Shown here in pieces: positions 1 to 45,709 of a stretch of 45,709 nucleotides of DNA. The position numbers and the translations under genes are program-made. Each line of letters opens with the position of its first letter. Position 1 is the stretch's first letter. The notes below the pieces were generated by a model. The model was not told where the DNA came from, searched no databases, and worked only from the letters and a program-made list of their open reading frames with translations. The DNA is from a virus, in IMG/VR virus record IMGVR_UViG_3300023184_000218, positions 1 through 45,709 of that record, one strand, 5' to 3'.

Positions 1-737
1 GAAATTTGGTCCATAACTTCCTGTAATTCTGATTCACCTGTGGTTCTTATATCAGAAGCATTTATTTGAACACCGCCAGGTAAATTATAAGTAAACACAG
101 AAAGCATGTTAGCCAAAGCAATCTTAGATTTGGCAATGCAATATCTAACAAAAAGCTCATCAGCAAAAAGATCGTCATCATTCAGAGCAACAAAACACCT
201 AATAGATACGTCAGTACCGCCAACACCAAATCCTTGAGCAAGCTGTCCCTTACCCGATCTACCCGGATCCCTACCTAAAATGGTTAATTTTTTGCTATTT
301 TTATTCCATTTAAAAGCAAAAGTCTCTAATAGATATGCTTTAGCTAAATCGAAATATGAGTACATAACAGTACGGTAAACTAAGTTATCACCAACAAAAG
401 GAGAAAGTAATAATTCAGATCCAAGTAATTTGGAATCTCCAAAATCCCTATCTGGTGTACCTGATATACCAGATCCGCCAACTTCTCTAACATCATATAC
501 ACTAATAATAGATTCTGGTAATTTTATTTGTCTGGTTGCTCTAAATTCAGGATGCCTGAATATTTCATTTTGCAAAATAAAAACCCTATCCTCAACCGCA
601 TATTGATAGTTATCAAAGAACCATGCTTTGGCTCTTTTGATTATTCTTTTTGTTTCTTGCTGATTAAGATTATACGGAAGGGCACAGCTAAAAGAAAGTG
701 CGTCTTCTATTTCTTGAATTAATTCTTCTTCTGTCAT
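1..737 (-). CDS. Putative virion structural protein, C-terminus cut off by the window edge
   Basis: An open frame on the minus strand starts with ATG at 737 (MTEEELIQEIEDAL...) and runs off the window start after about 245 codons with no stop, so the 3' end is missing. It begins 16 bases after the stop of the amidoligase-like gene, so it is probably the last gene of that operon. The segments FDLAKAYLLETFAFKWN, KLTILGRDP, and LPGGVQINA followed by GESEL resemble structural proteins of large myoviruses, but I cannot assign it to a T4 gene. No signal peptide or membrane segment is seen. The reading frame is secure; the structural role is inferred from remembered family resemblance and from neighbouring tail genes. 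Confidence 0.75.
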   Translation of the reverse strand, partial: MTEEELIQEIEDALSFSCALPYNLNQQETKRIIKRAKAWFFDNYQYAVEDRVFILQNEIFRHPEFRATRQIKLPESIISVYDVREVGGSGISGTPDRDFGDSKLLGSELLLSPFVGDNLVYRTVMYSYFDLAKAYLLETFAFKWNKNSKKLTILGRDPGRSGKGQLAQGFGVGGTDVSIRCFVALNDDDLFADELFVRYCIAKSKIALANMLSVFTYNLPGGVQINASDIRTTGESELQEVMDQI

Positions 738-753
738 CTTTTAGCGGTTATTT

Positions 754-2160
754 TTAAAAGTTCATGTTACCAAATCTTGGATTATTGTATCTATCGTTTA
801 AATCTTTTAATCTCTTATCTGTAACAAATCTTTCTTTTCTGAAATCCTCCCAGCCTTTAACTTTTAGTGTCTCCTTGCTAACATCAGCATTTTCACCAAT
901 TTCACCGGCTCTTAGAACTCCCTCTTTTATCTTGCAATTAATGCTCTTACCTGCACAGTCTATAAAGCAGTCTTCAAGTTCGTTGCCAAAATCAATAACG
1001 CAATCTTTAACCTTAGAAGATACCACAGTTGTATCACTAACAATGTAGCATTCCTCGATCGAAGATTTTTTTATCTTTGAGCTGTAAATATTACAGTTTT
1101 TAATTATTCCGTTTTTAATATCGCAAAGAATAAGATCTATATCTTTAAGTTCTAAAGCTTCCCTACTTCTAGCATCTTTTAATTGGCATCTTCCTGTTGT
1201 TGTGTCGTAATTAAAATATCCAGAGGTAACATTACCTTCGACAATTATATCGAAAATCTTATCTCTAATAACTGACCAATACGTTTTTATGTTCTCGTCC
1301 CATCCTTTAAGGTCTACAAATACATGGAAATCTGGGAAATTTCTAAAAAAGAACTCAGGATCACTAAAAGATCTAACGACCTTAGTGTATTGATTCATCA
1401 TGCTTTGTAGCTTAGCAAGATCATCTTTTGAATAACCCGATATTCTGTGACTAAGTAAATCATAAAGATATAGCAGTACATAATCTATTATTTCCCTAAT
1501 ATCTTTACTTTTTTTCTGGTAATCTCTATTTCCTAAATATCTAAATTCAAGATATCCCTTTGGTATTTTTGTAAAGTTTACCCCATAATATTTGTCCTCC
1601 GGAACTTTGAACATTTTAGGGTCTATCGAAGTTAGATTTTCTACCATAGCAAATCTGTTTCTCGGAACCACTCTTTTTATGGATTTAGCGTAAACATTTT
1701 TGGATCTGTTTCCAAATTTAGAGTATATGAAATTTTCATCTAATCCTAGTATGAACTTTAGCTTATCTAGATTTTCCATTCTATCCTTAACATCCTTTCT
1801 AAATTTGTCAAAGCTAACAGAGAATTGAAAAGCACATCTATCATTTGTCCAGCCATTCTCATCTATCCAATTGAGAACTTTTATTAATATCGGGATGGCT
1901 TCATTATAAGGTAAAGGTCCAGTGATGAATTCAACCATTTTGCTCCCACCTGAATAATCTGGTTCTAATTTGCAGGTATTTGCATCCACAACAATATTAG
2001 AGTGGTATCTTTCGGATACCACTACTTTTTTATTAATTAACTTAGAAAGAGATTCAGCTGTTCTGCCCTTTAGTATGTTGGTATAGAATTCAAATTCGAA
2101 TCCTATTACAGATGAGCTAAGAGCATGAAGCTTATCAAAATGTGTTCTATTGTCGATCAT
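754..2160 (-). CDS. Amidoligase-like (COOH-NH2 ligase fold) protein with a beta-helix-like C-terminal region
   Basis: 468 residues. The N-terminal half fits the amidoligase_2 group of the glutamine synthetase-like fold: GFEFEF at 20-25, KLEPDYSGGSKMVEFITGPL at 64-83, and later VNFTKIPKGYLEFRYLGNRDY-like residues matching the family's Asn...EfR block. These enzymes join a carboxylate to an amine using ATP. The usual CGxHVH motif appears here as CAFQFSV (109-115), so the histidines are missing and activity is uncertain. The region after about residue 325 has short repeats such as IIKNCNIYSSKIKKSSIEEC, suggesting a small beta-helix. The start overlaps the end of the S1-domain gene by 14 bases, implying cotranscription. 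The substrate is unknown: a virion protein or a cell-wall peptide are both possible. Confidence 0.6.
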   Translation of the reverse strand: MIDNRTHFDKLHALSSSVIGFEFEFYTNILKGRTAESLSKLINKKVVVSERYHSNIVVDANTCKLEPDYSGGSKMVEFITGPLPYNEAIPILIKVLNWIDENGWTNDRCAFQFSVSFDKFRKDVKDRMENLDKLKFILGLDENFIYSKFGNRSKNVYAKSIKRVVPRNRFAMVENLTSIDPKMFKVPEDKYYGVNFTKIPKGYLEFRYLGNRDYQKKSKDIREIIDYVLLYLYDLLSHRISGYSKDDLAKLQSMMNQYTKVVRSFSDPEFFFRNFPDFHVFVDLKGWDENIKTYWSVIRDKIFDIIVEGNVTSGYFNYDTTTGRCQLKDARSREALELKDIDLILCDIKNGIIKNCNIYSSKIKKSSIEECYIVSDTTVVSSKVKDCVIDFGNELEDCFIDCAGKSINCKIKEGVLRAGEIGENADVSKETLKVKGWEDFRKERFVTDKRLKDLNDRYNNPRFGNMNF

Positions 2161-3340
2161 TTACCGGATCTGCGAAAATTTTTCCGCTAGCTGGTTCAAC
2201 TTCATAAACCGTAACTAGTAGATCATCCCCAGGCTTAAGATTTTTGGTTTTTTTACCAATTCTCTCCTGAGGGATAAGAGCCATAAGACCAAATTCTACA
2301 AGATCAATAAGGACACCATTTTTTCTCTTGTGCTTAATCCTTGCTTTAATTTGCTCGCATGTTCCGTCCTTGATTTGTTTGTCAAGATCGTGTATGATAA
2401 CGTTTCTTTCTAGAGGTTTTTCTAGAGTTAATGTTAATCTGTTATTGTCTTTAATTTCCTTAACGTAGAATTCGATCTCGTCGCCTGGATTTACACCAGT
2501 GATAGAGTTATCCTCGCTGAATTCTGTTTTGTGAATAAGCCCGGTATAAACTTCTTCCCATTCAACGAATACTCCAAAGTCGCTTGTTCCTGTAACATAT
2601 CCTTTATATTTCTTAGTAAGATCCAATTCCTGAATCTTGCTTTCCATAATTTTGTTGAGGTATTTCTTATAAGAAACGATGAAGATATCTTTAGCCTCAA
2701 CGTAACCTTCGATCATTACTTGTAATTCTTTTCCAATGTATGATTCAAAATCTGTAATTCTGTTAGCAGCTGCCAAAGATCCAGGTAAGAAACATTTAAT
2801 ACCGGATAGATCGACGATGTATCCACCTTTGTTGATGCTTTCAATCTTAACAGTATATGCACTAGATTCTTTTTTAATCTGTTCAAATAATTCAAGTCTA
2901 ATACTGTGGATGTAGTATTCAACAACAGAACCTGTGTATGTCCCTCCGATTTTTCTAACCTTAGCCTGTAGAGCATCTCCAGGATTGAAAGATATCCCAG
3001 TTATTCTTAATTTTTCCGCGTCCTTTTTCTCTTTCTTGAGATCTATGTAAATTGTTTGTCCTGTGCTCGTTTGCGCTAATGCCTCTGTCTCATTAATGCT
3101 AACAATCTTACATGGATAAACGTTACCCTCATTAAGATCTTTAGATAAACTCATATTTTCAGGGACTTCTTTGAAATAATTGTTATAGCCGTCTAAAAGC
3201 TCCTGTGCATAGGGCTCGTGGCAATAAATTTTAGATCCGCTAGGGATTCTTTTTAGTTTGGTGTTTGGATTTCTGCCATTTCCTATATCCCAACTGAAAT
3301 CGTCTGGATTGTAGATGTTAGTTGATGTAAAATCAATCAT
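2147..3340 (-). CDS. S1-domain RNA-binding protein resembling ribosomal protein S1
   Basis: 397 residues with about four S1/OB-fold repeats, near 72-145, 160-226, 243-308 and 330-392. The third is the clearest (YKGYVTGTSDFGVFVEWEEV, then GLIHKTEF). S1 repeats bind single-stranded RNA; in bacteria S1 brings mRNA to the 30S subunit. The first ~60 residues are not S1-like and may dock to another partner. A GATATATA promoter candidate lies 33 bases upstream, and the leader is A-rich without a Shine-Dalgarno sequence. It is the first gene of the operon that continues with the amidoligase-like gene. A role in steering ribosomes to phage mRNA is inference; RNA protection or a virion role cannot be excluded. 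Confidence 0.75.
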   Translation of the reverse strand: MIDFTSTNIYNPDDFSWDIGNGRNPNTKLKRIPSGSKIYCHEPYAQELLDGYNNYFKEVPENMSLSKDLNEGNVYPCKIVSINETEALAQTSTGQTIYIDLKKEKKDAEKLRITGISFNPGDALQAKVRKIGGTYTGSVVEYYIHSIRLELFEQIKKESSAYTVKIESINKGGYIVDLSGIKCFLPGSLAAANRITDFESYIGKELQVMIEGYVEAKDIFIVSYKKYLNKIMESKIQELDLTKKYKGYVTGTSDFGVFVEWEEVYTGLIHKTEFSEDNSITGVNPGDEIEFYVKEIKDNNRLTLTLEKPLERNVIIHDLDKQIKDGTCEQIKARIKHKRKNGVLIDLVEFGLMALIPQERIGKKTKNLKPGDDLLVTVYEVEPASGKIFADPVNDRQ

Positions 3341-3372
3341 GTTTTTTTTGTTTAAGAAGTTATTAATTCTAG

Positions 3373-3380
3373 TATATATC
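3373..3380 (-). promoter_or_regulatory. Candidate phage late promoter, GATATATA
   Basis: On the minus strand the bases read GATATATA followed by CTAG, 33 bases before the S1-domain gene start, in the 74-base gap after the 488-residue gene. The same octamer precedes several other late genes in this window. It resembles the T4 late promoter TATAAATA in length, position and AT content. Confidence 0.55.
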
Positions 3381-3414
3381 TAAGCTTAAGTTCCTTTAAA
3401 AAACCCGTAATTTT

Positions 3415-4881
3415 TTAAAAAACTATAGGCACAAAACCTATCATAGGGGCAGGTCCGGCTGGTGTTGGTATACCACCATTATAAATGAGTTTAAATTCAA
3501 GCATATTGGCGGCAAACGAGAAGGCTAGAGCAGTAGCAACAGCGGTAGCACTGATTCTTCTTTCTGGTATAGTTTTAAAAAGTTTTCCTGTATTAAATGC
3601 TCTTCTGAGATAATCAGCAAGTCTTTTTCGACTTCCGTAATAAATGGGAATATAAAAACCACCTAAAGGAGGGGTAATTATACACGGAGGGACAGGAGGG
3701 GCTGCTGAAAAAGGCTGCTGTAGTGCAGAAGCCCAATAAGCTAAAACACCGTCTGCCATGATTACATAAGGATCATCTGTATCTTCTTCTGGTTTATTTG
3801 GATCCTCTTGATTTCTGTAATTATCAGCAATCTCATTAACCAATTTAGTTTTAAGATCCATGCTTCTTTTAAACTCAGCAGCATATCTTTCTTTCTTCCT
3901 CTGATCCAGAAAAAGAGAAAAGCCGGAGTCATATTTACGAGAGTTATCATCAACACCCTTCACATAAGTAAATTTTAATATAAAATCTTCAGTGTATCTT
4001 GATGGTATTTTTTGAGGATCATTATAGTGGTTTTCTTGAAAAATCTTACTGGTTAAAACATCCGATTTATACTGAGAAAAATCGGTAGATTTTATCAATC
4101 TTAAAACTGAGCCCTCGTCAGCTTCCTCTACCTCTTGAGTGTTCTTAACTCGAATGACATACTTTTTTCTACCCGAATCTGTTCTGATGGAGGATATAAT
4201 TCCCTCTATGTCTCTTTTGTTAAGGTTGTTTGCAACAGAAACTGTAGCAATAACATCATCGCCAACTACTAGATCTTTTTTAAGAATATTTTTACTTTTC
4301 TCGTTAATTCTAGCTAAAACTTTTCTACCCAAATCTCTTTCATATCCAGTAGCAAGAGAATTAAGCCAAATTAGATATCCTGAGGTTCCATCAAACTTAG
4401 AAAGTATGGTGTCCGATAATTTATCAATCAATTCATTTTCGTCCTTCGGATACTTTGGAAAAGTATCAAACATCTGTGAGAAAGTAAAGTCAGGTATAGA
4501 TGCTCCGTTTTCCTTTGACCATGCTAAAAATTCAGTATCGAATTTATCTAGATACTCGTCGATGTTAACGGAAGGAATAGGTTCTTTCAGATCCTCATAT
4601 TTTGGGTCTTTTAATTTATCATCCAATGTAGGGGATCTTTCACTCTCGAGCAATTTAAAAGCTTTCGAAAATGCAATCTTTAATAATTTAGTATTTCCTT
4701 TCCTGTGTAAGTTGCCAAACGGGGTTTGCGCCTTTCCGTTTACAGCTAAAACATATTGATCCGCAAGATATGTTGCGAAATCATCGACATCCTTTCCTGC
4801 CGGATCATAAGATCCTTTTATAGATTGCCCAGATAGTTTATCGCCAACATTAGTTATAAAAGAACTCCAATCTGCTGACAT
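3415..4881 (-). CDS. Uncharacterised protein in the baseplate cluster, hydrophobic C-terminus
   Basis: 488 residues, not recognised. The N-terminal ~200 residues are polar and helical. A region around 200-260 (VVGDDVIATVSVANN, IEGIISSIRTDSG, KKYVIRVKN) looks beta-rich. The last ~100 residues are Pro/Gly/Ala-rich and hydrophobic (PPVPPCIITPPLGGFYIPIY; then ATAVATALAFSFAANMLEF), ending in a hydrophobic tail. The gene lies 2 bases after the gp5-like spike gene stop, so it is probably translated with the baseplate genes. The Ala-rich stretch could be a membrane segment or a buried assembly helix. A tail or baseplate role is inferred from position only. Confidence 0.7.
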   Translation of the reverse strand: MSADWSSFITNVGDKLSGQSIKGSYDPAGKDVDDFATYLADQYVLAVNGKAQTPFGNLHRKGNTKLLKIAFSKAFKLLESERSPTLDDKLKDPKYEDLKEPIPSVNIDEYLDKFDTEFLAWSKENGASIPDFTFSQMFDTFPKYPKDENELIDKLSDTILSKFDGTSGYLIWLNSLATGYERDLGRKVLARINEKSKNILKKDLVVGDDVIATVSVANNLNKRDIEGIISSIRTDSGRKKYVIRVKNTQEVEEADEGSVLRLIKSTDFSQYKSDVLTSKIFQENHYNDPQKIPSRYTEDFILKFTYVKGVDDNSRKYDSGFSLFLDQRKKERYAAEFKRSMDLKTKLVNEIADNYRNQEDPNKPEEDTDDPYVIMADGVLAYWASALQQPFSAAPPVPPCIITPPLGGFYIPIYYGSRKRLADYLRRAFNTGKLFKTIPERRISATAVATALAFSFAANMLEFKLIYNGGIPTPAGPAPMIGFVPIVF

Positions 4882-4883
4882 TG

Positions 4884-5585
4884 TTATTTAGTTTTAGTTA
4901 CTTGACTTAAGTGTTGGGGATCAACCATAGGAACTACTGGAACTCCGGAAGGTCCTACCCCAGTTGGATGCGTATGCGCATTAAAAAAAGTTAAAAATGT
5001 ACTTCCCAAAACAAGTTTTTCTATAGCTCCTTCTCCCAGCTCTATATTTTGTGATTTTACAATTACTTTTTGCTTTGCTCCCTGTTTTTCCATTCTAACC
5101 TCGTCATCATTCAGCTTTAAAACTATCCGGAGTTTCTCTTTATTCGTTCCCGCGTTCTGTGTGTCTATCTGAATAGTCGCATCACCTAGCTGAAAAACAA
5201 GACCTTTTTTTCTGGTATAAATCATCTTAAGAGCTCCCGGTTGAGCCTCTGAATCGTAAATTAAAGACTGAGTTCCGTCATAAGAATTATCATCTCTAAG
5301 CTCGGCGAGTAGATCCTTCGATATCTCTTTGATAAAGTGATAATTCATTTTATAGTAATTATTATCCTCGAATTCAACAGCTACAACCGAACCTAATCTA
5401 GGTATAGATATATTTCCCCCACCGAAGCTTCCGCCAAAGGCTAGACCTGAGATCTGTTCTGCCCATGGTAAATCATCTGACGGGATTCCATCAAATATTC
5501 CGAAAACTTCTATTCTTGCTCTCCCCTGATAAAGTGGATCCTTAATATCAACCACTTTACCAAGGTACGTTTTTTGACTTGGCAT
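4884..5585 (-). CDS. Baseplate central spike / gp5-like OB-fold protein
   Basis: 233 residues. The N-terminus (TYLGKVVDIKDPLYQGRARI, ...PWAEQISGLAFGG, IPRLGSVVAVEFEDNN) matches the OB-fold of T4 gp5 and the phage baseplate assembly V family: variable loop, then a 'G..V.V.FE..N' strand. The middle (TIQIDTQN, LRIVLKLNDDEVRME, VIVKSQNIELGEGA) looks like short beta-prism repeats. The end, FFNAHTHPTGVGPSGVPVVP, is the usual tail of such spikes. There is no lysozyme domain, unlike T4 gp5. The protein likely forms the trimeric membrane-piercing spike under the gp27-like hub encoded a little upstream. Neighbouring genes abut within 3 bases on both sides. Confidence 0.8.
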   Translation of the reverse strand: MPSQKTYLGKVVDIKDPLYQGRARIEVFGIFDGIPSDDLPWAEQISGLAFGGSFGGGNISIPRLGSVVAVEFEDNNYYKMNYHFIKEISKDLLAELRDDNSYDGTQSLIYDSEAQPGALKMIYTRKKGLVFQLGDATIQIDTQNAGTNKEKLRIVLKLNDDEVRMEKQGAKQKVIVKSQNIELGEGAIEKLVLGSTFLTFFNAHTHPTGVGPSGVPVVPMVDPQHLSQVTKTK

Positions 5586-5587
5586 AA

Positions 5588-8059
5588 TTATTCAAATTTT
5601 TCAGGCTCGGGATTCATTCCCCCCGTACTGATATTATATTTATATTCAGACTTTAAATTTCCTAAATTTAATGGGTTTTCTATAATGAAATCCCCGCTGG
5701 TATTAGGATATGCTTTACCTATGTCTCCTCTAGATTTTTTGTTAGCGTTCTCTATTTTTTGATAAACTGCATTTGGTTTAGTGGAAAATGTGTTTGAAGG
5801 ATCCCTGAGTTCACCATTCGAAGAAATCTTTTGAGTCTGTGCATAGACAGGTCCTGCTTCTATATTAGCCTGTGAAGCTGATTTCACTGGATCGGGATAA
5901 ACCTTCTGTTCTGGTAGAGACATTGGATTTTGATTAACCTGATAAACATCTTCCGATATTGTTGGATAAACCCTCTGTGGCACACCGAGTTCACTTCCAG
6001 GAACGTTGACATAAACATCTTCATTAGGATTTGTATAGACCCTATCGGGTACACCAAGATCAGTTCCAGGAACGTTGGAATATGAATCACCTCCTGGCGC
6101 TACATAAACTCTATCGGGGACTCCTAGATCCGGTCCAGGCGAGCTTGTGTACTCATCACCTCCTGGTGCTGGATAGACTCTATCAGGAACTCCTAAAGCA
6201 GTTCCTGGAACATCCGCGTAAGCGTCCCCGCCTGGAGCAGGATATATTCTCGACGGAACACCAAGATCAGTACCAGGTACATTAGCATAAACGTCGCTGC
6301 TAGGATCTGGATAAACCCTATCAGGAACTCCTAGATCAGGTCCAGGAACGGTAGCATAAACGTCACCATTAGGAACCGGATAGACTCTTCCGGGAACACC
6401 AAGATCTTTACCAGGAACTTCATTATAAACATCACCTGACGGGACATTATAAACTCTATCAGGTACACCTAAATCAGGTCCAGGTACGCTTGGGTATCTA
6501 TCACCTCCGGGTGGTGGATATACTCTTCCTTGGATTCCTGATACACTGCTAACTCCTAAATCCTGTCCTGGGACTTTAGCATAAACATCGCCAGAAGTTT
6601 TTTTATAGACCCTTTGTGGCGGTCCACCCAATCCAGTCGTTTGCGGATTAGGTAATTCTGTCTTTTTAAATCCTGCATTTACGTTTCCTAATTGATCAAG
6701 AAACTGCTGTGCACTATTGAAAGAAAGATTGCCTAATATTTGCGAAGGATTTAAACTATAGATATTACCTAAAGCTAATGAATCTAAACCTGCAACGTTA
6801 GGTTTTATAAAGCTCGCAACGCCTTCGTTAATAAGATCGTTTAGTGAATTGCTTAAAAAGTTAGTTAATAATTCACCGCCTAATGAAAGAATATCACTAC
6901 CCAAATTGCTAGGATTTCTTTGAACCGATGATCTGGCTCCGTCCCAGCTATCGCCAAGAACCATCGGTTTACCGTCTTGTCTGATATTCGGATATTGTGA
7001 TCTCATTCTAACCCTGCCCACTATGATTCTAAATTTCTGACCTACTGGTGTTGCTGTATCTGAACCTGCACTGATTTCGCTTGGTATTGCTGTGCTCTCG
7101 CTAAAATCAAATTCACAGTTTCTGCACTCAAAAACAATAACTGGTTTTATCCCGGTCTGATCCTGTTGATTTCTTAACATAGAAAAATCATTATCAACAC
7201 CAGCACCGTTTAAAACGTTTCCGACAAATGAATTAAATCCGCTTGCAGGATTTGTGTTTGAAGATCCCCCATTATATTCGCTATTTTGCTCACCAGCCAC
7301 ATCACCCAAATTTGTACCTGGATTATTACCAGATCCCAGCATTGATGTTAAATTGTCTATCGTAGTTAAAGCAGCGGACGATCCAATAAGTCTAGAAGTC
7401 TTAAAGAAATTACGAATCTCAGAAACGAAAATATACATTGTAAACTTTCTTAAGTTTCTGGGTATAAGCTCTCTCATATTATCATAGTCGAAAGTTGCCT
7501 GATTATATAGATCTGCAAGAGCAGTTATTCTCAAATTTAGCGACTCCAATGTGGTAAATTCTAAAGCCTTACCTGCAGTCCGCTGCGAATTAAACTCAGA
7601 TCCTGCCTCTGTTGCAAAGCCCTTTCTAGCAACAAGAGGTAATTGATCTAATCCAGATATCGATTGTATAAACCAAGGAGAATTATTAAGTAAATCGCTT
7701 AAACTATTTTTAAACTGAATTAGCATATCCGATCTTTTTCCTCCCCGCTGAAATTCAGCTTCTCTCTCCTGTAGATATGTTATCGCAGAATAAAAATTGA
7801 TTGCTCCATTAGGGGTAGTCCTGTATGAGTATTGGGGTTGTCCAAATGGATTGGATGAAGAGAATCCGCTGGGTATATAAGACGTTTCTTTAAAAAGAGG
7901 ACTAGGCGGAAGTCCATCGTCATCCCTTACTGGGAGTGCACCAAAATCTATCACTATTTTAAATCCAAGATATGTTGGATCCTCGTACTTTCCTTGTTTG
8001 GATAGCTTAAAGCCTTTTAAAAATAGACTTCTTAATTTATCTGTTGCTCCTAATGACAT
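5588..8059 (-). CDS. Baseplate/tail structural protein with ten 23-residue Pro/Gly-rich repeats
   Basis: 823 residues. Residues 1-380 include LESLNLRITALADLYNQATF, PRNLRKFTMYIFVSEIR and IVFECRNCEFDFSES, a pattern I associate with baseplate or tail-tube-initiator proteins of large myoviruses. Residues 483-718 consist of about ten copies of a 23-residue unit of the form RVYPxPGGDxYxxVPGxDLG followed by VPD. The C-terminus (after 730) is polar. The repeat could form an extended Pro-rich rod or a flexible linker with regularly spaced docking sites. A GATAAATA promoter-like element lies 19 bases upstream, and the next gene follows 2 bases after the stop. Structural assignment is good; exact role is inference. 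Confidence 0.75.
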   Translation of the reverse strand: MSLGATDKLRSLFLKGFKLSKQGKYEDPTYLGFKIVIDFGALPVRDDDGLPPSPLFKETSYIPSGFSSSNPFGQPQYSYRTTPNGAINFYSAITYLQEREAEFQRGGKRSDMLIQFKNSLSDLLNNSPWFIQSISGLDQLPLVARKGFATEAGSEFNSQRTAGKALEFTTLESLNLRITALADLYNQATFDYDNMRELIPRNLRKFTMYIFVSEIRNFFKTSRLIGSSAALTTIDNLTSMLGSGNNPGTNLGDVAGEQNSEYNGGSSNTNPASGFNSFVGNVLNGAGVDNDFSMLRNQQDQTGIKPVIVFECRNCEFDFSESTAIPSEISAGSDTATPVGQKFRIIVGRVRMRSQYPNIRQDGKPMVLGDSWDGARSSVQRNPSNLGSDILSLGGELLTNFLSNSLNDLINEGVASFIKPNVAGLDSLALGNIYSLNPSQILGNLSFNSAQQFLDQLGNVNAGFKKTELPNPQTTGLGGPPQRVYKKTSGDVYAKVPGQDLGVSSVSGIQGRVYPPPGGDRYPSVPGPDLGVPDRVYNVPSGDVYNEVPGKDLGVPGRVYPVPNGDVYATVPGPDLGVPDRVYPDPSSDVYANVPGTDLGVPSRIYPAPGGDAYADVPGTALGVPDRVYPAPGGDEYTSSPGPDLGVPDRVYVAPGGDSYSNVPGTDLGVPDRVYTNPNEDVYVNVPGSELGVPQRVYPTISEDVYQVNQNPMSLPEQKVYPDPVKSASQANIEAGPVYAQTQKISSNGELRDPSNTFSTKPNAVYQKIENANKKSRGDIGKAYPNTSGDFIIENPLNLGNLKSEYKYNISTGGMNPEPEKFE
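5906..6613 (-). repeat. Tandem 69-bp coding repeat (about ten 23-residue units)
   Basis: Within the 823-residue protein gene, units begin at Arg483 and repeat every 23 residues to about residue 718; the first is six residues longer. Conserved positions are R-V-Y at 1-3, D-x-Y near 9-11, V-P-G near 14-16 and L-G-V-P near 19-22. Units differ at many third-codon positions, so the repeat is kept by protein selection rather than being a recent DNA duplication. Confidence 0.9.
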
Positions 8060-8077
8060 TAATAGATTTAATTTTTA

Positions 8078-8085
8078 TATTTATC
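8078..8085 (-). promoter_or_regulatory. Possible late promoter variant, GATAAATA
   Basis: The minus strand reads GGATAAATATAAAA 19 bases before the 823-residue gene. It differs from GATATATA at one position and contains the ATAAATA of the T4 late promoter. It lies in the 34-base gap after the hub gene. Confidence 0.35.
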
Positions 8086-8093
8086 CTTCTTTT

Positions 8094-9653
8094 TTAGAAC
8101 ATGTTTTTAAGTATTGAAATAGGGAATGCTTTAGGCGCAGCACCAGAAGAGTTAGCCTTCCATGTTCTTTTAGCTAGTATTAAATGTTGCTTCATACCTG
8201 CACTTGACCTGCTCCAATATATAGACATAGAGACAACGACATAATTGCCAGACAAAAACTCATCTTTAGTTGGAGTCATAGCTGTATTATTTTCTCTATT
8301 AGGAAGATTTCCAACATTCTGTTGTCTTATACCCCCGCTCGAAACGTAAATGGCAACAGGTATAACCTGACCTCTATAAATTCCAGGAAAGAAATCAGTG
8401 AGCTCCACTTCTAGTGTTAGTTTTGTGCAATCGTTTATATTGATAAGATTCTGATATTTTGCATGATAATAATTTTTATGTACACCATCATTAGCAGAAA
8501 CCTGTGTATTCAATACACCAAGCCATTCTCTTCTTTTTTCTTCCTTGTACTCATTTCCCCTAGCTCTTCCTTTTTGTAGGATGGAACCTACACCAACGTG
8601 CTCAGCAGTGATTGATTCTATTGGGTAGCTAACATATTTTTGTTTAGGATCGTCATTTGCATCGTTTTCGTCATAGAATCCTATATCAGTAATATAGCCG
8701 CTCTCATTTACATTATTACCTGCTCTAGAAGTTAATGTATATCCATTTATGAAATACGGAACTAAGCCAAATCCTACCCTATTAGTTATTACTAAAGGTA
8801 CTGTTTGAGCTGTTGGAGCGGTTCCCTCTGGAATAGCAGCATCTATCTTATTACCTGCTGACGTGTATCCTGGTAAAATCCTAGCCTCAGCTTTAGGATC
8901 TTCGTCAAAGGCAAATTGAGCTCCAAGATTAACGAAATTGAGATTATAATAAGGATCTATCCAGCAATCATAAAAGCTCGTATCATCGTCTTTATATGAT
9001 CTGAGCGAAACCTCCCGAATGAAATCATAATAAGAATAATTTGGACATATCCAAGTCATTTTATCATCTAGAGATTTATCATTAGACGAAAACCCTAAAT
9101 TCAGATCTTGCGAAACCTCCAGCAGAGTATCATGGGAATTTAAACTGCTGAATGATTTTATTCTGTTTGTATAAAGCCCAGGTATTCTGCATTCTGCAAC
9201 TATGCTAAATCTTAAATTAATTCCCCTTCCTTCGGGATCACTTCCGGTTTCTGAATATTTGCTTGACACATCACTAGAAACATTCAATATATTAAAATCC
9301 ATTCTTATTGGCTTATAATAATCACCGGGTGCTCTCATATAAAGTGAAACTATGTCTCCATCTTTAGGATAATTCACAGAGATAAATATGCTTTCAGCTG
9401 CGATAAAAGAAAATCTGATGACTGGAATAAAGCCGCCAAGATCCATGTCAAATTTAGTAAGATACAATGAAATGTTATATCCATTAATTGAAATAAAAGG
9501 GACATTTAATCCTGTAGATTTTTCCGCTGTTTCCCCTGAGCTTCTTAATGAATCAACATCGGTAGCACCATTAGCAAAGTCAGTCTGAATTAGCTCATCC
9601 AGCTTCATATTGTTTAGCGCTACACTAGATATAATTATAGAATCTCTTTCCAT
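8094..9653 (-). CDS. Baseplate hub protein (gp27/gpD-like)
   Basis: 519 residues. The middle (DLNLGFSSNDKSLDDKMTWI, then YYDFIREVSLRSY and FYDCWIDPYYNLNFVNLG) is characteristic of hub proteins related to T4 gp27 and P2 gpD: a 'short residue flexible domain, then F.D....L.F' segment. Such hubs form a trimer between tail tube and spike, and the gp5-like spike is encoded two genes downstream. The N-terminal half is beta-rich. The C-terminal part (LTLEVELTDFFPGIYRGQVI) fits the barrel domain that carries the tube. The gene starts 6 bases after the gp53-like gene stop. Family level is likely; T4-type oligomer is inferred. Confidence 0.75.
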   Translation of the reverse strand: MERDSIIISSVALNNMKLDELIQTDFANGATDVDSLRSSGETAEKSTGLNVPFISINGYNISLYLTKFDMDLGGFIPVIRFSFIAAESIFISVNYPKDGDIVSLYMRAPGDYYKPIRMDFNILNVSSDVSSKYSETGSDPEGRGINLRFSIVAECRIPGLYTNRIKSFSSLNSHDTLLEVSQDLNLGFSSNDKSLDDKMTWICPNYSYYDFIREVSLRSYKDDDTSFYDCWIDPYYNLNFVNLGAQFAFDEDPKAEARILPGYTSAGNKIDAAIPEGTAPTAQTVPLVITNRVGFGLVPYFINGYTLTSRAGNNVNESGYITDIGFYDENDANDDPKQKYVSYPIESITAEHVGVGSILQKGRARGNEYKEEKRREWLGVLNTQVSANDGVHKNYYHAKYQNLININDCTKLTLEVELTDFFPGIYRGQVIPVAIYVSSGGIRQQNVGNLPNRENNTAMTPTKDEFLSGNYVVVSMSIYWSRSSAGMKQHLILAKRTWKANSSGAAPKAFPISILKNMF

Positions 9654-9659
9654 TTATCT

Positions 9660-10250
9660 TTAGTTTGTCTGTGGTGTATTAAATCCACCTCCCCCAGCAT
9701 TCGGAGCAAATACAAAAAATCCATTCTTCCTGAATATAGGTTTTTCCCCAGGTTGTAAAACGTTAGGCGGAAGATTAAGCTCAGGTTTATTTTTTATTTT
9801 ATCTTGTAAAAATTTTTTTCTGCCATCGCTTACCTTAAATTTCTTCTGCTCCTGATTTTTCTTAAATACGTTATTAGGATTTGTGTTTGTATTAGAAGAA
9901 ACTTCCTGATTCTGTGCTTTCTTAACTCTAAAAGATTCCTTTACTGTACCAGAATCGGGAATTGCTAAAGCCATACCTTCTTTTAAAGAAAAAGGATTAC
10001 CTATTGCATTAAACTTTAATAGCGATCCAACCATACCAGGATCTCCCAGCTTAATAGCTGCTATTAAATCGGGTCTCATTTGGTAATACTCGGTAACGAT
10101 AAAAAAGGAAGCTATAGATACTGGTAAGTTGTTATAAGTTATTGATGCTTTAGTTAAATCCCATATACCATAAGTCCCTGTAGAATTCAAATTATTTTGT
10201 GGATTGAATACCGATTTATTCTGAGTAATAGTGTCTATTATTAATGCCAT
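9660..10250 (-). CDS. Baseplate wedge gp53-like / LysM-like protein
   Basis: 196 residues. The first ~100 residues (TYGIWDLTKASITYNNLPVS, FIVTEYYQMRPDLIAAIKLG, GNPFSLKEGMALAIPDSG) match the wedge pattern seen in T4 gp53 and P2 gpX-like proteins, where a LysM-type motif ends in 'PF.L..G..L.IP'. The rest is Asn/Lys-rich and likely disordered, with a Gly-rich end (FAPNAGGGGFNTPQTN). Such proteins help staple wedges around the hub. The start ATG follows the previous stop by 10 bases, and the hub gene follows 6 bases after the end. Confidence 0.65.
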   Translation of the reverse strand: MALIIDTITQNKSVFNPQNNLNSTGTYGIWDLTKASITYNNLPVSIASFFIVTEYYQMRPDLIAAIKLGDPGMVGSLLKFNAIGNPFSLKEGMALAIPDSGTVKESFRVKKAQNQEVSSNTNTNPNNVFKKNQEQKKFKVSDGRKKFLQDKIKNKPELNLPPNVLQPGEKPIFRKNGFFVFAPNAGGGGFNTPQTN

Positions 10251-10260
10251 TTTATATTAA

Positions 10261-12135
10261 TTAATTTCCTCCTGGACCTTTCATGTCAGCTAGATTGTCA
10301 ATACTGCTCTTCCATAATCCATCTTGCAATCCTTGATCTGGCGTATCCCCACTAAGTACGTTTCCTGCCACATCAGCAAAGGATCCAAAGCTTTGTAAGT
10401 TAGCAGACGTTTTTTCAGAGCTATGATAAAGCCTTCCGTCTCCCCTATTGAATATGCTTTCAATCTCTCCCCTTTCTCTGTCTCTTGCGTGTTTGAGTTT
10501 GAATGTTGCTTTCATAGTAGTTGGAAAATCATCAGGGCCTAGTGTGTCACCAAATTCAATGCTAACATCATCACATAGCAAATTTCCAATCATTGCAATA
10601 GGATTACAAGGATTACCTATAACTACGTGCCATTCTCCTATCGGTGCTCCAGTTAAAAAGCTTAAAGGTGCTTGGTACTTCTCTATAAATTCACCGGTAA
10701 TAGCTGTTTTCAAGAATCTAGAAGCATCGTCGCCCAAAGCATTTGTTATTTCTTTTAGCGTATCAGATATGTTATTTCCTGCATTTTTGCCTAGCCTTGT
10801 ATAGATCTCTTTTATCTTATCAATCAATGCCTGATCATTTTCTCCTCCGCCACCTCCACCTGTAGTTTCTGGTGTCTCAGCTGAATCTCCGCCACTAGTG
10901 AGGTTACCTAATTTGGATCCGTATGTAAGTAGCCATCCCATAGGATCTTTATAATATTCCTGTAGACCTTCGTCTCCACCAGGAAATCCTATGGCAGGGA
11001 AATTGGAGTTATATCTAATATCTGGGGTTAAAAAATTCCCATAATTTGTACCGATCGATAAAAGATTACCCATCAAATCCAAAAAAGCAGCCTTACTGTT
11101 AACTTCGCCTACAGAGCTTAATTCATATTCAAATATCAGATTTAATCCGGCCCAGCTAAAACTAAGACCTGTATTTCTAGTGTATCCATTGGTAACAACA
11201 TCAACAGGGGTCCAAATATATTCTCCCATTATACCAGCCCTTTCCTTAGAAAGATCTCTTAGCCCCTTAGCTCTTATACCCTTAGATATAGTTTCATCCT
11301 TGTCAGTTGCAATAATAACGCCTTCAGCAAGAGCTGCACCTGCATCAAAAGCATTACCCATTCCCTCTGATATTTTTTGCAAAACACCACCAAAAAACTT
11401 AACCGGGCCATCCTGAAAGAATCCCTTAGAAAAAGCTTCTTGTACTAAAGTAGCACCCTGATTGCTTTCTTGCCAATTTATACCTGTGCTGAATGTTATA
11501 AGGTCACTTAGAACATTTCCAGTATTACCGCCAAACCAAGTAACTGCCTGTGCAACGGGTCTTCCTGCTCCCCCTGCATGATACGATTCACTGCTTTTAA
11601 TATTATTTTTAGATCCAGGCACAGAAAGATTATCCAAAACTGGGGTAGGAAATCTTCTTAGAGTTATCATGTAGTTGTTAGGAATGGTGCCGTAGTGCTT
11701 ACAATACAAGAAGTCTTTCCAATAATAAGGCGCGGAAAGCCCCCCTATTATAGACCCCTCTATATTACCGAGGAGCCCCCTTAATATTCCTGTGTTCTGA
11801 TCACTTGCTGCTTCGAATGTTGCAGTTTCTCTAACTAAAAACCCAGCTGTTGGATTTTTGGACTGTATTGAGGATACCTTAGTGTTATAGTTGGAAGACT
11901 CCGATCTATAATAAGCATCAACGAAATCATTTCCACCGCTTCCTAGAGAATAAAAAAGGTATTGGCCGTATTTTCCAGGAGTCCTCTTAGCAGCCTCGTA
12001 GAATAAACTTCTAGCAGTCGGACCCTTATATGGATTATTAGAACCTAGATTGCTTGCTTCTGATATTATATCATTAGCAGTACCCTGAAGTGTTGCTTCA
12101 TAGAGTAGGCCAATCTTTTGCTTATCTATTGACAT
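10261..12135 (-). CDS. Large tail/baseplate structural protein
   Basis: 624 residues. The segment YCKHYGTIPNNYMITLRRFP followed by TPVLDNL is one I associate with structural proteins of large myoviruses, but I cannot name the family. A Gly-rich linker (ETTGGGGGGEN) near 410-420 separates the N-terminal part from a C-terminal region (PIGEWHVVIGNPCNPIAMIG, LGPDDFPTTMKATFKLKHAR) that looks like a beta-barrel domain; such 'P..WH...GNP' modules occur in tail tube and baseplate proteins. It is followed 10 bases later by the gp53-like gene. No T4 homologue is named with confidence. Confidence 0.7.
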   Translation of the reverse strand: MSIDKQKIGLLYEATLQGTANDIISEASNLGSNNPYKGPTARSLFYEAAKRTPGKYGQYLFYSLGSGGNDFVDAYYRSESSNYNTKVSSIQSKNPTAGFLVRETATFEAASDQNTGILRGLLGNIEGSIIGGLSAPYYWKDFLYCKHYGTIPNNYMITLRRFPTPVLDNLSVPGSKNNIKSSESYHAGGAGRPVAQAVTWFGGNTGNVLSDLITFSTGINWQESNQGATLVQEAFSKGFFQDGPVKFFGGVLQKISEGMGNAFDAGAALAEGVIIATDKDETISKGIRAKGLRDLSKERAGIMGEYIWTPVDVVTNGYTRNTGLSFSWAGLNLIFEYELSSVGEVNSKAAFLDLMGNLLSIGTNYGNFLTPDIRYNSNFPAIGFPGGDEGLQEYYKDPMGWLLTYGSKLGNLTSGGDSAETPETTGGGGGGENDQALIDKIKEIYTRLGKNAGNNISDTLKEITNALGDDASRFLKTAITGEFIEKYQAPLSFLTGAPIGEWHVVIGNPCNPIAMIGNLLCDDVSIEFGDTLGPDDFPTTMKATFKLKHARDRERGEIESIFNRGDGRLYHSSEKTSANLQSFGSFADVAGNVLSGDTPDQGLQDGLWKSSIDNLADMKGPGGN

Positions 12136-12155
12136 TTTTAACTATCCCCATTTTT

Positions 12156-12485
12156 TTACAAATCGTGGATAGCATAGTCTATTATTTCGGAGAAATCCTC
12201 AAGAAACTCCCCTAAATTTGATTTAAAATCAGGAGGCATGTTTCTATAGCAAACAAGTATACTATCACACTTATTACTATATATTCCTTGAGTTATTTTA
12301 TTGCGAATTGAATGATTTAGTATAAATTCAGATTCTGGATTTAGATTAACTGTCTCATATCCAAGATCTCTTATTATTTTAGTTATATCTATAACATAGA
12401 AATCACAAGAAAAAATTGATTTTTTTCTTGCCTCTTTGGGTGAGTGCTTGGAAATATAAAAATTCACATTAATCCTTTTATCCAT
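12156..12485 (-). CDS. Uncharacterised 109-residue protein
   Basis: Not recognised. It is a compact alpha/beta sequence: INVNFYISKHSPKEARKKSI, a hydrophobic strand FYVIDITKIIRDLGY, CDSILVCYRNMPPDF, and a helical end FLEDFSEIIDYAIHDL. Its length and position just before the tail structural genes would suit an assembly factor, but there is no direct evidence. It starts 3 bases after the stop of the preceding 92-residue gene, so the two are surely coexpressed. Confidence 0.6.
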   Translation of the reverse strand: MDKRINVNFYISKHSPKEARKKSIFSCDFYVIDITKIIRDLGYETVNLNPESEFILNHSIRNKITQGIYSNKCDSILVCYRNMPPDFKSNLGEFLEDFSEIIDYAIHDL

Positions 12486-12488
12486 TCA

Positions 12489-12767
12489 TTAAGTATTTTC
12501 TATTTTATCCCAGTCTTTATTCATAAGCATGGACTGGAAACTCCCATAATCATTTGATTCGTTACGGTAAATAAATATCTCATTATCTTTGACACTATCG
12601 GGTTTTTGTGATTTCTTATTTGCAATTTCTTGATTCTTCATATCTTGAAGATTTTGCCTATGCAATTCTTTTCCATTTTCTAAGTTAGATGTTGTTGAAA
12701 ATGGCTTATGTGGTTTAAGTAAACCGAAATGTTTAAGAAGTTTTCTTCTCTCTCTTCTGTTCTGCAT
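12489..12767 (-). CDS. Small basic protein, 92 residues, unknown
   Basis: The N-terminus MQNRRERRKLLKHFGLLKPH is a strongly basic helix, followed by a polar, Asn/Lys-rich, probably disordered middle and a short acidic end. The pattern 'NRRERRKLLK' recurs at the start of small phage proteins of unknown role. The start is preceded by an A/T-only stretch. A 14-base gap separates it from the Nudix gene upstream and 3 bases from the next gene. Confidence 0.55.
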   Translation of the reverse strand: MQNRRERRKLLKHFGLLKPHKPFSTTSNLENGKELHRQNLQDMKNQEIANKKSQKPDSVKDNEIFIYRNESNDYGSFQSMLMNKDWDKIENT

Positions 12768-12781
12768 TTTTTTTATTTTTT

Positions 12782-13369
12782 TTAAATTTCTACAGTAAAT
12801 CCTTTTGATTTTCCAAAAGTTGAATCGTCTCTATTATAAAGGTCCATGCCAACCACGAATTTAAAAAGTTTTAAAAATATAGCAGGAATGAAAACATCCT
12901 TTGCTTTAACAACATCATTAGCAGGGATGAATATAAATTCGGATAATTTTTCACTCTCTGATCCATCGGTTGTTGCTATATCCTTATCTAAACCTGTAAC
13001 ATCAACGCCAAAACATGGATGCTCTGCATCAACCATTTTAGAAGCTGTTACAGTTCCTAAAAAATGCCATTTAGAATTATCTGTAACATCAAATCCAGAT
13101 TCTTCTTTAAGCTCTCTTTTTGCGGTCTCCAGAAAATCTGGATCTTCGTCTTCTGATGTCCCCGAAATGAGACTAATAGAATATCCGCCCTCTCTGAAAG
13201 GGTTTTTTTCCTTCAGAACTCCTAGCATTAAAGGCAATCCCTGGTCATCGTTAATAAAGGGGAGTATCATAACGGACTCTACCGTTGATCTTATGCCTAC
13301 TTTACCTTCTCTCTCTATAACATCAAATCTAGGCGTAGAAGAAAGTATTTTTTCTTGTGAGTTATTCAT
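12782..13369 (-). CDS. Nudix hydrolase-like protein
   Basis: 195 residues. The core of the Nudix box is present: R85-E-L-K-E-E-S-G-F93 (family REUXEEXGU), which coordinates Mg2+ for cleaving nucleoside diphosphate-linked compounds. The preceding Gly is present (ISGTSEDEDPDFLETAK), but the box is stretched and the usual Glu eight residues before the Arg is Pro, so the enzyme may be divergent. Flanking beta strands (VMILPFINDDQGLPLMLGVL; YSISLISG) fit the fold. The start overlaps the upstream gene end by 8 bases. The substrate cannot be told; it could clean modified nucleotides or process NAD/ADP-ribose or RNA caps. Confidence 0.7.
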   Translation of the reverse strand: MNNSQEKILSSTPRFDVIEREGKVGIRSTVESVMILPFINDDQGLPLMLGVLKEKNPFREGGYSISLISGTSEDEDPDFLETAKRELKEESGFDVTDNSKWHFLGTVTASKMVDAEHPCFGVDVTGLDKDIATTDGSESEKLSEFIFIPANDVVKAKDVFIPAIFLKLFKFVVGMDLYNRDDSTFGKSKGFTVEI

Positions 13370-14003
13370 CGTCGGGTTTTTTATTGTTTGTTACTAATGC
13401 TTTTTTTTCCTGAACTTTAGGGGTTTCTTTCTTTTCATAATATGATTTTTCAATAGAATCTGCAAGAGAGGCTTTAATATCATTTATATCAACCCCATCT
13501 AAAACAAAGTCTATTATTTCTCTTTCCGCATCTTCAAAAGAGCCCGATAAAACGTTGTAAAGATCTTTTGATGGAAGATTCAATTTTATATTAATTGAAA
13601 CATCAACCATGTTCTTTTTCTGTTTTTTCAGTAGCTTATATATCGGAGAATCGTTTTGTTGGATTTTTGGATCTTCGTATATGATGGACGTAACGGTTGT
13701 TTGCTCATTAGGTTTTGGATAATTAACAGGTGCACTGTGGACGGGCTGTGCGGGTAACATTATTACATACTCGCTAAGAAGCTCAGAGTTTATTCTTTTC
13801 CCGCTTTCAAATACTATGAATGTAGCATCCCCATTTAATACGATATCTTTATATTTTTCATCCATTCCAATATCATCACCTTTGATCCACTGATAGTCAA
13901 ATGCACCATAGTATGAACGAGCATCGTTTATTGTTTGTTCGCTTATTTCCATTTTTTTCTTTTTTTTATCCTTCTTATTAAATAATGAAGATAGTATCCC
14001 CAT
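13362..14003 (-). CDS. Uncharacterised protein with basic N-terminus
   Basis: The frame is open from 14069, but ATG at 14003 (MGILSSLFNKKDKKKKK) is the better start; the longer version would need TTG or GTG. From 14003 the protein has about 213 residues: a short hydrophobic/basic head, a middle domain (DATFIVFESGKRINSELLSE; YVIMLPAQPV), and an acidic-then-basic helical tail. The segment DVSINIKLNLPSKDLYNVLS followed by a helical acidic region is predicted alpha/beta. The function is not recognised. The downstream Nudix gene overlaps its end, so the two may work together. A stretch of 98 bases without a gene lies between the end of the next upstream gene (14168) and the frame's 14069 limit. 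Confidence 0.6.
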   Translation of the reverse strand: MGILSSLFNKKDKKKKKMEISEQTINDARSYYGAFDYQWIKGDDIGMDEKYKDIVLNGDATFIVFESGKRINSELLSEYVIMLPAQPVHSAPVNYPKPNEQTTVTSIIYEDPKIQQNDSPIYKLLKKQKKNMVDVSINIKLNLPSKDLYNVLSGSFEDAEREIIDFVLDGVDINDIKASLADSIEKSYYEKKETPKVQEKKALVTNNKKPDDE

Positions 14004-14167
14004 AGCTTTACTTTTTATTGGATTTTTTAGTAATTGTTTCTGTAGTTTTTTGATTATACGATTCACCAAATAATCTTAGGTTGCTGTAAAGATCATTAAT
14101 AGTTGCCACAGAGAATATCCATATCTAATTGTAGAAATTAGAGGTCTCTTTGTTTCGGCTTTAAAAT

Positions 14168-15085
14168 TTATTCTTTTGGTAGTTTTGAAGAGATCTCTTC
14201 CACGTCCTTTTTATCCATGAATTCGGAAAGGAGTGCTGCTACATTTTTTAGCATTTCTCTGTCTTCTGATCTTGACTCTACTGATCTTTTATAGTGATTG
14301 AATAATGACTCCTCGTCTGTATTATTCTGTATACACATTGACCTTTTGGTTAGATACTTAATATATGGATCTGGATTTTTTATCTCGCTAAATCCTTTAT
14401 TCACTGTAATTACGTTCATATTAGGAATTTTGAAAGATGTTTTCTTGTCTAATGAATCATTGTTTATGTAAACGCAAGGGTGATGATCACTAGGATTTAG
14501 ATATATTTTAAACTTTGATAAAAAATCTTCTTTACTTCTTTTTGTTATTTCAATAAGCATACCATTATCCAGTGTAGCATCCCAAACATAATCACCGCAG
14601 GATTTAAAAGATTCTACGGAACCTGGGATTCCTATCAGATCCATAAGCAATTCCACATCGTCCTGTGCATTTTGTTTTGTTCTTTCCTGCCCTGTTGTTT
14701 TTGAATTCTCTAAATGATTAGCAAAATCTTCAATAAAATCTTCTATCCTGGATTTATTTACACCCTTTGATAACCATTTTGAGTATGTATTGATATTCAA
14801 TTCTATTATAGATCCATCACTATCTTTTTTAATAGAAACTGCGTTATTAGGTATCCATATATAATCCGATTCGTTACCGTCATTATTAACATAACAAATA
14901 GCTATAGATGTCTCATTTTTCTTTGGTATTATTATCTTATCAGGTGTGGTTTCTTTGCCTTCCGCTGTTAGATCAACGGGTGATATGATATACCCTCCGT
15001 TCCAAGAATCTTTAATCCCAGGTATATTATAAGACTCGCTCTCGTTAATCTTAGACTTCTGAAAATCATTAAATCCTAGTATCAT
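14168..15085 (-). CDS. Uncharacterised protein with a T4-like capsid-targeting N-terminus
   Basis: The start is set at ATG 15085, one base after the stop of the preceding gene, giving MILGFNDFQKSKINE then SES. This head matches the T4 internal-protein targeting pattern (aromatic/charged residues, then (L/I)-x-Glu at 13-15), so cleavage after Glu15 is plausible. The body of ~290 residues contains SWNGGYIISPVDLTAEGKET, IAICYVNNDGNESDYIWIPN and a helical C-terminus. I do not recognise a family. If the targeting reading is right it is packed in the head, perhaps as an injected effector. Confidence 0.6.
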   Translation of the reverse strand: MILGFNDFQKSKINESESYNIPGIKDSWNGGYIISPVDLTAEGKETTPDKIIIPKKNETSIAICYVNNDGNESDYIWIPNNAVSIKKDSDGSIIELNINTYSKWLSKGVNKSRIEDFIEDFANHLENSKTTGQERTKQNAQDDVELLMDLIGIPGSVESFKSCGDYVWDATLDNGMLIEITKRSKEDFLSKFKIYLNPSDHHPCVYINNDSLDKKTSFKIPNMNVITVNKGFSEIKNPDPYIKYLTKRSMCIQNNTDEESLFNHYKRSVESRSEDREMLKNVAALLSEFMDKKDVEEISSKLPKE

Positions 15086-15086
15086 C

Positions 15087-15533
15087 TTAGTTTCTATAAT
15101 CGCTTCCAAAGGAAACAGTAATTTTGAATTTTTTAGGATCAGTAGACTTATTCATATCAATAGTCAAATTATTAGGATAGGTAGGTATTACACTAGCAAG
15201 TTTATCAACATGAAGCTGACTGTAATCTATAGTTTTACCTGGGATTAGATCCATATCGAATTTTTTAGGCTCTTCATTTGGATAATCATCCACGCTAAAT
15301 TCAAGTTCTACCAAATTAATATTAAATATAAGATCATCAATACCTGCTTTTTTAACTATAAGATCCACGCTATATTCAATAAAAGCTTTAGCATCGTCAA
15401 TATCAGCGTATTCTTCAGGCCTGTTAAAAAGATCAATCTCAATATACTTTAGCTCCATTCCAAATGAGTAATCTCCTCTAGAACTACCCTTTTTAGAAGA
15501 GCTAAATGCAGAATAGTCGTAAATTCTTCCCAC
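15087..15533 (-). CDS. Uncharacterised 148-residue protein
   Basis: Not recognised. The N-terminus (MGRIYDYSAFSSSKKGSSRG) is polar. A beta-rich core follows: YSFGMELKYIEIDLFNRPEE, LIFNINLVELEFSVDDYP, LTIDMNKSTDPKKFKITVSF. A GATATATA promoter candidate lies 20 bases upstream, making this the first gene of the long minus-strand operon that continues into the Nudix and baseplate genes. It stands back to back with the lone plus-strand gene. Confidence 0.6.
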   Translation of the reverse strand: MGRIYDYSAFSSSKKGSSRGDYSFGMELKYIEIDLFNRPEEYADIDDAKAFIEYSVDLIVKKAGIDDLIFNINLVELEFSVDDYPNEEPKKFDMDLIPGKTIDYSQLHVDKLASVIPTYPNNLTIDMNKSTDPKKFKITVSFGSDYRN

Positions 15534-15552
15534 TTTTGTTAGATTTTTCTTC

Positions 15553-15560
15553 TATATATC
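15553..15560 (-). promoter_or_regulatory. Candidate phage late promoter, GATATATA
   Basis: The minus strand reads TTAGATATATAGAAG, 20 bases before the start at 15533, in the divergent 88-base gap. Confidence 0.5.
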
Positions 15561-15583
15561 TAATTTACTATTTTTAATAACTG

Positions 15584-15593
15584 AAATATATAA
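15584..15593 (+). promoter_or_regulatory. Possible promoter of the plus-strand gene
   Basis: The plus strand carries AAATATATAA (GAAATATATAATT) 29 bases before the ATG at 15622. It shares ATATATA with the minus-strand motif but lacks the leading GAT, so it may belong to another promoter class. Confidence 0.3.
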
Positions 15594-15621
15594 TTAAGTA
15601 TGCTAACTAAATAATAATGGT

Positions 15622-16350
15622 ATGTCAAAGAGAATAAGTCCTATATGGTTTTTAAAAGAACCTATAGATCCAGAACACAAAGAGTATATCTTATTAGATT
15701 ACCTGAAGGAGATAAGTAAGGAATTAAACAAGGAAAATTGTTATTCCATAATGAAGGAAATATCTAAGATAGTTAAGATATTAAACGATTTTAGAAGAGG
15801 AAAGACGTTAAGCGAATACGCATTAAAGTCTCTAAAAAAAGAGGATAAAGCATATGCTAATTCATTTAGTATCGAAGAATTAGATCAGGATCAGCAGGAG
15901 ACCCTCATGTTAATTGTAGAAGAATCTCTGCAGACACTTTATGGATATTCTGAGGTTTGTCTAGACATTCTTAAAGAAGAAGAATCAAAAATAAAAATAT
16001 TCAGAATACAGTCTAAATTTGATGTCGATAATAAATTAGACAATTCGGGTATTGTTATCATAAGGAATATGGTAACAGATAAGTTACTTAATTACTTTTT
16101 TAAATCAAAAGTTAAAATGGAAACAGCGGAAGGTGATAAGGAGGTTTCAATTCTAAAGAAGATTCATCTAAAGAATTCTTTCTTCTCTCTAAATTATGAG
16201 TATATTTACCACGAAATACTAAACGAAATTAGCACGGGCATGAAATATTCGCCAAAATTTTATGTCGTTGAAATATACGAAAACTTCGAAGAAAGTTCAG
16301 AAATTCACAAGTTAGCCAAAGAGAAATTCATAGAACACATAGGAATATAA
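15622..16350 (+). CDS. Uncharacterised protein, the only plus-strand gene
   Basis: 242 residues, MSKRISPIWFLKEPIDPEHK then helical, Lys/Glu/Leu-rich sequence. Segments include YILLDYLKEISKELNKENCY, LMLIVEESLQTLYGYSEVCL, SGIVIIRNMVTDKLLNYFF and KFYVVEIYENFEESSEIHKL. There is no signal peptide or membrane helix. I do not recognise a family with certainty. It has its own divergent promoter region and ends in a shared bidirectional terminator, so it is an independent unit set against the direction of all other genes. That arrangement suits a gene expressed at a different time, but its role is unknown. Confidence 0.75.
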   Translation: MSKRISPIWFLKEPIDPEHKEYILLDYLKEISKELNKENCYSIMKEISKIVKILNDFRRGKTLSEYALKSLKKEDKAYANSFSIEELDQDQQETLMLIVEESLQTLYGYSEVCLDILKEEESKIKIFRIQSKFDVDNKLDNSGIVIIRNMVTDKLLNYFFKSKVKMETAEGDKEVSILKKIHLKNSFFSLNYEYIYHEILNEISTGMKYSPKFYVVEIYENFEESSEIHKLAKEKFIEHIGI

Positions 16351-16358
16351 AGACCACA

Positions 16359-16384
16359 AAAAAAGAGCCAATAGGCTCTTTTTT
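16359..16384. terminator. Bidirectional intrinsic terminator
   Basis: An 11-bp perfect stem (AAAAAAGAGCC / GGCTCTTTTTT) closes an AATA tetraloop, with A and T tracts on the two sides. It lies between the converging ends of the plus-strand gene (16350) and the minus-strand gene (16400), so it can stop transcripts from both. Confidence 0.85.
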
Positions 16385-16399
16385 ATTATATTATTTTTT

Positions 16400-16735
16400 T
16401 TAGAAATCATTTAGTCTTTTTATATCCAACGATTCGCTAGTATTCATATTAAAAACCCCACCTACCCCAGGAGCATCAATCATACCTGTCTTATCGTTCC
16501 CTATATTTATTCTGTAACCCGGCGCATCTATTTTAGATTGATTACCAAAAACCGAATCTGCGTAGCCAGCATAGTCATATGCAGGTTCTCTTTTTATTTC
16601 AGACTGTCCAGATTTTGGAGATATCTCACCTGACTGATTTTCAGCAGAAAGGGGTTTATATGTATTATCGTGAACTTTTGAAAGGAATTTCTTAAAATCT
16701 AAGATTTCTCTTTGCGATACATTTTGTATATTCAT
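16400..16735 (-). CDS. Uncharacterised 111-residue protein
   Basis: The N-terminus MNIQNVSQREILDFKKFLSK resembles the head of putative capsid-targeted proteins (FKKFL) but shows no (L/I)-x-Glu site close by. The remainder is Ser/Gly/Asn-rich and probably disordered, with two copies of an IDAPG motif (SKIDAPGYRIN; GMIDAPGVGG). It lies 17 bases after the 221-residue gene and just before the bidirectional terminator, so it is the last gene of that short operon. Function unknown. Confidence 0.6.
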   Translation of the reverse strand: MNIQNVSQREILDFKKFLSKVHDNTYKPLSAENQSGEISPKSGQSEIKREPAYDYAGYADSVFGNQSKIDAPGYRINIGNDKTGMIDAPGVGGVFNMNTSESLDIKRLNDF

Positions 16736-16752
16736 GGTTTTATTTTTTAATA

Positions 16753-17418
16753 TTAAGATTCTTTTTTACCTGTTAATGAATTCCAGAAAGTCGAAAGGTA
16801 ATCCATAGCTCCGTCGCCGCTTTGTCCAGAGTAAGCTGAGCTGCTCGATTTCCCGTAGAATTGAGAGGCTTTCTTCCTCGCTATATCAGAAAGCTGAGAT
16901 TTGTCATGGGGATCTAAAGATGCAATAGCATCTCTACCAATTGAACCCTTTGCTCCCGGACCTCCGAATGCCTCAATCAAAGAATCTTCGATCATTTTTT
17001 TGCCTTTCTCTGATTGTAATCCTTCCCTTAATGTTGAATAAAGCCATCCGTTAGGTTTTATTCCCATTTGGGTAGCTAAAGAATCTAATCCTTTTCTTTG
17101 GATAAATTCTTGTAAAGCCTTTGCCATCATGGGAGCAAGATATTGAACATTAGCTTTCTCCCCTGTCAATAACTTTGGATAATCTGAAATTGGGATTTGG
17201 TCAATAACTTCCTGCACTATAACTGACATATTGGAGTTTTCTTCAACCCCTAATTGCTCCATTAATTTAGCAGCAACTTTTTGTTTTATAGTTTTTCTAA
17301 GACCTTCTCCGGCAAATCCAAGTAAACCGTTGAAGAATCCTGCTAGATCGCTAAATTGAAATGCTTCATTTGTTTCCTCACCAGAAAATGAATCGAAATT
17401 TTTAATAATTCTAGACAT
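16753..17418 (-). CDS. Putative internal or virion protein with targeting-like N-terminus
   Basis: 221 residues. The head MSRIIKNFDSFSGEETNE then AF is like the other targeting-type N-termini here, though the cleavage-like site is T-N-E rather than (L/I)-x-E. The body is helical: DLAGFFNGLLGFAGEGLRKT, KVAAKLMEQLGVEEN, LAPMMAKALQEFIQ, then a Ser/Gly-rich end. The Gly/Ala/Phe-rich helix near 23-40 could be amphipathic or membrane-active. A GATATATA motif sits 21 bases upstream, marking it as first gene of a two-gene late operon with the 111-residue protein. Confidence 0.6.
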   Translation of the reverse strand: MSRIIKNFDSFSGEETNEAFQFSDLAGFFNGLLGFAGEGLRKTIKQKVAAKLMEQLGVEENSNMSVIVQEVIDQIPISDYPKLLTGEKANVQYLAPMMAKALQEFIQRKGLDSLATQMGIKPNGWLYSTLREGLQSEKGKKMIEDSLIEAFGGPGAKGSIGRDAIASLDPHDKSQLSDIARKKASQFYGKSSSSAYSGQSGDGAMDYLSTFWNSLTGKKES

Positions 17419-17438
17419 CTGTGTTCTTTTATTTTAAC

Positions 17439-17446
17439 TATATATC
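17439..17446 (-). promoter_or_regulatory. Candidate phage late promoter, GATATATA
   Basis: The minus strand reads GTGGATATATAGTT, 21 bases before the start at 17418, in the gap after the asparagine synthase-like gene. Confidence 0.55.
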
Positions 17447-17476
17447 CACAGAAGAATTATTAATCTAAGAAGGAAC

Positions 17477-18883
17477 CTATGCTTCCTCAAGGAAAAGATC
17501 CACCGCTTTTTGTCTATATTTAAGCTTATCTTCCTTTATTTCGGGATTCTTTAAAGCTTCTTTCTTTCTGTTTACTATAGAGTCAGGCAGCATAGGACCA
17601 AATGTGTCTTTTAGTATCTTTTTGTCGGTTCTCCATTCGATAGGGAGATGTAAGGCAAATCTAACTATATCCAGATTTAAGAAAGGGCTTCTTAACTCTA
17701 GTGTATGAGCCATTGACATTTTATCTAATCTAGGTAAATGATAATAAGGTAACTCATCAAAAACATCGGATTGCTGTGAATCGTATTCATGAATCCTAGA
17801 ATACCCGCCGAATAACTCATCCGATCCATCTCCACTTAGGACTATCCTATATCCAGATTCTCTCTTAACTGCCTCAAATAAATGATACTGGGGAACTACA
17901 GAGCCTAAATCCACTGGTGTTTCGTTCCATAGCGTGTATATAAGCGCATTCTTAGTTGAATCCATACCATAGTCTAGGAAATTAACAGGCGTGCTTAAAT
18001 GTGTGCTTAAATCGTTTACAAAAGGAGTTTCACCATTCTCTATGCTAAACCAGGTAACCTTGGCATTCATATGTTTTAATATCCCTGCTATTATTGAAGA
18101 ATCTAGTCCTCCTGATACCAAAAGTGATATTGGATAGTTCTTAGAAACAAGTCTATTAGATACACTTTCAAACATCTTATCCCATAGCCATTCCATGTGG
18201 GTTTCATAATCTGCATCCACCAGCTCTGCTATCGGGGATTCCCAAGTTCTATAATAAGGACCGTATGTTTGATCGAATAACGGAGATGTTATATTATAGA
18301 AATAGAAAGTGTTTGGCAAGATCCTTTTAATCGATTTAATCGGTGTTCGGTTATCCCTATTATAACCCCATTTTCTAATCGAGCTTATATAGGTTTCGTC
18401 CAATTCATCTAATGGTGCTCTTAGACCCTTTATCTCCGAACAGATCTCGCCAAGATCATTCTTATAAAGGCATTTCTTACCCAATGGGTCAGTGAATGCT
18501 ATCACGCTACCTTTATTAGAATCATAGATAACTACTGCCCAAAACCCATCCCATGTTTGTATATGCGGTGAATAAGCAGCGGCAAAGAATTCTAAACTTC
18601 CGCCTTTATATCCACCAAATAAGCTACAAAGGTATTCAGTATCAGATGAGAAATTACTTCTGTCATAATTAAAGATCTCCCCGTTAAACATTAAATAAAC
18701 GCCAGGAGAAATCTCCCTAGGCTGATTCCATTCGTCACCGTCCAATGTTTGAATAGGAAGCCTATGGTGGCATAGAGTAACCTTATCTAGTTCCTCTACG
18801 GATTTTTCGATTCCCCTGTGTTTTATTGTATCTAAAATTTCAGGATGCTTATCTGCTCTAGTTGTTAATAATATTCCGCACAT
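17477..18883 (-). CDS. Asparagine synthase-like glutamine amidotransferase (AsnB family)
   Basis: 468 residues with both domains of glutamine-hydrolysing asparagine synthetases. An N-terminal class II glutaminase starts directly with the nucleophile (MCGILL, Cys2) and has KHRGIE, CHHRLPIQTLDGDEWNQP and FNGEIFNYD. A C-terminal ATP-pyrophosphatase domain has the PP-loop SGGLDSSIIAG and VLSGDGSDELFGGYSR. E. coli AsnB has 554 residues, so this version is short. It would transfer ammonia from glutamine to an adenylated carboxylate: aspartate, or another acceptor in a modification pathway. It is 6 bases downstream of the P-loop kinase gene and they form a unit with a host-like promoter upstream. 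AsnB-like proteins are known in other phages; the acceptor here is unknown. Confidence 0.88.
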   Translation of the reverse strand: MCGILLTTRADKHPEILDTIKHRGIEKSVEELDKVTLCHHRLPIQTLDGDEWNQPREISPGVYLMFNGEIFNYDRSNFSSDTEYLCSLFGGYKGGSLEFFAAAYSPHIQTWDGFWAVVIYDSNKGSVIAFTDPLGKKCLYKNDLGEICSEIKGLRAPLDELDETYISSIRKWGYNRDNRTPIKSIKRILPNTFYFYNITSPLFDQTYGPYYRTWESPIAELVDADYETHMEWLWDKMFESVSNRLVSKNYPISLLVSGGLDSSIIAGILKHMNAKVTWFSIENGETPFVNDLSTHLSTPVNFLDYGMDSTKNALIYTLWNETPVDLGSVVPQYHLFEAVKRESGYRIVLSGDGSDELFGGYSRIHEYDSQQSDVFDELPYYHLPRLDKMSMAHTLELRSPFLNLDIVRFALHLPIEWRTDKKILKDTFGPMLPDSIVNRKKEALKNPEIKEDKLKYRQKAVDLFLEEA

Positions 18884-18889
18884 ATTTTT

Positions 18890-19450
18890 TTAATTAAAAA
18901 GTATATCTTCAAACACTGAAGCTATATCGCTTACCGATTGATCATTAAATTTATTTTCAAATACCCATATTTTATGAAGTCCAGCTTCTTGAAACATTGA
19001 TATTACTTTCTCGTAAGTGTCTCTCTCCCTACTATCACCGTCAATATGATCCCACTGATCTTTGCTTCTATCGGACTTATCTGGATTTTGACCCTTTATA
19101 TAAACAATAGTGATTTCGTCAAGGAGAAAGTATTTCTTAACTATCTCTATTTGATTTCTAGCTTCTTCTTCTGTTATTCTTCCCTCTAGCAATCCCCACA
19201 CTAAGACGGTTAATATTCCTCTGTCGTGTATAAAAGATTCCTGCGGTACATCCTTTGCTAGCTGCATAAGCATAAACTCCTTGCCCAAAGAAAAGGCATG
19301 TGCTTCCTTGCTATTCTCGCTTTTTAAATTAAGATCGCTGAAGAAATTAGCAAATTTAAACTGAAATCTCGGAATGTGGAAAGAATGTGAGATGAACTCT
19401 GATAAAAATGTTTTGCCTGAATTTCTCGGGCCTTCAAATACGTATACCAT
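18890..19450 (-). CDS. P-loop nucleotide kinase (thymidylate/deoxynucleoside kinase-like)
   Basis: 187 residues from ATG 19450 (MVYVFEGPRNSGKTF); the frame extends upstream to 19495 but the extension has no similarity and would sit on the leader inverted repeat. The P-loop is GPRNSGKT. FIHDRGILTVLVWG resembles the DR-S/G substrate and lid region of dTMP or deoxynucleoside kinases, and a late strand TIVYIKGQ is followed by an Asp/Arg-rich lid (KSDRSKDQWDHIDGDSRERD). It probably phosphorylates a (deoxy)nucleotide. Pairing with an amidotransferase could mean a nucleotide-modification step. Kinase fold is likely; substrate is unknown. Confidence 0.7.
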   Translation of the reverse strand: MVYVFEGPRNSGKTFLSEFISHSFHIPRFQFKFANFFSDLNLKSENSKEAHAFSLGKEFMLMQLAKDVPQESFIHDRGILTVLVWGLLEGRITEEEARNQIEIVKKYFLLDEITIVYIKGQNPDKSDRSKDQWDHIDGDSRERDTYEKVISMFQEAGLHKIWVFENKFNDQSVSDIASVFEDILFN

Positions 19451-19467
19451 ATATTTCTTTCTATAGT

Positions 19468-19486
19468 GGAACACAATACATGTTCC
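19468..19486. promoter_or_regulatory. Inverted repeat in the kinase gene leader
   Basis: GGAACA and TGTTCC flank a 7-base spacer, 18 bases before the ATG at 19450 and just downstream of the promoter-like element at 19493. It could be an operator or an RNA hairpin in the leader. Confidence 0.35.
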
Positions 19487-19492
19487 ATCCAG

Positions 19493-19500
19493 CAAATATA
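19493..19500 (-). promoter_or_regulatory. Host-like promoter element TATATTTG (Bacteroidota -7 type)
   Basis: The minus strand reads TTATTATATTTGCTGG, matching the TAnnTTTG element of Bacteroidota housekeeping promoters. The same TATTATATTTGC string precedes the DNA ligase gene. No clear -33 TTG-type box was seen, so this is tentative. Confidence 0.4.
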
Positions 19501-19524
19501 ATAAATCGGTACGGTGAAATCACG

Positions 19525-19558
19525 AAAAACCCCAATCTTTATTAGGATTGGGGTTTTT
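19525..19558 (-). terminator. Intrinsic terminator after the internal-protein operon
   Basis: AAAAACCCCAATC and GATTGGGGTTTTT form a 13-bp stem with an 8-base loop, beginning 1 base after the stop codon of the 825-residue gene. On the minus strand the stem ends in a run of T. Confidence 0.88.
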
Positions 19559-19559
19559 G

Positions 19560-22037
19560 TTATTTTGTATCAGTGTTGATACACTTGAAAGGTGATTGTT
19601 GTGGTATCTCATCAAATGAAGTAGCATTCATTCTTTTAACGTGTGTTGCTATACTAGGATAAATGTCAGCAGCTATATAATAGCAGTTATTCCCTAGAAT
19701 GTTTTTTATTCCACCATCAGACCCTTTTAGGTTACCTAATATTCCTATTCCATCAAGTGTAGATGACATCTGTCTTTTAGAAGAAGTTTTTCTTTTCTTG
19801 ATATCGTCATACTCACCTACGATAATTTTAGATCCCTCGTAAGTCAATAGAGGTCCGCTATCTGAATCGTCTTCAGTTAAACCGAATATACTATCCTTAG
19901 ATATTCTTTTAGCTGTAGAAGCTCCTAAAACGTTATCATTGATCCATTTAATACAGCTTACAAATTTACTTCCGTCAAAAGTAACACAGTTAGCTAGCAT
20001 AACAAGGAAGTTATTAATAGCAACAAATTCTTCCTTTCCTAGATCAGGATTTTTATCACTTTTCTGAAGTGCAATATTAAATGCTTTAGCTATATCGCCC
20101 TTAAGATTATCGTAATCAACAAAAGGTATTTCTTTATTCTTAATAGAGGATTCCATCATTTCAAAAGGTCCGGAAAGATCCAGCTCATCGTTATTTGAAT
20201 TTGTTTTAAGCAAACTTTTAATGCCATCATATCTCCACTGAGGTCTGATCATACCAAATGTGGTCCATCCCTTAAGGTAATTTCTAAGGAATTCTGTTGC
20301 GTCCTCATTTCCTAAAGTTTTAATCTGTCTAGCCTCCGCCCACTTATTCCAGTTACATGGTGTTTTCAATGAAGATGTTGCAAGATTGATATTATAAACT
20401 GCCCCTTTAGCAAAGAAGTATGAGAACTCTTCAGTTGGTTTAGCTTCATCTAAAGCTAAATTCCAATCTTTTATAAACTCTGTGCTATATGATGCTTTAA
20501 GAGATCCATCTTGTTTAACAAAATCATCAGACTCAACTTTTATGCTATATTCGGATCTAAGCTTTTTAGCTAACCCCTTTACTCCAGATGCTGATTTTGA
20601 ATCGGAAGATCCAGCAGATTTTTCTGAAGGAGTTTCTGCTTTATGTACTTTATATTGTACATCAAGCTCTTTTTCAAATTCCGCATTATTTATTGATATT
20701 TTACTCTCATTAACAACAGAGAATAGTTCTGATATGCTTTTAACGTGTCCAAAATTAGATGCGTTCTCGTGCATTTTAGTTCCTATTGTATGTAAAGCTG
20801 AATTGATAGCTTTCCTGTTCTTATCAGAAACCCAATCAGATGAAATTATATCGCTTAATAATGCTTGATCTATTTGGCCGTTTATGTTTTTATTACCAGA
20901 TAATTTTTGAATGACCGAAATAACAGAAGTTGTAGCAGGTCCATATTTACCATTTGGTCCTCCTTTAGATTTTATTAATTTTCCAGCGGGGGTAATGCCG
21001 TCGCAAAGTGCAGTTTGTATAGCGAAGATTAATCCACTTCCTTTTATTTTTCTATCTGCGTCAGTATCTCCTCTTTTTAAAGGAAAAACTACTTTTGCAG
21101 TTTCAACTTCCTTGGCCTCATTCTCGTCCTTAATTATTTTAACCGCTATTCCGTATTGAGTCTTTGCTCTGGTCATAAGATCCAATGCTTGGCTGACTAA
21201 ATTAGTAACGTCAGAATAGCTAGTATAAACTTCTTCGTCATCCTCTAACTTCTGTAAAGATCTGTTTGCTGTTTGGATCATGGTGTTGTTAAACTCTTCT
21301 TGAAATTTATCAACCTGTTTTTCTAGATCCTCAAGGAGTTTTCTATTTTTGTCACCGCCTTCAGTATTATCTAAAGCTTTTCTTTTTTCATCAAGCTCTA
21401 TGAAAGTTCTTTTCCAATCTCTTCCATATCCTGATTTTTGATCTTTACCTTCGGCAGAGCTTATTAAATTTGTGAGCGATTTTTTTAGATTATTTACTCT
21501 GTGCTTATAACCGGTAAAAATGGATTCATTTAAAAAGTCAGTGGAATCAAAGTCCTCGTTATCGTTCAGCTTCTTAGCATCTTCCTCAGCTTGCTTTGCA
21601 ATGTTATCAATAGAATTCTGCAGCTTATTGATAGCTAGCTTGAATTGCTTAAATATAACCTCGTCTTTAGATTTAGAAATCTCAGAAGTTCTATCTAGAG
21701 CTTCTGCAAATTTATGTAGACTCTCCAGATATAATCTTTTAGTCTCTGCATATTTAGAATCTACTAAATCATTATCATCTGCATAATCTATCAATTTAGC
21801 TGTTAATGATTTTACTGTTTTAGAATCTGCAACATTAGAAAGTTTAAGTCTAATGGCATCGGGATTTCTATCTCTTTTTGGAGCTAGATCAAATGTCAAT
21901 ATTTTAAAAGCATTTAGTGCATTATCGCAAACTTTAACAAGCAAAGAATCTACTTGTTCATTTTCTAAAAGCTTAGTGTAATATCCCTCCAATAGCTGTT
22001 TAGCTACCTGATTCTGTATGTATGGATTATTGTTCAT
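19560..22037 (-). CDS. Large putative internal virion protein with peptidoglycan-binding-like module
   Basis: Start set at ATG 22037 (MNNNPYIQNQVAKQLLEGYY), 10 bases after the previous stop; the frame is open to 22079 but that extension overlaps the preceding gene. 825 residues. The N-terminal ~300 are helical and Lys/Asp/Glu-rich. Residues ~316-396 (FAIQTALCDGITPAG; GPNGKYGPATTSVISVIQKL; NINGQIDQALL) resemble a peptidoglycan-binding domain ('G..G..T..AV...Q....'). The C-terminal half is mixed and unrecognised. Possible prohead-protease sites (L-L-E at 15-17, L-N-E at 169-171) are present. Last of four genes before a strong terminator. A role as an ejected protein that meets the cell wall is inference. 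Confidence 0.65.
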   Translation of the reverse strand: MNNNPYIQNQVAKQLLEGYYTKLLENEQVDSLLVKVCDNALNAFKILTFDLAPKRDRNPDAIRLKLSNVADSKTVKSLTAKLIDYADDNDLVDSKYAETKRLYLESLHKFAEALDRTSEISKSKDEVIFKQFKLAINKLQNSIDNIAKQAEEDAKKLNDNEDFDSTDFLNESIFTGYKHRVNNLKKSLTNLISSAEGKDQKSGYGRDWKRTFIELDEKRKALDNTEGGDKNRKLLEDLEKQVDKFQEEFNNTMIQTANRSLQKLEDDEEVYTSYSDVTNLVSQALDLMTRAKTQYGIAVKIIKDENEAKEVETAKVVFPLKRGDTDADRKIKGSGLIFAIQTALCDGITPAGKLIKSKGGPNGKYGPATTSVISVIQKLSGNKNINGQIDQALLSDIISSDWVSDKNRKAINSALHTIGTKMHENASNFGHVKSISELFSVVNESKISINNAEFEKELDVQYKVHKAETPSEKSAGSSDSKSASGVKGLAKKLRSEYSIKVESDDFVKQDGSLKASYSTEFIKDWNLALDEAKPTEEFSYFFAKGAVYNINLATSSLKTPCNWNKWAEARQIKTLGNEDATEFLRNYLKGWTTFGMIRPQWRYDGIKSLLKTNSNNDELDLSGPFEMMESSIKNKEIPFVDYDNLKGDIAKAFNIALQKSDKNPDLGKEEFVAINNFLVMLANCVTFDGSKFVSCIKWINDNVLGASTAKRISKDSIFGLTEDDSDSGPLLTYEGSKIIVGEYDDIKKRKTSSKRQMSSTLDGIGILGNLKGSDGGIKNILGNNCYYIAADIYPSIATHVKRMNATSFDEIPQQSPFKCINTDTK

Positions 22038-22047
22038 GATTGACGTT

Positions 22048-22320
22048 TTAGTATATATTTTCTTTGGGCTCAGCAGCATTCTTAACAGTATTGCTCTTTT
22101 GTATTTCGGATGAAAGAGTTTTCATTAAAAGCGATATCTCTTGGTATATTCCAGCTTGCTGATTTATGCTTGCTATTTCTGAAGCAGAATCCCCTGGTTT
22201 TTTGGATTCTTTAGCTTTTTTAATTGCATCAAACTTCTGAGAAAGAGTTGTTTTTATTCCCTGTATTTTGGTCTCTTCGCTGTCTTCCTCGTTAACAATG
22301 AATTCTTTAAATTTAAGCAT
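22048..22320 (-). CDS. Small putative internal head protein (capsid-targeting N-terminus)
   Basis: 90 residues from ATG 22320; the start overlaps the preceding stop by 8 bases. The N-terminus MLKFKEFIVNE followed by EDSEE is very close in pattern to the T4 internal-protein targeting sequence (MKTYQEFIAE, then cleavage). The rest is one or two Lys/Glu-rich helices (QKFDAIKKAKESKKPGDSAS; YQEISLLMKTLSSEIQKS) without hydrophobic core strands. Size and charge are like T4 internal proteins IPI-IPIII, which are injected with DNA. Function of the mature part is unknown. Confidence 0.65.
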   Translation of the reverse strand: MLKFKEFIVNEEDSEETKIQGIKTTLSQKFDAIKKAKESKKPGDSASEIASINQQAGIYQEISLLMKTLSSEIQKSNTVKNAAEPKENIY

Positions 22321-23251
22321 ATTTTCTAGCAATTGTTATTTTAGATCTCAGATCTCTTATTTCATCCATATATTTCTCTCTAATCTCTTTTATTCTCCTG
22401 GAAGCAAATGTTCTTGCCTCCTCTGGATTATTTGAGTTTTCTATATCTTTGTTTAAGATATCCCTTTCCATATCCATGGCAACATATCGATCATTTCTTT
22501 CCTTCAGAAGGAATGAAACTAACTTTTTTGCCTGTGGTGTATCATACCCCTTTATTGCATTGGTAAATTCGGTTAATGGCAATTTAGCTAAAAATTCAAA
22601 AGAAGCATCACTTTCATTTCCGCCTTTAGATTTTTTTTCGGTATTACTACCATCGCCTCCTGTATATTTACCCATTTCTTTGAACCTTTCACCTGATTCT
22701 ATATCCTTGGTCATCAAGTTACCGTACTTATTTCTGAAGTCAGCATCCTTTTGTTTAGCTTTTAGTAATGCTGTTTTATATTTTGAATATAAAGTCCCAG
22801 AAAGTGAAGAATCGGCTAGATTTTTAGCTCTCCTATACATCTCCTCAGCTATATCAACATCAACTTTAGTTTTAAGTTTTTCCCAGTATACTTTAACCCT
22901 TTTATTTTTACCTATAACGTCTCTAACTTTAACAAATATGCTTTCAGTTCTTTTTTCATGTGCTCTCGACTGAGCGTCCATCAGCTGATTGTTTCTTTGG
23001 ATTAGTCGATCGATTCTTTTTATTTCTGCAGGATCGCTTTTAGTTTGTGATCTTTCTAGATCTAACTTGTCAATTTCTACCTGGATATCCTCCCACTTTT
23101 CAACATACTCAAGCTCTGCTGATCTGTACTCATTAGCTAATTTATCTAATGAATCTATACTGCCACCAAAATTACTGCTTAACCAGTTTTTTATCTGATC
23201 CAATACATTAGCTTCGTTTAAGCTGTCCCATTCTTTAAAGTTTAAAGTCAT
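22313..23251 (-). CDS. Putative internal head protein, coiled coil
   Basis: 312 residues. MTLNFKEWDSLNE then ANV gives a targeting-like head ending in L-N-E. The body is almost all charged helix: AEYRSAELEYVEKWEDIQVE-type heptads, with a Gly/Ser/Lys-rich interruption (GGDGSNTEKKSKGGNESD) near 195-215 and a helical end (RIKEIREKYMDEIRDLRSK). It starts 2 bases after the preceding stop. No enzyme motifs are seen. Grouping with its neighbours as packaged proteins rests on the N-terminal pattern and on position between capsid genes and a terminator. Confidence 0.62.
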   Translation of the reverse strand: MTLNFKEWDSLNEANVLDQIKNWLSSNFGGSIDSLDKLANEYRSAELEYVEKWEDIQVEIDKLDLERSQTKSDPAEIKRIDRLIQRNNQLMDAQSRAHEKRTESIFVKVRDVIGKNKRVKVYWEKLKTKVDVDIAEEMYRRAKNLADSSLSGTLYSKYKTALLKAKQKDADFRNKYGNLMTKDIESGERFKEMGKYTGGDGSNTEKKSKGGNESDASFEFLAKLPLTEFTNAIKGYDTPQAKKLVSFLLKERNDRYVAMDMERDILNKDIENSNNPEEARTFASRRIKEIREKYMDEIRDLRSKITIARKYA

Positions 23252-23253
23252 TG

Positions 23254-24402
23254 TTAGTCATTTAGTTTGTTCTTTGCAGATCTCAATTTGCTAACGTTAA
23301 TGTTACCGGAAGAGGTAACAAACACATCAGAAATTATTTTTTTAGTACCTGAATTAGCATCCTCACCATCAACTATACCTTGGTTTATTAAATTAGCTAG
23401 CTTAGTGAACTCTTGCTCTTTGCTCAATTTCTTATTTATGTCGCTCTCAGTTTTACCCAGATCCCTAAATAATTTTAAAAGGTTCTTTTTAGAATCTAAG
23501 GCTGAGCTAAGTTCAAGCAGCTCAACTTTAATTTTCTCTATATAAGACTTTCTAACCTTATCAGGATTAGCACCTATTCTTTTTTCTAGCGTGGTTAATT
23601 TTCTTTCTATATCTGCTCTTAGATCAGCAATATCCTTCTCCAGTTCTTTTTTTCTTTCTATAATATCCTTAGCTCTTCTACCTGCAACTTTTTTCTTTTC
23701 CTTCTCAGGATCTAAAGAAAGATCTTTAGCATCAGGTTCATTACCTTTTTCCTCTTCCTCTTCTTTCTTGTCCATCTGGTCTTTCAGAGCTTTAGCTTTT
23801 TTCTCTGCCTCTTTCTTTTTAGCATTAATCTTATCCTGATATTTCTTGATGTCTGCGTCATCAGCTTTACCCTTAGCCAATTTATATTCAAGTTCTGCTA
23901 ATGCGATCTCGTCGTCTGCTCTTCCTGCTTCATAATAATCTCTTCTTCTAGTGTTATTATCAATAACCTTAGTTACGAAATCCTTAGCTTTTTTTATCTT
24001 AAGTGAATGTGATTTAAGGAAAGATTCAAACTCTTTTATTTTAGAATCCCTATCTCTTTCAACGGCATTTATTTTTTCCTTGTCGTTTATTGAACTTAAG
24101 CCATCTATTTCGGATTCTAGCTTTTCGATATTTTCTTCGAAATCTGCTCTTTTTTCGATGGAATCAATTTCCAAATCTACAAGAAGCTTTCTTGCTTTGT
24201 CGATCATACCTACTCTAGATAAAGATCCTAGGAAAAATTTAGAAAGTGAATTTTTAAGATAATCTCCGACAATGCCCTCGTTTACTGTGTGATTGGGTTC
24301 AGATCTCTCCAGAGAAGCAAACTCTTCACTAAGTTCACGGTCTACAGTTTCTATCAGAGACTCATATTTTTTAAAATCATTAAATGATGGTAGATTCTTC
24401 AT
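23254..24402 (-). CDS. Putative internal head protein, highly charged coiled coil
   Basis: 382 residues. The head MKNLPSFNDFKKYESLIE then TVD again has the aromatic/charged start and an L-I-E site at 16-18; a V-N-E lies further on (HTVNEGIVG). The remainder is Lys/Glu/Asp-rich helix, with an acidic/basic low-complexity stretch (MDKKEEEEEKGNEPDAKD) around 210-230. A GATATATA promoter candidate lies 27 bases upstream, so this is the first gene of a four-gene late operon ending at the 19525-19558 terminator. No enzymatic motif is seen. Confidence 0.62.
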   Translation of the reverse strand: MKNLPSFNDFKKYESLIETVDRELSEEFASLERSEPNHTVNEGIVGDYLKNSLSKFFLGSLSRVGMIDKARKLLVDLEIDSIEKRADFEENIEKLESEIDGLSSINDKEKINAVERDRDSKIKEFESFLKSHSLKIKKAKDFVTKVIDNNTRRRDYYEAGRADDEIALAELEYKLAKGKADDADIKKYQDKINAKKKEAEKKAKALKDQMDKKEEEEEKGNEPDAKDLSLDPEKEKKKVAGRRAKDIIERKKELEKDIADLRADIERKLTTLEKRIGANPDKVRKSYIEKIKVELLELSSALDSKKNLLKLFRDLGKTESDINKKLSKEQEFTKLANLINQGIVDGEDANSGTKKIISDVFVTSSGNINVSKLRSAKNKLND

Positions 24403-24428
24403 TATAATACAATACTTTTTTTACATTG

Positions 24429-24436
24429 TATATATC
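24429..24436 (-). promoter_or_regulatory. Candidate phage late promoter, GATATATA
   Basis: The minus strand reads ATTGGATATATACAATG, 27 bases before the start at 24402. It heads the operon of four putative internal head proteins. Confidence 0.6.
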
Positions 24437-24478
24437 CAATTAAGATTTTTTATTCTTAAACGGGTCTGTAATATATTT

Positions 24479-26197
24479 CTAGGTTAGCGAAAACTTATAG
24501 TTTCCACAATCCCATATCTTATAATAGCCCATTCCGTGCATTATGTTATCTACCGTATCGTCCTGGGAATATCCTTTTTCTACTAATTTCTTTTTAGTCC
24601 AATTTAATCTATTGGATCTTTTCCCGTCTATACACCAATAATATCCAGGATCTGTAATCTTAACTAGGGAAAACCCTGATTTATTATACGAGGTAGTTGT
24701 CCAATCAGGAGAGAATGATATATCGCAATATGTAACCAGTGAATTGCCGATGTTTTTTCTAAAATATGAAATAATTTTAGAAACCCCGCCTATCACTATA
24801 TTGCCTTTCTTTGTACAACTTCTTATTACCTCATATTCAAATTTAGTTTTACTTGATTCTATAAGTTTTCTAGTTTTAGAAAAACTCATTATTGACAATA
24901 ATTCATTCTCACTATATAAGCCTAATATTATACTAGCGGTAGAATAACCTTTTATGTGATTCTCAGTACAGAATTTTCTGTAATCCGATTGAGCTACATT
25001 AAGCACTGTACATTTTCTAGCATATGTTCTTTTAGTTGATATATTAAGGGTAGCAGAAATCATTGATTTAATGAGATCCTTTTTATAAGTCCAATCATCT
25101 TCCCATATATTGTATAGTTTAATGCCCTTAGATAATAGGTATTTGCTCTTTTCCTGGTGATATTCTTTAGTCTTATAAACTTCAGAATGCCAATATAGTC
25201 CATTAAATTCGAATGCAATCTTAGGCTCAGGTAAAAATATATCAGATTCTGAAAATTTAGAGGTTCCCCTAAATATTTCTCTATCATTTCTTTTTATATC
25301 TCCATCATATATGCTACTTATAAATTCGTGAAGTTCATCTTCCATTTTAGATCCTGCCATATTGGGAGGATTACATGAAGGACAGGGATTAATAGAATTT
25401 CTTAATTTATAGTTTATTGATACCGGGTGATTTGTGAATTCTTTATCACATACGGTACAAAGCAATTTGGATCTAATAGAATTATAAACTAATAGTTTTA
25501 TATTAAATTCATCTAGTTTTTCACCCAATTCATTTCGCTTTGTGGTGGAGGATGATGTTGCAACTTTCTCTGCAATATCTTTATTTTTCATTGCGTTAAT
25601 ATTACCATATTTAGCTTTATTAGTATTAGAAGCTTTTTCCCCCTGTATGAAATTTAAGCTTCCGTGTCTATCTATACATGTAGAGTTTCTTTTCTCTAGA
25701 ATTTCGCTATTTCTCAATGCATGCTCAGTACCATATTTTTCCAGCATTGTTGCTTTTATCGCAATTTTAGTATCTTCACATTTGAAATTATGATCTACAC
25801 CGTATTTGTTTAGCATGGTATTTTTGTATTTTTCTCTAGCAGAGGATCCTTCACCGAAGTAATTATTACCATATTTTTCATCTATAGTCTTTTTGAACGA
25901 TTCAACTTTCATTTTAGATCTACATTCTTTAACACCACAAGTTGGATGATAGCCATTAGAATATCTATAAAATATCCTGCTATTAATACAATATGGACAT
26001 TTAGCGATTTCTGTTACATTCTCTGTTAAATGCCAAAGTCTTCTTCCGATTTCGCATTCAGGTTCAAGATAGCTAGTTTTTTCTGTTATTTCTGATAGCA
26101 GACGTGAGTTATTTCTTATTATAGAGAAAATCCCATTAGCTGCAATCCCGTCTTTTTTACGTTTATTTAGTTCATTAATTATATCAGAAAGTATCAT
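24479..26197 (-). CDS. Homing endonuclease, Vsr-like nuclease fold with DNA-binding repeats
   Basis: 572 residues. A first zinc-finger-like region (CPYC at 67-70, HPTCGVKEC at 84-91) is followed by several short 'KYG' modules (EKYGNNYF, NKYGVDHNF, EKYGTEHA, AKYGNINA between 108 and 203), the arrays often seen in phage homing endonucleases. A second Cys pair set follows (CTVC 247-250, CPSC 272-275). The nuclease core has ESDIFLPEPKIAFEFNGLYW (317-336), with the Asp and Glu expected of the Vsr/very-short-patch fold, then LLSKGIKLYNIWEDDW. The C-terminal third is a further DNA-related domain. It has its own promoter and sits between the capsid operon and the internal-protein operon, typical of a mobile gene in a phage genome. 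Confidence 0.82.
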   Translation of the reverse strand: MILSDIINELNKRKKDGIAANGIFSIIRNNSRLLSEITEKTSYLEPECEIGRRLWHLTENVTEIAKCPYCINSRIFYRYSNGYHPTCGVKECRSKMKVESFKKTIDEKYGNNYFGEGSSAREKYKNTMLNKYGVDHNFKCEDTKIAIKATMLEKYGTEHALRNSEILEKRNSTCIDRHGSLNFIQGEKASNTNKAKYGNINAMKNKDIAEKVATSSSTTKRNELGEKLDEFNIKLLVYNSIRSKLLCTVCDKEFTNHPVSINYKLRNSINPCPSCNPPNMAGSKMEDELHEFISSIYDGDIKRNDREIFRGTSKFSESDIFLPEPKIAFEFNGLYWHSEVYKTKEYHQEKSKYLLSKGIKLYNIWEDDWTYKKDLIKSMISATLNISTKRTYARKCTVLNVAQSDYRKFCTENHIKGYSTASIILGLYSENELLSIMSFSKTRKLIESSKTKFEYEVIRSCTKKGNIVIGGVSKIISYFRKNIGNSLVTYCDISFSPDWTTTSYNKSGFSLVKITDPGYYWCIDGKRSNRLNWTKKKLVEKGYSQDDTVDNIMHGMGYYKIWDCGNYKFSLT

Positions 26198-26218
26198 GTC
26201 TCTATATATTGTTTATAT

Positions 26219-26226
26219 TATATATC
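26219..26226 (-). promoter_or_regulatory. Candidate phage late promoter, GATATATA
   Basis: The minus strand reads AATGATATATAATATAAAC, 22 bases before the endonuclease start and 10 bases beyond the capsid-operon terminator. Confidence 0.5.
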
Positions 26227-26235
26227 ATTATATGC

Positions 26236-26268
26236 AAAAAAAGTCCTAGTGTTTCCACCAGGACTTTT
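26236..26268 (-). terminator. Intrinsic terminator after the major capsid gene
   Basis: AAAAGTCCT pairs with AGGACTTTT (9 bp); inside, GTG/CAC add 3 bp around a TTTC loop after one A-C mismatch. A run of seven T follows on the minus strand. It lies 20 bases after the capsid gene stop. Confidence 0.87.
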
Positions 26269-26288
26269 ATTTATTGGGTTAGTTAAGA

Positions 26289-28004
26289 TTAAGCTAAACC
26301 GCCAGCAGGTACTTGTACAAAGAATGTTAAGTACATAGTTTCTGGTAAGAAACCAGCTTCTACTAAAGCGTATCTTGATTTAACTGCTATTTTAGGTGAC
26401 ATCGTACCTTCAGAGATAGTTTGGATACTTTCAGCCATCATGTAAGGCATAAATTTAATACCTGGTTCGTCGTCTCCTCCTTTTCTACCGACACAAACTC
26501 TTGTGTCATTGTAGCTCATGTTTTGATCAACATATACAGTCATACCAGCAAGAGAACCTACAGGGTATAATGTACCGTTGTTTTGAGTTAAAGTATTAGA
26601 GAATGGTGCGAAAGTGAACTGAGAGATATCTTGAAGTGCACTTGCAACTGCAGCGTTTGTAATGATGAAGTTAGCAGGACCTCTTCTACCTCTATTAGCT
26701 ACCACGTTAGCAGCTGCAAGAAGTCTAGAGAATAATCTTCTTTGTAAAGTTGATAAGTTCTCATATCCTCCTGATGCAGGACCTGCAGGGATTGCCATAG
26801 TTTTAGCAGTATCGTCTTTCTGTACGTAAGCTAATGTAGTACCCTGAGTACCGCCGATAATTAAGTTTAAGTTAAGGTTTTGAGCTTCGACGTTCAAAAA
26901 TTGTTGGTGATTAGACCATCCTAAAGCAAATGCTCTTGAAAGGATGTGCTTGTTGATTGCTTGAGAAACCTCGTTAACTAATGCGTTCTCGATCATTGAA
27001 ATAACGTCGATACCGAATTGTTTGTTAAGATCTTGAATTTGCTCAGTTGTAACTGATGCAGCAACTTGGAAAGTTTCAGCCTCTACGAATTTAGTGAAAG
27101 TTGAAAGACCCATTGAGTTGAAGTAAGTAGACTCAGCAACACCTCTTAACATTGGGTTGTAAGTTTTAGTACCATCAACATAAGGACCTTGATAAGCGTC
27201 AGTGTTGTTGAAGCCAGCACCAGAGTAACCTTGAATGTGATCTTCTAAAGCTTTAACTAATTGTGCAGTACCAGCTGTTGCAGAAGTATAAAATCCTGAT
27301 CCAGCACTTGCAGTAACTACTTGTGCAGGAGTACCGTTGAAGTAAGAAGCAACGTTAGAACCTGATGCGATACCAGTGATTTGGAAAATAGGGAAACCAT
27401 CAATTCTAGATAAACCTACGAAAGTTAAAAGTAAAGTGTTGCTAATAGAAGCAGTACCACCTACTGTGAATGTACCAGCAGTAGCACCAGTAACACCTGT
27501 TCCAGTTGCTGATTGGAAAGTAGGGAATTTGATCATTGAAGGAGCAGTAGCTAACTGATCAGCAGCTGAAGTAGCAGTAGCAGCAGCAACTTTACCACCT
27601 GCGTATACGTAGTCTAAGTAAGACAAGATACCAGTTGGACCTGACATAGGGATAACAGGAACGATGTCAAAACCTACAGTCTTCGCAGCTACTTGAATAG
27701 CTAATGGAAGTAATGAAGGGAATTTATCGCCTGAACCTTGCCAAGTGTTGTTATAAAAACCAGCGTTTGCGCCAGTTGAATAAGCACTACCGGGATATGA
27801 AGCACCTGGGAATGCTGGAGGAGCTACTGTACCCATACCGTTTACTACGCCTAATGAGTTGTATGCACCTGCAGATTCGTTTAATGAATGGTAATGACAA
27901 TATTTAGTCAACCACGTTTTTTTGTTTTCGTCTGTGATACCAGCCTTGCTCTCAATAAGAGGTGACCAGGTTTCATAGATTTCTTGTTCGTTAATCAATT
28001 TCAT
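26289..28004 (-). CDS. Major capsid protein, T4 gp23-like
   Basis: 571 residues (T4 gp23: 521). Recognisable gp23 features are VTTEQIQDLNKQFGIDVISM, ENALVNEVSQAINKHIL, NVVANRGRRGPANFIITNAA, and a C-terminal FMPYMMAESIQTISEGTMSP followed by IAVKSRYALVEAGF. A likely prohead-protease site is S-L-N-E43 then SAGAY, so the mature chain would be about 528 residues; T4 gp23 is cleaved after residue 65 in the same way. Codons look less AT-biased than in neighbouring genes (many GTA/GCA/ACC-type choices), as expected for a highly made protein. It follows the protease-scaffold gene by 25 bases and is closed by a strong terminator. Confidence 0.93.
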   Translation of the reverse strand: MKLINEQEIYETWSPLIESKAGITDENKKTWLTKYCHYHSLNESAGAYNSLGVVNGMGTVAPPAFPGASYPGSAYSTGANAGFYNNTWQGSGDKFPSLLPLAIQVAAKTVGFDIVPVIPMSGPTGILSYLDYVYAGGKVAAATATSAADQLATAPSMIKFPTFQSATGTGVTGATAGTFTVGGTASISNTLLLTFVGLSRIDGFPIFQITGIASGSNVASYFNGTPAQVVTASAGSGFYTSATAGTAQLVKALEDHIQGYSGAGFNNTDAYQGPYVDGTKTYNPMLRGVAESTYFNSMGLSTFTKFVEAETFQVAASVTTEQIQDLNKQFGIDVISMIENALVNEVSQAINKHILSRAFALGWSNHQQFLNVEAQNLNLNLIIGGTQGTTLAYVQKDDTAKTMAIPAGPASGGYENLSTLQRRLFSRLLAAANVVANRGRRGPANFIITNAAVASALQDISQFTFAPFSNTLTQNNGTLYPVGSLAGMTVYVDQNMSYNDTRVCVGRKGGDDEPGIKFMPYMMAESIQTISEGTMSPKIAVKSRYALVEAGFLPETMYLTFFVQVPAGGLA

Positions 28005-28029
28005 GATTTTAGTTGTTTTTTTTGTTTAT

Positions 28030-29292
28030 TTATCTTTTTGGAAATTTTTGCTCGAGTGCAGAAGCTATATAATTCATATAATCTGAAGAATAAGCTTGCG
28101 GTTTTGCAGTCTCGGCTACATTTTCGCTCTCATCAAGTTTTTGTACTCCAACTAGTTTAGCTCCAAGCTGACGTGTTGACCAGAAATTTTTGATCTGATA
28201 AGCGGTATCTAAATTATAGAAGTTTGACTGAGCAACAATTGATTGCTGATGTCCTTCAGATAAAGATTCCCATACCTGAGCATATTCTGCTGGCATTTGG
28301 TCAATAAACTTAAGACCTGTTTTAGAGGTGTCATCTGACTCGTTAAGAACTGTTTCGTTAGCCTTTTGTGTTTCGGCTGGGGTTTTTACTGCTTTAGCAG
28401 CTTCGTTGATATTTGAAGCGGTTTTTTGTGTCTTAACCGATTCTATTAATGAATCAATCTGCGAAGTTAAGTTCTCATAGTTTCCAGCAAAGCCAGATTC
28501 GTTAAGTCCTGCTTCTGCAGAAAGATTTACATTTTCTTTTAATGATGTGGTATTCCCTGCAGGCAATTTACTAGCAATTGATTCTGCGATATACTCACTA
28601 TAAGCAATACCTTTATTTAATTTCTCTGCAAGGTATTCTGAATATTCTAATCCTTTATTTACATTCTCTGCTAAATAATCAGAATATTCGATATTTTTAT
28701 TTAGATTTTCTGCAATATACTCGGTGTATTCTATTCCGTTGTTTAATTTTTCTGCAACGTACTCAGAGTAAGCAATACCTTTATCTAAGTTTTCCCCTAA
28801 GTATTCAGAATAAGCAATACCTTTATCTACGTTTTCTGCTAAGTACTCAGAATATTGAATATTTTGATCCAATTTTTCTGCTAGGTATTTAGAATACTCG
28901 ATGTTCTTATCTACACTTTCGGCTACATACTCAGAATAGGAAATAGACTTATCAACATTCTCTGCTAAGTATTTTGCATAAGAAATATTTTTGTCTAAAT
29001 TTTCTGCTAGATATTTACTATAGCTAATAGTGCTATCTAAGTTTTCTGCAAGATACTCGCCATACTTAATGGAATTCTCTAAGTTCTCAGCTAAATACTC
29101 TGCGTATTTTTCAAGCTTAGCAACTCTTTCTTCAAGAGCCTCATTAGCCTTACTTAAATCTTCAGATTCAGTTAGCGATGTTTTTTGGGTTTTAGCATCT
29201 GCGATAGCTGTTCTCATCGAATCCATTTCTTTTTTCAAGAAGATGGAATACTGATTAAGCTCCTCCGCAGTAACAAATTCATTGTTCTCCAT
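28030..29292 (-). CDS. Possible nested start: scaffold-only product
   Basis: In-frame ATG at 29292 (MENNEFVTAEELNQY) lies right at the boundary between protease and scaffold parts. It is preceded by the A-rich stretch AATAAAAATAAATCAGTCCTT, like other starts here, and by a GATATATA motif 69 bases upstream. Initiation here would give a 420-residue scaffold without protease, as lambda Nu3 is made from within the C gene. This is inference and needs protein data. Confidence 0.4.
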   Translation of the reverse strand: MENNEFVTAEELNQYSIFLKKEMDSMRTAIADAKTQKTSLTESEDLSKANEALEERVAKLEKYAEYLAENLENSIKYGEYLAENLDSTISYSKYLAENLDKNISYAKYLAENVDKSISYSEYVAESVDKNIEYSKYLAEKLDQNIQYSEYLAENVDKGIAYSEYLGENLDKGIAYSEYVAEKLNNGIEYTEYIAENLNKNIEYSDYLAENVNKGLEYSEYLAEKLNKGIAYSEYIAESIASKLPAGNTTSLKENVNLSAEAGLNESGFAGNYENLTSQIDSLIESVKTQKTASNINEAAKAVKTPAETQKANETVLNESDDTSKTGLKFIDQMPAEYAQVWESLSEGHQQSIVAQSNFYNLDTAYQIKNFWSTRQLGAKLVGVQKLDESENVAETAKPQAYSSDYMNYIASALEQKFPKR

Positions 29293-29994
29293 AAGGACTG
29301 ATTTATTTTTATTGTCTGTTTTATTCACGATTTTATTGAATTCTTCGTTATTTTCAACTTTATATATCTTCAATGAAGATTCTTTTTCGATACCTAAAGA
29401 TTCATTTAAGCATTCTAATGTATTTAATATGCTATTATTCTTTATATCTTGAAATTGTTGAGATGAAAATCCTTCGCTTTCATAAACTCTTTCAAGTTGA
29501 GCATCCTTAAATCCAGGATCTGCTACTAGATCATAGGTAAAGATTTTCTTGATTGACACCTTCTTGTCGTTGCCAACAGATCCAGCTGCTCTTGAAGAAA
29601 TAGAAAGCGGAACACTAGCATCTACTAGGTTCTTAGCTATTCTACCCGCTGGGGTATCGAGAAGCTTAACCTTAATTTTAAGGTCTCTGTTACCTTTGTC
29701 ATAGTTGAGGTCTGTGATCATGTGAGAGATGTTCTTAAGCGATACATCAAATTTCTCTGGGTGATCCAATTCACCGACTAATCTATTCTGAGCTATCTTA
29801 TCTTTTAGATAATCTAGGTGAGGTAGATATTCGCTCTCTTCATAAATTCTATTGTTGTTGTTTTCTTTACCGAAAACAGCAGCAATACCTTCTAGAACAT
29901 AATCGTCTGAATTAGACCTTTTAGCTTCTAGAACGGAATTCTGTCTTTCGAGAATGAATACCATATTCTCGTTTATTGATTGTAGTTGGGGCAT
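28030..29994 (-). CDS. Fused prohead protease (gp21-like) and scaffolding protein
   Basis: 654 residues. Residues ~25-175 are a T4 gp21-type serine protease: RLVGELDHPE (His78), LKNISHMI (His91), VPLSISSRAAGSV (Ser in SISSR, 131-134) and IKKIFTYDLVADPGF. Residues 235-480 are a helical scaffold-like region with 13 units of a 14-residue repeat. The C-terminal 170 residues are polar, ending SALEQKFPKR. In T4 these are separate proteins gp21 and gp22. Many (L/I)-x-Glu sites occur (SINE9, CLNE198, GLNE499, NINE531, VLNE552, and most repeats), as expected for a substrate of its own protease. The capsid gene follows directly. Confidence 0.85.
   Translation of the reverse strand: MPQLQSINENMVFILERQNSVLEAKRSNSDDYVLEGIAAVFGKENNNNRIYEESEYLPHLDYLKDKIAQNRLVGELDHPEKFDVSLKNISHMITDLNYDKGNRDLKIKVKLLDTPAGRIAKNLVDASVPLSISSRAAGSVGNDKKVSIKKIFTYDLVADPGFKDAQLERVYESEGFSSQQFQDIKNNSILNTLECLNESLGIEKESSLKIYKVENNEEFNKIVNKTDNKNKSVLMENNEFVTAEELNQYSIFLKKEMDSMRTAIADAKTQKTSLTESEDLSKANEALEERVAKLEKYAEYLAENLENSIKYGEYLAENLDSTISYSKYLAENLDKNISYAKYLAENVDKSISYSEYVAESVDKNIEYSKYLAEKLDQNIQYSEYLAENVDKGIAYSEYLGENLDKGIAYSEYVAEKLNNGIEYTEYIAENLNKNIEYSDYLAENVNKGLEYSEYLAEKLNKGIAYSEYIAESIASKLPAGNTTSLKENVNLSAEAGLNESGFAGNYENLTSQIDSLIESVKTQKTASNINEAAKAVKTPAETQKANETVLNESDDTSKTGLKFIDQMPAEYAQVWESLSEGHQQSIVAQSNFYNLDTAYQIKNFWSTRQLGAKLVGVQKLDESENVAETAKPQAYSSDYMNYIASALEQKFPKR
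28579..29106 (-). repeat. Tandem 42-bp coding repeat (13 units of 14 residues) in the scaffold
   Basis: Residues 297-472 of the protease-scaffold repeat the pattern Y-S-x-Y-L-A-E-N-[LV]-[DN]-x-x-I-x; the last unit is partial. Eleven of the thirteen units carry an (L/I)-x-Glu site (LAE, IAE or LGE); two have VAE instead. Units differ in codon choice, so this is a long-standing protein repeat. Confidence 0.93.
29361..29368 (-). promoter_or_regulatory. Possible internal late promoter, GATATATA, inside the protease-scaffold gene
   Basis: The minus strand reads AAGATATATAAAGTTG within the coding sequence near residue 210, 69 bases before the in-frame ATG at 29292. It matches the octamer found before other late genes but could be a chance match. 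Confidence 0.35.
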
Positions 29995-30022
29995 GTTTTT
30001 TATACTACTTTTTTATGTTTCT

Positions 30023-30030
30023 TATATATC
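30023..30030 (-). promoter_or_regulatory. Candidate phage late promoter, GATATATA
   Basis: The minus strand reads GTTGATATATAAGAAAC, 29 bases before the protease-scaffold start, in the 60-base gap after the 882-residue gene. Confidence 0.6.
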
Positions 30031-30054
30031 AACATGGAAAATCATTTTTTTTGA

Positions 30055-32703
30055 TTATTCATATTTTATTCTGTCTTTTGTTTGTTCAACAAATCTTTTA
30101 GCAAGTTCAAATGCCTCTCCATCTGTTATTCTGTACTTTCTAGATTTATCACCGAAAGGTGCATATTTGTTTCTGAATTTAACTTCTACGATATCACCCC
30201 GGTTATCTCTAAGCTCTTTAGCGAATGTTATAGTCTTCCAGTTTTCTATTTTTAATGCCTCCCTGTCTTTAGCGGTTAATATGGTATCGAATAGATTAAT
30301 CCCTCCCGTCATTGAAGTGTCTCTTACAACGGTAGAGCTCTTTCTGTCCTTGATGCTAACATCCTTAGGATTTACTGTTATATAATAGTCGTCTTTCTTA
30401 ACTTCAGGCTTTACTTCAGGCTCTTTCTCTTCATCCTTGTTTTTGTTATCATCTTCAGCATCCTGAACCTCGTCTTTTACTACCGGTTTAGATTCTTCTT
30501 TCTTTTCTACATATTTATAAAGACCTCTTTTGCTGTCTTCCAATTCTTCTTCTGTGTCAGGATCAATATCTACAGGATCTCCGTTTTTTGCCTTCCAATC
30601 TTTAGAGTCTAGTAAGAAGTTTGTGAAATCACCAGTCTCATATTTTCCTCTAAGTTCAGGATTTGCGTAATCTCTTTCAGTAACTATGTACATAGCTACT
30701 TCAAGTGGACCACTTTTTTGCTTTGTTGTAAGATCAATCATCTGAGATGGTTTAGCATCTGCATCTCCTGATCCTTCTACCGAATTTCCCTTAACAGTAG
30801 TATTAGGATCGCTTTCTTCTAATACAGAATACATCATCCTTTTGAAGTCTGAAAATTTAGTTATAACCTGGGATTCTAGTAAATCCGAGAAAGGCAGGGT
30901 TTTTAAGCTGTCCTGAACTCCCCCTTCCTCTTTTGGTTTTTCCTGCCCCTCTTTTTTTATTTTATCCCCTGTATCTTTTGATACAGTAACTCCAAACATT
31001 TTACCAATTTCTTCGTCGCTATAAGCTGATAATTTTTCTGTGCTTAATTTTTTACCTACCACGTTTAGTATATTATCCTCGGAATCGCTAAAGTGGAATT
31101 CATATTCTTCAGGAGCATCAGAATCAGATATTAATAATACAGGAGAAGCTTCTTTGTATTCACTTTCAAAAACTTCCCAATCACATGATCCTTGATAATT
31201 CTGTAAAGAGTTTAGCTCTTTCTTCAGTGATAACATTTCGAAATCAAGATCTTCATTATCTATAAATCCTCTCTCTATAACGTCACCGTTGTCAAAAGCA
31301 AGTAATGTGATATCGTATTCTGCTATCTGTTCCTGAACTGCCTTAGAGTTAATTTGGGTTAATATAAATATAGATTTTCCATTAACGTCTGCTACCTTGA
31401 CCAACTCCATAGTGGTTCTGGTCTCATTATTAAATAGAAAAGAAACTACTATACCCCACCCTCCTGCTGGTTGTGACCAACATATAGTAATAGGTACCCC
31501 GATCTTTATTGATTTAGGATCAAAAGATCCCTTAGCAAAGTCATCTACATTCCCGTATCTAGGTGCCTGTTTTCCACTATACCAATTCCAGGTTCTACCC
31601 ACTGCATCGATAGCTAGAAGTGCCCAGCATACTGGATTTGTCCATTCAGCTGCTTTAGCCATACTCCCCGCTGCTTTAACACCAGTAGCAAATCCTTTAA
31701 CCATGCCGAATGTTTTTGCTACCATCCCTGCTTTCTCCATATTTCCTAGGGTCTTCTGAAGTTTAGCACCCTCCATACCGGCCTTTCCTAATTTTCCCCA
31801 GAAAGAAACAGCTTTCATCGGGTTTACTGCGCTCCATAATCCTTTAATTCCTGAAGATGCTTTTTTCAAAAGACTAACTGATTTAGCTGCCTCTTCCGTC
31901 TGTTTACCTGTTCTTGCTAAAGTAATTGCCTTGAGTGTTCTTCTGAATAGAAAGGCTCCGCCTAAGTATCTAGCGCCTGTGTATATTGCAGTTGCTGCAA
32001 CTGCATAAGTTCCTAGCCTAATCCCATTATTTATAGCATCCTGGGCCAAACTAGGACCAGTAGCGTCTTCTGGAATGGGTCCTCCGATCTTTCTATCGAG
32101 AATCTCGAATAATCTAAATTTAGCACTAGGGTTTTCTATTTCAAGAGGAGCAACTTTATAGGCATCCAAAGTTTCCATTAGATTAGCGCCAGTCTCTTGA
32201 TCTTCTAAGCAAAGAAAAACAGCTTTAGGTTTACTTGGATTCTGTTCCTTTACAATATATTCGGTTTCTAATTTTCCGTCTGCTTCAAGTTTATTATATG
32301 AAAAGTGAAGTTTTGTAGTTTTTTCACCTATGGCTTTATCCCCTGCATCTGCTCCCTTATCTTCATATAAAGCATCAGTAGCAAATTCGCCAAACTTAGA
32401 TACTCTTCCTTGTTCTTGTGACTCGTTGATTTCTTTTAGTGCTTTCTGCATAGAATAACCGCTACCTCCTAGGGATTCTCTGATTATTTCTGCGATATCA
32501 CCGTACTTTGTCATATCCTCTGAATCAGCAACCCATTCTCCTGGATTTTTATCTAGCCATTTTTTAAAGTCTGAGGAGTAAGCCCACCACTGGAAGTCTT
32601 CTAATGATTGATTTGTTGCTCCGTCCATTTTCAACGGTATAGTAAACACGGGGAAATCATTTCCCCTTTCGTATTTACCATCTGTCGCTAATAATATTAT
32701 CAT
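30055..32703 (-). CDS. Large virion-type protein with Ala/Gly-rich hydrophobic centre
   Basis: 882 residues, no recognised family. Residues 1-220 are mixed polar, with an I-N-E94 site followed by Ser. Residues ~228-375 hold several Ala/Gly-rich helices (LGTYAVAATAIYTGARYLGG; FGMVKGFATGVKAAGSMAKA; WTNPVCWALLAIDAVGRTW), which could enter a membrane. A beta-rich domain follows (GGWGIVVSFLFNN; KSIFILTQINS; EYEFHFSDSEDNILNVVG). A Lys/Glu/Asp linker (~740-800) precedes a C-terminal domain ending AKRFVEQTKDRIKYE. Position between the nucleotidyltransferase and the protease-scaffold suggests a head-associated or DNA-ejection protein. That role is inferred only from composition and context. Confidence 0.65.
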   Translation of the reverse strand: MIILLATDGKYERGNDFPVFTIPLKMDGATNQSLEDFQWWAYSSDFKKWLDKNPGEWVADSEDMTKYGDIAEIIRESLGGSGYSMQKALKEINESQEQGRVSKFGEFATDALYEDKGADAGDKAIGEKTTKLHFSYNKLEADGKLETEYIVKEQNPSKPKAVFLCLEDQETGANLMETLDAYKVAPLEIENPSAKFRLFEILDRKIGGPIPEDATGPSLAQDAINNGIRLGTYAVAATAIYTGARYLGGAFLFRRTLKAITLARTGKQTEEAAKSVSLLKKASSGIKGLWSAVNPMKAVSFWGKLGKAGMEGAKLQKTLGNMEKAGMVAKTFGMVKGFATGVKAAGSMAKAAEWTNPVCWALLAIDAVGRTWNWYSGKQAPRYGNVDDFAKGSFDPKSIKIGVPITICWSQPAGGWGIVVSFLFNNETRTTMELVKVADVNGKSIFILTQINSKAVQEQIAEYDITLLAFDNGDVIERGFIDNEDLDFEMLSLKKELNSLQNYQGSCDWEVFESEYKEASPVLLISDSDAPEEYEFHFSDSEDNILNVVGKKLSTEKLSAYSDEEIGKMFGVTVSKDTGDKIKKEGQEKPKEEGGVQDSLKTLPFSDLLESQVITKFSDFKRMMYSVLEESDPNTTVKGNSVEGSGDADAKPSQMIDLTTKQKSGPLEVAMYIVTERDYANPELRGKYETGDFTNFLLDSKDWKAKNGDPVDIDPDTEEELEDSKRGLYKYVEKKEESKPVVKDEVQDAEDDNKNKDEEKEPEVKPEVKKDDYYITVNPKDVSIKDRKSSTVVRDTSMTGGINLFDTILTAKDREALKIENWKTITFAKELRDNRGDIVEVKFRNKYAPFGDKSRKYRITDGEAFELAKRFVEQTKDRIKYE

Positions 32704-32711
32704 TGTGTATG

Positions 32712-33521
32712 CTATTTTTCGTTGTAAATTTTATCGTAAGACTCTGAATTTATGTCTATTAATTTTTCTATATATCCCTCGTTTCTAAGCTTCTTAAATG
32801 CTAAATTGCCAACAGAGAATTCACCTTTCTTACTCAAGCCCTCTTTTCTCATTTTCATTATTTTCTCTTTTAGCTTAGTACTTCTTTTATAAAGTTCTTT
32901 AGCATTATGAGGTAATACGGAAGATGCAACTAATCTAGTGTGGAGCTGCTCAATTTCGTATGCAATACTCTGAAATTTTTTATCCACATCTTTTTCATCA
33001 ATCTCAGGTGGATCAAACACTGGATTCTTTATCCATTCATTATTTAATAGTGAGAATAGGCCTGATGCTATATGAGGCTCTTTTGCATCTTGTACATATA
33101 ATTCCACGTCATATCCTCTAATAGAGATATTGTGTCTTAGATTCCAGATGAATCTTATTCCGTCTAAAGCGGATTTAAGTATTTGTGGGTTATCGTCATC
33201 GACACCGTCTAGATTAACTATGACATGAACGTCAAGGTCAGATAATTTTGTATAATTAAAATTTGCTAAAGATCCAGTTAGCTGTATATCAACTATATCC
33301 TTCTCCTTAAGTATTTCATCAAACTTCTCAAAGAATTCATCTGCTATTCTGAGTAGTTTTTTTCTGACTCTTTGGTCCAATGTCCATTCGACATCATCGC
33401 CCTTAGTTTTCTTAGTCCAGAAAACTGGATTTAAGTCGTCATTATAGAATGGGCTTACCTGTCTCTCTAAAAGAGAAGAAGGCAAACTATTGTAATTTTT
33501 ATAAGATAAAACTTGGCCCAC
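32712..33521 (-). CDS. Nucleotidyltransferase-fold protein
   Basis: Around 270 residues. The Pol-beta-type nucleotidyltransferase motif is clear: TGSLANFNYTKLSDLDVHVI (Gly-Ser, then Asp-x-Asp), with a third acidic strand YDVELYV. The protein ends in a helical region (FQSIAYEIEQLHTRL; LKEKIMKMRKEGLSKKGEFS). The frame is open to TTG 33548, but that start lies inside the GATATATA motif and the terminator hairpin, so GTG at 33521 is the more likely start; TTG at about codon 23 is another option. Its substrate (protein, tRNA or small molecule) cannot be told. The 882-residue gene follows 8 bases after the stop, and a late promoter lies in this gene's 3' end. Confidence 0.7.
   Translation of the reverse strand: MGQVLSYKNYNSLPSSLLERQVSPFYNDDLNPVFWTKKTKGDDVEWTLDQRVRKKLLRIADEFFEKFDEILKEKDIVDIQLTGSLANFNYTKLSDLDVHVIVNLDGVDDDNPQILKSALDGIRFIWNLRHNISIRGYDVELYVQDAKEPHIASGLFSLLNNEWIKNPVFDPPEIDEKDVDKKFQSIAYEIEQLHTRLVASSVLPHNAKELYKRSTKLKEKIMKMRKEGLSKKGEFSVGNLAFKKLRNEGYIEKLIDINSESYDKIYNEK
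32769..32776 (-). promoter_or_regulatory. Candidate late promoter, GATATATA, inside the 3' end of the nucleotidyltransferase gene
   Basis: The minus strand reads GGGATATATAGAAAAATT, 66 bases before the start of the 882-residue gene. Confidence 0.45.
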
Positions 33522-33559
33522 AAAAAAAGCTTTTCTTGTATATATCAAAGAAAAGCTTT
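33522..33559 (-). terminator. Terminator hairpin with a GATATATA promoter motif in its loop
   Basis: AAAGCTTTTCT (33549-33559 on the minus strand) pairs perfectly over 11 bp with AGAAAAGCTTT (33526-33536), followed by seven T. It lies 25 bases after the exonuclease gene stop. The loop region contains GATATATA at 33546-33539, the late-promoter octamer. The element could end the repair operon and start the head operon. Confidence 0.65.
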
Positions 33560-33583
33560 AGATGCTATCGTGGATTAAATATT

Positions 33584-34291
33584 TTAGCTATCGAAGCACA
33601 CCTTTAGCATAACTTCCATTACCGTACTAACATCAAGTTCGCAATAAGATTTAATGGTTACATAGTCTTTATCAATCCAAAATGAATCATTTACTTTGGA
33701 TCCGTCCATTATTCCCTTTGGTGATTCTATACCAAGAGAACACGAAAGTAAATCAAGGCTTAGATATTTTTGATGCGACCAACTACCAAAAGCAAACACA
33801 TCAGAGGTGTCAACATAAGGAATCTCCCATGGCTTTTTGTCCCATATTCTTATGTTTGCAGGGGGGTTTATTCCATGATAAATCATTCTCTTACCTAAAC
33901 AAGGAACATCGAAACCTTTTATATTATGGCCACACAATTTCCAATTTTTAGAAGCCGCATTGTTAAGAACCTTAGCAGCCTTTGTGAGTATATCATGTTC
34001 ATCATCTCCGTAAAAAGATGCAAATCTTGTCTCTCCAGTATCTGTAAAAGAACCAAAGGATATACAAACTACTCTAGAAAATTCAGGTTCCAATCCGGCC
34101 TTTTGTTTGTAGATAACCTCTGGATCTTCTTTAGCCAATGCTGGGTATGTTCCTATATAATAGGATTCCCTTTTTTTCCATAGCTCCCATAAACGATGAT
34201 TTTCGTCATGTAAAGTTTCAAGGTCCTTATAAAGAGCTGCGGTCTCCACATCAAAATACAGATATTTGTAAATGTCTTCTTTTTTAAACAT
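33584..34291 (-). CDS. DnaQ-like 3'-5' exonuclease
   Basis: 235 residues with the three exonuclease motifs of the DEDD superfamily: ExoI YLYFDVETAAL (Asp14, Glu16), ExoII WKLCGHNIKGFDVPCLGKRM, and ExoIII SYCELDVSTVMEVML. These residues bind two metal ions for 3'-end hydrolysis. There is no polymerase domain, so it is a stand-alone nuclease, probably in proofreading, repair or host DNA breakdown. VVCISFGSFTDTG between the first two motifs is the usual second strand. It is the last gene of the repair/replication stretch and ends at the hairpin terminator. Confidence 0.85.
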   Translation of the reverse strand: MFKKEDIYKYLYFDVETAALYKDLETLHDENHRLWELWKKRESYYIGTYPALAKEDPEVIYKQKAGLEPEFSRVVCISFGSFTDTGETRFASFYGDDEHDILTKAAKVLNNAASKNWKLCGHNIKGFDVPCLGKRMIYHGINPPANIRIWDKKPWEIPYVDTSDVFAFGSWSHQKYLSLDLLSCSLGIESPKGIMDGSKVNDSFWIDKDYVTIKSYCELDVSTVMEVMLKVCFDS

Positions 34292-34305
34292 AGCTTATTT
34301 TTCTA

Positions 34306-34313
34306 CAAAAATA
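34306..34313 (-). promoter_or_regulatory. Weak host-like promoter element TATTTTTG
   Basis: Minus strand TTATTTTTGTAG matches TAnnTTTG 15 bases before the exonuclease start. The match lies in a very A/T-rich 45-base gap and may be chance. Confidence 0.2.
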
Positions 34314-34336
34314 AGTAAATACTCCGGGAATAAAAA

Positions 34337-35236
34337 TTATTTTCTGTTATTTTTATTTATAACTATAGGCGGGAGTGACTTGTAATCCATTCTGTATTTA
34401 AGGCAAGAATCCTCTCCCGAAGGGGATTCTATTATCACGTCTATATCCAACCCAAAAGTTGGTATTCTCCTTTTTAGATACTCAGAAGGTTTTGGTGTAG
34501 CTGGTATTCCGCAGTCGTCACACTCTTGTGACTCTGAATGTATAAATACAGGTTTTTGTCCAGATTTCCATGTTGAACAGGACAAAAAAAGTGCTTCCCT
34601 TATTGTAAGACCACCGTCATTAAATTGGTGTGGTAGAAGCCTAAAACATATAGGAATACCTGATCTATAATAAATCCCAGATAAAAGATCAGTAACTGAA
34701 AAAAGGCTGGGTTTATCGTCATTGAGTACGCAAAGTTTAACAACAACGTTATTATCCATCTCGGAGAGCCTTTCGCAAAAAAGATCCATAGTTTTTTTTC
34801 TGTTTCCATAAGCTGATCCTATTCTAACCATTATAGAAGGATAATTAATTCCGATAAGATCTAAAATAGCAGAAAGCCTAGTTATAAGAGATATAGTAGC
34901 GCTTTTAATATTTTCTAACTGGGTACCTAAAAAGTACTCTCTGTTTATGTATAAGAATATTCTTAAATCGTTTCTGGTTATTAAAGAGTTTATCTCGTCT
35001 ATTATTGGAGATACGCTTGATTCCTCCTCTATTATCTCCTTAAAGAAATTTGGAGAAAATTTAAAATCGCATACGTCTATGCAAGTAATTTTTATGTCAA
35101 TATCAAGATTTAATTTTATATTATCGCCAATTACGCAAAGAAACTCCTCGTATGAATTTATATGTCTACCTGAATCTATTAACTCCGAGTGAGGCCCTAT
35201 ATAAGATAATTTTGGTGGATTTTGTCCTAATATCAT
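34337..35236 (-). CDS. UvdE/UvsE-like TIM-barrel protein (UV damage endonuclease fold), metal site diverged
   Basis: 299 residues. The order of motifs follows UV damage endonucleases: SATISLITRLSAILDLIG, IMVRIGSAYGNRKKTMDLFC, VVVKLCVLNDDKPSLFSVTD, GIPICFRLLPHQF, EALFLSCSTWKSGQKPVFIH, and IDVIIESPSGEDSCLKYR. In the family the corresponding places read HPG, H.GG..G, LENDD, FD.HH, and K.H. Several expected ligands are changed here (ENDD is LNDD, FD is FR, K.H is F.H), while the last His and Glu remain. It may be a divergent enzyme or a non-catalytic relative. T4 uses the unrelated DenV for UV repair. The surrounding repair genes support a DNA-repair role. Confidence 0.6.
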   Translation of the reverse strand: MILGQNPPKLSYIGPHSELIDSGRHINSYEEFLCVIGDNIKLNLDIDIKITCIDVCDFKFSPNFFKEIIEEESSVSPIIDEINSLITRNDLRIFLYINREYFLGTQLENIKSATISLITRLSAILDLIGINYPSIMVRIGSAYGNRKKTMDLFCERLSEMDNNVVVKLCVLNDDKPSLFSVTDLLSGIYYRSGIPICFRLLPHQFNDGGLTIREALFLSCSTWKSGQKPVFIHSESQECDDCGIPATPKPSEYLKRRIPTFGLDIDVIIESPSGEDSCLKYRMDYKSLPPIVINKNNRK

Positions 35237-35287
35237 TTAATCCCTTTTAGGATTGTACTGGAAAAAGGCATTTTAGTTTCCGATAAA

Positions 35288-35776
35288 TTAGCCTCCTGTA
35301 GTTTCTAGACCTAACTCAGAAGAATTGTAAACTGTTTTAGAATTATAGCTCTTATCTGTTATTTCGCTATTCTTGTATTTAGTTTTAGTAGCCATATTAC
35401 CATGTTCTCCCCCCTCTGCAAATTTAACTGAGTTGGCTTTAACCTCTATGACTCTTTCTGTCTTTTTACCTTTATTGTAAACCTGAATAAAGTATCTATA
35501 TTCTATGTTATCTGGGGTTCTGAATGATCTAACTATAATACCAGTTACCTTGTCTTTAGAATCTAAAGGTTCACCTATAATAACATCACCTAATTTATAC
35601 TCGGAACCTTTTACATCGGTCTTCATATTAGGATCAGTCCCGACAGAAACTGATAAATCACTAAATGGCTTATAGTTTATTTTTAGGATTCCGTTTGCTC
35701 CGCCGTAACCGTAGGTATCACCAAAAGCTCCGCTTTCTCCTCCAAAGTCCTCGTTTATTGATTTAATATGCTTCAT
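35288..35776 (-). CDS. Uncharacterised protein with targeting-like N-terminus
   Basis: Start set at ATG 35776, 4 bases after the previous stop, giving MKHIKSINEDFGGE; the frame extends to 35806 but overlaps the upstream gene. 162 residues. MKHIKSINE has an I-N-E site at 7-9 like other putative packaged proteins. A beta-rich centre follows: YKLGDVIIGEPLDSKDKVTG, IIVRSFRTPDNIEYRYFIQV, ERVIEVKANSVKF; this resembles a small SH3-like or KOW-like barrel. The end is Lys/Ser/Asn-rich. Function unknown. Confidence 0.6.
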   Translation of the reverse strand: MKHIKSINEDFGGESGAFGDTYGYGGANGILKINYKPFSDLSVSVGTDPNMKTDVKGSEYKLGDVIIGEPLDSKDKVTGIIVRSFRTPDNIEYRYFIQVYNKGKKTERVIEVKANSVKFAEGGEHGNMATKTKYKNSEITDKSYNSKTVYNSSELGLETTGG

Positions 35777-35780
35777 TATT

Positions 35781-36335
35781 CTATTTATCTTCAGTGGCAT
35801 CGCCATTCTGAAGCGCTAGGATATCTTTTATTTTTGAAGCTAACTCAAAGTTCTCTGTATCGATAGCCTTTTTGAGCATTGTCTCTAGCCGGGTAACATC
35901 AGATTCATCTTTATTTATGTCGGTGTTACCTACTACGTGAATTCTTTGCGGTGAGTAAATAACTTCCAGGCTTGAGTCAAAATTTACATCTAATTCAACT
36001 TTTATGTCTTCCCCTATATGATCGTCAGCGTCTTCGCCATCGTCATCAATATTTATCTCTATCCATTCACCATTAACCCAGAATATCATCCACGGGCCAT
36101 AGAAAAGTTCAGCTATATCATTATCTATCGCATGTTTAAGCAAAGTTTTTAATTCCGATTTAACGTCATTTTTACTTAAACCATCTGAAAATACCTTTCT
36201 TTTTATTCCTGGTATTACTGATGTTCCTTCTCCAACACCTATTTTAAAACATTTATTAACTTCAATAATAGAGTCCCAATCTAAGCTTGAAATAACCTTG
36301 TCTATTAGTTTGTTATTAGTTTTTTCTTTTTTCAT
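35781..36335 (-). CDS. Protein with C-terminal UVR motif
   Basis: 184 residues. Residues ~149-175 (RLETMLKKAIDTENFELASK then IKDIL) match the UVR motif found in UvrB, UvrC, ClpC and McsA, a helical hairpin for protein contacts. Residues 40-95 form a compact domain (ELKTLLKHAIDNDIAELFYG, WMIFWVNGEWIEIN), followed by an acidic loop (DDDGEDADDHIGED). The N-terminal domain is not recognised. Location next to the UvdE-like gene and clamp-loader genes suggests an adaptor in repair or protein quality control; the partner is unknown. Confidence 0.6.
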   Translation of the reverse strand: MKKEKTNNKLIDKVISSLDWDSIIEVNKCFKIGVGEGTSVIPGIKRKVFSDGLSKNDVKSELKTLLKHAIDNDIAELFYGPWMIFWVNGEWIEINIDDDGEDADDHIGEDIKVELDVNFDSSLEVIYSPQRIHVVGNTDINKDESDVTRLETMLKKAIDTENFELASKIKDILALQNGDATEDK

Positions 36336-36348
36336 GTCTTATGTATTT

Positions 36349-36768
36349 CTATTTTTGAAGTCCTGTCTGATCTGATATATCTGATATCCACAAAGAATAT
36401 TTATCCGGATAGAATTTCTTAATTGTTTCTATGTCTCTCTTTGAGATCCTATATTTATCTCTTATAAAAGATTCAGTTAATTCGGATGTCTTAGATTCTT
36501 CCGTCTTAGTAGTATCAGATTTTTTAGTCTTCGTGTAAAGCCAAATGGGCGGCTTTGAGAATCTTACAGAAAGAGTATCGTGCCACCAATCAACTACAGG
36601 AGCAGGTACCACTTTTAGCTTATTAAACTGATTTGCCTGAACGGGAAATTGTATAGACATTATTCTATTAATCATAAAAAAATTTCTGGATTTATCTATT
36701 CTACCAACAGACTTCCATTCCTTTTGTTTATTGTTAAAGATAAGTTTTATTATATCAAATAATTGCAT
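36349..36768 (-). CDS. Clamp loader small subunit-like protein (gp62-like)
   Basis: 139 residues. The N-terminal part (LFDIIKLIFNNKQKEWKSVG, FFMINRIMSIQFPVQANQFN) has the 'LF..I..I...K', 'NR..S', 'AN.FN' pattern of T4-like gp62 proteins, which form the clamp loader with gp44. WWHDTLSVRFSKPPIWLYTK would be the following helix. The C-terminal 60 residues include a Thr/Lys/Ser linker and a helical segment. T4 gp62 is 187 residues. It lies in the same operon as the gp44-like halves. Homology is judged by eye and is moderate. Confidence 0.5.
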   Translation of the reverse strand: MQLFDIIKLIFNNKQKEWKSVGRIDKSRNFFMINRIMSIQFPVQANQFNKLKVVPAPVVDWWHDTLSVRFSKPPIWLYTKTKKSDTTKTEESKTSELTESFIRDKYRISKRDIETIKKFYPDKYSLWISDISDQTGLQK

Positions 36769-36775
36769 ACAATTT

Positions 36776-37924
36776 TTATTTTAAAAAGTTTTCGAACGGG
36801 TCAAATCCCTTAGGCAGTGGTGTGGTAGTTATCCATTCAGTACCATCCAGTATTTTTATCCTATCCAACGTTACTGATTTCTTTTCTAGCTTAATACCTC
36901 TGCTAGTTTCTATTTTACATGCGAAAGAAACCTTTTCTGGTATAACCGTATTGTCTAGCCACATAAGTTTTAGATTGCGTAAAAAGTTATTTTTTACCTT
37001 TGCCCTATTCTCTGTACTGTCCACGCCTTTACCTATTTTAAGAATCAATGGCGATATCCAGTTTAGAAAATCATCATCGGCAGCTAAAGATTTTATTGAT
37101 AGATTTTTCCAGCTTGATTCCATTAGAAGATCGTAAATTTTCTCTGCACTCTTAGGTGTGAATCTTGAGGTTTTTCCTGCATTTTCGAATTCCCATACAC
37201 TAGGTACAGAATCTCCTTTATCGCCTATTAATATCTTATTGAATATAAAAGGGAAGCTGTCTATCTCTTCGATCTCTACTTTTTTCAGAAAATCCTTAAG
37301 TCTCTCCTTCTCTGGTGAAATTGTGGATCCCATATTAAATATACTAACCTCACTCCTTGTCTCGTTTAGCCAATTTTCTTTCCATCCCTTAGGTACAGAT
37401 AGCACATTCTTTTTTGAATTACTATTCCAAGTAGCTGTCCAAATATCAGGACCTTTCATTCTTGCAAGCTGATGTAAATCTTTATCTCCGCTTATGATAA
37501 TACAGCTTTCTCCCTCGTCATTGAATTTTTCAGACCAATACAGAAGAAGATCATCGCCTTCTGCTCCCTCTACCTTGGAAAAAATAAATCCCATTTTTTC
37601 TAAATGGTTTCCGAAAGATTGCATAAGATCGAAAAAAATTGTCCAATCAACATTCTCGTCTTTAACTCTTCCTGATTTATATCCGCCGTCTTCTATCTCG
37701 ACATCCTTCCTCCAGCTTCTGCTATCAGATATAAAAACCAATCTACCGCCAGTCGGAAGCATTTTTAACGAAGAACATAAATCAGTAGCGATCTTCCTAA
37801 TAAACATAGATTGATCTGATTTGCTCTTAAGCACTTTTCCCGGATCTATATTAGATCCATATCCTGCAAATACACCGAATGTTTTGTAAAATACGTAATT
37901 CCCGTCTATAAGTATATTAATCAT
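36776..37924 (-). CDS. 5'-3' exonuclease / RNase H, FEN-like (T4 rnh type)
   Basis: 382 residues with the acidic clusters of the flap-endonuclease family: INILIDGNYVFYKTFG, RLVFISDSRSWRKD, GAEGDDLLLYW, CIIISGDKDLHQLA and ILIGDKGDSVPSV. T4 RNase H (305 residues) removes RNA primers and flaps during lagging-strand synthesis. A C-terminal extension of ~70 residues follows. The ATG overlaps the upstream guanylate kinase-like gene stop by 4 bases (ATGA), a translational coupling. The neighbouring ligase, clamp loader and nuclease together make an Okazaki-fragment maturation set. Confidence 0.85.
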   Translation of the reverse strand: MINILIDGNYVFYKTFGVFAGYGSNIDPGKVLKSKSDQSMFIRKIATDLCSSLKMLPTGGRLVFISDSRSWRKDVEIEDGGYKSGRVKDENVDWTIFFDLMQSFGNHLEKMGFIFSKVEGAEGDDLLLYWSEKFNDEGESCIIISGDKDLHQLARMKGPDIWTATWNSNSKKNVLSVPKGWKENWLNETRSEVSIFNMGSTISPEKERLKDFLKKVEIEEIDSFPFIFNKILIGDKGDSVPSVWEFENAGKTSRFTPKSAEKIYDLLMESSWKNLSIKSLAADDDFLNWISPLILKIGKGVDSTENRAKVKNNFLRNLKLMWLDNTVIPEKVSFACKIETSRGIKLEKKSVTLDRIKILDGTEWITTTPLPKGFDPFENFLK

Positions 37925-38445
37925 TTTATTCCTCCTATTTTTTCTAATACCTCATCTATTGTGAAGTTTGGGTTTGTTATTATACAGTCAAAATCAGAAA
38001 AGTTTTTAAAATCTTCTCTATCTGCATCAATTCTTCTTTCTGCTTTGTCTGCGTCATTTCTTCCTGCTAATCTTTTTCTTAGAATACCCTCGTCTATATC
38101 AATCAAAATTATAAAAGATTCCTTTCTGTCTTCTGGCTTAAGTTTTTTTATTCCCGAGGGTGTCATAATAAAAAGATTAGCTTTATAGAACTCACTTAGA
38201 GATGTTCCATAGAACCACTTATTAAATTCAACCCATTCGCAGAACTCACCTTCATTTGCCATTCTTATAGCTTCTTCGTAGGTGACGAAGTGATAATCTA
38301 CACCATCGAATTCGTCATCTCTTGGCGGTCTGGATGTATGTGAAACAGAATACTTTAGTTCTTTCTCTTTTAATAGTTTAACTAAATAATCTTTCCCTGA
38401 ACCCCCTTTACCTGCTATTATTATTCTTCTCCAGCTATCGTTCAT
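37921..38445 (-). CDS. Guanylate kinase-like nucleoside monophosphate kinase
   Basis: 174 residues. P-loop IIAGKGGSGKDYLVKLL; then SVSHTSRPPRDDEFDGVDYH followed by FVTYEEA, the guanylate kinase GMP-binding signature (normally 'S.TTR.PR..E..G.DY.FV'); a lid with RNDADKAERRIDADRED. These enzymes make dGDP/GDP for DNA synthesis. T4 has its own dNMP kinase (gene 1), but that belongs to another family. It is the first of two translationally coupled genes with the 5' nuclease and starts 2 bases after the clamp-loader C-half. Confidence 0.83.
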   Translation of the reverse strand: MNDSWRRIIIAGKGGSGKDYLVKLLKEKELKYSVSHTSRPPRDDEFDGVDYHFVTYEEAIRMANEGEFCEWVEFNKWFYGTSLSEFYKANLFIMTPSGIKKLKPEDRKESFIILIDIDEGILRKRLAGRNDADKAERRIDADREDFKNFSDFDCIITNPNFTIDEVLEKIGGIK

Positions 38446-38446
38446 A

Positions 38447-39196
38447 TTAATCCGTTAGTTTCTGTATTTGAAACACTAATGATAATAAAGAAACCATCGG
38501 ATCAATCACTTGTGTTCTCTGAGACTGGTGATCGGCAACTAAAACAATAACTGCAGGGATTATCTTCTTTAATTCTGGTTTATTGTTAATTATCCAGTTT
38601 ATAAATTCCTCGCCAAGGGCTGACATAACTTCATCAACCTTACCCTGATATTCACCAACAATACTCTGATAATTTTTAACAGGATCTTTTGATGTTGTTA
38701 TGAGGGTGTACAAATCTTCGTATGACCATCCAAGCTCATTGATCTTTTCAGAGTCAACTTTCTTAACACCTTCAATCATCCAGGTCTGAACCTTGTTAAG
38801 TGCAGATCTAAAATCAGGATAATAATTTTTCTGAAACTCAACTAAAGATTCTGAATCAATTTCTATTCCTATTTTTCCTAGGATCAGTCCTATTCTCTTG
38901 TTCCATTCATTTTTCAATTCCTCTTCCTCTGAACTACTAACTGGGTTGAAATCAATAACTTCAAAACGACTTTGAATAGCATCAGGAATCTTATTTATAT
39001 AGTTGCACGTTGCTACAAATCTTGTATTTACTGCATATTTTTCAACCGTTCCTCTTAGAGCTTTATAGAATTGATCGGAAGCTCCGTCACAATTATGGGT
39101 AACTATACCATTTTCAGTTAAAAATGTATGATTTCTTAAAACCGTCAAATTTTTAACATTTCCCCTATTTATTTTTTCTATTTTTAAAACCTTCAT
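38447..39196 (-). CDS. Clamp loader large subunit (gp44-like), C-terminal half with split-intein C-fragment
   Basis: 249 residues. The first 35 (MKVLKIEKINRGNVKNLTVL, RNHTFLTENGIVTHN) are a split-intein C-fragment, ending in the His-Asn required for cyclisation; the next residue is Cys36 of the extein, as needed for splicing. From there the sequence continues the AAA+ clamp-loader fold: CDGASDQFYKALRGTVEKYA, FVATCNYINKIPDAIQSRF (sensor and arginine-type regions), then the C-terminal collar helices. Joined to the N-half it gives 100 + 214 = 314 residues; T4 gp44 has 319. The ATG overlaps the stop of a frame-shifted stretch (TAATG). Confidence 0.88.
   Translation of the reverse strand: MKVLKIEKINRGNVKNLTVLRNHTFLTENGIVTHNCDGASDQFYKALRGTVEKYAVNTRFVATCNYINKIPDAIQSRFEVIDFNPVSSSEEEELKNEWNKRIGLILGKIGIEIDSESLVEFQKNYYPDFRSALNKVQTWMIEGVKKVDSEKINELGWSYEDLYTLITTSKDPVKNYQSIVGEYQGKVDEVMSALGEEFINWIINNKPELKKIIPAVIVLVADHQSQRTQVIDPMVSLLSLVFQIQKLTD
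39092..39196 (-). other. Split-intein C-fragment (35 residues)
   Basis: Blocks F and G are visible: VKNLTVLRNHTFLTENGIV then THN. Penultimate His and terminal Asn are in place, followed by the +1 Cys. Length is close to the 36-residue C-fragment of Npu DnaE. Confidence 0.85.
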
Positions 39197-39304
39197 TAAT
39201 TTATTAATTTATATATTTTCTTTAATATTTCTTCATCTATCTTATAGTTATTTTTATTTATTTCTTTAAGAAATTCACTATATTTATAAAAGATCAAATT
39301 GGAA

Positions 39305-39916
39305 TTAAAAAATACAAACATCATCCATTTGATTGAGTCCTTCATTAATTGTTTTTTCTATAAAATTACCATTGGAGTCCTTTATCATAAATGGATGATC
39401 AACGGTTACCCTTATTTTTCTGCCATCCTCTAAAGTTACCTCGTATAGATCGTCTTCTTTCTCTGAAATAATGACGCAAATATCATTCTCTAGTTTACCT
39501 GTTTCAATATTCATAGAAATACAAGGATATTCTTTTCCCCATTCTAAATCTGATAATTTTACTCCTTTCCAATTATCCAAATTTCCTATTCTAACCATCT
39601 CTTCCTCTGATAGGCACTCATCGAGAACAACAACTTTTTTTGATGATTTGCCATCCATAACTGACACCGTCGAACAAAAATCGGTTATTTTAGTTCTAAT
39701 CGTTTCTACTGAGCTCTCGTCAGATACGTTTATGAATATGCTAGGATATCCAGTTGCTAATATTTTTGCAAGGGTCGTCTTGCCACACCCAGGAGGACCG
39801 CTTAGAAGAACATTATGTCCCAATCCGTTTTCGAATAACTTTGATATTCGAGACGGAAGTATCATATGTCTAAGCTCCTTTGGCCTAAGTTTTTCTGTTA
39901 ATAGTTCTTGTATCAT
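39305..39916 (-). CDS. Clamp loader large subunit (gp44-like), N-terminal half with split-intein N-fragment
   Basis: 203 residues. Residues 1-100 are the start of an AAA+ clamp loader: EKLRPKELRHMILP, Walker A LSGPPGCGKTTLAK, and Walker B KKVVVLDE. Immediately after LDE the intein begins with Cys101 (CLSEEEMVRI), followed by EWGKEYPCISMNIETGKLEN, and block B with the Thr-x-x-His motif (RVTVDHPFMIKD). It ends at residue 203 (MDDVCIF). So the intein sits exactly inside Walker B, where splicing is needed for ATPase activity. The N-fragment is 103 residues (Npu DnaE: 102). It starts 33 bases after the ligase gene. Confidence 0.88.
   Translation of the reverse strand: MIQELLTEKLRPKELRHMILPSRISKLFENGLGHNVLLSGPPGCGKTTLAKILATGYPSIFINVSDESSVETIRTKITDFCSTVSVMDGKSSKKVVVLDECLSEEEMVRIGNLDNWKGVKLSDLEWGKEYPCISMNIETGKLENDICVIISEKEDDLYEVTLEDGRKIRVTVDHPFMIKDSNGNFIEKTINEGLNQMDDVCIF
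39308..39616 (-). other. Split-intein N-fragment (103 residues)
   Basis: It begins with catalytic Cys1 directly after the extein residues LDE and contains the Thr-Val-Asp-His of block B. No endonuclease domain is present. The following frame stops after MDDVCIF. Confidence 0.85.
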
Positions 39917-39949
39917 ACTATTTCTATAGTTAAAAAATGAAGTTGTTCC

Positions 39950-41296
39950 TTAAAATTTAGAAGAAAGATCATCAGCAGAATCTTTATCGTGTCTGATGTC
40001 TACGAAACGCGGTAAGAAAAGCGATCTGTTATCATGTTTATCTGTGATGGTAACATTGTAAAGTACTGCTGCGATCTTACCGATATGAGAATCTGGATCT
40101 TTACTTAATGATTGTAAATCACTATCGGTAAATCCTGATCCAACCTTAACATTAAGGGTTTTTGATGCATCGGTCATAATAAATCCACCGATGAATCCTT
40201 CTCTTTTACCTTCCCCTGGATACCATCCAGCAATCTCAAGATCACACTCATTTACCTCCTTAAACTTAATCCAGCTTTTTGAGCGGGTACATTGATAAAC
40301 AGCATTATCCTTACATATCACACCTTCCCCACCAATATCTACTATTTTTTTATAGATCGCTGGTACTTCTCCGGGGTCCGAGAGCTCCCACATCTGCGCG
40401 AGCTTAATCGGAGACGTTTCAGATAAACAGCTGGTGATTTTTTCTAATGTGTGTCTTCGATCAACGTACTCCAAAACACCGTTTCCTTTATCTAGCGTAA
40501 TCAATTCATCAAAATCAAAAACGTTAAATAAGAAACCACTTTCGATTTCATTACTTGCGGTACCCTTTAATATCTGGGTTACTTTACCGCTAACTGACTT
40601 TCTGTTCAAGTCTGTTAATTCGCCATCAAAAAACCAATTGCCCGATAAACCCGAGTTTATCATACAAAGTTTTAAATCGAAGGTTATTTTAGGAAAGCAA
40701 GAGGCATTAAGTTCATTGAAAGCTCTAGTGAAATATGAGATCTCACCATTTTTATAAACCGCGATAACACGAACCCCGTCATATTTTTCTTCGCAGTAGA
40801 TCTTATCCCACTTATCAATTGTTGAATGATCGTCCGTCGCTAACATAAGTGAAGGATCAGGGATCAATTCTCTAGAGACTGATTTATTGATTAGCTTTGC
40901 ACCAATTCCAATATTCATCCGCTTAGTTAGTATCTTCATTAAGACCTTACGAAGCTCTTCGTCTTCGCTTTCAACCTCTGATAATTTAGAAGATAATAAT
41001 GTTTCCGCTCTAGATCTTAGCGAATCGTTTGCAGCGGGTGCTTTCTTTAAATCTTCAATCAAATCTTTAAACTCCTCCCATAAATTAGGATTATGCTCTT
41101 TGCTGTGAGTTGGGAAATTAAGTTTGTGAAGTTTAGTAGTAACAAAGGGATTAAAGCAAGTATCCAGGATATACTCCAGTTTTGGATTTATCGATTCCTT
41201 GATTAATGTTTGCTTTGCTTTTTGTGATCCCTCACCTGTTAGAGATTCTACAACCTTTAGAATCTTAATACTGTTTATCATTTCGTCCAATGCCAT
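39950..41296 (-). CDS. ATP-dependent DNA ligase (T4 gp30-like)
   Basis: 448 residues (T4 ligase: 487). The adenylation motif is IYCEEKYDGVRVIAVYKNGE with active-site Lys171. Motif III-like FFDGELTDL, motif IV-like GGEGVICKD, and motif V SWIKFKEVNECDLEIAGW follow in order, then the OB-fold domain. It seals nicks left after primer removal, working with the 5' nuclease and polymerase clamp system downstream. The 211-base gap upstream holds a terminator and a host-like promoter element. Confidence 0.92.
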   Translation of the reverse strand: MALDEMINSIKILKVVESLTGEGSQKAKQTLIKESINPKLEYILDTCFNPFVTTKLHKLNFPTHSKEHNPNLWEEFKDLIEDLKKAPAANDSLRSRAETLLSSKLSEVESEDEELRKVLMKILTKRMNIGIGAKLINKSVSRELIPDPSLMLATDDHSTIDKWDKIYCEEKYDGVRVIAVYKNGEISYFTRAFNELNASCFPKITFDLKLCMINSGLSGNWFFDGELTDLNRKSVSGKVTQILKGTASNEIESGFLFNVFDFDELITLDKGNGVLEYVDRRHTLEKITSCLSETSPIKLAQMWELSDPGEVPAIYKKIVDIGGEGVICKDNAVYQCTRSKSWIKFKEVNECDLEIAGWYPGEGKREGFIGGFIMTDASKTLNVKVGSGFTDSDLQSLSKDPDSHIGKIAAVLYNVTITDKHDNRSLFLPRFVDIRHDKDSADDLSSKF

Positions 41297-41313
41297 ATAT
41301 TATTTATTTTATG

Positions 41314-41321
41314 CAAATATA
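41314..41321 (-). promoter_or_regulatory. Host-like promoter element TATATTTG before the ligase gene
   Basis: The minus strand reads GTATTATATTTGCATAAA, 18 bases before the ligase ATG. It matches TAnnTTTG and shares TATTATATTTGC with the element before the kinase gene. This would fit early or middle expression of the replication operon. Confidence 0.4.
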
Positions 41322-41337
41322 ATACACGGTAGCGGGT

Positions 41338-41372
41338 AAAAAAAATTATCCAGGGTAAATTTAGACTGGATA
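41338..41372 (-). terminator. Probable intrinsic terminator after the portal genes
   Basis: Minus-strand TATCCAG and CTGGATA form a 7-bp stem with a 12-base loop, followed by A then eight T. It sits in the 211-base gap between the second portal gene and the ligase gene. A second weaker hairpin (GATATT-CTTC-AATATC) is next to it. The remainder of the gap shows no open frame. Confidence 0.6.
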
Positions 41373-41506
41373 TTGAAGAATATCAGGACTTTTCTATTTC
41401 TTATTTTAACCAGCCTATTTTAAGGCTTATTACAACTTGAAGGTGTTATGATGGATAATAGGTTACGATCGCATATAAGCCAAAATAAAAGGTGCTATGC
41501 GAATTC

Positions 41507-43123
41507 TTATAAAGTTACTTCGGGTGCCTCGCCTTCTTCACCCTCTGCAGGGGCAGCAGCTTCACCCTCTGCACCTTCGGCTTTAGGAGCTTCTTTAGCT
41601 TCCTTCTTTTTATAGGATTCATTAGCAGCTAACTGATCCGGGGTTAGGCCAAGAAATCTTTGTATTAGATAGTCATTATCAAAATATGCTTTTTCCTCCT
41701 CTCCTACTTTAACCTTAAGCTCGCCCAATCCTTTTATGAACTCGCTTCTTTTGGAAAAATTAGTTAACTGAACCATCTCTTCAAATTCACTTTCCCTGTG
41801 GAAATCTAATCCTAGATTTGTTTTAAAACTTCTATCTCTTGATAATTCAGGAAAATCCAAGCACATCTGGATGTATAAAGGTTTTACTAGTATCTCTTGG
41901 AAAATTGATCTCAATCTTCTTAGGAATTTTTCGAATCTTATCTCATCCCTTTCAAGTTGATCGATACCTACCTGATAATTGACTGGTCCAGATGCTCTTG
42001 ATGCAAATCTAGCATAAGGTATTTTAGAATCCATTTTAAGCTTGTTATAGAAATAAAGAACATTATCCATAACATTAAAATCAGGACCACTAGGATTTAA
42101 CGATTCGATTTGTGGGGATTGGCCATTTTGCTCTGGGAATAAATAGTTTTTGTAAAACTGAACCTTAGGTCTTCCGTTAACTGTTAACTCTCCAGAAGCA
42201 TCATTTATTGCAATATCTTCTTTGTAATTAGACATGAGTTGACCTAATGTTTGCATCGCCTTTTGAGGTGACTGTGTACCCGTAGGAATAATAAACTTAA
42301 GTCTATATGAAGCATTCATAACATTCCAGATAATCCTAGAATTCTCCATGATCCTAAGAATGTTATACGATCTAATAAGTCTTTCAATGTAGCTAACCCT
42401 AGATACACTATTACCCTTAGCATAAGAAATATAAACAATCTGCTCGTTAGTGAGCTTTCTGGTCATTTGAGGATTTTTTGGATACTGTATCCAAAATTGT
42501 TGGAATTCATTCTCACCTATTTTTTCGACCGCAGGTTGAAGTGAAGAAGCATCTAATTCTTTAAATCCTATTATCTCCTTTCCCTTGTTGTCGTAGATTA
42601 TTTCAAAAGCAAGAAATCCGTCAATTAGAAATTGTTTAAAGTACTGCCATCCCAAAATTGAATTCTGAAATCCAAAAACGTTATAGATCCTATTGTAATG
42701 ATCGGCTATCTTATCTTTTACTTTTTCTTTCAGATCTAGATTAACGAAAGAAGGATTAGCAAAATAATTTCTATCGTCGTATGTGATAGATTCGTCTGTA
42801 ATTGTATCAAGTATAAATTCAATTTCTCCATTTAGTGAAAATTTTCTTAAGAAGTTTCTTTTCTCTATATAATCCTTATCAAAGTAAGCAATATACTTTC
42901 TTACCTTTGTATCCTGGTAAGAAGCTGTCCAATAAAAGGCATCGTCCTGTGTAAATCCGGTGCCTTGTTGAGAAAAAGCTCCCTCAGTTTTTCCTATGGC
43001 CTGCGAATTTCTAACGACCATGTCGTCATAGTCCATACCAAACTTTGACACCTTTCCAAGGTTCCTTAGTATGTTACCTAAAGCTGACTCATTGGGTCTT
43101 AAAAAATCTAAAAATCCTGCCAT
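41507..43123 (-). CDS. Portal protein, gp20-like, second paralogue
   Basis: 538 residues (T4 gp20: 524). Typical portal segments include FGMDYDDMVVRNSQAIG, YIAYFDKDYIEKRNFLRKFS, FLIDGFLAFEIIYDNKGK, IVYISYAKGNSVSRVSYIER, and PQKAMQTLGQLMSNYKEDIA. The Ala/Glu/Pro-rich tail ends EGEAPEVTL. It lies 9 bases after the first portal gene and shares well over half of its central residues with it, so the pair arose by tandem duplication. Portals form the dodecameric ring at one vertex through which DNA is packed. It is the last gene before the terminator. Confidence 0.9.
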   Translation of the reverse strand: MAGFLDFLRPNESALGNILRNLGKVSKFGMDYDDMVVRNSQAIGKTEGAFSQQGTGFTQDDAFYWTASYQDTKVRKYIAYFDKDYIEKRNFLRKFSLNGEIEFILDTITDESITYDDRNYFANPSFVNLDLKEKVKDKIADHYNRIYNVFGFQNSILGWQYFKQFLIDGFLAFEIIYDNKGKEIIGFKELDASSLQPAVEKIGENEFQQFWIQYPKNPQMTRKLTNEQIVYISYAKGNSVSRVSYIERLIRSYNILRIMENSRIIWNVMNASYRLKFIIPTGTQSPQKAMQTLGQLMSNYKEDIAINDASGELTVNGRPKVQFYKNYLFPEQNGQSPQIESLNPSGPDFNVMDNVLYFYNKLKMDSKIPYARFASRASGPVNYQVGIDQLERDEIRFEKFLRRLRSIFQEILVKPLYIQMCLDFPELSRDRSFKTNLGLDFHRESEFEEMVQLTNFSKRSEFIKGLGELKVKVGEEEKAYFDNDYLIQRFLGLTPDQLAANESYKKKEAKEAPKAEGAEGEAAAPAEGEEGEAPEVTL

Positions 43124-43132
43124 TTATTATTT

Positions 43133-44746
43133 TTATAATGTTACCTCTGGTGTTTCCCCTTCTTCACCCTCTTTTTTCTCTTCCCCACCTTCTTTCTTCT
43201 CCGCCTTTTTCTTCTCTTTCTCTTTTCTCTCTATAGCTTCTCTATTTGCTATTATATCCTGTCTCGACATACCTAAGAATGTCTCGATAAGGAATGCGTT
43301 TGAAAAGTAAGGTTTTTCCTCGTCTCCTGTTAATGAAGACATAGTGGTAACAGATTCTTTCCTTTTGTTTATTACATCCATTTCCTGATTAATCTTAAAT
43401 GGATTATCAGAAAAGTAATCGAGACCTAATTGACTTTTAAACATGAAATCTTTTTCTAGATGCGCATATTTTTTTGCCATTTGGATCCAAAGAGGCTTGG
43501 TTAATATCTCTTGGAATATCGATCTTAATCTTTCAACAAATTTAGAAAATCTGATTTCCTCTTTGTCCATTCCTTCTGCACCGTTAGAATACGGAGAAGT
43601 ATTACCCCCATCTGGCGTATGGAATCTTGAAGGTGGGACTTTTGATTCTTGTACAAATTTATCAAAGAAATATGACAAAGGCGCTGGATCATTAAGATTT
43701 GGTCCTTCTGTATTAACTGGTTCTATAGTGGGAGTACCGTTGACACCAGAAGGCATTAAGTAGTTCTTATAGAACTGTATTTTGGGTTTACCGTCCACTA
43801 ATAATTCTCCACTATCATCATTTAGCTGAATGTCCTCCTTATAGATACTCATGAGTTCTCCTAATGTCTGCATACCCTTCTGTGGGGATTTGGTACCAAT
43901 AGGAACAGTCATTTTTAATCTGAAAGATGAATTCATAACTGACCATATGATCCTTGTATATTCAATAATTCTTAGGATATTATACGGTCTGATTAATCTC
44001 TCTATATAGCTTACCCTTGAAATTGAATTCCCCTTAGCATATGATATGTAGATTACCTGTGGGTCATAAAGTACCCTTCTTCTTTTAGGATCCTGCGGAA
44101 ATTGCGTCCACGTGTTAATAAAGCTACCGTCTATTTGTTTTTCTACAGAAGGCACTATCGTAACAGAATCTAGTTCCTTAAACCCCACGATATACTTACC
44201 GTCGTTGTCATAGATAATTTCAAAACATAAAAAGCCATCAACTAAAAATTGTCTAAAATATTGCCATCCTGTTATATCGTCGGTGAACCCCCATATATCA
44301 TAAAGATTCTTGTAATTCTCATATAGATCATCCTTTAACTTTTCGTTAATGTTAGTTATATCTATAAAATCCGGATATGCAAAAAAGTTAGCAGGATCGT
44401 AAGAAATAGCTTCGTCACATATTGTATCTAACACCCATTCTATTTCGGGATTAAGCGAAAATTTTCTAAGATAATCTCTTTTTGATTTATAGTCCTTATC
44501 GAAATAAGAAATGAATTGTCTGGTTGTAATATCCTGCTTTGCTAGTGTCCAAAGCATGCTTTCATCTTCGACGTTAGCCTTATTTTTATTCAAAAATGCA
44601 GCTTCAGTTACACCGACAGCTTGTGAATTTCTGATGACCATGTCATCATACTTCATACCAAAGGTACTCAATTTTCTTACAGATTCTCTAATCCTCTGTA
44701 TAACAGGGGATTGTGAAGGATCATTATTATCTACAAAACCGGCCAT
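43133..44746 (-). CDS. Portal protein, gp20-like, first paralogue
   Basis: 537 residues. FGMKYDDMVIRNSQAVG, FISYFDKDYKSKRDYLRKFS, FLVDGFLCFEIIYDNDGK, VIYISYAKGNSISRVSYIER, and PQKGMQTLGELMSIYKEDIQ align one to one with the second copy. The tail is rich in Lys and Glu and ends EGETPEVTL, so both copies keep the same PEVTL terminus. Differences cluster in the N-terminal 70 residues and in the loop near residues 340-370 (a longer PDGGNTSPYSNGAEG-type insert). A GATATATA motif lies 58 bases before its start. Either copy might be the true packaging portal. Confidence 0.9.
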   Translation of the reverse strand: MAGFVDNNDPSQSPVIQRIRESVRKLSTFGMKYDDMVIRNSQAVGVTEAAFLNKNKANVEDESMLWTLAKQDITTRQFISYFDKDYKSKRDYLRKFSLNPEIEWVLDTICDEAISYDPANFFAYPDFIDITNINEKLKDDLYENYKNLYDIWGFTDDITGWQYFRQFLVDGFLCFEIIYDNDGKYIVGFKELDSVTIVPSVEKQIDGSFINTWTQFPQDPKRRRVLYDPQVIYISYAKGNSISRVSYIERLIRPYNILRIIEYTRIIWSVMNSSFRLKMTVPIGTKSPQKGMQTLGELMSIYKEDIQLNDDSGELLVDGKPKIQFYKNYLMPSGVNGTPTIEPVNTEGPNLNDPAPLSYFFDKFVQESKVPPSRFHTPDGGNTSPYSNGAEGMDKEEIRFSKFVERLRSIFQEILTKPLWIQMAKKYAHLEKDFMFKSQLGLDYFSDNPFKINQEMDVINKRKESVTTMSSLTGDEEKPYFSNAFLIETFLGMSRQDIIANREAIERKEKEKKKAEKKEGGEEKKEGEEGETPEVTL

Positions 44747-44777
44747 TTAGTATATTTAATTATTCTAGTTACAAATC

Positions 44778-45383
44778 TTAAATTAATTTCGATTGGAATT
44801 CTTTATATATCCCACCTATATCTAACCCCTCTACAAATGTCTTTCTAAGATATGGTATTTTATACCAGTCCTCTAGATCTAAAATATGAATTTCTCTAAT
44901 AAAATTAGGCTTAAATCCAAAAAGAGATGATTCATACCCTGTGCCTACCAGCATCTTTTTTAAATTCACGCTGGTTAAAGGGAGAGGTGTTGCAGCTCCG
45001 CCTTTTTCGTAGTGATTCTGATTTTTTTCGATAAGTAAAGAAAAGTTATCATAGACCTTACCCAGTATCTTTAGTCTGTATTCAGGAGGGGTTACTATTA
45101 AATCTATCCCAGTTAATATAACACCGTTATTTTTAGTCTGATGCGAATCAGTGCAAAGAACTATAGGGTTCCTATCAATGAATTTTCTTTTTTCTGTTAT
45201 TTCGCTATCAGTAGGATACTGAAAAGAATATATCTCGCCAGGTATAAATGGGGGTAAGAATTTTTTATCTGAAGCCCCTCCGCTAAAATACTTTCTGGTG
45301 AATATGTCGTCGGTATTCTTTACGAGATCAGCAACATTATTGAATTCTTTTTTATATTCCAATACAGATTCTGAGTACGTCAT
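44778..45383 (-). CDS. Uncharacterised 201-residue protein between gp4-like and portal genes
   Basis: The sequence has IPGEIYSFQYPT, NPIVLCTDS, GVILTGIDLIVTPPEYRLKI, then FIREIHILDLEDWYKIPYLR. This order (short beta strands, 'G.DL...P..R...L', then a C-terminal Trp-Tyr helix) resembles a group of proteins of unknown function in T4-like marine phages, but I cannot name it. The ATG overlaps the gp4-like gene stop by 4 bases, so translation is coupled. Position between head-completion and portal genes suggests a head or DNA-packaging role. Confidence 0.6.
   Translation of the reverse strand: MTYSESVLEYKKEFNNVADLVKNTDDIFTRKYFSGGASDKKFLPPFIPGEIYSFQYPTDSEITEKRKFIDRNPIVLCTDSHQTKNNGVILTGIDLIVTPPEYRLKILGKVYDNFSLLIEKNQNHYEKGGAATPLPLTSVNLKKMLVGTGYESSLFGFKPNFIREIHILDLEDWYKIPYLRKTFVEGLDIGGIYKEFQSKLI
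44804..44811 (-). promoter_or_regulatory. Candidate late promoter, GATATATA, before the portal genes
   Basis: The minus strand reads GTGGGATATATAAAGAATT inside the 3' end of the 201-residue gene, 58 bases before the first portal start. Confidence 0.5.
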
Positions 45384-45709
45384 TTACTTCTAAATAGGAA
45401 TTTTTCATCAACCACTCCAAATTTAAATCCTCTTTTTTCTGCCCATTCCTTAGCTGCCTTAAATTTTGCCTGATTGGTTATCCAAATTTGCATGTTGTGG
45501 TTATATGACTTTAGCTTTGCAATAGTCATAGCTCCTTCGTATATAGGTTTTTGTGTTTGTCTTTCCGGTTTTATCTCTATTATCCATTCTTGCTCATCAC
45601 AAGATTCTTTTAGAACCTTTATATAAAAGTCCACATTATAGTCATGTTCTTTTTTGTCAAGAGGATTGATATACCTAATTGCAATAGGTTCAGAACTCCA
45701 TTTTAATAT
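45380..45709 (-). CDS. Head completion protein, gp4-like, N-terminus outside the window
   Basis: 110 codons are visible and the frame is open to the window end (ILKWSSEPIAIRYINPLDKK at the edge), so the gene is 5'-truncated here; GTG at 45634 is internal, not the start. KWSSEPIAIRYINP, DVDFYIK-type VDFYIKVL, WIIEIKPERQTQKP, and AAKEWAEKRGFKFGVVDEKF match the T4 gp4 (gp50/gp65) head-completion family. The D...E-x-K pattern (DFYIK / EIKP) is that of a restriction-enzyme-like nuclease fold. It is thought to act on filled heads before tails attach. Confidence 0.82.
   Translation of the reverse strand: MLKWSSEPIAIRYINPLDKKEHDYNVDFYIKVLKESCDEQEWIIEIKPERQTQKPIYEGAMTIAKLKSYNHNMQIWITNQAKFKAAKEWAEKRGFKFGVVDEKFLFRSK

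What the first reader, a model, noticed from the sequence alone, without database searches (positions are those of the whole stretch)
39092..39616. Clamp loader gene split by a trans-splicing intein at Walker B
The gp44-like subunit is encoded by two genes. The upstream one ends with a 103-residue intein N-fragment starting with Cys directly after VVVLDE; the downstream one begins with a 35-residue C-fragment ending THN, followed by Cys-Asp-Gly. Joining the exteins restores a continuous Walker B and a protein of 314 residues, close to T4 gp44. All splicing residues (Cys1, Thr-x-x-His, His-Asn, Cys+1) are present. Split inteins in phage genes are known (gp41, NrdJ and similar cases in metagenomes), but I do not know of one described in a phage clamp loader. 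The insertion site makes ATPase activity depend on splicing.
Basis: partly seen in the sequence, partly recalled or inferred. Interest (0 to 1): 0.85.

Follow-up and report, generated by a model that had tools for sequence, protein, structure and literature searches.

The report
Split intein in phage clamp loader
A giant phage makes the ATPase that loads its DNA-replication clamp as two separate proteins, each half useless alone, which very probably stitch themselves together by protein trans-splicing; a remnant of a deleted homing endonuclease gene lies between the two genes and suggests how the gene came to be broken.

Summary
The gp44-like clamp-loader gene is two minus-strand ORFs: an extein plus a 103-aa intein N-fragment, then a 35-aa C-fragment plus extein. 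The spliced product would be 314 aa, exactly the length of the gene in close intein-less relatives and 92% identical to the nearest. Folded together, the halves give a complete intein fold (Z 20.7 to Ssp DnaB intein).

(i) A distant huge phage, LR756500.1, has the same split intein at the same site, with a 443-aa endonuclease-like ORF between the halves. In the window that ORF is reduced to a C-terminal fossil of about 31 residues (0 of 2000 shuffles match as well). (ii) The +1 residue is Cys only in these two phages; intein-less relatives have Phe, Val, Ile or Met, none able to splice. (iii) The inteins resemble each other more than the exteins do, and the two hosts lie far apart on the gp44 tree, so the intein probably moved horizontally.

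It is a "fractured gene" split intein at what appears to be a new host gene and site, and it has lost its endonuclease. Splicing itself is inferred. Interest is moderate: a new member of a known kind with a clear evolutionary record.

The parts
39305..39916 (-). gp44 N gene (203 aa): N-extein (Walker A and Walker B up to VVVLDE) fused to intein N-fragment
   Evidence: phrog_168 clamp loader, 1.2e-24
39617..39916 (-). N-extein, 100 aa
39308..39616 (-). Intein N-fragment, 103 aa: Cys1, TVDH block B, block N4
   Evidence: PF14890; 57% identical to LR756500.1 IntN; predicted Hint fold
39199..39288 (-). Fossil of the C-terminus of the homing endonuclease gene, reading frame +1 relative to IntN; its TAA overlaps the IntC start codon (TAATG)
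   Evidence: Aligns to residues 409-440 of the 443-aa ORF in LR756500.1; 0 of 2000 dinucleotide shuffles score as high
38447..39196 (-). gp44 C gene (249 aa): intein C-fragment fused to C-extein (rest of AAA+ domain, lid, collar)
   Evidence: phrog_168, 1.9e-30
39092..39196 (-). Intein C-fragment, 35 aa: block F NLTVLRNHTF, block G GIVTHN (penultimate His, terminal Asn)
39089..39091 (-). Cys+1 codon (TGT), the splicing nucleophile; TTT/TTC (Phe) in most intein-less relatives
38450..39091 (-). C-extein, 214 aa

Best explanation
The gp44-like clamp-loader ATPase of this phage is a 'fractured gene' made whole by protein trans-splicing. SHOWN from sequence: two adjacent genes carry complementary halves of a class 1-type intein (Cys1, TxxH, His-Asn, Cys+1) inserted directly after the Walker B Asp-Glu. 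The same intein at the same site in LR756500.1 has an endonuclease-like gene between its halves. The window keeps only the tail of that gene. INFERRED: the two precursors are translated separately, the intein fragments associate and fold, an N-S acyl shift at Cys1, transesterification to Cys+1 and Asn cyclisation follow, and the ligated 314-aa gp44 with ...VVVLDE-CDGASD... is released. The element probably entered this lineage by endonuclease-driven homing into an intein-less gp44, bringing the Cys+1 codon with it, and later lost the endonuclease by deletion. The split persisted because only a precise deletion would restore an uninterrupted gene.
For: Motifs and Pfam. The IntN profile hits solved inteins (Pab PolII, DnaE, DnaB, gp41-1). 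The 175-aa read-through model has pLDDT about 90 over both halves and <50 only in the junk linker; it matches Ssp DnaB intein 1mi8 with Z 20.7, 1.6 A over 136 residues. Same split intein, same site, in LR756500.1 and its IMG/VR copy. Cys+1 is absent from all 157 motif matches in intein-less loci, which have F 130, V 16, I 9, M 2. Spliced length is 314 aa, as in close relatives. Empty sites are precise, with both flanks colinear at 81-84% DNA identity to L016 and L018. Endonuclease fossil, with differences concentrated at third codon positions (9/7/16). Intein identity 57% (IntN) and 71% (IntC) against extein 46%, and separate strongly supported gp44 clades. No group I intron or other Rfam match.
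Against: No transcript, protein or mass-spectrometry evidence. Only two independent phage lineages carry this allele in the collections searched, so conservation statistics are thin. Block F lacks the Asp common in many inteins (NLTV here; from general knowledge). No Shine-Dalgarno precedes IntC, but only 2 of 29 genes checked in the window have one. The window is a fragment, so a second gp44 in this genome is not excluded.
Confidence: 0.93

Rival explanations
1. Genes-in-pieces without splicing: the two halves assemble non-covalently into a working clamp loader, as for Aeh1 NrdA and phage 25 gp43A/B, and the intein pieces are dead weight.
For: Precedents of non-covalent split replication enzymes exist (PMC2988022).
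Against: All splicing residues are intact. Cys+1 occurs only with the intein. The split falls right after Walker B DE in the ATPase core. Both halves pack into a complete Hint fold.
Confidence: 0.03
2. Decayed pseudogene: the intein insertion inactivated gp44 and another ATPase took over.
For: The endonuclease is a fossil, so decay has happened at this locus. The window is incomplete.
Against: Both ORFs are intact and extein identity to relatives is 92%. IntN and IntC differ from LR756500.1 mostly at third codon positions (31/26/49 and 8/7/13). Large relatives have one full gp44 only, next-best hits being remote AAA proteins.
Confidence: 0.02
3. Contiguous cis-splicing intein broken by an assembly or sequencing frameshift.
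For: The endonuclease-tail frame runs on from IntN by a one-base shift at a T6 run, so a single indel would extend IntN by 36 codons.
Against: IntN and IntC are in the same frame, with ten stops between them. The IntN stop lies at the homologous place in LR756500.1, and IntC has its own ATG in both. The extended frame still ends in TAA overlapping the IntC ATG, so the gene would stay split.
Confidence: 0.02

Closest known systems
'Fractured gene' split inteins with a homing endonuclease between the halves (Dassa et al. 2009, Nucleic Acids Res 37:2560; gp41-1, gp41-8, NrdJ-1, IMPDH-1)
   Same: Adjacent genes for IntN and IntC fusions, a very short C-fragment of about 35 aa, phage origin, and in the relative an endonuclease gene between the halves (comparison partly from general knowledge).
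   Different: Host gene (gp44 clamp loader) and site (after Walker B DE). In the window the endonuclease is deleted to a fossil. The paper itself could not be read here.
Pseudomonas jumbo phage MIJ3 PolB split intein with HNH endonuclease (PMC6892783)
   Same: Jumbo phage, replication gene, IntN - endonuclease - IntC.
   Different: DNA polymerase host gene and HNH endonuclease.
Archaeal RFC small-subunit inteins (PMC2814812)
   Same: Homologous AAA+ clamp-loader subunit; inserted at conserved sites.
   Different: The RFC sites are K51/T52, A76/S77 and S138/C139 in A. fulgidus RFC. The gp44 site corresponds to E110/A111, so it is a different site in a different branch, and the intein is split.
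Split inteins of DNA polymerase (L181) and RNA ligase (L182) in relatives of this phage, and of DNA polymerase, RNR and topoisomerase in LR756500.1
   Same: IntN - endonuclease - IntC in large T4-like phages.
   Different: Other host genes; the endonuclease is still present.

Membership tests
Split intein (Hint, class 1) | Hint fold formed by the two fragments together | tested here: met
   AlphaFold model of the read-through, Z 20.7 to 1mi8
Split intein (Hint, class 1) | Cys/Ser1, TxxH, terminal His-Asn, Cys/Ser/Thr +1 | tested here: met
Split intein (Hint, class 1) | Fragments encoded by separate genes with own stop and start | tested here: met
   the same arrangement in LR756500.1
Split intein (Hint, class 1) | Ligated extein product | not testable with these tools
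   needs expression
Fractured gene with endonuclease | Homing endonuclease gene between IntN and IntC | tested here: not met
   Only about 31 C-terminal residues remain in the window. Met in LR756500.1, where the ORF matches phrog_15427 endonuclease, 4e-26
T4 gp44-type clamp-loader subunit | Full-length profile match after joining exteins | tested here: met
   phrog_168 positions 8-109 and 109-308; an intein-less relative matches T4 gp44 structures 3u5z and 8unf
Group I intron | Intron RNA structure in the insertion | tested here: not met
   No Rfam match in the window

The most novel reading that the evidence does not exclude
The trans-splicing step has been co-opted as a control point. Clamp-loader ATPase, and so phage DNA replication, would start only when both halves have accumulated and spliced, and the retained endonuclease tail, whose stop overlaps the IntC start (TAATG), would set the amount of the C half by translational coupling.
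Probability: 0.06. Interest if true: 0.75.

Novelty: new member of a known kind. Interest (0 to 1): 0.5.

Why it matters
It adds the sliding-clamp loader, split at the ATPase's Walker B, to the essential phage enzymes that depend on trans-splicing. Three states of one site are visible: empty (many relatives), occupied with an endonuclease (LR756500.1), and occupied after endonuclease loss (window). This supports the homing cycle applied to a split intein, and the idea that a split intein outlives its endonuclease because it cannot easily be removed. The Phe-to-Cys change at +1 is a visible mark of the splicing chemistry in a host protein. The short IntC and Cys junctions make it a candidate tool for protein ligation.

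Tried and rejected
An IntN-only search in viral contigs with the window protein found nothing; the two-sequence profile found only the IMG/VR copy of LR756500.1. Neither that profile in 84,980 species genomes nor the THNCDGA DNA pattern in viral contigs (other hits unrelated) found another case. The LR756500.1 endonuclease protein finds only its own copy in viral contigs. The first fold, of the whole precursor with an extein-rich alignment, left the intein mostly below pLDDT 50 because the alignment gave it no usable relatives; it was repeated with an intein alignment. DNA-level similarity of the gap to the endonuclease gene is not significant (p 0.62); only the translated comparison is. Co-conversion beyond the +1 codon is not visible in local divergence. 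Considered and rejected: group I intron, frameshifted contiguous intein, non-covalent genes-in-pieces.

Full report
OBSERVATION. The window's minus strand carries two adjacent ORFs, 39305-39916 (203 aa) and 38447-39196 (249 aa). The first holds VVVLDE followed by Cys and 103 residues with TVDH; the second begins with 35 residues ending THN, then CDGASD. Both outer parts match the phage clamp-loader family phrog_168, positions 8-109 and 109-308, leaving no gap. Pfam's Intein_splicing model matches the N gene at 38.5 bits (cut-off 35.8) and both halves at 50.6 bits when stops are read through.

FOLD. Neither half alone is a full intein. I read the 175-residue stretch through its stops and aligned it with inteins of LR756500.1. 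AlphaFold gave pLDDT about 90 for both halves and below 50 only for the junk between them. The model matches Ssp DnaB intein (Z 20.7, 1.6 A over 136 residues), Npu DnaB, and the phage-like split inteins gp41-1 and NrdJ-1. The two fragments are therefore complementary halves of one Hint domain.

SAME INTEIN ELSEWHERE. LR756500.1, a 462-kb uncultured phage, has the same split intein at the same residue: IntN 57% and IntC 71% identical. Its near-identical IMG/VR copy is L163. Between its halves lies a 443-aa ORF whose C-terminal part matches phrog_15427 'endonuclease' (4e-26) and endonucleases next to T4-like terminase genes. IntN stops at the homologous place in both phages, and IntC has its own ATG in both, so the split is not a sequencing slip.

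THE GAP IS A FOSSIL. In the window only 108 nt separate the genes. In the frame +1 to IntN they read NSNLIFYKYSEFLKEINKNNYKIDEEILKKIYKLIN-stop, which aligns to residues 409-440 of the 443-aa ORF. No dinucleotide shuffle of the gap in 2000 scores as well against the ORF's last 45 residues, and only 1 of 2466 segments sampled from both strands of the window reaches the score. Differences fall mainly at third codon positions (9/7/16). DNA-level similarity alone is not significant. The TAA overlaps the IntC ATG, much as the intact endonuclease gene overlaps IntC in LR756500.1. I conclude that the endonuclease gene was deleted but for its tail.

EMPTY SITES AND THE +1 CYSTEINE. All fetched IMG/VR relatives other than the LR756500.1 copy have gp44 without an intein; it is 314 aa in the closest ones, equal to the spliced window protein, and the nearest is 92% identical. 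Both flanks of the site are colinear with L016 and L018 at 81-84% DNA identity, so the window is not a chimera there. In 157 intein-less matches the residue after LDE is Phe (130), Val (16), Ile (9) or Met (2), never Cys, Ser or Thr (some loci come from the same contig). Only the two intein-bearing phages have Cys. Since Cys+1 is needed for the splicing chemistry and evidently not by the ATPase, this is strong indirect evidence that splicing is, or was until recently, under selection. The codon change is TTT to TGT.

HISTORY. The two intein-bearing gp44s sit in separate strongly supported clades, each among intein-less sequences. Exteins are 46% identical, intein fragments 57 and 71%. This fits horizontal entry by homing better than shared inheritance, though two sequences cannot date it and loss in many lineages is not excluded. 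Relatives of this phage carry other intact examples: DNA polymerase (L181) and RNA ligase (L182), each as IntN - endonuclease - IntC.

MECHANISM. Shown: complementary halves, intact splicing residues, correct product length. Inferred: association, splicing, release of gp44 with the scar Cys. Neither half alone holds a complete ATPase: N has Walker A and B, C has the rest of the AAA+ domain, lid and collar (assignments from the family). In large relatives and LR756500.1 there is one full-strength gp44 each, the rest being remote AAA proteins, so loss would probably be lethal. Weak Shine-Dalgarno use in the window (2 of 29 genes) means its absence before IntC says nothing.

NOVELTY. Split inteins in fractured phage genes are known (Dassa et al. 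2009, not readable here; MIJ3 PolB, PMC6892783). Literature searches found no phage clamp-loader intein. Archaeal RFC inteins lie at three other sites (PMC2814812); here the site corresponds to E110/A111 of A. fulgidus RFC. I file it as a new member of a known kind, with an unusually complete record of the homing cycle.

Noticed in passing
24479-26197 (-): A 572-aa free-standing homing-endonuclease-like gene (DUF7487 domain) lies next to the major capsid-like gene 26289-28004. It resembles the endonuclease between the DNA polymerase split-intein halves of LR756500.1.
   Followed up: partly
L172, L173 and L174 (LR756500.1 247500-261500, 162500-167500, 275000-279500): LR756500.1 carries several more inteins: split ones in DNA polymerase, ribonucleotide reductase and topoisomerase-like genes, and a contiguous one with an HNH-like region in a ThyX-like gene.
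   Followed up: partly
L181, L182: Relatives of the window phage have split inteins with endonuclease genes in DNA polymerase (just after YGDTDS) and in an RNA ligase shortly before its EKLDG active site.
   Followed up: partly
window, minus-strand genes: Only 2 of 29 genes have a Shine-Dalgarno-like upstream motif, which suggests a host that does not rely on it, such as Bacteroidota.
   Followed up: no
28030-29994 (-) and 5588-8059 (-): Two proteins with many internal repeats: YSEYLAENVDK-type repeats in a head-protease-like gene, and VPGPDLGVPDRVYP-type repeats in a structural-looking gene (by eye).
   Followed up: no
17477-18883 (-): A 468-aa glutamine-dependent asparagine-synthase-like protein (by eye, not tested).
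   Followed up: no
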